From a virus, in IMG/VR virus record IMGVR_UViG_3300011013_000059, positions 1 through 29,188 of that record: a DNA stretch of 29,188 bases. One strand, 5' to 3'. A model generated the notes under the pieces. That model was not told the DNA's origin and did not search any database. It worked only from the letters and a program-made list of their open reading frames with translations. The translations under genes and the position numbers were made by a program. Of this stretch, positions 1 to 29,188 are shown in pieces; position 1 is the stretch's first letter; each line of letters begins with the position of its first letter.

Positions 1-111
1 TAAGCCACCAAGAGTCTTAGTAGTTTCTTTCAACTCCTTGTCTAAGTCTGACATATTTTTTACGGCATCCTTAGTATTTACATTAACATCTATTTGAACA
101 TCTTTAGCCAT
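1..111 (-). CDS. Probable tail tape measure protein, N-terminal fragment
   Basis: An open frame begins with ATG at 111 and runs off the left edge, giving 37 residues that start MAKDVQIDVNVNTKDAVKNM. The short beta-like opening followed by a lysine- and glutamate-rich helical stretch is how many tape measure proteins of Bacteroidota phages begin. A tape measure sets tail length and is threaded through the tail tube. The gene follows the 195-residue gene by 3 bp, so it is co-transcribed with the tail genes. Only the N-terminus is visible, so the assignment rests on resemblance and context. A different coiled-coil tail protein is possible. Confidence 0.5.
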   Translation of the reverse strand, partial: MAKDVQIDVNVNTKDAVKNMSDLDKELKETTKTLGGL

Positions 112-114
112 GTT

Positions 115-702
115 TTATTTTTTAGGTGGTGGCATATCGCCTTTATGAATCTGAGTAGGTTGATCGGTTGGTGGTGCTTGTACTAGCATTTGACTTTCTG
201 TATCATAATAATACTTTACCCAAAAGTGTTTACAATTAGACCCACCTCTATACAAAAATATTGAATAACTATTTGAACCTCCAGAACCAAAACCAGGGTT
301 AGAACCGTTTAATCTTAGAATGTCTTGGTATCTCATCAAAGACGCTCTAGTCCTAGTTGCTATTGTCTTACAAAACCTCCTAGAGTTTTTCCCGTACCCT
401 AGAGAACCATAAGCATAAGAGTCATATTTATAAAGTGAAATTATTTTAAACTCTTCTTTTTTTTTGAACTCATCACGACCTATACTAAAGTCTTCATCCC
501 CTATATCGTATTTAGGCGCATTATCTAAATCATCTTGCGTTAATCCTAGTTCACTTAATGGTATTCCTATATCTTCATTAGCATCTAAAAAATCTAAGAA
601 TATCTCTTTTAAAGTTTCCTCTTCTAGCTTCTTTACCTTCTCTTCCTCTGATAGTTCCTTATCAAAAGTTATCTTTTTTATATTGTCACAGTATTCGCAC
701 AT
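115..702 (-). CDS. Structural protein with C-terminal FCK/YRGG/KHFW domain
   Basis: This 195-residue protein has an acidic helical N-terminal half with a CEYC pair at residues 2-5. Its aromatic C-terminal half carries SRRFCKTI, then YQDILRLNGSNPGFGSGG, then IFLYRGGSNCKHFWVKYYY. I recognise this block (FCK, YR.DI, GFG..G, LY.GG..C.H.W) as recurring in structural proteins of Bacteroidota phages, often near tail or head morphogenesis genes, but I know no proven function for it. The conserved Cys and His could bind metal. It lies between the large tail protein and the probable tape measure gene, which supports a tail or neck role. The last residues are proline-rich. Confidence 0.6.
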   Translation of the reverse strand: MCEYCDNIKKITFDKELSEEEKVKKLEEETLKEIFLDFLDANEDIGIPLSELGLTQDDLDNAPKYDIGDEDFSIGRDEFKKKEEFKIISLYKYDSYAYGSLGYGKNSRRFCKTIATRTRASLMRYQDILRLNGSNPGFGSGGSNSYSIFLYRGGSNCKHFWVKYYYDTESQMLVQAPPTDQPTQIHKGDMPPPKK

Positions 703-722
703 AGAATATTTATTATTAAATA

Positions 723-753
723 TTTGTTTTTGTTAAATGTTTTTGTATCTTTG
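723..753 (+). promoter_or_regulatory. Bacteroidota-type promoter on the plus strand
   Basis: TTTG (723-726) and TATCTTTG (746-753) are separated by exactly 19 bp, a full match to the -33 TTTG / -7 TAnnTTTG pattern of Bacteroidota primary promoters. It points away from the 195-residue gene and towards the hairpin at 782-811. No plus-strand gene follows. Confidence 0.6.
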
Positions 754-759
754 AGATAT

Positions 760-817
760 AAATGGGTTAATAACTAAAACTAGGGGAGTCGGCTAAACGT
801 AGCGTTCCCCTTTTTTT
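760..817 (+). ncRNA. Candidate short non-coding RNA
   Basis: The expected transcript starts about 7 nt after the promoter box at 753 and ends at the U-run at 811-817, giving an RNA of about 58 nt with no usable open frame. Its 3' half is a hairpin. AGGGGA (782-787) pairs with TCCCCT (806-811), and an inner GCTA (792-795) pairs with TAGC (800-803) around a 4-nt loop. The RNA ends at the stop codon of the convergent 1052-residue tail gene, so read-through would make antisense RNA to that gene. Existence is inferred from promoter plus terminator only. Confidence 0.4.
782..817 (+). terminator. Intrinsic terminator, plus strand
   Basis: A GC-rich stem, AGGGGA 782-787 with TCCCCT 806-811, is followed by seven T residues at 811-817 on the plus strand. 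In the minus direction the stem is followed only by AGTTTTAGTT, so it would stop the tail operon weakly at best. Confidence 0.6.
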
Positions 818-3800
818 ATATCAATGGTATAGTAACATCAACTAAAGTGATAGACCTCTTTAGAACCCATCTAATAGTATTAGAAACCTCACCTTGAACC
901 GTTACAATTACATTAGTACCTGAGATAGTTATATTAACATTTGCAGTTGCAAAGTCTGTTTTCTCTTTTTCAGTTGTTAACCCAACCTCATTAATAGTTC
1001 CTGCATCATTTCTATAAGTAGCAGAAATAACAGAACTATGTCCAAACTTACTATCTTCTTTTAATCCTACTACACTAACATCTATTATCACACAATTACC
1101 CTCTGCAATTGGAATAGTCATCGCATCAATAATACTTGCATCCGTTGTCTCTAATTCAGTAGTATTACCTCCAACAGTTACGCCCTCAGTAGTTATAACA
1201 GTCTCTCCAACATAGATAGCCTCGCTTTTATCAGCATAGACAGCATCTCCAACAACTAAAACTTTATCCGTATTCTTTGCAATAGAGTTTTTGTCTCCTA
1301 CTATTACCGCACTTTCAACTCCTTCGGGTACATAGTTTTCACTACCATACATCTTAACCCCGTTTGAGTTTGGACTATTCCCATCCCTACCCATCATAAC
1401 CGCCCCGTTAGGTTCTTGCGTTGGTGTAGTGTTACCGCTTATTATTGTCGGGTTATCTTCTCTTATTGGGTTTAATGGTTCTCCAGCACCTAGATAACAA
1501 ACCCCGTTTTGATAGTTACCGCCCATCGCTTTACAACAATCCTCTGTGATAGTCAAACCACTAGCAGAAATATAGTAAGGGTTTTTAGTTCCTACACTTA
1601 CACTCAGATCGTAAGGACATGAAGTTCCAGAAGTGGGAATCTCTACACTATACTTATTGAAAACATCTAAATCTATGATTTTATAAAGAACCACCTTAGT
1701 TAAGCTATCAGCACCAATCGGGTTGTAGTCTTTAATCTTATTCACCCTCCAATAACTACCATCTATAAAAATGATGTCTCTAAAATCAAAGTCCGCTATA
1801 TCTTTAGGAGTTAAATAAACATTCACCTCTAATAGCCTTGAATTGATGTTAATGATATTATTTAAAGTAGCCTTATGAAACTTTTGATATAAATTAGAGA
1901 TAGGAACATTTGAAGGATTCCAATATATCTTAGAACTAGAACCGAACCCTAAATCCTCTGTTGGATTGTAAGGGTCATCCCACATACCGCAATAAGGGTA
2001 AACATCTAATCCCGTTCCCGTATCTCCTATGTTATCTTTAAGAACTAAACTATCTTGTGTGATAGATTGAGTACCATTGTAAAATAAGATTCTAGGCTTA
2101 ACCTTTTTAGCCTTTAAACTCTCATCATCTTTCTCTGCAAAGAATGGTGCAACCCTGTCTCCTATTTGAAAATTACTACATGGAGTAGGTGCGAACTTTA
2201 AAACATTTTTGTTTACTTTCTCGCTAAAGTCATTAACAACCGTAACAGATAAATCACCATACGTTCTCTTAATCTCATCCTTATACTCTTTATTGTATAA
2301 GTCGGTATCATCTGCATATGTGTATAGATACGTCTTAGCGTCCAGCTCTGACATTGGAGTAATCTTATAGTCTTTATCTCTAGCCACTAATTGAGTCCAA
2401 TCCTTAACCTTTTGTTTTGACTTGAAAAAATCATCTCTAGGCTCTATGATTAGATTTCCTTTTTGGTTCGGGTCGTCTTGAATAATTAAGTTGAACATTT
2501 TAACAACGTCCATAAACATATCCTTAATCTTGATCTTATCAGATAGTAAACTGTTAACTGTTAAATCTTCATTCCCATAACTAGCATTTGATGAGGGTCT
2601 AATATCCATCTTTGTAAATAACCCGTCTAAAGATTCTTTAAGCATTAGAGTCATTAAGATGTTACTATCATTACCAGCGAAATTCATATCACTACGATAA
2701 TTAAAGCCTACTAATATTCTTACTTCGTCTCCAGGTTCTAAAAATACATTTTCAGCAGTTAAATTAAATGGTAACTCACTATCGAAATCATACCAAGGAG
2801 ATGTATGTGCTAAACTATCTGATAAATCAAATTCTCTAATACCGTCTATGTCGTTTGGGTCGTTTGGGTCTACTGATGAATCTAAAATAATTAGAGTCCC
2901 ATCGTTCTTGATTAATTGAAGCCTATACAAATACTCACTAGTTCCACTTTGATAAGTTATATCACTACCGCTAACGTGTCGCATCTTTGGTATTAACTTA
3001 CCTGTAAAATCTATATCATACCTTCCAACCTTATCACAAGTGAAACTATCTCCATTCCATTGTCCTAACTCATCTGTAAAGGTTATTTCATTACCTCCAT
3101 CATCTACCGTGCCACTCTCTCTATTTAAACCTATAAAGTAAGCAAGTGAGGAATTATACCACCAGTTATTTTGTCCTATTGTCCTCTCAACTGTAAGAAC
3201 CTTGTATTCGTTACCGCTCCCCTCGTTACCGTTTAAACTTACTATGGATTTCCTAGCCGTTTCCTCTGTTGCATCTAACTCTATCTTATCTCCTACAAAT
3301 GGAATGATTAACTTTTTGAAGTAATCAGAATTGAAGAAGTTGGAAGTGTAGGTAAACCCTGCAAACTCAAACATCTTGTCAATGTAAGTCTTTAGGTAGA
3401 AACTAGGGAACAAATCATAGATATAAACATTATCGTAAATATCTGTACTATTCCCATTAACGATATACGGGTAAATATATCCTTGCCCTTCATTAACTAA
3501 GTTAGTATCAACACCGTTAACCTTACAAGTATAATCCCATGAATTTTGGATAGTAGTCTTATCTCTTGTATGGTTGTACTCACTAAAATCTAAATTCTTT
3601 AATGTGAAGTCTCCAAACTCATTAATGATATTCTTTAACTCTCCAAATATTACGACATCATAAGTGACCTCTTCATTCTTAGTGTTAATCTTATTAAGTT
3701 GTAAGTTCCCAATAAGTACCGTGTTATTACCAATAGTTATGGAGGCTGGTATTCTAATATTAGGATTAAAATTAATATTATTGATATTAACGTCAAATAT

Positions 3801-3974
3801 CTGCTTAAAGAATTTATTATTGTTTGATGTTCCTGGGATAGTTATAGTCTTACTAAAATTAGTATTTCTTTTATCTATCTTTAGAATATCATCTATTTGG
3901 TAATTCAAAGATATACCTATATCCTCATAAGTATCTAATCTTTGCCCGTCTGCTATTATACTAAATCCGTTCAT
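816..3974 (-). CDS. Large tail tip / baseplate protein with fibre-like C-terminus
   Basis: This 1052-residue protein probably forms the distal tail structure and contacts the host. Its N-terminal section (about 1-140) contains RNTNFSKTITIPGTSNNNKF, FNPNIRIPASI and GNLQLNKI. I associate this pattern with large tail or baseplate proteins of Bacteroidota phages. Residues about 140-790 form a long mixed domain, including a segment near 490-520 with MFMDVVKMFNLIIQDDPNQK. The C-terminal 240 residues are low in charge and rich in Gly, Thr, Val and Asn, with short beta repeats (VIVGDKNSI, VLVVGDAVY, AIYVGETVI) like a trimeric fibre stalk. Those repeats suggest receptor binding. Its start overlaps the upstream 37-residue gene as TAATG. 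Confidence 0.7.
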   Translation of the reverse strand: MNGFSIIADGQRLDTYEDIGISLNYQIDDILKIDKRNTNFSKTITIPGTSNNNKFFKQIFDVNINNINFNPNIRIPASITIGNNTVLIGNLQLNKINTKNEEVTYDVVIFGELKNIINEFGDFTLKNLDFSEYNHTRDKTTIQNSWDYTCKVNGVDTNLVNEGQGYIYPYIVNGNSTDIYDNVYIYDLFPSFYLKTYIDKMFEFAGFTYTSNFFNSDYFKKLIIPFVGDKIELDATEETARKSIVSLNGNEGSGNEYKVLTVERTIGQNNWWYNSSLAYFIGLNRESGTVDDGGNEITFTDELGQWNGDSFTCDKVGRYDIDFTGKLIPKMRHVSGSDITYQSGTSEYLYRLQLIKNDGTLIILDSSVDPNDPNDIDGIREFDLSDSLAHTSPWYDFDSELPFNLTAENVFLEPGDEVRILVGFNYRSDMNFAGNDSNILMTLMLKESLDGLFTKMDIRPSSNASYGNEDLTVNSLLSDKIKIKDMFMDVVKMFNLIIQDDPNQKGNLIIEPRDDFFKSKQKVKDWTQLVARDKDYKITPMSELDAKTYLYTYADDTDLYNKEYKDEIKRTYGDLSVTVVNDFSEKVNKNVLKFAPTPCSNFQIGDRVAPFFAEKDDESLKAKKVKPRILFYNGTQSITQDSLVLKDNIGDTGTGLDVYPYCGMWDDPYNPTEDLGFGSSSKIYWNPSNVPISNLYQKFHKATLNNIININSRLLEVNVYLTPKDIADFDFRDIIFIDGSYWRVNKIKDYNPIGADSLTKVVLYKIIDLDVFNKYSVEIPTSGTSCPYDLSVSVGTKNPYYISASGLTITEDCCKAMGGNYQNGVCYLGAGEPLNPIREDNPTIISGNTTPTQEPNGAVMMGRDGNSPNSNGVKMYGSENYVPEGVESAVIVGDKNSIAKNTDKVLVVGDAVYADKSEAIYVGETVITTEGVTVGGNTTELETTDASIIDAMTIPIAEGNCVIIDVSVVGLKEDSKFGHSSVISATYRNDAGTINEVGLTTEKEKTDFATANVNITISGTNVIVTVQGEVSNTIRWVLKRSITLVDVTIPLI

Positions 3975-4087
3975 TATTTATATTTGTTCATTTTAATTGA
4001 ACACTTTAAAAAAGTGAACAACTCTACTAATAAAAAAACTGGGTTTAACCACCAAGACAATTCAACTATTTTATCTAAAATTCTCAT
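3974..4087 (-). CDS. Small membrane-segment protein (37 aa)
   Basis: ATG at 4087 opens a 37-residue frame beginning MRILDKIVELSWWLNPVFLL, with a hydrophobic stretch at about residues 9-27 that could span a membrane and a basic tail. Its TAA overlaps the ATG of the 1052-residue gene by one base (TAATG), the junction used throughout this operon. Together with the 40-residue gene before it, it fills the gap between the two large tail genes. I do not recognise the family. Translation is plausible but unproven. Confidence 0.45.
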   Translation of the reverse strand: MRILDKIVELSWWLNPVFLLVELFTFLKCSIKMNKYK

Positions 4088-4097
4088 GTTAAGATTA

Positions 4098-4220
4098 TTA
4101 GTTTTTTTTAACATTAATTTTTTGCTTGTAAATGTTTGACAAATGCAATTCTCTTAGCCTATCTAGGTCTCCCTTTCTCATTGCTTTATAAACTTCTTTC
4201 CTCCATTCGCTCCTATTCAT
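4098..4220 (-). CDS. Small basic hypothetical protein (40 aa)
   Basis: ATG at 4220 follows the TAA of the 652-residue tail gene with no intervening base. The frame encodes 40 residues beginning MNRSEWRKEVYKAMRKGDLD, rich in Arg, Lys and Glu and probably helical. Exact abutment with the upstream stop suggests translational coupling. I do not recognise the family. Confidence 0.45.
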   Translation of the reverse strand: MNRSEWRKEVYKAMRKGDLDRLRELHLSNIYKQKINVKKN

Positions 4221-6179
4221 TTACTTTCTATATTCGTTTGATGATAAAGTAATCTCAAATTGATATTGAAATAAATAGTCTGTTTGTTTCTTAAAGAACT
4301 CTTGTTTGTTTGTGTTGATCGTACAAGCTACCAATAATCCATCAGGCTCTTGAACCATTACATTAGAAGAGTTAAAAAGGTCTTTTATAATCTCGTTCTC
4401 AAATTCCTCAACCCATCCACTATTCAAAATCATTTTATCCCTGTACCTGTTGTAATAGTTCGTGTCCCCTCTACTGAATCCATCATAACCAAAAGTGTCA
4501 TTATCTAAATCAAATCTCCCCTCCTTCTGATAGTACACCTTTCTCTCTGCCTCTGTAATATTCTTTTGAATGTATTTGAATGGGTAAGATAACCAACTTC
4601 CAAAGGCATCCTTCCAACATAAATGATAAATGTCATATCTTGAACAATCATCATTCACCTCAAATACTATATTGTTACTTGCTACGTTTGTATTTCTATC
4701 TAACTCAACTCTGTAATAAGACACATCATCTTTTACAGTTGATAAAGAAGAACCAGAGATTAAAGTAGTATTACTATTTAAGATCATTTGTTCAATACCA
4801 ATAGGAAAATAAAAGTTGTCAAAGTCTTGGTAGTTGTTAATTCTAAATTCAGATATTACTACATCAGAACTATTAAAGCAAGTGATTAAAGGATTAGCCT
4901 TAAATACTCCGACATCTTTACTCTGACATAATAGCCAACTCTTAGAACTAGGTTCTATTCTAAATCTTAGGTTCTTAACGTCCATCTGAGATAAGATAGT
5001 ACTAAGGTTGTTCTCATCAAACGTTCTTGCTTGAACTACATAAGAGTCAAAATCATTACCACTAAACTCATATTGTCGCTTAGTGAATACACTATTGTAA
5101 GCTACCAAATCATCAACCTTTTCTTCAATTGGGAAATCTGATATTCTACCATCTGCAAACTTAATCTTTCCTCCTATCGGTGGTGTTGCAATTGTATAAG
5201 GGATATTAGTCTCTATAACATATCCTAGAACTGCATCATAATAAATATCTGTAATAGTTCCAACAGTATTATAAGAAGGTGTAATAACTCCAAAGATACT
5301 ACCTCCCTCAGCTGGTGTACTTGCAATAAATGGTTTATTTACCTTAATTGTTTTAGCATCTATTATTTCCGTCACCGTTGTAGCACCGTTGTAACTTGGC
5401 TCTGTTATTTGACCCGTTACATTTATTTGAGTTCCTAATGGTATGTTATGATCAACTAAAGCAGAAGTAAAAGCCAAGTCTCCAGCACTAAAAGTATTAT
5501 CATCATAAGTCCACTCGTAAAGGTCTTGTTGTATATTGATTTGATCTCCTATCTTAAATGGGCTATTGGCAACATCTAAAGCTGTTCCACTTGTATTATT
5601 GAATCCTACATTGCCAGCATTAAAGAAATTATCTTCAAACTCAAATACATACTTATACTCTGTTCCAATAGTTAACCCGTATTCAAAAAAGGTATTTAAA
5701 GCCTCATATATTTCTCCTGTGTCTTCTATGTCCTGAGTTACAAAATCCTTTATTGAGTTGCTTAAGTCTAATTTAGCCTCATAGTCTTCATCGGGTAACA
5801 TTGAATAGGGAATGATTCTATAAAAGTAACTTGTTGATGTTGCAACAATTGGCGCACCTAATACCAAGTCAATCACAAATTCAGTACTAGATACTATCTC
5901 TTTTACTATGTAAGTTCCAGAATAAGATTCTGTAACAGGGTTGTAAAATAACACCACATCTCCCAAAGTATAACCATGGTCTAAAACCGTTGTAATCTTA
6001 GTATAAACTAAACCATTATAATCTACGGGAACACTAGAAGCATATTCAGACTCTTGATATGTTACTTGAATATTATACTTTAAATTCTCTACATCTGTCT
6101 CATCAGATAAAACCCGTAAAGGTATAGCACTATATCCAGCACTAAACTCATTCGGTTCTGTTTTTATTGTTATAGCCAT
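4221..6179 (-). CDS. Large tail protein, probable tail/baseplate component
   Basis: This 652-residue, beta-rich protein is low in Lys and Arg except near its end. It begins MAITIKTEPNEFSAGYSAIP. The middle (about 60-340) contains repeated segments with LGDVVLFYN, IGDQINIQQ and GTQINVTG followed by threonine/valine strands, like small barrel modules. The C-terminal third has YDIYHLCWKDAFGSWLSYPF, then basic and aromatic strands, then WVEEFENEIIKDLFNSSNVM, and ends in YLFQYQFEITLSSNEYRK. I associate that ending with tail proteins of Bacteroidota phages. It overlaps the tail-completion gene by one base (TAATG). The exact role is not known. Confidence 0.65.
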   Translation of the reverse strand: MAITIKTEPNEFSAGYSAIPLRVLSDETDVENLKYNIQVTYQESEYASSVPVDYNGLVYTKITTVLDHGYTLGDVVLFYNPVTESYSGTYIVKEIVSSTEFVIDLVLGAPIVATSTSYFYRIIPYSMLPDEDYEAKLDLSNSIKDFVTQDIEDTGEIYEALNTFFEYGLTIGTEYKYVFEFEDNFFNAGNVGFNNTSGTALDVANSPFKIGDQINIQQDLYEWTYDDNTFSAGDLAFTSALVDHNIPLGTQINVTGQITEPSYNGATTVTEIIDAKTIKVNKPFIASTPAEGGSIFGVITPSYNTVGTITDIYYDAVLGYVIETNIPYTIATPPIGGKIKFADGRISDFPIEEKVDDLVAYNSVFTKRQYEFSGNDFDSYVVQARTFDENNLSTILSQMDVKNLRFRIEPSSKSWLLCQSKDVGVFKANPLITCFNSSDVVISEFRINNYQDFDNFYFPIGIEQMILNSNTTLISGSSLSTVKDDVSYYRVELDRNTNVASNNIVFEVNDDCSRYDIYHLCWKDAFGSWLSYPFKYIQKNITEAERKVYYQKEGRFDLDNDTFGYDGFSRGDTNYYNRYRDKMILNSGWVEEFENEIIKDLFNSSNVMVQEPDGLLVACTINTNKQEFFKKQTDYLFQYQFEITLSSNEYRK

Positions 6180-6664
6180 TATTTATTTCTTACTGTTATG
6201 TTATTATTCTTTGAAACATTTAATAGTAAATCTCCAACCAAATCATCTACCCAATCACTTACACCATCTTCAAAAGCATCTACCGCCCTACCTCTATCCA
6301 TCTTCTTTAGTGTCTTGTCTATTACATTGGTTGGTTTAATACCATTCTCTCCTATACTCCTAGCAATTGGAAACGCTAAGTTTTGTGGCAACCCTCTAAC
6401 CCTTAACCAAGGTTTAATAGCAGAAATAGGCGGTTGTTTACTTCCTGGTTTTCTCCCAGCATCTACATACTGTAAATAATCCTCTGCAATTAATTGGATA
6501 GTGTAGATAGTACCCATAGCCGTCTTAATTACACGACTATCTAAAGACCTTAATAATTTACCACTAGCATCCTTATCTAGTTTCCTTAGTTGGTCTCCTA
6601 GTTCTGCGATATAAGACTTACCAAATATCTCTAATGCTTCTTTTAGTCCTTTATCGTTTTTCAT
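6179..6664 (-). CDS. Tail completion / HK97 gp10-like protein
   Basis: This is a 161-residue basic protein. An N-terminal helix (AEIFG-like, residues about 5-30) precedes LLRSLDSRVI, the segment DYLQYVDAGRKPGSKQPP and PWLRVRGLP. The central YVDAGRKPG...P motif and the helical ends match the HK97 gp10-like tail completion or neck family, which sits at the top of the tail. Its position between the 101-residue gene and the large tail proteins, with one-base overlaps at both ends, fits this. The family call rests on motif shape only. Confidence 0.6.
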   Translation of the reverse strand: MKNDKGLKEALEIFGKSYIAELGDQLRKLDKDASGKLLRSLDSRVIKTAMGTIYTIQLIAEDYLQYVDAGRKPGSKQPPISAIKPWLRVRGLPQNLAFPIARSIGENGIKPTNVIDKTLKKMDRGRAVDAFEDGVSDWVDDLVGDLLLNVSKNNNITVRNK

Positions 6665-6969
6665 TACTCAACTAGAGTAGCACCTTTCAAAGTTATTACC
6701 TCACCATTTGTAGTTTTTAAACTATCAGCAGTGAATAAAGTATTAACCCCCGAATCAATAGAAGTTTCCGTTACAATATCCCATTCAACAGTCCTAGATA
6801 AATTAGGAGTCTTATTTTTTTGTGCATCTTCCAGCCTCTCCCAAAAGATTAACTCAGCGTGTGCCTTATTCTCTAATAACTTAGCACCAATAAAACGAAT
6901 AGTGAAATAATCTGTATTATATTCTTGTGCCGTTTTTAATCCTGTATTCTCTTTAAAATAAATATTCAT
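6664..6969 (-). CDS. Hypothetical tail-region protein (101 aa)
   Basis: This is a compact 101-residue protein beginning MNIYFKENTGLKTAQEYNTD and ending TTNGEVITLKGATLVE. It appears to mix alpha and beta, with no membrane segment. It lies 12 bp after the 416-residue gene and overlaps the gp10-like gene by one base. By position it could be a head-tail joining or tail terminator component. I recognise no diagnostic motif. Confidence 0.55.
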   Translation of the reverse strand: MNIYFKENTGLKTAQEYNTDYFTIRFIGAKLLENKAHAELIFWERLEDAQKNKTPNLSRTVEWDIVTETSIDSGVNTLFTADSLKTTNGEVITLKGATLVE

Positions 6970-6981
6970 ATCTTTATATTT

Positions 6982-8232
6982 TTATAGTCCTAGTTCTGAT
7001 AATGTGAATTGTCTAACCAATGCAGACTGAAAGTTATTAGTTAAAGTACCCCATACCCTCATGGAATTACCAACATACCAAACCCAAACAAATGATGAAT
7101 CGTTATGTTTCACAGTAGAACTCCAAAGGGCTGTCGCGCCACCTGTTATATTATAATTTAATGGGGAGTAATTAAAAACAGAATCCGCACCAAAATTAGC
7201 CAACGATTGTACTTGCCTAATATTACAAACATACCAATTATTGAAACTTTCTACGGTGTAAGGTTGCCCAGCTAACCAGTTGAACCAAGTATTTGCTGAA
7301 ATCCCTTTTTGAGCACCGAAACAAAAGACACTAACTTCTGAATTTGATGAATCGAATGTTGTCCAATCCACATAAAGGCTATTGCCATAAACCTGGAGTC
7401 CATCTGTATCCGTAAATCTATTATTGTTCCCAAAAGGATTTGTCCAAGATAATGTGAAAAAATCCGTGTCCCTACCAAATTGAATGTCTCCATCATCGTT
7501 TGTTGCGTATGATATTGTCTGTCCTGTTCTAGTAGGTTTTAAACTATCAGCACTACCACCAGAAAAATTTAAATCTATATCCTTTACACTAGGAAATAAC
7601 CCCTGACTTACACCATTAATAAACAACTCTATGTCTGGAGTCTCTAAACTACCCCCACTTTCAACCGTTGTATTATAACTCCCATCTGAATTGAATACGC
7701 TAGCCACATCACATTCACAAGGATTTGGGGGGTTAATATTATCAAAGTCTCCAGGTATGTTGCAATTAAGGTTTAATATTTTTAAATCTAAAGTAAGAAT
7801 CCAACCATACGCCTTATCTGTTGTGTCGTCTTGGATAGGTTCAATAGTTACTGCTCCCCCATCTGGAATAAGTACCTTCTGATCTCTTAGGTAATTACTT
7901 ACATAGTTTACAATGTCCATACAAATCTGTTGAGTGTCGGACATTATCTCACCTGTATTATTAGAGTCTAAACCGTTTACATCTTTGTAGTTGCTTTGGT
8001 TATTCCATTGGTCTAATACTAAGAATTGAAAAGTTAAGGTAGGGATAACAGTCTTATTTCTACTCACTTCAATTGTACTAGATGTCGCATTAGTTACCCA
8101 TAAATAAGGAAACTCCATTTGATCCGTTGTGCTTATCTCACTAGTTGAACCATAACCGAAATCCTTTATTTGTCCATGAGCATCTGCAAACGCTTCAAAA
8201 TATCCTATTAATTGATTTAGTGTTGTTATCAT
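6982..8232 (-). CDS. Tail-terminator-like domain fused to an Lcl/DUF1566-like domain
   Basis: This 416-residue protein has two parts. Residues about 1-155 (FEAFADAHGQIKDFGYGSTS, then YLWVTNATSS, then FLVLDQWNN and IMSDTQQICMDIVNYVSNYL) resemble the small tail-terminator-type proteins of Bacteroidota phages. Residues about 170-416 begin with a CNIP...PCECD linker and contain GRDTDFFTLSWTNPFGNNNR, FTDTDG, LYVDWTTFDS, and FNNWYVCNIRQVQSLANFG. These look like the Lcl C-terminal (DUF1566) fold found in surface and fibre proteins. The fusion would place a carbohydrate- or receptor-binding module on a tail protein. It starts directly after the -1 frame stop of the tail chaperone gene. Confidence 0.6.
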   Translation of the reverse strand: MITTLNQLIGYFEAFADAHGQIKDFGYGSTSEISTTDQMEFPYLWVTNATSSTIEVSRNKTVIPTLTFQFLVLDQWNNQSNYKDVNGLDSNNTGEIMSDTQQICMDIVNYVSNYLRDQKVLIPDGGAVTIEPIQDDTTDKAYGWILTLDLKILNLNCNIPGDFDNINPPNPCECDVASVFNSDGSYNTTVESGGSLETPDIELFINGVSQGLFPSVKDIDLNFSGGSADSLKPTRTGQTISYATNDDGDIQFGRDTDFFTLSWTNPFGNNNRFTDTDGLQVYGNSLYVDWTTFDSSNSEVSVFCFGAQKGISANTWFNWLAGQPYTVESFNNWYVCNIRQVQSLANFGADSVFNYSPLNYNITGGATALWSSTVKHNDSSFVWVWYVGNSMRVWGTLTNNFQSALVRQFTLSELGL

Positions 8233-9026
8233 CTAAGTATTGTTTTGTATGTTGTTCTGTACTTCATCTCTATTCTTAAAATAACCTAACCAATCTAAAA
8301 CCGCTAAATAGTTAGTCTTATAGATTCCATCCCTCGTTTCGTTTAGTTCCTTAATCAAAATACTTATCATGTGGTGATAAGCATACTTAGGTTCTATTGA
8401 GGTTGGGTTAATATCTTCAAACCTTCTTTTCTTCTCTTCCTTTTTCTTCTGACTGAATAGCCCCTCGTAGCTTCTTACTATTGCTTCTTGCCATTTAAAA
8501 AAAAAACAAACAGAGAATGAACGTCCATTATTCTTACGTTCTCTCTAAACATCTCAGCCCTATCCATAAACTCATCATCAAAAGTCTCTAGTTTACCGTT
8601 GCTCTTTTTCTTTCTTAGGAAGATACAAAGCATCTCACTAATTCCAGCCTCAATGTTATTCTGGTACTTATCCTTTAAGATGTTTAAGCTAATGACCTCC
8701 CCTGTATTTAGGTTATCAAAATCATCCTTCAAATAGTACTTCTCTTTATTAATACTTATAGATTTCTTTTTACTTAGTTTTATTGGAGTCTTTGCAAACT
8801 CTAAAGGTTCTAATATCTTTGGCATATCATTAACGGGTATCATGTAAGCCGTTTTAATATCCATTCCAACTAAGGCACAAATCAAATCTAAACTATATTT
8901 TAAATCATTCTCACTCTCTTTAACAGATGTTAGTTTCTCATACATCTTGACTGTCATATCTTCCCAACAGTCAGGAACTTCATAAGACTTCTTTTCATCA
9001 TCTATTGTTAAATTCAACTTAACCAT
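8233..9026 (-). CDS. Tail assembly chaperone, long form made by -1 frameshift
   Basis: Reading shifts back one base at T_TTA_AAT (8499-8493), after residue 178 of the short form, and continues without a stop for 86 residues to TAG at 8235-8233. The extension begins WQEAIVRSYEGLFSQKKKEE and ends DWLGYFKNRDEVQNNIQNNT. It is charged at first, then helical. Its end abuts the ATG of the next gene at 8232. Siphophages commonly make a short and a long (G and GT type) tail chaperone this way to hold the tape measure protein during tail assembly. The site and open frame are seen. The function is inferred from family behaviour. Confidence 0.75.
8478..9026 (-). CDS. Tail assembly chaperone, short form
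   Basis: This is a 182-residue protein. An N-terminal beta strand pair (VKLNLTIDDEKKSYEVPDCW) leads into a helical domain with MTVKMYEKLTSV, DLICALVGMDIKTAYMIP and ILEPLEFAKTPIKL. The EVP..W..MTV.MY opening followed by a short helical domain is the form I know from Bacteroidota phage tail chaperones. The frame ends FVFFLNGKKQ just after a run of ten T and a TTTAAAT heptamer, where a -1 shift yields the 264-residue form. It is the first clear tail gene after the terminase genes. Confidence 0.65.
   Translation of the reverse strand: MVKLNLTIDDEKKSYEVPDCWEDMTVKMYEKLTSVKESENDLKYSLDLICALVGMDIKTAYMIPVNDMPKILEPLEFAKTPIKLSKKKSISINKEKYYLKDDFDNLNTGEVISLNILKDKYQNNIEAGISEMLCIFLRKKKSNGKLETFDDEFMDRAEMFRENVRIMDVHSLFVFFLNGKKQ
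8493..8499 (-). promoter_or_regulatory. -1 ribosomal frameshift site TTTAAAT
   Basis: The heptamer has the correct phase X_XXY_YYZ (zero-frame codons TTA 8498-8496 and AAT 8495-8493) and sits directly after T10. The zero frame stops four codons later at TAG 8480-8478, while the -1 frame is open for 86 codons. Downstream AATAG and CTATT segments could form a weak stem. UUUAAAC is a known efficient -1 site; TTTAAAT differs only in the last base. Confidence 0.7.
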
Positions 9027-9050
9027 AATTCTTTTTTAATTAAATATAAT

Positions 9051-9272
9051 TTATTTGTTAATGTTTTTAATCACTCTCTCATTATCTTCTAGTTTTATAT
9101 TGCTTCCCTCTTTAGGTGTGAACCCATCTTGTTTACCTTTGATTTTAGAACCCTCATTTATAATTTCTTTAATATTCATTAAGTATTCTTCATGACCTAT
9201 ACTCCATAACGACTCTGTAAGTTCTTTCATTAGTCTTAACTTCTCCTCTTTTTCTTTATCTATCCAAGTCAT
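9051..9272 (-). CDS. Small charged hypothetical protein (73 aa)
   Basis: This is a 73-residue, highly charged, probably helical protein beginning MTWIDKEKEEKLRLMKELTE and ending in a polar tail with DNERVIKNINK. It lies between the large terminase gene (10 bp gap) and the tail chaperone (24 bp gap). No motif is recognised. The position suggests a late morphogenesis gene. Confidence 0.55.
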   Translation of the reverse strand: MTWIDKEKEEKLRLMKELTESLWSIGHEEYLMNIKEIINEGSKIKGKQDGFTPKEGSNIKLEDNERVIKNINK

Positions 9273-9282
9273 AATCTATAAT

Positions 9283-10584
9283 TTAAAAAGGCTTTCTAAC
9301 CTTACCCTTAATTTCAAATACCATTCTATAAGCTAAAGCATCAGATATATCTGGACTCCTTCCAATAGCCTTACTAACTTCTTTCTTCTTAACTAACTTT
9401 AACTTACCGTCTATCGTTTCTAATGGTTGGCTTCTTATCTCATAAACCTCTTGTATTAAATCATCTTTCAAAGTTAGATCATGACACTTGACAAAACCAC
9501 CCCCAATCATTTCAGCTAACTTAAAATAAACTTGTGATTTAATGTTATCGTAGTTCTCTCCATTAATCGGCTTACCATTATTAATAAAATCGTATGCACT
9601 TCTTAATTTAGCCTTTAGATATTTACCTACTCCATCAGCATCATAGACTATTTGTCTAGGGCTTACGTTGTATTTATCCCTTAGTTTGATTATTTCTTTC
9701 TCAGGCTCATCCCCTTTGTAATGATGTATCTCCAATATGTCCAATCCATCCCAGAGAATAATAATACACTTATCACCACTAAAAGCAATATCAGCAGATA
9801 TGTAATAATTGTTATTAGGCTTATAACCTTTATGATTATAGATATCAAGTACTTCATCATATTTTAATAGTCTTGTTTTGTCACCGTCGAAATCCCATTC
9901 ACCTTTTAATAGTCTCGCCTTTGATATAGGGTCTAGGATTAACCCTAAACTCTTTTCATAGTTCTTAGGTCTAAATGGGTTGTCTGTTAATAATGCTGGG
10001 ATATACTTTCTAAACGGTTCTAAATCTCCCTCTTGCCAAGGTCTATAAAAATCACTATACAAGAAATTCATTGACGGGTTACACGTCATAAATAAAATAC
10101 CTTTGATTAGATACTCGTCATTCTTCCACCGTCCTAGTCTTGATTGAAAGATAGTCTTTCCCTTTTGCTCTACTCCTCCAGCTTCTTCAATACAACCAAA
10201 CGTTAATAATGCACCTCCAAACCTATCATAGTTAGGATCACTTGGTAAGTACCTCAATTCAAAGAATATTATCTCACTACCATTTTGAAAGGTTATCTTC
10301 CCATCTATTGAATTATACTTATAGTCTGATTGTTCTAAGCCTAGATTCTTGGCTACTTCATAAAAGGTTGTAAGGGTATTCTTTTTGATTTCTGTTAGTG
10401 TATGTCTCCCTAGACCTATTCTAATCCCTGGGAACTCTTGCGCCTTAATAATCATTAAAGCCCATAAGACGTAAGATTTACCACCACCAGCAGCACCACC
10501 ATACAAAACCTCTTCTAGAGTATCATCATCAAACGACTCTAAAAAAGTGTATTGTTTATTTGATGGTTTAAATTCACTTATCAT
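9283..10584 (-). CDS. terL: Terminase large subunit
   Basis: This is a 433-residue ATP-driven DNA packaging motor and endonuclease. The Walker A motif GGAAGGGKS is at about residues 29-37, preceded by LEEVLYG. A Walker B-like segment ALLTFGCIEEAGG follows near 127-139, then a coupling motif region with FMTCNPS. The C-terminal RNase H-like nuclease has YISADIAFSGDKCI (first acidic residue), IVYDADGVGKYL (second) and SPDISDALAY (third). Length is typical of the family. The start overlaps the small subunit gene by 11 bp. Together the two subunits cut and load the genome into the head through the portal encoded near 27 kb. Confidence 0.95.
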   Translation of the reverse strand: MISEFKPSNKQYTFLESFDDDTLEEVLYGGAAGGGKSYVLWALMIIKAQEFPGIRIGLGRHTLTEIKKNTLTTFYEVAKNLGLEQSDYKYNSIDGKITFQNGSEIIFFELRYLPSDPNYDRFGGALLTFGCIEEAGGVEQKGKTIFQSRLGRWKNDEYLIKGILFMTCNPSMNFLYSDFYRPWQEGDLEPFRKYIPALLTDNPFRPKNYEKSLGLILDPISKARLLKGEWDFDGDKTRLLKYDEVLDIYNHKGYKPNNNYYISADIAFSGDKCIIILWDGLDILEIHHYKGDEPEKEIIKLRDKYNVSPRQIVYDADGVGKYLKAKLRSAYDFINNGKPINGENYDNIKSQVYFKLAEMIGGGFVKCHDLTLKDDLIQEVYEIRSQPLETIDGKLKLVKKKEVSKAIGRSPDISDALAYRMVFEIKGKVRKPF

Positions 10585-10948
10585 CTGGCTTAATAATCTT
10601 AATAGACTTTTGTCCTGAGTGTTCTACCTTCTCAGGCTCGTTGTCTCCTGTCATTTTGTTATGAACTTCAATAGCCTTAATAGTTAGGTTCTTATTCTCT
10701 GCTGCCATTATGCTTTCAAGTAGTCCTAGTTTATCATCCTTAGACATTCTAGAACGCTCTCTAATGAGTTTTCTTTCACTCTCTAGATATTCTATAACGT
10801 TAGCATTAGTTAGTAGCTTAGAGGCGTTTACTTTAGCAGTCTCATCCGTTACGTCTGGATATACTTTATGATATGCCTGAGTTCCATTCATACCATTAAT
10901 TAAGTACTCGTCTATAAATGCCTTATGTCTATCGCTAATATCACTCAT
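10574..10948 (-). CDS. terS: Terminase small subunit
   Basis: This 124-residue protein binds the packaging start site and recruits the large subunit. The N-terminal helix-turn-helix region reads SDRHKAFIDEYLINGMNGTQ, then AYHKVYPDV and KVNASKLLTNANVIEYLESE, the classic Terminase_2 pattern in which AY..VYP is followed by A...LL....V..YL. The C-terminal tail is charged and likely contacts the large subunit. It starts inside the end of the 47-residue gene (ATGAGTGA overlap of 8 bp) and overlaps terL. Confidence 0.9.
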   Translation of the reverse strand: MSDISDRHKAFIDEYLINGMNGTQAYHKVYPDVTDETAKVNASKLLTNANVIEYLESERKLIRERSRMSKDDKLGLLESIMAAENKNLTIKAIEVHNKMTGDNEPEKVEHSGQKSIKIIKPDDK

Positions 10949-11084
10949 CGCTTTCTAGTTTATCTATTCTCTCAATTATCTTTTCTATTCTATCTACTGC
11001 TAAAGAAGGTGATATTTTCCCCTCTTTCATTTGTTTATGTATTGTCTTTAGTCTGTTGTTTATCTTTGTTAGTTCGTCTATCAT
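10941..11084 (-). CDS. Small coiled-coil protein (47 aa) before terminase
   Basis: ATG at 11084 overlaps the TGA of the DUF551-type gene (ATGA), and the frame ends inside the terminase small subunit start (8-bp overlap). It encodes 47 residues beginning MIDELTKINNRLKTIHKQMK and continuing EGKISPSLAVDRIEKIIERI. The heptad-like spacing of Ile and Leu predicts a short helical hairpin or coiled coil. Tight coupling on both sides strongly suggests it is real. The family is unknown. Confidence 0.65.
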   Translation of the reverse strand: MIDELTKINNRLKTIHKQMKEGKISPSLAVDRIEKIIERIDKLESDE

Positions 11085-11278
11085 TTATTTTCTTTTGGTG
11101 GTTCTGGTAATGGCATCCAATGGGTAACATCTCCGAGTGTATCGAAATAATGTGGCTCATTAGATGAATCTTTTATTAATCTAACACAAGATATAGTATT
11201 GCATTCGTATGCTACTAAATAATTCCTAAATACTTTCTCTGGCAATCTATCTTCTACGCTTATCCAATTACTTCCCAT
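11081..11278 (-). CDS. DUF551 domain protein
   Basis: This 65-residue protein has the two hallmark ends of DUF551: NWISVEDRLPE at residues 4-14 and DVTHWMPLPEPP at residues 50-61. This small domain is frequent in phages and prophages and its function is unknown. It overlaps the following 47-residue gene (ATGA) and the preceding gene by 11 bp, so it belongs to the pre-terminase operon. Confidence 0.85.
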   Translation of the reverse strand: MGSNWISVEDRLPEKVFRNYLVAYECNTISCVRLIKDSSNEPHYFDTLGDVTHWMPLPEPPKENK

Positions 11279-11483
11279 TTCTTATTTTACTTATTTCTTC
11301 CTTGTTTAACTCTGCCCACTTTCTAACTCTTCTCTGAGCATATCTTATTTGGGTCTGACATCTTGAACAAATACCTTTACATTTAGGGTCTATGTTGTTT
11401 CTAATAAACATCTCTAAGTCCTTAACGTTTACTCTTGCTTTTAAGACTGAATCCATTTGCTCTATTATCTCTTTTGTAATCAT
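11268..11483 (-). CDS. Small protein with CxxC motifs (71 aa)
   Basis: A 71-residue basic protein with a helical start (MITKEIIEQMDSVLKARVNV), then DPKCKGICSRCQTQIRYAQR, which has three cysteines (C..., C.RC) that could hold a metal or a disulfide, then a basic helix. The start codon overlaps the upstream stop as ATGA, which supports the chosen start. I do not recognise the family. Confidence 0.6.
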   Translation of the reverse strand: MITKEIIEQMDSVLKARVNVKDLEMFIRNNIDPKCKGICSRCQTQIRYAQRRVRKWAELNKEEISKIRNGK

Positions 11484-11710
11484 GCTTTTTTTTTACTTAT
11501 GTATTCATCTAGCAAGTATCCAAGTAGTCCACTCATAGAGGCTAGAATAGGGTCTAATGTATATCCTAGTACAAATATAAAAGACCAGCATTTAAGACAC
11601 ACGAATTTAATTAGGTTGTGTTTCTCTAGTCTCTCTATTATTAAAGTTGCATATTGTATAGCTACCCACATTAAGGTAACTCCTCCTAGTATTATTTTAA
11701 TATCATTCAT
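11480..11710 (-). CDS. Small membrane protein (76 aa)
   Basis: The ATG at 11710 overlaps the TGA of the upstream gene (ATGA), so I prefer it to the upstream ATG at 11800, which would add 30 residues overlapping another gene. The 76-residue product starts MNDIKIILGGVTLMWVAIQY and has two hydrophobic segments (about 4-25 and 40-65), with C.KCW between them and a basic end. It could be an inner-membrane protein or a second holin-like protein. No diagnostic motif is visible. Confidence 0.55.
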   Translation of the reverse strand: MNDIKIILGGVTLMWVAIQYATLIIERLEKHNLIKFVCLKCWSFIFVLGYTLDPILASMSGLLGYLLDEYISKKKA

Positions 11711-12060
11711 TGTTTTATTGTTAGTTCTTCTCCTGTCAATGCAAAGTAAAGGTTTTGTAGTTGGTGTACGTGTTCGATTAACGAGGGAACTCTTCCCCAC
11801 TCAACACTAACACCAATATGACATTCTAGGCCTATTAAATCAACCGCCAAAAACGTATCCTCGCCTATTAATTTACAATAATCCTCCACATCATCCTTCT
11901 CAAACCCAAACTTTATCAACCACTCTTCTGTTAGTGGTATGGGTAGACAACCTTTTAAACCATCGTAATACTCATCATTTATTAAGTGGTCTGATATTAC
12001 TTGTGTGTAAAGACTGTTATCATTTATTAAATTCCCTATCCTTAATTCTTTACTATCCAT
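11707..12060 (-). CDS. Conserved phage protein, IPLTEEWL / HQLQNLYFALTGEEL type
   Basis: This 117-residue protein starts with KELRIGNLI, has CLPIPLTEEWLIKFGFEKDD in the middle and ends HVHQLQNLYFALTGEELTIK. I recognise this arrangement as a protein common in Bacteroidota phages and prophages and always annotated as hypothetical. It is probably cytoplasmic. Its upstream region holds a 26-bp imperfect palindrome (12078-12103), and its start codon lies in one copy of a 16-bp direct repeat. Confidence 0.7.
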   Translation of the reverse strand: MDSKELRIGNLINDNSLYTQVISDHLINDEYYDGLKGCLPIPLTEEWLIKFGFEKDDVEDYCKLIGEDTFLAVDLIGLECHIGVSVEWGRVPSLIEHVHQLQNLYFALTGEELTIKQ

Positions 12061-12125
12061 TTGCTTTTGTTTTACTTATATCGTGCATCGCGATACGCGA
12101 TATTTAACTATTTGCTTTTGTTTTA
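12059..12125 (-). repeat. 16-bp direct repeat flanking a palindrome
   Basis: ATTTGCTTTTGTTTTA occurs at 12059-12074 and 12110-12125. On the minus strand one copy encodes the end of the 57-residue protein and the other forms the translation start of the 117-residue gene. The palindrome at 12078-12103 lies between them. Confidence 0.7.
12078..12103. promoter_or_regulatory. 26-bp imperfect palindrome, possible operator
   Basis: ATATCG (12078-12083) and CGATAT (12098-12103) flank a central perfect palindrome ATCGCGAT (12087-12094). Twenty of 26 positions are symmetric. It is much richer in CG than its surroundings and fills the gap between two genes. It could bind a dimeric regulator or form an RNA hairpin. 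Confidence 0.45.
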
Positions 12126-12277
12126 TTATAAACTGTGAATGGTTCTATTGTCATAAAGGTTAGCATCTCTTGGTGGAATATCATTAAAGCCATCTCATTA
12201 ACCTCTACTCTATCTCCATAAACTGTATAGATTCCATTTCCTACTGTTACCTCAAATTCAAAATACTCTTCTTGCAT
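12104..12277 (-). CDS. Small hypothetical protein (57 aa)
   Basis: ATG at 12277 lies 2 bp after the stop of the sigma-like gene. The frame encodes 57 residues starting MQEEYFEFEVTVGNGIYTVY and continuing with acidic and hydrophobic segments (GDRVEVNEMALMIFHQEMLT). A beta-strand opening and a short helix are likely. It fills a gap that would otherwise be unexplained and stops exactly at the palindrome. The family is unknown. Confidence 0.6.
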   Translation of the reverse strand: MQEEYFEFEVTVGNGIYTVYGDRVEVNEMALMIFHQEMLTFMTIEPFTVYNKTKANS

Positions 12278-12279
12278 TA

Positions 12280-12822
12280 TTAAATATAATTTTTACCTAT
12301 GTGTTTCTTAATCTTATTAATAGCCTTCTTTACTGTTAGGTGTATTGAGACATGATCTATTCCATACTCTTCCTCAATTCCTCTTAGAGTTGATTTCTCA
12401 TCCTTGTGCTTGTGTTCTGCTAACTTATAATAGATTGATAGTATTTCTGACTCGTACCATGATAGTATGTTATTCTCGTTGCAGTACTTTAATATATCAA
12501 AACTATGATAGTCTTCATCCTCTATCGGTAGTTCTTGGATATCTATATTATCGAAGTGTTGACCTTTGTATTTCTTATAAAAAGGAGAGGTTCCAGAATT
12601 GATTTGATTAGTGCATATTCTATAAATAAGAAATAAAATAGTACCTTTCTCGTATCTGCTTATTATGTAACTGTCTTCTTTATTTAAAAGAATAAGGAAT
12701 AATTCTTGTTTAAAGTCATTGAATAATCTACCATCTCCATTCTTAATAAGAATATTTTGTATAACAAAATCTAAGTCTTTATCCTTAAACAACTTTGCTA
12801 TTATTTCCGTTTTGTTCAACAT
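12280..12822 (-). CDS. Sigma-factor-like protein
   Basis: A 180-residue protein with the layout of a small sigma-70 family factor. An N-terminal helical region resembles region 2 (DFKQELFLILLNKEDSYIIS, then FLIYRICTNQI). A C-terminal region resembles the region 4 helix-turn-helix (STLRGIEEEYGIDHVSIHLT, then VKKAINKIKKHIG). Between them lies an acidic linker with IEDEDYHSFDILKY. It could redirect host RNA polymerase to phage late promoters, including the terminase and tail genes downstream. A TATATTTG box lies upstream (12849-12842), without a clear -33 element. A DNA-binding regulator unrelated to sigma remains possible. Confidence 0.65.
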   Translation of the reverse strand: MLNKTEIIAKLFKDKDLDFVIQNILIKNGDGRLFNDFKQELFLILLNKEDSYIISRYEKGTILFLIYRICTNQINSGTSPFYKKYKGQHFDNIDIQELPIEDEDYHSFDILKYCNENNILSWYESEILSIYYKLAEHKHKDEKSTLRGIEEEYGIDHVSIHLTVKKAINKIKKHIGKNYI

Positions 12823-12855
12823 TTTTAATTGTTGGTTTAAACAAATATAATACTT

Positions 12856-13269
12856 TTATTTACTCATTAGTGTTTCGATACTTGGAAACTGTAAATTAAT
12901 TCCTTGTTCTGCAAAGAACTTTGTTAGTATGTCTATTATCCTATTCATTTGATTAGTGTCTAGCTTAGTTGTGGAATCTGTATTGAATAGAGTTTTCTGT
13001 ATAGGCTTCCATATCATTTCTTTCACTATTGACTCGGTGTAAGGACACCCCATACTTAAACCTTTTATACCTGTGTATTCAAATTCAATACCTAGATTGT
13101 TTAATTCTTCTGATACAAAGGCAAAGTATAAATGAAGTGCACCGTTCTGAGTTACTGTCCTAGTCTTATTGATTGTTTTAAGTTCAAAGTGTTTCTCTCC
13201 TTCAATGATCTTATTAAAATCTATTAAGGCTTTTGCTTTTTCTTGTGGAATATTAGGGTTGTACTTCAT
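12856..13269 (-). CDS. NinB-like recombination protein
   Basis: This 137-residue protein contains NKTRTVTQNGALHLYFAFVS (about 36-55), the R....QN...H/W signature of the NinB family. After it come MIWKPIQKTLF and a C-terminal helix pair with TNQMNRIIDILTKFFAEQGI. In phage lambda NinB is an accessory recombination protein that can stand in for RecO/RecR-type loading functions. A NinG gene lies about 0.5 kb upstream in the same operon, and a Rad52-type annealing protein further up, which supports the call. Similarity is recognised by pattern only. Confidence 0.6.
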   Translation of the reverse strand: MKYNPNIPQEKAKALIDFNKIIEGEKHFELKTINKTRTVTQNGALHLYFAFVSEELNNLGIEFEYTGIKGLSMGCPYTESIVKEMIWKPIQKTLFNTDSTTKLDTNQMNRIIDILTKFFAEQGINLQFPSIETLMSK

Positions 13270-13271
13270 AG

Positions 13272-13682
13272 CTATTTATTTAATTGTTCTCGCATCCATT
13301 TAGCACCTTCAAGAAACCCGCTAACCCTAGAGCCACAACAATCTGAATCATCTAATATCCAAAAATCATCCGTTTCATTCTCTATCTCTTCATCCGTCAC
13401 TTCCTTTCTTGAATTAACGAAGTCTGTTAATAGGTTCATAATTGTTTTAGGTGCTATTCCATAAAAACCACTGTTTTCATCTTGAAACTTATCCCAAATT
13501 TTATGACTCCTCAAAAACTCTTCAACGTCTTTAGGTTGTTCTTCCTTTGCTTTTTGGAGGGCTTTGTCAAAATTATTATCTACAATAGAAAGTATTTTGT
13601 TTTCAATTTCAGGTCTTAATAACATAAAATCATTTAATTCAAATAATATTCTATCCCTTACTTCAATCAATTCTTTATTCAT
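13272..13682 (-). CDS. Hypothetical acidic protein (136 aa)
   Basis: This is a 136-residue acidic protein. N-terminal helices (MNKELIEVRDRILFELNDFM) are followed by a middle with IWDKFQDENSGFYGIAP, then NETDDFWILDDSDCCGSRVS and a final helix EGAKWMREQLNK. The ending GFLEGAKWMREQ resembles a motif in several small Bacteroidota phage proteins of unknown function. It lies 2 bp upstream of the NinB-like gene. Confidence 0.55.
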   Translation of the reverse strand: MNKELIEVRDRILFELNDFMLLRPEIENKILSIVDNNFDKALQKAKEEQPKDVEEFLRSHKIWDKFQDENSGFYGIAPKTIMNLLTDFVNSRKEVTDEEIENETDDFWILDDSDCCGSRVSGFLEGAKWMREQLNK

Positions 13683-13725
13683 AGCTTATTTAAGTTTTAT
13701 ATCGTTTTATTAATTAGTGATAAGG

Positions 13726-14262
13726 TTATTTAAGTTTTCTTATCTTCTCTTTGTATATCTCTTTCAATTCTATCAACTCAGGTATAGACAACTTAGAAGC
13801 GGTATTTACCATCCTATCTAATTGTTGCATCATTGGTATTCCAATCCTTACTTTTAACCTTTTCCTATACTCGTGTATATTACCTCCTTTATATTGATTG
13901 CAGTAAACACATTGACCATGCACATTAATCTCGTTAAACCTTAGATTAGGATAACTACCAACTGAATAAAAATGTCCAGCGTCAAACTTACCCTTCAATG
14001 GTTTATCGCAACTTATACAAGGCTTACCCTTATCTCTTAACCTTATGTACTTATTGAATACTATTTGAAGTTCTTTAACATAATCCGAATGGGTCTTTAA
14101 CTCTTCTTTGATAACCTTCTTTCTTTTCTTCCATTCCTTTTCTTCCTTTTTCTTCTCTAGTTCTTTGGCATAGATAGAGGCACACTCCCAGCTGCAAAGA
14201 TATTGTAATGGTCTTTGTTGCTGGAAGTATTGCCCACATTGTTTACACTTTCTTTTCTTCAT
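13726..14262 (-). CDS. ninG: NinG recombination protein
   Basis: This 178-residue protein is of the lambda NinG (Rap) family, a Holliday-junction endonuclease that aids phage recombination. The N-terminal zinc-finger-like part reads CKQCGQYFQQ...YLCSWECA, followed by a long basic helix. The core then contains CISCDKPLKGKFDAGHFYSV, the signature DAGHFYS segment, NLRFNEINVHGQCVYCNQYK and YRKRLKVRIG. These Cys pairs and the GH motif form the HNH-like nuclease centre. Length matches the family. It overlaps the DUF3127 gene by one base (TAATG). Confidence 0.93.
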   Translation of the reverse strand: MKKRKCKQCGQYFQQQRPLQYLCSWECASIYAKELEKKKEEKEWKKRKKVIKEELKTHSDYVKELQIVFNKYIRLRDKGKPCISCDKPLKGKFDAGHFYSVGSYPNLRFNEINVHGQCVYCNQYKGGNIHEYRKRLKVRIGIPMMQQLDRMVNTASKLSIPELIELKEIYKEKIRKLK

Positions 14263-14618
14263 TAGAAAGGTAAGTCTTCTACTCCATCTTCTATTTGAGC
14301 CTCAATAGGTGGTGTTGTTACTGAGTTATCAACTTGTGCTTGTTGCTCTGCTGAAATCTTCCAAGCTGATAAGGTAGTAAAATACTTTCCTTTCCACTCG
14401 TTACAACTCACGTTAAACTCTACATTAACTAACTGACCTTTTTTGTTGTACTTCTTAAAGTTGTCCACCTTATCAACTCCAAACACTTCAAAACAATAGA
14501 TGTTATTATACTGCTCATTGTTATCTACTACAAAGGAAATCTTTTTCCAATCCTTACCGCTTCCACTAGTCCCGCTTTGCTCTTCTAGTATATTAATTAT
14601 TTTACCTGTTACTTTCAT
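14262..14618 (-). CDS. DUF3127 family protein, probable single-stranded DNA-binding protein
   Basis: This 118-residue protein has KVTGKIINILEEQSGTSGSG at the start, then WKKISFVVDNNEQYNNIYCF, FNVSCNEWKGKYFTTLSAWK, and an acidic tail ending GVEDLPF. The beta-barrel pattern followed by the acidic DLPF tip is that of DUF3127, an OB-fold family of Bacteroidota and their phages that is commonly regarded as SSB-like. The acidic C-terminal tip resembles that of bacterial SSB. Its place beside NinG fits a role in replication and recombination. Confidence 0.85.
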   Translation of the reverse strand: MKVTGKIINILEEQSGTSGSGKDWKKISFVVDNNEQYNNIYCFEVFGVDKVDNFKKYNKKGQLVNVEFNVSCNEWKGKYFTTLSAWKISAEQQAQVDNSVTTPPIEAQIEDGVEDLPF

Positions 14619-14620
14619 AA

Positions 14621-14824
14621 TTATTGATTTAAAATTTTTAACCTCATTTTCTTTTGATAGTGTTCATTCGCTATCTTAATACTGTCTATCCTTCTATTTA
14701 AAGAGTCTATCTTTCTATCTGATATTTCTCTTAGTCTTTTCTCTTCCAACTCTTCTGGAGTTAACTTTTCTACTTGTTCACTACAACCTAGTAGGAATAA
14801 TGGCAACAATAATAATTTTCTCAT
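14621..14824 (-). CDS. Small lipoprotein (67 aa)
   Basis: The N-terminus MRKLLLLPLFLLGCSEQ is a typical lipoprotein signal with the modified cysteine at residue 14. The mature part is a charged helix (LTPEELEEKRLREISDRKID and onward) with a coiled-coil look. It would be anchored in a membrane facing the periplasm. Position among replication genes gives no clue to function. A superinfection-exclusion or spanin-related role is possible but not supported by motifs. Confidence 0.6.
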   Translation of the reverse strand: MRKLLLLPLFLLGCSEQVEKLTPEELEEKRLREISDRKIDSLNRRIDSIKIANEHYQKKMRLKILNQ

Positions 14825-14826
14825 TT

Positions 14827-15384
14827 CTATTTGTTTTTTAATTGGTTTAAATCTTTACTATTTAATACTACTGCTTTTTGATCTCTTATACTTTCAGTCT
14901 TATTATTTCTTGGTGCATTGTATTTATAACTTTGTGCTTCTCTTTGGCTTTTAAACTCCCACGCTTGTTGCCTCTCTTCCTCATACATTCTAAACCATAA
15001 AAGTATCTTTGACATTGTTAGAGACTCATAAAACTCTCCATACTTCCCCAGCTTTGCCTCGTTAAAGATAATATTTATATCTGTAACTTTCATACTCCTA
15101 TAAGTACTCACTATTAAAAAAGCGCATTCATCTATTTGGTTCTCGCTTAGTGTTCTCTTTAGGTCTAGTGACTGCATTAAGTTTATAATCCATAGTTTAA
15201 TATAGTTCTCTATCTTTGAAGTTCCCAAGCTATTAACTAGGAGACTTAAAGTAGGTGCATCCGATTCTATCGACTGCTCTATCTTTCTAACCTCTCCATA
15301 GTTCTCTCTTAATCCTTTTACACTATAAACCGTTTGCAATTCTTTGGAGGTAATCCTCACTAATTCCGATTTCTTCTTTTCCAT
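14827..15384 (-). CDS. Replication-associated protein of Bacteroidota phages
   Basis: ATG at 15384 (MEKKKSELVRITSKELQTVY) is chosen over a TTG seven codons upstream. The 185-residue helical protein contains LSENQIDECAFLIVSTYRSM, then VTDINIIFNEAKLGKYGEFY, then YESLTMSKILLWFRMYEEER. This T..DI..IF..A..GKYG..Y..L....IL.WF..Y pattern is common in small proteins next to replication initiators in Bacteroidota phages and mobile elements. It overlaps the preceding gene by 62 bp. A helicase-loader or primosome role is plausible but unproven. Confidence 0.6.
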   Translation of the reverse strand: MEKKKSELVRITSKELQTVYSVKGLRENYGEVRKIEQSIESDAPTLSLLVNSLGTSKIENYIKLWIINLMQSLDLKRTLSENQIDECAFLIVSTYRSMKVTDINIIFNEAKLGKYGEFYESLTMSKILLWFRMYEEERQQAWEFKSQREAQSYKYNAPRNNKTESIRDQKAVVLNSKDLNQLKNK

Positions 15385-15817
15385 TGTTATTAGTTTTAAG
15401 TTCAAAAAATCCTTTCCATCCGTTCTCTATTGATTGGGAGATAATCATTATCGCATCCTCTTCACTTCCTTTAGATAGGTCGCTTAGTTTCTTTAATGCT
15501 CCTTGTAGGCTTAATCTACTTTTATACTTAAACCCATGTTCTATTCTTTTATACTCGATCCAATTAAAGAACATAATCCTAAAAGCAGTACTATCATAAG
15601 GTATCACTACCTCTTTACATAGTTTAATCATTCTCTCTCTTTCCTTCTCTTCTCTGCTATTCTTTTTCCTTTCCTCGTTCTCTCTCTTTATCTGTTCTAA
15701 ATAAGTTCCTGAGTTTTCCTTAACTAGTTTTCTTATCTCTGATCCTAGTTCTTTATCATTAGGAAACTCTTTTACAAGTTCCTGGACTCTCTTTAATGTG
15801 TTGTTTATCTTTTCCAT
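15323..15817 (-). CDS. Replication protein with DnaD/helicase-loader-like C-terminus
   Basis: This is a 164-residue protein. A charged coiled N-terminal half (REEKERERMIKL) leads to FNWIEYKRIEHGFKYKSRLS, then LQGALKKLSDLSKGSEEDAI, then MIISQSIENGWKGFFELKTN. The W..YK...KYKS..SL......L..LS......I..QSI.NGWKG.F pattern is the C-terminal module of many phage replication initiators. Here it stands almost alone, without a DNA-binding winged-helix domain. It may cooperate with the DnaA-domain protein encoded near 18 kb. Confidence 0.65.
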   Translation of the reverse strand: MEKINNTLKRVQELVKEFPNDKELGSEIRKLVKENSGTYLEQIKRENEERKKNSREEKERERMIKLCKEVVIPYDSTAFRIMFFNWIEYKRIEHGFKYKSRLSLQGALKKLSDLSKGSEEDAIMIISQSIENGWKGFFELKTNNNGKEEIGISEDYLQRIANGL

Positions 15818-15818
15818 G

Positions 15819-15938
15819 TTATTTCTTTTTTCTTGTGAACCAATTACTTATTTTAATATACAAAATTATTAATACAAATAACGCTAAAACACCAATTGCA
15901 AATGCATCCTTTATTGTTACCACGTAAATCCAATTCAT
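15819..15938 (-). CDS. Single-pass membrane protein (39 aa)
   Basis: ATG at 15938 lies 1 bp after the TAA of the HTH gene, and the TAA at 15821-15819 ends 1 bp before the next ATG. The 39 residues begin MNWIYVVTIKDAFAIGVLAL, have one clear membrane span (about residues 12-28) and end with a basic RKKK. Perfect packing between neighbours supports translation. Function is unknown. Confidence 0.6.
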   Translation of the reverse strand: MNWIYVVTIKDAFAIGVLALFVLIILYIKISNWFTRKKK

Positions 15939-15939
15939 C

Positions 15940-16137
15940 TTATTTCTTTTTAAAGTTAATATCATATCCATACTTATCTAAAACTACCAATATTTTCTTC
16001 CAAGTTAAACCACCGTTCTTAATCGAGGTGTAGAAAGAAGTAGGACACTTAAAACCTAACTCCTTACTTATCTCTGTTTTTGTTATTCCCTTTTCTAATG
16101 CTAGGGTGTTTATAAAATCGCTTAATCTATTTTCCAT
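15940..16137 (-). CDS. Small helix-turn-helix DNA-binding protein
   Basis: This is a 65-residue protein. FINTLALEKGITKTEISKEL (about 8-27) followed by GFKCPTSFYTSIKNGGLTWK is a Cro/CI-type helix-turn-helix with the recognition helix near 32-42. The remainder (ILVVLDKYGYDINF) resembles the family's closing helix. It probably represses or tunes the early operon. A small intergenic gap separates it from the gene upstream. Confidence 0.65.
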   Translation of the reverse strand: MENRLSDFINTLALEKGITKTEISKELGFKCPTSFYTSIKNGGLTWKKILVVLDKYGYDINFKKK

Positions 16138-16148
16138 AATCTATTTTT

Positions 16149-16367
16149 TTATAGGTAATTGCTTAACTCTTGCTCTAGTTCTTTAATTTTAACTCTACTG
16201 CTATTAACTAGGTAATCTATTTCATCATCACTAAGTTTAAATAAGCTGATACTTCCAATAATTGAGAAATAAGAAAGCTCTATTTCTTCCCCATCTCTAA
16301 CTTTAAGTAGAAATCTATTCCTATTTTTTAACTCACTAATTTTCTTTTCTAATTTACTTGTGTCCAT
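16149..16367 (-). CDS. Hypothetical coiled-coil protein (72 aa)
   Basis: A 72-residue protein with charged helices at both ends (MDTSKLEKKISELKNRNRFL and VKIKELEQELSNYL) and a middle with short strands (VRDGEEIELSYFSIIGSISL). No family is recognised. It sits in the early operon between the HTH gene and a 79-residue gene. Confidence 0.5.
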   Translation of the reverse strand: MDTSKLEKKISELKNRNRFLLKVRDGEEIELSYFSIIGSISLFKLSDDEIDYLVNSSRVKIKELEQELSNYL

Positions 16368-16369
16368 AA

Positions 16370-16609
16370 TTACTTCTTTTGGTTTAAATCTTGTTCTCTA
16401 ATACTAATGAGTTTCTGTACCTTCTTCTTATCTTTATAAAGGCTCGTAAGCACTTCATCCTCTTTATACGATTCATTCTTTTCCTTGATGTAATGTAAAT
16501 GATACTCTTCATCATTTAATTGCTTTATAATTGTCCTTCCTAAATCTACTCTAAAAGATAGATTCATATACTCTTCTCCTTCTCTTAACTCTTCAAATAG
16601 TCTGCTCAT
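16370..16609 (-). CDS. Hypothetical protein (79 aa)
   Basis: ATG at 16609 (MSRLFEELREGEEYMNLSFR) is preferred; a GTG twelve codons upstream would overlap the Rad52-like gene. The product is charged and helical, with HYIKEKNESYKEDEVL and a C-terminal KKVQKLISIREQDL. It follows the Rad52-like gene by 4 bp. No family is recognised. Confidence 0.5.
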   Translation of the reverse strand: MSRLFEELREGEEYMNLSFRVDLGRTIIKQLNDEEYHLHYIKEKNESYKEDEVLTSLYKDKKKVQKLISIREQDLNQKK

Positions 16610-16613
16610 AGTT

Positions 16614-17141
16614 CTAATGTTTAGTATAATTAAATCTAACTGCACCGTTATTATCTCGGCATCCTAACTGCTCAACCGTTCCAGATTCATCTGTTTTAAC
16701 AAACCATTTCCATTCTTTTAACTTTAGTTTGAATGTTTGCTTTACTCTATTACCATCAACCGCAAACTCATCAGAATTTAATTTTATTTGAATAGTTGGA
16801 TAGTTGTATAATTCTCTCCCAATACCCCAGTTAAAACAAGCCCTCTTAAATGAATCACTAGCCAATCCTTTTTCTTTCTCTGTAAAAGACTCTGTTCCTG
16901 TATCTTCTTTTGATACCCATTGCAAGGCTTCCTCATTGTAGATTGATACTATACAATTATGATTGTTATTAGTATGTTCTCTCTTCCAATTTAAAGCACC
17001 ACACACATCGTCTAATACTTGCATATCTACCCTTGCATCTTTATAAGCTAATATTGTAGCATATCCACCCTTATTAATTGATTGAATCCTAAACTCAATC
17101 TGATCTACCCCTAAAGGCTTTTGTAAATCTTTAATGTTCAT
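16614..17141 (-). CDS. Rad52/Rad22-like single-strand annealing protein
   Basis: A 175-residue protein of the Rad52 superfamily. It opens with LQKPLGVDQIEFRIQSINKG, then ILAYKDARVDMQVLDDVCGA and NWKREH, then the EKEKGLASDSFKRACFNWGI segment and GRELYNYP. The IE.RI...N..G......Y...R.....LD...G...W pattern and the ASDSFKRA..WGIGR block are diagnostic. Such proteins anneal single strands during phage recombination-dependent replication. With NinB-like, NinG and DUF3127 proteins it completes a recombination module. Confidence 0.87.
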   Translation of the reverse strand: MNIKDLQKPLGVDQIEFRIQSINKGGYATILAYKDARVDMQVLDDVCGALNWKREHTNNNHNCIVSIYNEEALQWVSKEDTGTESFTEKEKGLASDSFKRACFNWGIGRELYNYPTIQIKLNSDEFAVDGNRVKQTFKLKLKEWKWFVKTDESGTVEQLGCRDNNGAVRFNYTKH

Positions 17142-17142
17142 C

Positions 17143-17493
17143 TTAAAATAATGTTATTACGTTCTTATTAAATCTCTTTTTAAATCCGTTTCCTCTAACC
17201 TCATAGACTCTCCCGTTCTTATCGTGGTGAACCTTGATATACTTTCCAATATCCTTTTTAAATATGTCTATTTCTCTATCCGTTAAAGTCCTTTCTATTG
17301 TCCTAGAAGTTGGGAACTCTCCTTTAAACTTCATTCTTTTGATTTTAGGTCTATCCTCTCTTGATGCAATGATATAGTACTCTCTATCTATAAAAGCATC
17401 TTCTCCTAGTCTTACTCCAACCTTAGAAACTCCAATGGCATAACTTACCCCTTTCTTTTCTAGTGTATCAAATACTGTTCTTTTAGTTCTCAT
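17143..17493 (-). CDS. Hypothetical basic protein (116 aa), first gene after an internal promoter
   Basis: ATG at 17493 (MRTKRTVFDTLEKKGVSYAI) is chosen because the upstream ATG at 17514 lies inside a TATATTTG promoter box. The 116-residue basic protein has a beta-rich middle (KVGVRLGEDAFIDREYYIIA) and a C-terminal DREIDIFKKDIGKYIKVHHD followed by GRVYEVRGNGFKKRF. It abuts the Rad52-like gene by 1 bp, suggesting DNA metabolism or nucleic-acid binding. No family is recognised. Confidence 0.55.
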   Translation of the reverse strand: MRTKRTVFDTLEKKGVSYAIGVSKVGVRLGEDAFIDREYYIIASREDRPKIKRMKFKGEFPTSRTIERTLTDREIDIFKKDIGKYIKVHHDKNGRVYEVRGNGFKKRFNKNVITLF

Positions 17494-17511
17494 AATGTCT
17501 TTTTGTTTTAT

Positions 17512-17542
17512 CAAATATAATAATTATTTCTTATTATCCAAC
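17512..17542 (-). promoter_or_regulatory. Internal promoter for the Rad52-like gene group
   Basis: On the minus strand, GTTG (17542-17539) and TATATTTG (17519-17512) are 19 bp apart, close to the Bacteroidota TTTG-N19-TAnnTTTG pattern. The -33 box lies within the end of the glucosaminidase gene. Expected transcription would begin about 10-15 nt before the ATG at 17493, separating the recombination genes from the genes upstream. Confidence 0.5.
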
Positions 17543-17892
17543 ATTAATTTTATGTTTTTTAACTTACTAATATAATTCTTATCCTCTGCATAACCCAAAT
17601 CAGTTAGAAACTTATAATAGTCTCCACCTTTATACTTGTATTGAATCATATTTTTGTAACCTCTAATTGATTCTCTCCAATGATTGAAGGTGAAATAACA
17701 ATGGTTTCTACTGTCGTATAGTCCGAATAGATTATTTCTTTTAATACAGTTGTAGGATTTTGCCCAGCCTGTCTCCAGGATAAATTGCCTTGTTACTATC
17801 TCAGGTTCTTTCACCTCTTGTCTTAAACATTCATTGTAAACGTTCTCAGGCGTTGGTAATAAGAAGTGAAAGTATAATACTAGTTTAATCAT
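17524..17892 (-). CDS. Glucosaminidase-type peptidoglycan hydrolase
   Basis: A 122-residue protein of the FlgJ-like N-acetylglucosaminidase family, which cuts the glycan strands of peptidoglycan. After a hydrophobic start (MIKLVLYFHFLLP, possibly a signal or anchor) come RQFILETGWAKSYNCIKRNN, with the catalytic glutamate in LETGW, then NNLFGLYDS and FNHWRESIRGYKNMIQYKYK. It ends with GYAEDKNYISKLKNI, the usual closing motif. It is close to the minimum size for the domain. It lies one gene downstream of the u-spanin-like gene, away from the holin/M15 cluster. Confidence 0.85.
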   Translation of the reverse strand: MIKLVLYFHFLLPTPENVYNECLRQEVKEPEIVTRQFILETGWAKSYNCIKRNNLFGLYDSRNHCYFTFNHWRESIRGYKNMIQYKYKGGDYYKFLTDLGYAEDKNYISKLKNIKLMLDNKK

Positions 17893-18400
17893 CTTGACTT
17901 GTGTTAATTCCTAAATCATTCTCTAAAGAATAAACCATATTCATAATAGTGTCGTTCTCCTTTTGTAAATGTAAAGCCTCAATCTCATAAGAATCCTCTC
18001 TTAACTCCTGGATTGTTTTCTTATTAGCCTGGTGTTGTCTTCTCATCTTTCTGCTAAACCCTATAATCTTAGTGACTATATCATTAACCGTTGACTCCTT
18101 ATGATCTATCTTTGATAACATTAAATCAACTGTACTCTGTTGTAGTGGTGTTATGTGAGTCGTTCCTAATATTTGCTCCATATCTCTAAAGTAATACAAG
18201 GCAGTACCATGATTCTTATTCATTATCTTACCAACATAAGAACAACCTAGACCATATTTTCTATGTAGGATATAAGCGTAAACCTTCCGAGCGTTTACTA
18301 AACTTCTTTTCCTGTTGTCTGATAAGAAAGCATCTCTATCAACTCCCATAAGTCCACACAACTTATTCATATCTTTTTGTACTCTATCTTCTAATTCCAT
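17885..18400 (-). CDS. DnaA domain IV-like DNA-binding protein
   Basis: This is a 171-residue protein. Residues about 25-85 read DNRKRSLVNARKVYAYILHR, then LGCSYVGKIMNKNHGTALYY, then FRDMEQIL. This matches the origin-binding domain IV of DnaA (R..LV..R..A.Y......L....IG...N.DH.T.). There is no AAA+ ATPase domain. The C-terminal half is helical and charged. Such stand-alone domains in Bacteroidota phages could bind DnaA boxes to start or block replication. It overlaps the glucosaminidase gene by 8 bp. Confidence 0.75.
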   Translation of the reverse strand: MELEDRVQKDMNKLCGLMGVDRDAFLSDNRKRSLVNARKVYAYILHRKYGLGCSYVGKIMNKNHGTALYYFRDMEQILGTTHITPLQQSTVDLMLSKIDHKESTVNDIVTKIIGFSRKMRRQHQANKKTIQELREDSYEIEALHLQKENDTIMNMVYSLENDLGINTSQDD

Positions 18401-18402
18401 AA

Positions 18403-18840
18403 TTATAATACTTTAAACTCTTTTAATATTCTTACCGCTATAAATCCAATCCCTAAAATAATCAATATAGGGATTAACCAACCTTTAGACTTCTGCCAGA
18501 ATGTTAATTTCTGATAGTTAAATATCTGAGTCGGTACGGTTATAGTTTTAACTACTTCTATCGTGTCGCTCTTGCAATTACCAAATACATAGATGCTATC
18601 CTTATGAACATAAGTTTTAATAGTCAAGTTCTCTTTAGTAACTATTAATGTATCTGTTCTATTAATAGAATGGATGGTATCTAAGCGCACATCTTTTGTA
18701 ATTACTGTCGTAGTGTCATAGAAAGTACTATCTACATTCTTAGCTAGGTAAGGATGCTTTGTGAGTATTCTATTCAACCTCATTTGTGGAGAGCAACCTA
18801 CTAAGATCAACCCTATTAATATTATTCTTATTGTTTTCAT
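18403..18840 (-). CDS. Unimolecular spanin-like lipoprotein
   Basis: This 145-residue protein has the architecture of a u-spanin, which fuses inner and outer membranes in the last step of lysis. It starts with a lipoprotein signal (MKTIRIILIGLILVGCSPQ, lipid cysteine at 16). The periplasmic middle is about 100 residues, with RLNRILTKHPYL and threonine-rich beta strands (DTTTVITKDVRLDTIHSINR). One C-terminal transmembrane segment (about 118-138) and a short basic end follow. The CSP..R..R....HP.L opening is common in this class in Bacteroidota phages. It lies beside the glucosaminidase gene. Confidence 0.7.
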   Translation of the reverse strand: MKTIRIILIGLILVGCSPQMRLNRILTKHPYLAKNVDSTFYDTTTVITKDVRLDTIHSINRTDTLIVTKENLTIKTYVHKDSIYVFGNCKSDTIEVVKTITVPTQIFNYQKLTFWQKSKGWLIPILIILGIGFIAVRILKEFKVL

Positions 18841-19133
18841 ATCTCTGTTTTTCTTATTTCTTCAATATCTTCGTTTAACTCTTGAATCTTCTTATTAGCT
18901 AATTCAATAGCCTCCTCTTTGATTTCTTCTTGTGTCTTATTTTGATATAAAGTGAATGTACTCCAATTTTCAATACCATTGCTTGATGTATCTATGTCAA
19001 CTAAAAAATCACAGGCATTACACTCTTCAAATAGATTTTTAATGTCGTATGGATCAATTGGATGATATAACTCTTTTCTTAATAATATTCTTTGTGACTC
19101 TACGGTTTCACCGTCTATTGTAAATGTTTTCAT
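18837..19133 (-). CDS. Hypothetical acidic protein (98 aa)
   Basis: A 98-residue acidic protein. A beta hairpin start (MKTFTIDGETVESQRILLRK) is followed by ELYHPIDPYDIKNLFEECNA and a C-terminal coiled region (EEIKEEAIELANKKIQELNE). It overlaps its neighbours by ATGA at both ends. No family is recognised. Confidence 0.55.
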   Translation of the reverse strand: MKTFTIDGETVESQRILLRKELYHPIDPYDIKNLFEECNACDFLVDIDTSSNGIENWSTFTLYQNKTQEEIKEEAIELANKKIQELNEDIEEIRKTEI

Positions 19134-19402
19134 AATCTGCTGTATAATTTATTAATGTTTGTTAGTACTACTTTATTCACTTGATCGTCTAGGTTAGCTA
19201 TTAACTCTTCTAATATCTCATCATCAATATTAAATTGGCTGCTTATAACCTTTTCAAAAGACCTTTTATAAGCCTTATTAAAGTTATTAGTTGTTACTTT
19301 CATTTCTCTAGTCATTAAACTAGAAGTCTTTAACTCATCAAAACAGTCCTTTGCTGCTTGGATATGTGCTACTGCTAATAATAGCTTTACATTTTCTTTC
19401 AT
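19130..19402 (-). CDS. Hypothetical helical protein (90 aa)
   Basis: A 90-residue, all-helical protein beginning MKENVKLLLAVAHIQAAKDC, with MTREMKVTTNNFNKAYKRSF in the middle. It has ATGA overlaps with both neighbours, so it is translationally coupled. No family or motif is recognised. Confidence 0.5.
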   Translation of the reverse strand: MKENVKLLLAVAHIQAAKDCFDELKTSSLMTREMKVTTNNFNKAYKRSFEKVISSQFNIDDEILEELIANLDDQVNKVVLTNINKLYSRL

Positions 19403-19614
19403 AATTTATTTATTATAAATTTTTTACCTCCTATTAGAACCTTATCATTAAAGTTCTTTATTCCATTAAATGATTTACCTCTATGTTTTGCGGTGTCACT
19501 AATTGTTTTTAAATCTAAGTATGATGCAATAAACTGAACTAGAAAAACAGATTCTGTTTCAGTTATATCATCTTTGTTTATTGCGTGAATCATCTGTATT
19601 ACTTGATCGTTCAT
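19399..19614 (-). CDS. Small putative winged-helix DNA-binding protein
   Basis: This is a 71-residue protein. The C-terminal half LDLKTISDTAKHRGKSFNGI followed by KNFNDKVLIGGKKFIINKL has the shape of a small helix-turn-helix with a beta wing (T.SD.A...G.S..G...........G.K.F.I). This is seen in many short Bacteroidota phage and mobile-element proteins. It is the first gene after the methyltransferase cassette in the direction of transcription and may regulate the early operon. Confidence 0.55.
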   Translation of the reverse strand: MNDQVIQMIHAINKDDITETESVFLVQFIASYLDLKTISDTAKHRGKSFNGIKNFNDKVLIGGKKFIINKL

Positions 19615-19647
19615 GGTGGTTAAATTTTTTGAATGTGTTTTATTCGG

Positions 19648-20366
19648 TTGTTATATGCAAACTACATTATCGGTTAAAATAAAGTAGTTTGTTTTATATC
19701 CTTACTTCTTTGTATTCCTAAATAAGTTTCAAATATAGTCCTACCAGCTTCATAGTCTACAAGGTTACGAGCCATTTTTTGAACTGGTTGTTCTCCTTTG
19801 TATTTGTAAAAATCAAAATCGTGAAACTTACACCATTGCTTTACCTCATTTTCTCCAGCTCCAATTTTAGGGGCTTTTCTATCACTCAAGTTTCCCGGTA
19901 GTTTAAAATTACACCAATATAAATGCCTATGTCTTTGTTGACCTACAATCAAAGGCGTATAATATGGTATAACATTTTCAATAACAAACCCACCTTTAAA
20001 CCTTGCATCTTCTCCTTTTGAAACTGTTTGAAGCATAATTATCTCTTCATAAAGTTTCATGTCCGGATATTTTGTTTCCACTCTAGTATTATATCCCCTG
20101 GCTCTCGAATGAGTAGGACAAGGAGGTGAAGCCCAAATAAAATCAAACTCTTTGTAATGGTCTAATAAATATTGGTGAGCATCTGCAACAATTACCTTAT
20201 CATTTGGGAATCGTTCTTGATATAACCTAGCAGCTTCTGGGTCTAACTCAACAGCTGTAACTTCAATATCTTCTTTTACTTCGTTCCACTTGTAGCGGTT
20301 ACCACCCAAACAAGCGTATAAATTTAATATCTTCATTTTTGTATCTTTATCGTAAGCATATAACAA
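19648..20366 (-). mobile_element. Methyltransferase cassette bounded by perfect 11-bp inverted repeats
   Basis: TTGTTATATGC at 19648-19658 is exactly inverted as GCATATAACAA at 20356-20366, enclosing only the methyltransferase gene. The right-hand copy is part of an attC-like hairpin (20356-20409). In integrons a cassette carries matching start (GTTRRRY) and end (RYYYAAC) boxes, which is what is seen here: GTTATATGC and GCATATAAC. A second inverted repeat, CAAACTAC 19658-19665 and GTAGTTTG 19684-19691, straddles the stop codon. No second half-site follows on the 19.6 kb side, so either the last site is truncated or the cassette entered a non-attC target. Confidence 0.6.
19674..20336 (-). CDS. 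Orphan DNA cytosine-5 methyltransferase
   Basis: ATG at 20336 (MKILNLYACLGGNRYKWNEV) is the likely start, since an in-frame extension upstream would cross the attC-like site. Motif I is NLYACLGGNR, motif II/III EVTAVELDPEAARLYQERFP, and motif IV ASPPCPTHSRARGYN with the catalytic cysteine. Motif VI is VIENVIPYY and motif VIII QQRHRHLYW. At 220 residues it is short for the family because the target-recognition region is reduced. No restriction enzyme gene is nearby, so it probably protects phage DNA or alters expression. Its gene is enclosed by inverted repeats as a stand-alone cassette. Confidence 0.85.
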   Translation of the reverse strand: MKILNLYACLGGNRYKWNEVKEDIEVTAVELDPEAARLYQERFPNDKVIVADAHQYLLDHYKEFDFIWASPPCPTHSRARGYNTRVETKYPDMKLYEEIIMLQTVSKGEDARFKGGFVIENVIPYYTPLIVGQQRHRHLYWCNFKLPGNLSDRKAPKIGAGENEVKQWCKFHDFDFYKYKGEQPVQKMARNLVDYEAGRTIFETYLGIQRSKDIKQTTLF

Positions 20367-20409
20367 GGTATAAAGTGCATTAAAACGCACCTTATACAAT
20401 GCGTTGTAG
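20356..20409 (-). other. attC-like recombination site C
   Basis: On the minus strand, CTACAAC (20409-20403) and GTTATATGC (20364-20356) flank a stem of 11 pairs including one G-T. The two arms, 20397-20387 and 20378-20368, enclose the loop GTTTTAAT (20386-20379). The AAC/GTT ends, a 5-nt and a 3-nt unpaired spacer, and the long stem follow the layout of integron attC sites. The wobble pair forms only on the minus strand. Confidence 0.6.
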
Positions 20410-20418
20410 GCAATATTG

Positions 20419-20655
20419 CTATTTACCTCTTCTCTTAAATGGCTTACCGCAACCGCAAGTCCAAACATTGTCTCCAAGAGTAGGTTTATCGCAATCGCAA
20501 TACTGTTCGCTTTGCCCCACAACACTGCATAAAGCTAATTGCTTTTTAATATCTATAAATTCATTTAGTCTTTTTTGCTGAGTTTCTGTTATCCCTTCAT
20601 AGTTTTGAGAATGGGTTAATTTTTTTATTTCTAAATCTAAATGTTCTGTTTTCAT
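20419..20655 (-). CDS. Small cysteine-rich cassette protein (78 aa)
   Basis: ATG at 20655 (MKTEHLDLEIKKLTHSQNYE) is preferred to a TTG 12 codons upstream. A helical N-terminal half is followed by CSVVGQSEQYCDCDKPTLGD and NVWTCGCGKPFKRRGK. The C.C...CGC arrangement looks like a small zinc-binding knuckle, and the end is basic. The gene lies between attC-like sites D and C, so it looks like the payload of one cassette. A similar C-terminal cysteine cluster occurs in the 74-residue protein of the other island. Function is unknown. Confidence 0.55.
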   Translation of the reverse strand: MKTEHLDLEIKKLTHSQNYEGITETQQKRLNEFIDIKKQLALCSVVGQSEQYCDCDKPTLGDNVWTCGCGKPFKRRGK

Positions 20656-20751
20656 TTGTCTTTTATTTATTAAGTTATTGTTTAAGTTCAAAGTTTAGTG
20701 CGCGGCTTACTTGCCATACACGGTAGCGTTGTGTCGTAATACAAGTACATA

Positions 20752-20881
20752 CGCACAACAATAAATATAAGTAATGGGGTGCGATACTTAGGAGATATGG
20801 GCAGTACTCCATACTCTTAGCTGTCTTCATCCTTAGTATCTTTCTAGAATACCCCACTACTCATATTCTTTGCCGTTAGAG
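20752..20881 (-). other. Long attC-like hairpin, site D
   Basis: On the minus strand, CTCTAAC (20881-20875) and GTTGTGCG (20759-20752) bound a long hairpin. The first stem of 17 pairs (20867-20851 with 20780-20764) includes two G-T pairs that exist only on this strand. The second stem of 11 positions with one mismatch (20840-20830 with 20793-20783) follows after unpaired segments. The total, about 130 nt, is like the long attC sites of chromosomal integrons. The conserved CGTTTTAATGCAC lies just outside it (20893-20881). Confidence 0.55.
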
Positions 20882-20910
20882 TGCATTAAAACGTCAGTTT
20901 ACACAGGTCG

Positions 20911-21198
20911 TTAAAATATTATTTCTAAATCTCCCTCTTTATTTTCTACACTTAACTCATGAACATCTACATCGTCTAAGGTCATTTCTCTATGACCACA
21001 TTCTACATGGCTATACTCTCCAGCTTCTATAAATGTCTCGTATTCTAATGTCTCAAATGTTGCTTTGTACCAATACATCTTACCGTTGTATAAATACTCG
21101 TCCTCGTCCTCATCATAATCAGTACCTTGATACTTATCTATAACATGATACTTAATGTTGTCTATTAAATCTTGTATTTCTTTCTGTGATAACTTCAT
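20911..21198 (-). CDS. Hypothetical acidic protein (95 aa) with its own promoter
   Basis: A 95-residue, strongly acidic protein beginning MKLSQKEIQDLIDNIKYHVI, with YDEDEDEYLYNGKMYWYKAT and CGHREMTLDDVDVHELSVEN. It looks like a small beta-sheet protein with no known motif. It has a dedicated promoter (TTG-N19-TATCTTTG, 21248-21219) and is followed by attC-like site D, so it may be the first cassette of the minus-strand island. Its acidity could suggest a DNA mimic, but nothing more supports that. Confidence 0.6.
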   Translation of the reverse strand: MKLSQKEIQDLIDNIKYHVIDKYQGTDYDEDEDEYLYNGKMYWYKATFETLEYETFIEAGEYSHVECGHREMTLDDVDVHELSVENKEGDLEIIF

Positions 21199-21218
21199 AA
21201 TTAATTGTTTTGTTTCAT

Positions 21219-21248
21219 CAAAGATAATATTTGTTTTTTAATATCCAA
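21219..21248 (-). promoter_or_regulatory. Promoter of the 95-residue gene and minus-strand island
   Basis: On the minus strand TTG (21248-21246) is 19 bp from TATCTTTG (21226-21219), about 20 bp before the ATG at 21198. It diverges from the plus-strand promoters of the regulatory region. Confidence 0.6.
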
Positions 21249-21274
21249 TAATAATTTAAAGTTTTTTTAAAAGT

Positions 21275-21305
21275 TTTTTTTATTCCAAAGTTTTTATTAT
21301 CTTTG
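21275..21305 (+). promoter_or_regulatory. Promoter of the structured non-coding region
   Basis: TATCTTTG (21298-21305) is preceded at 19 bp by TTTT (21275-21278), a near match to the -33 TTTG. Transcription would start near 21310, at the base of the first predicted stem. Confidence 0.45.
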
Positions 21306-21600
21306 ACTCGTTACTTTGTCGGTGAATAATGTACGCTCGGGTAACGGAATTAATTAAACTCCAAGAGGATTGAGCAAGGGAGTAAACTCAGGTCTAAGGT
21401 TGGACGAGTGCTAGGAGGGTATCACTGCCCGTAGATAACAACCAGTTAAATAAGAGTGATTAATTATTTAACCCTTGAAAAGCTGTGAGTAGTATAAGCA
21501 TAGTTAGAGGATGTACTTAGTTGAAAAAATTATTTCTTTTTCTTCTAGGGTTTAGTCTATCCTCTTCCTACTGAAAGAAAGTAAAGCATAGTTATTAACT
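21306..21600 (+). ncRNA. Candidate structured non-coding RNA
   Basis: About 300 nt without a credible gene, and visibly richer in G and C than the flanking intergenic DNA up to about 21445. Several helices can be read on the plus strand: ACTC 21306-21309 with GAGT 21406-21409, GTTAC 21310-21314 with GTAAC 21341-21345, ACTCC 21358-21362 with GGAGT 21379-21383, GGTTG 21398-21402 with CAACC 21439-21443, GTTAAATAA 21445-21453 with TTATTTAAC 21464-21472, and AGAGGAT 21506-21512 with ATCCTCT 21559-21565. It starts at a promoter box. No match to tmRNA, RNase P RNA or group I intron cores is seen. No terminator lies before 21757, so the RNA may extend into the antirepressor leader. Confidence 0.55.
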
Positions 21601-21627
21601 AGTATAATAGTAATAATATAAATAGAG

Positions 21628-21658
21628 TTTGTATAATTAAAAAAAAGTTTTATATTTG
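21628..21658 (+). promoter_or_regulatory. Antirepressor promoter
   Basis: TTTG (21628-21631) and TATATTTG (21651-21658) are exactly 19 bp apart, a full match to the Bacteroidota promoter pattern. The expected start near 21665 gives a leader of about 105 nt before the antirepressor ATG. Confidence 0.8.
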
Positions 21659-21675
21659 TAGTTCTTCGTTTAGTG

Positions 21676-21757
21676 CTGACACCACTTTTTATATGATAAT
21701 ATTTTTTTAAACCTCCGTTGTAGATATGTGTCAGATATTTACTTCGGGGGTTTTTTT
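21676..21757 (+). promoter_or_regulatory. Leader attenuator with possible pseudoknot
   Basis: AAACCTCCG (21709-21717) pairs over nine positions with CGGGGGTTT (21745-21753), followed by T7 (21751-21757), an intrinsic terminator that ends 13 nt before the antirepressor ATG. CTGACAC (21676-21682) pairs perfectly with GTGTCAG (21728-21734), which lies in the terminator loop. The order a-b-a'-b' is that of an H-type pseudoknot. The leader should therefore stop most transcripts unless something releases it. Confidence 0.65.
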
Positions 21758-21770
21758 AAAACAATAAAAA

Positions 21771-22460
21771 ATGAGAGAATTAATTAAAGTACAAAAGAAT
21801 GATGATGGAAGCCAAGTTGTAGACGCAAGGGAGTTGCACGAGGTTTTAGGGGTATCAAGAGAATTTTCTAAATGGATTAAATCTAATTTAACTAATAGTC
21901 CATTCTTTGAAGAAGGTATTGATTATATTCTAATCGCCAATAATGGCGAAAAGAAATCTAATGCTCAAAAAGACTACGCATTAACACTAGATACTGCAAA
22001 GAAACTATCAATGGCTACTAGTACTGAAATGGGTAATAAGGTTAAAAACTATTTCTTAGAATGTGAAAAGAAACTATCCAGACCTAGAACGGCTTTAGAG
22101 TTAGCAAAGGAACAAGTTCTTTTACTAGAGGATTTAGAACGTACTCAAAAAGAATTAGACATCGCAATTAAGACTAAAGCAGAAATAGGAAGCAAAAGAG
22201 AGGCAACCGCAATGGCAACCGCATCAGCACAAACAAGAAAAGCCAAACTATTAGAAGCTGAACTAGACAAATCTATGGAGTACGCCTCTATAAAGAGGAT
22301 GCAAATGCTTAATCATGGTATTAAATTCAATTGGAGGTTATTAAAATCTAATGGAATAGAGATGGGAATTAAACCGATAGATATATTTGATGCTAATTAT
22401 GGAACTATCAAAGCATATCACAGAGAAGTGTGGAAGGAAACGTATAATTTAGAATTTTAA
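21771..22460 (+). CDS. AntA/AntB-type phage antirepressor
   Basis: This is a 229-residue protein. The AntA domain covers about 1-105: VVDARELHEVLGVSREFSKW, then FFEEGIDYILIANN, then DYALTLDTAKKLSMATSTEM and KVKNYFLECEKKL. The C-terminal part is a long helix (ELAKEQVLLLEDLERTQKEL, repeated Ala/Thr segment) and a final domain with MQMLNHGIKFNWRLLKSNGI and AYHREVWKETYNLEF. AntA proteins inactivate phage repressors to allow lytic growth. It is one of the few plus-strand genes and sits behind the promoter and terminator-type leader described here, so it is likely under tight control. Confidence 0.85.
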   Translation: MRELIKVQKNDDGSQVVDARELHEVLGVSREFSKWIKSNLTNSPFFEEGIDYILIANNGEKKSNAQKDYALTLDTAKKLSMATSTEMGNKVKNYFLECEKKLSRPRTALELAKEQVLLLEDLERTQKELDIAIKTKAEIGSKREATAMATASAQTRKAKLLEAELDKSMEYASIKRMQMLNHGIKFNWRLLKSNGIEMGIKPIDIFDANYGTIKAYHREVWKETYNLEF

Positions 22461-22470
22461 AAATATAATT

Positions 22471-22776
22471 ATGAAATTTTATACTATAACAGAATTAGCA
22501 GAAATGTGTTGTAAAACTGATAGGACTATTTATAGACATTTAAAAAATGTAAATTTACTTAAAAGTGATTTAACTAAGAATGGTAAAACAATACTATACT
22601 CTGAAAGGGTTTTAAATATATTATTAGGGAAACCTGACACAAGTGCAAAGGATAAGGAGATACAATCCCTAAACAATGAAATAGAAACTTTGAAGTTTGC
22701 TAATAAACAACTAAGTGAGTTTGCTCAACAGGCTTTTGACTTACTTAAACTAGAAAAGGTAAGTAGAAATCACTAG
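22471..22776 (+). CDS. Helix-turn-helix regulator with coiled coil
   Basis: This is a 101-residue protein. The N-terminal helix-turn-helix TITELAEMCCKTDRTIYRHL is followed by a wing (LTKNGKTILYSERVLNILLG). The rest is a coiled coil (AKDKEIQSLNNEIETLKFAN) that would allow dimer formation, as in plasmid and phage DUF536-type proteins. It lies 10 bp after the antirepressor and is co-transcribed with it, so it probably shares in the lysis/lysogeny or early/late switch. Confidence 0.7.
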   Translation: MKFYTITELAEMCCKTDRTIYRHLKNVNLLKSDLTKNGKTILYSERVLNILLGKPDTSAKDKEIQSLNNEIETLKFANKQLSEFAQQAFDLLKLEKVSRNH

Positions 22777-22779
22777 AAC

Positions 22780-22812
22780 AAAAAAAAGAGGGGTCGTTAA
22801 TTCAACCCCTCT
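22780..22812 (-). terminator. Terminator of the structural/lysis operon
   Basis: AGAGGGGT (22787-22794) and ACCCCTCT (22805-22812) form a perfect 8-bp stem with a 10-nt loop. On the minus strand it is followed by eight T (22787-22780). It ends the operon that finishes with the exonuclease gene and separates it from the convergent antirepressor genes, which it may also help to stop. Confidence 0.85.
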
Positions 22813-22868
22813 CTAAAACATAAAAACTATCAACACATGAAAGATAGTATAAATATACAACTTTTATT

Positions 22869-23648
22869 TTAAAATATGTTATTCTTGATTTTAAATTGTA
22901 GGAAATCCATGTAAGTTTTATTGTTGATTTTATAAGGTTGTTTACACTCCTTACACTTCATATAATGTTGAATCGTTCCAGCAGCCGTTGTGTAAGTCTT
23001 ATTTAATCCTATATGGTTTGTTCCACACTCAGGACAAGAAAACTTATCACCGCCTCTTAAAACAGTATAATTAGATTTATTTCTTACATAAGGTCTTAAC
23101 TTCTGATAGACTTCCTCTAAAGTTATTACATCACCATCGCAATAGTAATGCAAATGATCTAAAGCTTTTTGATTTTTATTGAATACAATATCAAACCAAG
23201 TCTCCATACCTCCAGAATCTATCTTTCTAGTTACATCTAAATACTTTGCAACCTCAGATAGTTTATTAGAAGGTAAGTTTAAATACTTCTTACAGAGTTT
23301 TAAAGTATCAATCATCGTATAAGTATCTCTCATATCAATACCGTGATAGATGGCTCTAGTTCTAATCCATTTAATATCAAATCTATCACCGTTATGTGCA
23401 ACAATCTCATCAGCTTTATCTAATTCCTTTATAAACTTCTTGACTAGTTTCTTGTCACATTGTTTATCTATGCCCCAGTCTAAATGATGGACTTGTTTAT
23501 CTCCTTCCCACTTCCAAGAAACGGAAATAATTTGAGCATATCTAATAATTTGATGTGGATGGATTACTTGATTATATCCAGGACGCCAAAAAGTACCCTC
23601 ACAAAATGAAGTCTCTATGTCATAAAACATTCTTTTCTTACCTTCCAT
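22869..23648 (-). CDS. RNase H-like 3'-5' exonuclease with zinc ribbon
   Basis: ATG at 23648 (MEGKKRMFYDIETSFCEGTF) is preferred to a TTG five codons upstream. The 259-residue protein has DEDD-type exonuclease motifs: FYDIETS (Exo I), VAHNGDRFDIKWI (Exo II) and LDHLHYYCDGDVITLEEVYQ (Exo III). A C-terminal zinc ribbon follows (FSCPECGTNH...MKCKECKQPY). This domain combination resembles the RNase H-like exonucleases of phages and could trim DNA or RNA ends. It is the last gene of the fibre/lysis operon, an odd place for a DNA enzyme. Confidence 0.8.
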   Translation of the reverse strand: MEGKKRMFYDIETSFCEGTFWRPGYNQVIHPHQIIRYAQIISVSWKWEGDKQVHHLDWGIDKQCDKKLVKKFIKELDKADEIVAHNGDRFDIKWIRTRAIYHGIDMRDTYTMIDTLKLCKKYLNLPSNKLSEVAKYLDVTRKIDSGGMETWFDIVFNKNQKALDHLHYYCDGDVITLEEVYQKLRPYVRNKSNYTVLRGGDKFSCPECGTNHIGLNKTYTTAAGTIQHYMKCKECKQPYKINNKTYMDFLQFKIKNNIF

Positions 23649-23671
23649 AGTTTTTTTATGCAAGATACTAA

Positions 23672-24097
23672 TTATTTCAATTGAAAATGCCCCTTGTCTT
23701 TATGTACTCCATTGATTACTACACCCCATTGAATATCAATATCTAATTCTTTAGCGCATTTTAAGATGTGTTTTCCGATTGGGTCTATGTGTTTAGAACT
23801 CCAACTTGCTTTGCGATTAACGTAAGCATAAAGATCAAAAGCGTGACCATAGCCATCTGATTTAATTAGGTGTTTACTATTTCTAGTCCAAGTTACCTTG
23901 GCTTTATGTAAATCCTTTGTCCTACCTTGTGCATAAAGTTCATCTTGTCTCTCTTGTGTTCTTGCTCCACCATCTCTAGGTATTCCGAAATCAAAAGGAC
24001 TATCTATAATAGAATATTCAATTAATGCGATTAGAGAAGGATGTACACCTTCTAGTCTTTGTCTACTTCTCTGTGATAGTTTGTAACCCATAATCAT
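23672..24097 (-). CDS. M15-family peptidase endolysin
   Basis: This 141-residue protein is of the VanY/Ply500-like M15 metallopeptidases, which cut the L-Ala-D-Glu or related peptide bonds of peptidoglycan. It has LSQRSRQRLEGVHPSLIALI at the start, then GGARTQERQDELYAQGRTK, then the zinc-binding SKHLIKSDGYGHAFDLYAYV and the final HKDKGHFQL carrying the last zinc-binding histidine. There is no signal peptide, so a holin is needed, and a holin-like gene lies just upstream. The start may instead be ATG 24091, and the ATG at 24097 overlaps the preceding gene by 35 bp. Confidence 0.9.
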   Translation of the reverse strand: MIMGYKLSQRSRQRLEGVHPSLIALIEYSIIDSPFDFGIPRDGGARTQERQDELYAQGRTKDLHKAKVTWTRNSKHLIKSDGYGHAFDLYAYVNRKASWSSKHIDPIGKHILKCAKELDIDIQWGVVINGVHKDKGHFQLK

Positions 24098-24272
24098 CTA
24101 TTTTATTTATTAATAACTTTCTAAATCGCTTTCTTTCTATTAAAGATAAATCTTTTATATCAAAATCCTCTAAAGGTTGTCCAAATAATTTAACGTCTTT
24201 ATCTATTCCGAACTTAAAAAGCAATTCATCAATAGACTGATTAACACATTTTTTTATCTTACTATTTGGCAT
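24063..24272 (-). CDS. Hypothetical protein in lysis cluster (69 aa)
   Basis: A 69-residue basic helical protein beginning MPNSKIKKCVNQSIDELLFK, with DIKDLSLIERKRFRKLLINK near the end. It lies between the holin-like and endolysin genes and overlaps both. No membrane segment or family motif is visible. It could be a lysis regulator, but only position suggests this. Confidence 0.5.
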   Translation of the reverse strand: MPNSKIKKCVNQSIDELLFKFGIDKDVKLFGQPLEDFDIKDLSLIERKRFRKLLINKIDDYGLQTITEK

Positions 24273-24558
24273 CCTTCAAGTCTTTTAGTTTGTCCTCTAT
24301 GGATTTTCGCATCTCTTCAATATCTCTTTTTAATTCGCTAAAACTATTAGAGTCTCTTTCTTGCGCTTTCTCTAGGTAACTCAACACTTTGTATAAGGCA
24401 TTAAGATTGTCTTTTTCAACCTCTCGTAAAAGGGTGTTTAAGGCTTCTATCTCTTTATCTTTTTTGCCTTCTCTTTTCATAAAATAAATAACACAAGCAA
24501 CAAGAAGTCCAATAACTCCACCACCTTTTGCTATTTCTACTAGAATCTCAGTTGTCAT
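24262..24558 (-). CDS. Holin-like protein (BhlA/UviB type)
   Basis: A 98-residue protein with one N-terminal membrane segment (AKGGGVIGLLVACVIYFM, about 9-26) followed by a basic stretch and a long charged coiled coil (ALNTLLREVEKDNLNALYKV and onward). This is the arrangement of BhlA/UviB-type holin-like proteins, which make or control membrane lesions that release the endolysin. It lies one gene upstream of the M15 endolysin. An alternative is a membrane anchor of other function. Confidence 0.6.
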   Translation of the reverse strand: MTTEILVEIAKGGGVIGLLVACVIYFMKREGKKDKEIEALNTLLREVEKDNLNALYKVLSYLEKAQERDSNSFSELKRDIEEMRKSIEDKLKDLKDAK

Positions 24559-24559
24559 T

Positions 24560-24937
24560 TTAATAGTTGTTTATAACGTAATTATCAATATAATTCTTTA
24601 TTTCATCTTTTTTTGTTGAATCAAAAATACCAGACAAAGGTAAAACAGCTATAACAGATTGAGCAGTAAACCAGTTGCCAGATTTTACTAACTCGCTTAA
24701 ATCTTTAATATGAGATTCAAAATTGAATATTTCAATGCTTGTATAGTCTCCATCTAAAAAAGATAGATATAGATTTCTTTGAGTTTGAGTATAATATAAA
24801 TCACCATCCTCTGCTCTTTCTATATATTTTGCATCCCATAAAAGGTCCCTTTCTGTACCTGTAACTAATGTATAATCAACTGGAGCAGAATCTTCAAATG
24901 CAATTGCCCCGTCTGCATGTTTATAAAATTGTCTCAT
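24560..24937 (-). CDS. Hypothetical fibre-associated protein (125 aa)
   Basis: This is a 125-residue acidic protein. The N-terminal MRQFYKHADGAIAFEDSAPV is followed by tyrosine-rich strands and YLSFLDGDYTSIEIFNFESH, and the C-terminal half is helical. It overlaps the fibre gene upstream by one base (TAATG), and its place directly after the fibre genes fits a fibre chaperone or small fibre subunit. No family is recognised. Confidence 0.5.
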   Translation of the reverse strand: MRQFYKHADGAIAFEDSAPVDYTLVTGTERDLLWDAKYIERAEDGDLYYTQTQRNLYLSFLDGDYTSIEIFNFESHIKDLSELVKSGNWFTAQSVIAVLPLSGIFDSTKKDEIKNYIDNYVINNY

Positions 24938-25494
24938 TATGCCATTCTGATTAATTGATATTTATTTAAACTATGATTGTAAATTGCAAGTGTAATCTGA
25001 TAGCCTACTAAATTTCTAGTCCCTGCCTGACCTCTTAACAAGATTCTATTATTAACTAAACTACTACCACTTTGATGTACGAATTTTATTCTAAAAGTTG
25101 TATTACTCATAAAACAAATGACTCTATTAACTCCACTTGGAGGGGCTTTGATACCTGTTATCCTTCTATCTTGTGAGCCAGATGTCAAATAAACAATATT
25201 AAAACCATCAACATCTAAGTTGTCCTTATCTGAACTCATGTTAATAGTTGTAGTACCTCCATTTATTTGAAAAGTTCCAAGAAAATTACCATAATCAAAT
25301 GCATCATCTTGAATGTTATTTGGATCATATACGCTTGCTTGCATATCTCCGCTTCCACCACCTCCACCGATTGCAGAACCGTCGAACTCAACATTTCCCG
25401 TATCACTATTAAAATAAAATCCTTCCTTATCTGTAAGTGCATTTATTTCAGCTTGCGTTAGGTTTACAAGCTTTAAAATATCATTTATCTCCAT
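24937..25494 (-). CDS. Tail fibre-like protein with glycine hinge
   Basis: This is a 185-residue protein. A short N-terminal helix (LKLVNLTQAEINALTDKEGF) is followed by FDGSAIGGGGGSGDMQASVY, and DPNNIQDDAFDYGN comes next. The GGGGGSGDM hinge followed by .SVYDP....DAFD is a recurring segment in phage fibre proteins. The rest is a beta-rich domain with GFNIVYLTSG, RVICFMSNTTFRIKFVHQSG and NLVGYQITLAIYNHS that would form a trimeric head for receptor contact. It overlaps the upstream fibre gene by one base. Confidence 0.7.
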   Translation of the reverse strand: MEINDILKLVNLTQAEINALTDKEGFYFNSDTGNVEFDGSAIGGGGGSGDMQASVYDPNNIQDDAFDYGNFLGTFQINGGTTTINMSSDKDNLDVDGFNIVYLTSGSQDRRITGIKAPPSGVNRVICFMSNTTFRIKFVHQSGSSLVNNRILLRGQAGTRNLVGYQITLAIYNHSLNKYQLIRMA

Positions 25495-26060
25495 TAGTTT
25501 AGTATTATGATTCTAAAATCTCCATCAGATATTGTACCCGCTCTACTAGCTTCTAACTCATTAACTCCGTTTCGTTGTATTCTCCAACCTACATCTCTTG
25601 AGTTAGAAATTCTATAAACTTGCGCCATAACGTCCAAAGAATTAAAATCATGTGTTATTGTAAAAGTTGTTCTACCCCCTGCAACTGTTCTAGTAACAGA
25701 GCTTTCAGAACTATCAAGGTTTATTGAAAAACGATTTACCTTTTGATTGATTAAATCTTCTAAACCGTTAAATATTTCATCATTCTTATTCAGCCATTGG
25801 CTACCAGTATCATAATACCAACCAGCACCATAGAAAGTCCCTCCCATTGTTCCAGGTAGCCACTTAGTACCTTGGCTGCTTAATACATAGGCAAATCTAC
25901 CAACTGTTGATGCTGGATTATTTAGTATTAAATCTGAATAGTTTGTATACTCACCAGAAAAAGGAGCACCACCGTTCGAATCAGAAGTAATAAGATATCC
26001 ATCATCTGTTAACTTTACATTTCTAAAAAACTCTACAAAATCTCCAGGTTGAAAACTCAT
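25494..26060 (-). CDS. Tail fibre-like protein
   Basis: This is a 188-residue protein. Residues 1-90 contain SNGGAPFSGEYTNYSDLILN, NPASTVGRFAYVLSSQGTKW and LPGTMGGTFYGAGWYYDTGS, a pattern seen in fibre and baseplate proteins (KWLPGT.GGT.Y..G.YY). The C-terminal half is beta-rich with SVTRTVAGGRTTFTITHDFN. It probably forms part of the fibre together with the 185-residue protein encoded next, the two genes overlapping by one base. The start overlaps the upstream small gene as ATGA. Confidence 0.65.
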   Translation of the reverse strand: MSFQPGDFVEFFRNVKLTDDGYLITSDSNGGAPFSGEYTNYSDLILNNPASTVGRFAYVLSSQGTKWLPGTMGGTFYGAGWYYDTGSQWLNKNDEIFNGLEDLINQKVNRFSINLDSSESSVTRTVAGGRTTFTITHDFNSLDVMAQVYRISNSRDVGWRIQRNGVNELEASRAGTISDGDFRIIILN

Positions 26061-26227
26061 CTTTTAACTATTTTTATCGCTCCATTAATATCTAATTTTA
26101 TTCTATTGTAAAAGTCCACATAATTTTTAACTTGCTCAGTCGATAGATTATCTATTTGAGAAACTACTTCAACATCATTATCATCAGTCATGGAAACATT
26201 ATTATAAAAACTTACTAAGTTTGGCAT
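26057..26227 (-). CDS. Small hypothetical protein (56 aa) between connector and fibre genes
   Basis: ATG at 26227 overlaps the TAA of the connector gene (TAATG) and the TGA at 26059-26057 overlaps the next ATG (ATGA). The 56 residues begin MPNLVSFYNNVSMTDDNDVE and contain a helix VVSQIDNLSTEQVKNYVDFY. Perfect junctions at both ends make it very likely real. The family is unknown. Confidence 0.7.
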   Translation of the reverse strand: MPNLVSFYNNVSMTDDNDVEVVSQIDNLSTEQVKNYVDFYNRIKLDINGAIKIVKR

Positions 26228-26775
26228 TATACTTGTCTTTTATGGTATTTATCAATTCTCTTTTTCTTAGGGATATAGATGCCACTAAAATAAGATGTAT
26301 CTTTTCTCTTTAAATTCTCATCATCATCTGGGTTTTGATACTGAGGAAATAGACTTTCATTATCACACAAATAAACATTAAGTCTTTTAGTGTAAAACTC
26401 TGCCATGTTTCTTACCCTATCATCTAAGTATTTAATCTCATTTAGTTCACTTGAAGTTGACCACTCGCTCGACTCTTTGCTTATCGCTTTATTTGTAAAC
26501 TTGTAGTTGAGATGTGGCATAACCTCGTAAAAAGTCCACTCAATTAACATAGGTTGTATGTAGTCTATTAATAAAGTAGTCTCATCAGCGTTTAGATCAT
26601 CATTAACCACACCCTCTTTTAACCTATTGTAAAAAGTAGTTCCTAATGCTTGTTGAACTTTAGTATCTTGCGCCTTATAAATGAATGGTACTAGGATATC
26701 ATCATCTACATTATCCTGTATAGTTGTATTCCTTTTTAAAAGGTCTAAACTTATAAACTTTACTTTATCACTCAT
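26227..26775 (-). CDS. Head-tail connector-like protein (DUF6712 type)
   Basis: A 182-residue protein of mostly helical character. It has FISLDLLKRNTTIQDNVDDD, then VPFIYKAQDTKVQQALGTTF, then LIDYIQPMLIEWTFYEVMPH and a C-terminal basic end. The pattern of helices with I..AQ...VQ..LGT.FY..L.E resembles the DUF6712 proteins of Bacteroidota phages, which occupy the head-tail connector position next to the portal. The portal gene directly precedes it with an 8-bp overlap. Confidence 0.7.
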   Translation of the reverse strand: MSDKVKFISLDLLKRNTTIQDNVDDDILVPFIYKAQDTKVQQALGTTFYNRLKEGVVNDDLNADETTLLIDYIQPMLIEWTFYEVMPHLNYKFTNKAISKESSEWSTSSELNEIKYLDDRVRNMAEFYTKRLNVYLCDNESLFPQYQNPDDDENLKRKDTSYFSGIYIPKKKRIDKYHKRQV

Positions 26776-27898
26776 CTTCTACTGTGTTATCTGGTTCGTT
26801 ACTCTCTTCCATTCCATACTCATTCAACTTTAATTCCTCATTATAACCACCGTATTTAAGAATCTCATTTAAAACACCTTCAATATTCTCTTGTCTTGGT
26901 GTTATGTAGCTCAATTGGAACTCCTTTAACAGCTCCATTCTTTCGTCTGTTCCCGATAGTTTACCAGGAGTCAAAACGACCATCTGAGGCGGTATTTCGT
27001 GACCCCTCGCTATTTGAATTTCGCTTTGTTCTATAAGCATATTAAAACGATCATCCGAATCATTTAAAACAACAGGCGTTAACTCTGGTGCATTATCTTT
27101 ACCCTCTGAGAATGAAAGGAAATAGTTTCCAGCGTTTTGTGTTCCCTTATATCTATCCTCGAAGTCGCTATAATACTCATCCATTTCCTCAGGCTCAGGA
27201 ATACCCGTAGCAAAGTTTAAGATAAATGATGGATGATAACCTTGCTTTAATTGGTTAATGTGAAATCTACTAATCTCGTAGTCCATCTCAATCCAATTCA
27301 TACAATTAGAGTAAGACTCAACAGGGTAAATGTCGTAAAAAGGATTGTACTCATAGTAAACGTATATTTGTTTACCTTGCTTGATGTATGGATTCCACTC
27401 TCTAATAGGAACGGGCTTAAACTCTGCTTTTCTAGAGTTCTCCCAATCGTGACTAAAGAAGAAATGTGGATAAGGTACTTCCTCACACTCTATACCTCGT
27501 CTTAATTTATGAATAGGAATGTGTTTAATGCTTGTAACTGTTGAACCGTCTAAACTCCAAATCACTTCAAAAGCAAAACCATTGATTATTTCATAGTCTA
27601 AATCTGCTTTCTTAGTTTCCTTAACTAGTTTTGTCTTATCTACAAACATTTGCAAGCTCTCATCTTGTATATCTTGAAAACCTTTACCAGTTGATAAAGC
27701 AACTTTCTTATTTATGATGGATTTACTAGTAGATGACCCCGTATAATTATACATTTCAAAAGTATTATTAGGATAGTTGTTTTTTTCTCCCCATTCTATC
27801 CAACCTTTTGAAGGCTTGTACTTATTTACAGGAGGTGTATAAGCCTCATTAAAATTAATTACCCTAAAAGGTATAGTATTATTCTTTTTGTTCTTCAT
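26768..27898 (-). CDS. Portal protein
   Basis: A 376-residue portal, the dodecameric ring through which DNA enters and leaves the head. It shows KGWIEWGEKNNYPNNTFEMY near the start (the common W..WG..N.YP of Bacteroidota portals), SIINKKVALSTGKGFQ, then YEIINGFAFEVIWSLDGSTV, HIPIHKLRRG, and in the C-terminal helical part IARGHEIPPQMVVLTPGKLS followed by a polar acidic tail. Its gene is about 16 kb upstream of the terminase genes, with replication genes between them, which is unusual. Confidence 0.87.
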   Translation of the reverse strand: MKNKKNNTIPFRVINFNEAYTPPVNKYKPSKGWIEWGEKNNYPNNTFEMYNYTGSSTSKSIINKKVALSTGKGFQDIQDESLQMFVDKTKLVKETKKADLDYEIINGFAFEVIWSLDGSTVTSIKHIPIHKLRRGIECEEVPYPHFFFSHDWENSRKAEFKPVPIREWNPYIKQGKQIYVYYEYNPFYDIYPVESYSNCMNWIEMDYEISRFHINQLKQGYHPSFILNFATGIPEPEEMDEYYSDFEDRYKGTQNAGNYFLSFSEGKDNAPELTPVVLNDSDDRFNMLIEQSEIQIARGHEIPPQMVVLTPGKLSGTDERMELLKEFQLSYITPRQENIEGVLNEILKYGGYNEELKLNEYGMEESNEPDNTVEDE

Positions 27899-27901
27899 TT
27901 T

Positions 27902-28285
27902 TTAAGGGTTAAATGTATATTCGTCGGGTTTATCGTCAAAAGTACTGACTACAATATCGTCACCATTGACAACACATTTTCCAGACTCTACAATTCCAAC
28001 GGCATCAGCAAAATCCGTACTAGTAGATTCCCATGCAAAGTAATCATAAGTAGTAGCCTCTAAACTTATTACACTATTTGGTAAATCCTCTGTATCATCC
28101 TCAGTTAAAATAAACTCATTCCACCTAGAAGTATCTATTGAAATGTCAGTACCTAAGTAAACTACTTTAGAATCGTTGTTTTGATTACTAACCAACTCCA
28201 ATAAATAAAATACAGGCGCAATAGTTGTTTTCTCTGTAAGAGTTAAGACTATATTATTCGCTTGGGCTTTCTGTATTGTTATCAT
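27902..28285 (-). CDS. Conserved structural-region protein (127 aa)
   Basis: A 127-residue, acidic, beta-rich protein. The opening ITIQKAQANNIVLTLTEKTT and APVFYLLELVSNQNNDSKVV, followed by RWNEFILTEDD and YDYFAWES, matches a family I recognise from Bacteroidota phage and prophage structural regions with no assigned function. It precedes the portal by 3 bp and overlaps the upstream gene by 32 bp. Confidence 0.6.
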   Translation of the reverse strand: MITIQKAQANNIVLTLTEKTTIAPVFYLLELVSNQNNDSKVVYLGTDISIDTSRWNEFILTEDDTEDLPNSVISLEATTYDYFAWESTSTDFADAVGIVESGKCVVNGDDIVVSTFDDKPDEYTFNP

Positions 28286-28439
28286 CTTCTTTCTTTTCCT
28301 TTACTTTTGTAAAATATTCTTTCCCAAATCTATTGTATAGAAGTGTTAATACTCCCTCGCTTAGATCATCGCTCAACGTGGCAGAAATACCGCCACCTTT
28401 CAAAACTTTACCTAAATACTTTCTTTTTACCTTATACAT
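28254..28439 (-). CDS. Small conserved protein (61 aa), first gene of the portal operon
   Basis: A 61-residue basic-to-acidic protein beginning MYKVKRKYLGKVLKGGGISA, with LSDDLSEGVLTLLYNRFGKE in the middle. The Y.V..KYLGK......I...LS......LY...G..Y pattern is familiar from short proteins near structural genes in Bacteroidota phages. No minus-strand TAnnTTTG promoter is visible upstream (28440-28500), so a phage-specific promoter is likely. Confidence 0.55.
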   Translation of the reverse strand: MYKVKRKYLGKVLKGGGISATLSDDLSEGVLTLLYNRFGKEYFTKVKEKKEDDNNTESPSE

Positions 28440-28495
28440 AATTACATTATTTACTATTAAATATTAATTATTATAAAATGTTTTATTAAAGTTTA

Positions 28496-28526
28496 TTTGT
28501 TTTATTATAAATAATATTTATATTTG
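28496..28526 (+). promoter_or_regulatory. Promoter of the plus-strand island
   Basis: TTTG (28496-28499) and TATATTTG (28519-28526) are exactly 19 bp apart. The predicted start near 28533 leaves only about 3 nt before ATG 28536, so the first gene could be read from a leaderless transcript or from the in-frame ATG at 28557. Confidence 0.75.
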
Positions 28527-28535
28527 CTTAACGTA

Positions 28536-28760
28536 ATGAGTAAAAAACGTAACGATATGAAAGATAAAATATTTGAAGTGGCTAAGAACCACACAGAAAA
28601 CGAAGAAACCGCAATGCAACTCACAAATGAGTTATGTGTTTTACTTGGTGTTATAAAGAAAAGCGAACAGTTAACTTTTAATTGTGAATGGTGTGAAGAT
28701 ACGGGAGTAATGATTACGGGAATGGATTGTACTTGCGATAAAGCACCAAGCAAAAGTTAA
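28536..28760 (+). CDS. Small cysteine-cluster cassette protein (74 aa)
   Basis: ATG at 28536 (MSKKRNDMKDKIFEVAKNHT) is chosen; ATG 28557 is an alternative. The helical N-terminal half (ENEETAMQLTNELCVLLGVI) leads into LTFNCEWCEDTGVMITGMDC and TCDK, a CxxC...CxC zinc-knuckle-like cluster similar to half of a DnaJ zinc repeat. It has its own strong promoter and is followed 4 bp later by attC-like site A. It is probably a moron gene of unknown function. Confidence 0.6.
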   Translation: MSKKRNDMKDKIFEVAKNHTENEETAMQLTNELCVLLGVIKKSEQLTFNCEWCEDTGVMITGMDCTCDKAPSKS

Positions 28761-28764
28761 TTGT

Positions 28765-28817
28765 TTATAACGGTTTGGCTAAAGCATCGTTTTAATGTGC
28801 TTTAGGTGGTGTTGTGG
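28765..28817 (+). other. attC-like recombination site A
   Basis: TTATAAC (28765-28771) and GTTGTGG (28811-28817) flank a stem CTAAAGCA (28779-28786) with TGCTTTAG (28798-28805); the loop contains CGTTTTAATG. AAC/GTT ends, unpaired spacers and a stem follow the attC layout. TTATAAC has its exact complement GTTATAA not here but at the far end of site B. Confidence 0.55.
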
Positions 28818-28851
28818 TGAGTACGGATTATTAAGAACTAAAATTAATATT

Positions 28852-28998
28852 ATGAAAAAATACAAAATAGCTGATAAATATTTAAACATTGTTGCCAGAT
28901 ATGCAATGAATACGAAGTTGGATATTAGAGGTGTTTATACAAAAGAAGAATGGAACAAATCTGGTTTTAAGGACACTATTTTAGAAGAAGTGATTTAG
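28852..28998 (+). CDS. Small cassette protein (48 aa)
   Basis: ATG at 28852 (MKKYKIADKYLNIVARYAMN) is preferred to an upstream in-frame ATG within the cassette boundary. The 48 residues are basic and helical at first, then TKLDIRGVYTKEEWNKSGFK, and end acidic. It is enclosed between sites A and B, 239 bp apart by the predicted crossover points, so it is the only payload of one cassette. No family is recognised. Confidence 0.5.
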   Translation: MKKYKIADKYLNIVARYAMNTKLDIRGVYTKEEWNKSGFKDTILEEVI

Positions 28999-29004
28999 TA
29001 TTCA

Positions 29005-29056
29005 CTACAACACCAAGACAAGCACCGTTTTAATGGTGACTTGTCAACTGTTATAA
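29005..29056 (+). other. attC-like recombination site B
   Basis: CTACAAC (29005-29011) and GTTATAA (29050-29056) flank a 10-bp stem. GACAAGCACC (29017-29026) pairs with GGTG and CTTGTC (29035-29038, 29040-29045), with a single unpaired A at 29039 and loop GTTTTAAT. An extrahelical base in an otherwise perfect stem is typical of attC. A mini-hairpin GCC-GTTTTAAT-GGC follows at 29058-29071. Confidence 0.6.
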
Positions 29057-29087
29057 AGCCGTTTTAATGGCGTATTTTCCGACATAA

Positions 29088-29118
29088 AAAAACCCTCACA
29101 TCAAATGCAAGGGTTTTT
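29088..29118. terminator. Bidirectional terminator
   Basis: AAAAACCCT (29088-29096) and AGGGTTTTT (29110-29118) form a 9-bp stem with a 13-nt loop and U-runs in both directions. It can stop the minus-strand gene ending at 29140 and the plus-strand island. Confidence 0.8.
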
Positions 29119-29139
29119 AAATCAATAATTATGGTTTAA

Positions 29140-29188
29140 TTATGTTGTTGGATTTACTGTAATTAATGTTGGGTCTGAAACTCCTGTA
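29140..29188 (-). CDS. C-terminal end of an upstream gene
   Basis: A minus-strand open frame enters from the right edge and stops at TAA 29142-29140, giving the last residues TGVSDPTLITVNPTT. It is followed by the terminator at 29088-29118. The strand, spacing and Thr/Pro-rich end fit a phage structural protein, but too little is visible to name it. Confidence 0.5.
   Translation of the reverse strand, partial: TGVSDPTLITVNPTT

Follow-up and report, generated by a model that had tools for sequence, protein, structure and literature searches.

Near one end of a viral record of 29,188 nucleotides (IMG/VR IMGVR_UViG_3300011013_000059; this whole stretch is called the window below), two hairpins that resemble the attC sites of integrons enclose a short ORF, which raises the question of whether a gene cassette entered this phage by integron-type recombination and, if so, where the ends of that cassette lie. 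The initial annotation, made from the sequence alone, had proposed such an event and a 239-bp cassette at 28812–29050. The described features are confirmed, and integron-type recombination is supported by (i) the complementarity of the cassette ends, (ii) covariation, (iii) a pair of empty and filled phage loci, and (iv) the recombination published for one phage P12002L site. The finding is real and was mostly right in kind, but the boundaries probably require revision and the system as a whole departs further from the usual than had been read.

The end boxes were located correctly: TTATAAC (28765–28771) and GTTGTGG (28811–28817) in site A, and CTACAAC (29005–29011) and GTTATAA (29050–29056) in site B. 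The outer boxes are exact complements (7/7) and the inner 13-mers match at 11 of 13 positions, both as originally described; with random AAC/GTT anchors from the same window, matching of 8/10 between flanking pairs has a P of 0.0008 and matching of 5/5 a P of 0.0016. When read on the minus strand, site A is CCACAAC-ACCAC-CTAAAGCA-loop-TGCTTTAG-CCAAACC-GTTATAA and site B is TTATAAC-AGTT-GACAAG..-loop-..CTTGTC-TTGGT-GTTGTAG. Both hairpins are more stable than their shuffles and have the loop CGTTTTAATG in common, which is present in five copies in the window (0.1 expected). The type of hairpin found at site B is followed by a mini-hairpin also in L007, L146, L154, L166, L175, and L180, and an array end made of the mini-hairpin and a T-rich stretch recurs in L007, L135, and L137. 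A search of viral contigs returned no relatives of ORF2, which lies between the two sites (Table 1).

Table 1. Features of the window.
Feature	Position	Strand	Remarks
Cytosine methyltransferase cassette	19651..20403	+	gene on minus strand, 19674-20336, preceded by site 20358-20409
Third attC-like (full) site	20358..20409	+	model R1 57.8 bits
Partial attC-like hairpin	20875..20905	+	model R1 15.9 bits, E 0.13
Island absent from near-identical phage contig L130	28486..29085	.	2 nt replace 600 bp
Bacteroidota-type promoter-like TTTG-N19-TATATTTG, just before first cassette box	28496..28526	+	pattern match; putative function
Site 0, attC-like, loop holds 5′ half of ORF1	28530..28652	-	AAC 28530-28532, GTT 28650-28652; L boxes GAGTAAAA / TTTTACTT
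Cassette 1 (239 bp)	28532..28770	-	attC orientation minus, gene on plus strand; start GTTATAAA / end TTTATAAC complementary
ORF1, chimeric small protein	28536..28760	+	N-module MSKK..VLLG, Val codon GTT 28650, C-module IKKSEQ..
Site A, attC-like hairpin	28765..28817	-	CCACAAC..CATTAAAACG..GTTATAA; model R1 65.1 bits; fold z -3.8
Cassette 2 (240 bp), hairpin A + ORF2	28771..29010	-	preferred, AA|C to AA|C; end complementarity 11/13
Alternative cassette of the initial annotation	28812..29050	+	G|TT to G|TT; end complementarity fits equally
ORF2	28852..28998	+	48 aa; fits no known family
Site B, attC-like hairpin, array-terminal type	29005..29056	-	model R1 37.4 bits; fold z -2.9
Mini-hairpin GCC-GTTTTAAT-GGC, then T-rich stretch	29058..29071	+	array end; terminator-like

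Sites A and B belong to a family with the architecture AAC–stem–CATTAAAACG loop–stem–GTT. A search with one degenerate pattern, which on the bacterial side spanned 84,980 species of all phyla, found this family in 27 stretches of viral contigs and in 67 bacterial stretches, all of the latter being Bacteroidota by title (Flavobacteriales, Cytophagales, Saprospiria). Two sequenced phages carry it as well. The loop belonged to the search pattern and the variable part of the stem did not; in the stem of the aligned sites, 90% of cells are paired, double changes number 94 (shuffles, 25), and covariation scores 0.277 (shuffles, 0.057). Like attC, these sites are imperfect hairpins with an L″/L′ stem that is conserved in structure and not in sequence. 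All 75 aligned sites have the AAC...GTT core (the R″ and R′ boxes) without variation, having themselves been selected by that core. The strict box RYYYAAC fits eight of the 36 phage sites and one of the 39 bacterial sites, GTTRRRY fits four and three, and the looser RYNYAAC fits 15 and 17, respectively. That so few sites fit the strict 7-nt consensus counts against our best explanation, although a P12002L site of this family is functional and recombination may not demand a strict fit. Known sites were overlooked by a strict generic attC finder, and a relaxed version was used. A covariance model (R1) built on the same 75 sites (36 phage and 39 bacterial, sites A and B included) matched 20 of 296 sampled Bacteroidota genomes. 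A keyword search of the literature returned no publication on the loop motif, nor any that describes these flavobacterial integrons.

What pairs in an integron array is the start of a cassette and the end of that same cassette, rather than the two halves of a linear site. Across 29 pairs of adjacent sites, the start and end of the enclosed cassette pair at 4.6 of 8 positions on average; the corresponding values are 2.6 for the two halves of one site and 2.5 when flanks are taken at random. A pairing of 7/8, expected at about 0.5% (0.46%), is reached by 10 of these 29 pairs; the pair in the window reaches 6/8, and some of the non-complementary pairs enclose an undetected site. Taken over these pairs, the segments between the sites show the end complementarity of integron gene cassettes.

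The initial annotation had called for a search of related phages for cassette-free loci. Among related phage contigs, one lacks the whole island and another lacks a homologue of cassette 1; the precise box-to-box case concerns this homologue and not cassette 2 itself. The contig L130 aligns to the window on the left of the island with 93.8% identity over 3745 bp and on the right with 95.1% over 103 bp, and the island that it lacks contains the promoter-like sequence (a pattern that the window matches five times, counting both strands), two cassettes, and the terminal mini-hairpin. The left edge of the island (28486) is not at a box, which counts against our best explanation, and the whole platform may therefore have been gained or lost in some other way. 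In the second case, a 280-bp insert, a homologue of cassette 1 whose front half is common with ORF1, is present in L133/L132 and absent from L176, and the flanks are 99.3% and 99.8% identical. Deletion of the L133 insert from the C of TTTAAC to the AA of GGCTAAC restores the empty site of L176 exactly over 200 bp. The empty site is at TAAC and its right end carries no hairpin; inside these 4 bp, all crossover positions are equivalent in sequence. By this comparison, an entire cassette has been gained or lost precisely, box to box, at TAAC between near-identical phages.

Where in the site the gene-moving crossover takes place is addressed by several lines of evidence. Both neighboring genes run along CGTTTTAATG at 33 phage sites (33 ++, 0 −−) and against it at 55 bacterial sites (0 ++, 55 −−). 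Phage genes are thus opposite to the hairpin, and if the hairpin sets the crossover as it does in integrons, the junction would be AA|C with the hairpin at the 5′ end of the gene. Furthermore, phage pairs that share an upstream module have hairpins of 0.43–0.81 identity, mostly below the baseline of 0.68, whereas hairpin identity is higher (0.66–1.0) in pairs with a common downstream part, and the array-terminal type of hairpin, to which site B belongs, precedes the mini-hairpin in several phages with differing upstream modules. The analysis of HSP ends is by itself ambiguous because all hairpins resemble each other. Considering that (i) the hairpin travels with the downstream part, (ii) the methyltransferase cassette carries no hairpin at its 3′ end, and (iii) the L133/L132 insert is bounded as described above, the sequences favor AA|C as the more likely gene-moving crossover, giving cassettes 28532–28770 and 28771–29010. 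Hairpin A would then probably be the 5′ end of the ORF2 cassette and hairpin B its downstream flank. The initial annotation, which overlooked that ORF1 is itself a cassette, was probably off by one hairpin.

The foremost alternative is the same integron system with the earlier boundaries, i.e., with a G|TT crossover in the orientation of the gene and a hairpin at the 3′ end of the cassette. It would preserve the classical layout of a gene followed by its attC, it explains the ends equally well by complementarity, and the chimera junctions of related phages, described below, are exactly at G|TT. We nevertheless consider it rather unlikely, since it leaves the hairpin unshared by loci with the same upstream module, the methyltransferase cassette devoid of a 3′ hairpin, the empty site at TAAC with no hairpin on its right, and the conserved orientation of the hairpin reversed relative to chromosomal arrays.

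ORF1 displays a different kind of junction. Over the 60 nt that end at GTTA, its N-module matches L132, L134, and L137 with 92–98% identity, and beyond GTTA identity falls to 27–35%; its C-module is 90–98% identical to L135 and L136 after the GTT and 30–35% before it. By these alignments, ORF1 is a chimera, the halves of which are found with other partners and are joined in frame at the same GTT. Additional loci with this pattern were collected by scans with the N-module and with VSQQREL, the conserved beginning of a different back half; in 10 pairs the front is common and the back differs, and in 12 listed pairs the reverse holds, two of these 12 being contig-end artefacts. The box at the start of each back half is the complement of the one at its end (e.g., GTTAGCCACA and TTGTGGCTAAC), and the stop codon is often inside the end box. 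The front halves resemble attC loops: an AAC box precedes the start codon, a GTT marks the junction, and the leader pairs with the last front-half codons to make a stem (e.g., AAC-GTATAT-GGTTAAGGTTAG with CAATTAACTTTAACC-GAT-GTT). Spacings of 4–6 and 1–3 nt are found in 20 of 36 such genes; the mean stem score is 18.9 compared to 13.4 for swapped partners, and there are compensatory stem variants, such as GTGTAACAATTG with CAATTATTGTTACAC in L174. This test omitted the GC-rich loci that match the SQQREL pattern (L144, L147, L149, L155, L157, L168, L170, L172, and L178); these loci look unrelated and have zero attC matches.

The corresponding element of ORF1, site 0, has the spacing and stem of those 20 composite genes. 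Its global single-stranded DNA fold is not better than that of shuffles, which counts against our best explanation, as does the requirement for two crossover points, G|TT at chimera junctions and AA|C at whole-gene junctions. Classical integrons use one. We suggest that exchange at the second box (G|TT) could proceed through use of the other DNA strand. Two observations concern similar genes: L141–L186 comprise a large family of small phage proteins that have in common the motif DVSQQREL, whose DNA sequence (GTTAGCCAACAACGTGAACTGTTA) is itself conserved, and in which front and back halves are exchangeable, and a small ORF at 20419–20691 (minus strand) in the window looks like another front/back chimera (..LALCSV|VGQSEQYCDCDK.., start GTTGTGGGGCAA, end TTGCCTACAAC).

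Ordinary phage mosaicism, that is, homologous or illegitimate recombination at conserved hairpins and boxes with no site-specific recombinase, would agree with the use of short homology by phage recombinases, with the ~24 nt that SQQREL modules have in common at their junction, and with the lack of an integrase in the phage fragments searched. It is improbable in view of the ORF1-type junctions, where the homology is limited to GTTA (4–7 nt), the paired covariation of cassette ends across unrelated cassettes, and the site-specific recombination published for a P12002L site (PMC9892861). Vertically inherited terminators (named by the initial annotation as part of what would overturn it) or RNA elements resembling attC are very improbable even though attC can serve as weak terminators and the mini-hairpin at 29058–29071 is terminator-like, because sites A and B, unlike the mini-hairpin, do not look like terminators and have no T-tract, the Rfam scan gave zero matches, R boxes covary between neighboring sites and not within one, and gain or loss between L133 and L176 is precise.

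The second group of sites in the window carries a recognizable gene. The start of the cytosine methyltransferase cassette, GTTATATGC, predicted an end box GCATATAAC after the stop codon, and this box was found at 19650–19658 on the minus strand. Among 75 scanned genes adjoining phage sites, there were 14 matches to DNA modification families (six N6_N4_Mtase, four cytosine methylase, two Mom, one MT-A70, and one N6_Mtase), where one protein may match more than one family. DNA modification cargo in phage cassettes was likewise noted by Qi et al. (PMC9892861). Genes common to phage and bacterial cassettes were absent among the loci sampled, which counts against our best explanation.

With sites A and B 240 bp apart and no integrase among the window ORFs examined in this 29-kb, possibly incomplete record, the island has two attC-like sites within a few kb in the manner of a CALIN. 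Most likely it is a small integrase-free integron-type array of a Bacteroidota phage, for which we propose a recombinase of the host. An integrase of the host type was likewise absent from the 86 phage fragments searched, and this too counts against our best explanation.

Chromosomal arrays have the classical layout, with the genes upstream of the sites and each gene followed by its attC. The Pontibacter fetidus locus (L112) starts with the integrase, continues with a putative attI (G|TTATGTGTC), and ends with four cassettes and four attC, of which the last alone has the CATTAAAACG loop. An integrase lies close to attC in eight loci and is co-oriented with the array in seven (P. fetidus, Tenacibaculum sp. 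SG-28 in two copies, Tenacibaculum MAR_2009_124, Rufibacter, G153, and G130); it is divergent in G045, and several further copies have a contig end within a few kb. Relatives of this integrase occur in 90 of the 296 sampled Bacteroidota genomes: 14 of the 20 that bear sites and 76 of the other 276 (p 0.0002). The protein fits the IntI and XerA families about equally and stays under both cut-offs (192–204 bits against TIGR02249, cut-off 265; 204–209 bits over the full length of the XerA/XerC-type NF040815, cut-off 220). Between two matched stretches, in the region of the IntI-specific insert, it is ~43 residues shorter than VchIntIA (2A3V). As it does not display the IntI-specific domain near patch III, we do not file it as IntI. 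Unlike XerA/XerC-type recombinases, it adjoins attC arrays, and some copies have an N-terminal extra of up to ~200 amino acids. We infer that a recombinase of this kind acts on the phage sites. In the Tenacibaculum sp. SG-28 genome, which has at least 19 attC matches, two integrase genes that are 92% identical are each followed by a cassette array (L110, L111).

Two published systems are close to this one. Qi et al. 2023 (PMC9892861) report, as one of 17 assorted phage CALINs, an integrase-free attC cluster in Polaribacter phage P12002L, one attC of which recombined with IntI1 at G|TT and on the bottom strand only. By BLAST, P12002L (L002) carries sites of the present family, and it resembles the window in this, in having no integrase, and in DNA methyltransferase cargo, whereas the main text of that paper does not mention a conserved loop, a host integron, antisense genes, coding loops, or chimeras. 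The sedentary chromosomal integrons of Vibrio and Treponema have attC arrays with complementary cassette ends, as here, and the Treponema intI is transcribed toward its array (PMC3607928), i.e., co-oriented. In contrast to these, the Bacteroidota arrays adjoin a recombinase without the IntI-specific insert, and many of their attC have the conserved CATTAAAACG loop, attC loops usually being variable (PMC8352920). A complete integron is already known from the Bacteroidetes, in Salinibacter (PMC9024848). As the IntI-specific domain is a defining feature and is required by published integron detection (PMC9668308), the Bacteroidota lineage would be missed.

Combining these findings, we propose, with a probability of about 0.5, a flavobacterial phage integron-type system in which a Bacteroidota recombinase without the IntI domain, acting at the two boxes, either moves whole genes or splices protein halves in frame and so gives rise to families of small chimeric phage proteins, the genes being antisense and starting in attC loops. 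In our best explanation, the enzyme, a tyrosine recombinase of the host with kinship to both IntI and XerA, would recombine single-stranded phage DNA folded at the hairpins. Phage genes lie antisense to attC, each starting at or inside its own site, so that a phage cassette would have the form C-hairpin-GTT-gene-AA. Where the loop holds the 5′ half of a gene, a G|TT exchange would join a new 3′ half in frame and create chimeras such as ORF1. DNA modification, the most recognizable cargo, would shield phage DNA from host restriction. Such a system would extend the integron-like lineages to one more, in a phylum of major importance in the sea, and would connect phages and hosts via one class of recombination site. 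It would also give phages a route to exchange methyltransferases that counter restriction, and proteins a site-specific mechanism of domain shuffling.

Other members of the site family vary in arrangement and number. Hairpins with the same loop and the reversed box order, GTT...AAC, lie directly upstream of attC sites in four loci (L006:6681-, L011:4554+, L014:3916-, and L146). L011 and L027 are parts of one 71-kb viral contig, in which the covariance model identifies ~20 attC-like sites, an array much longer than that of the window.
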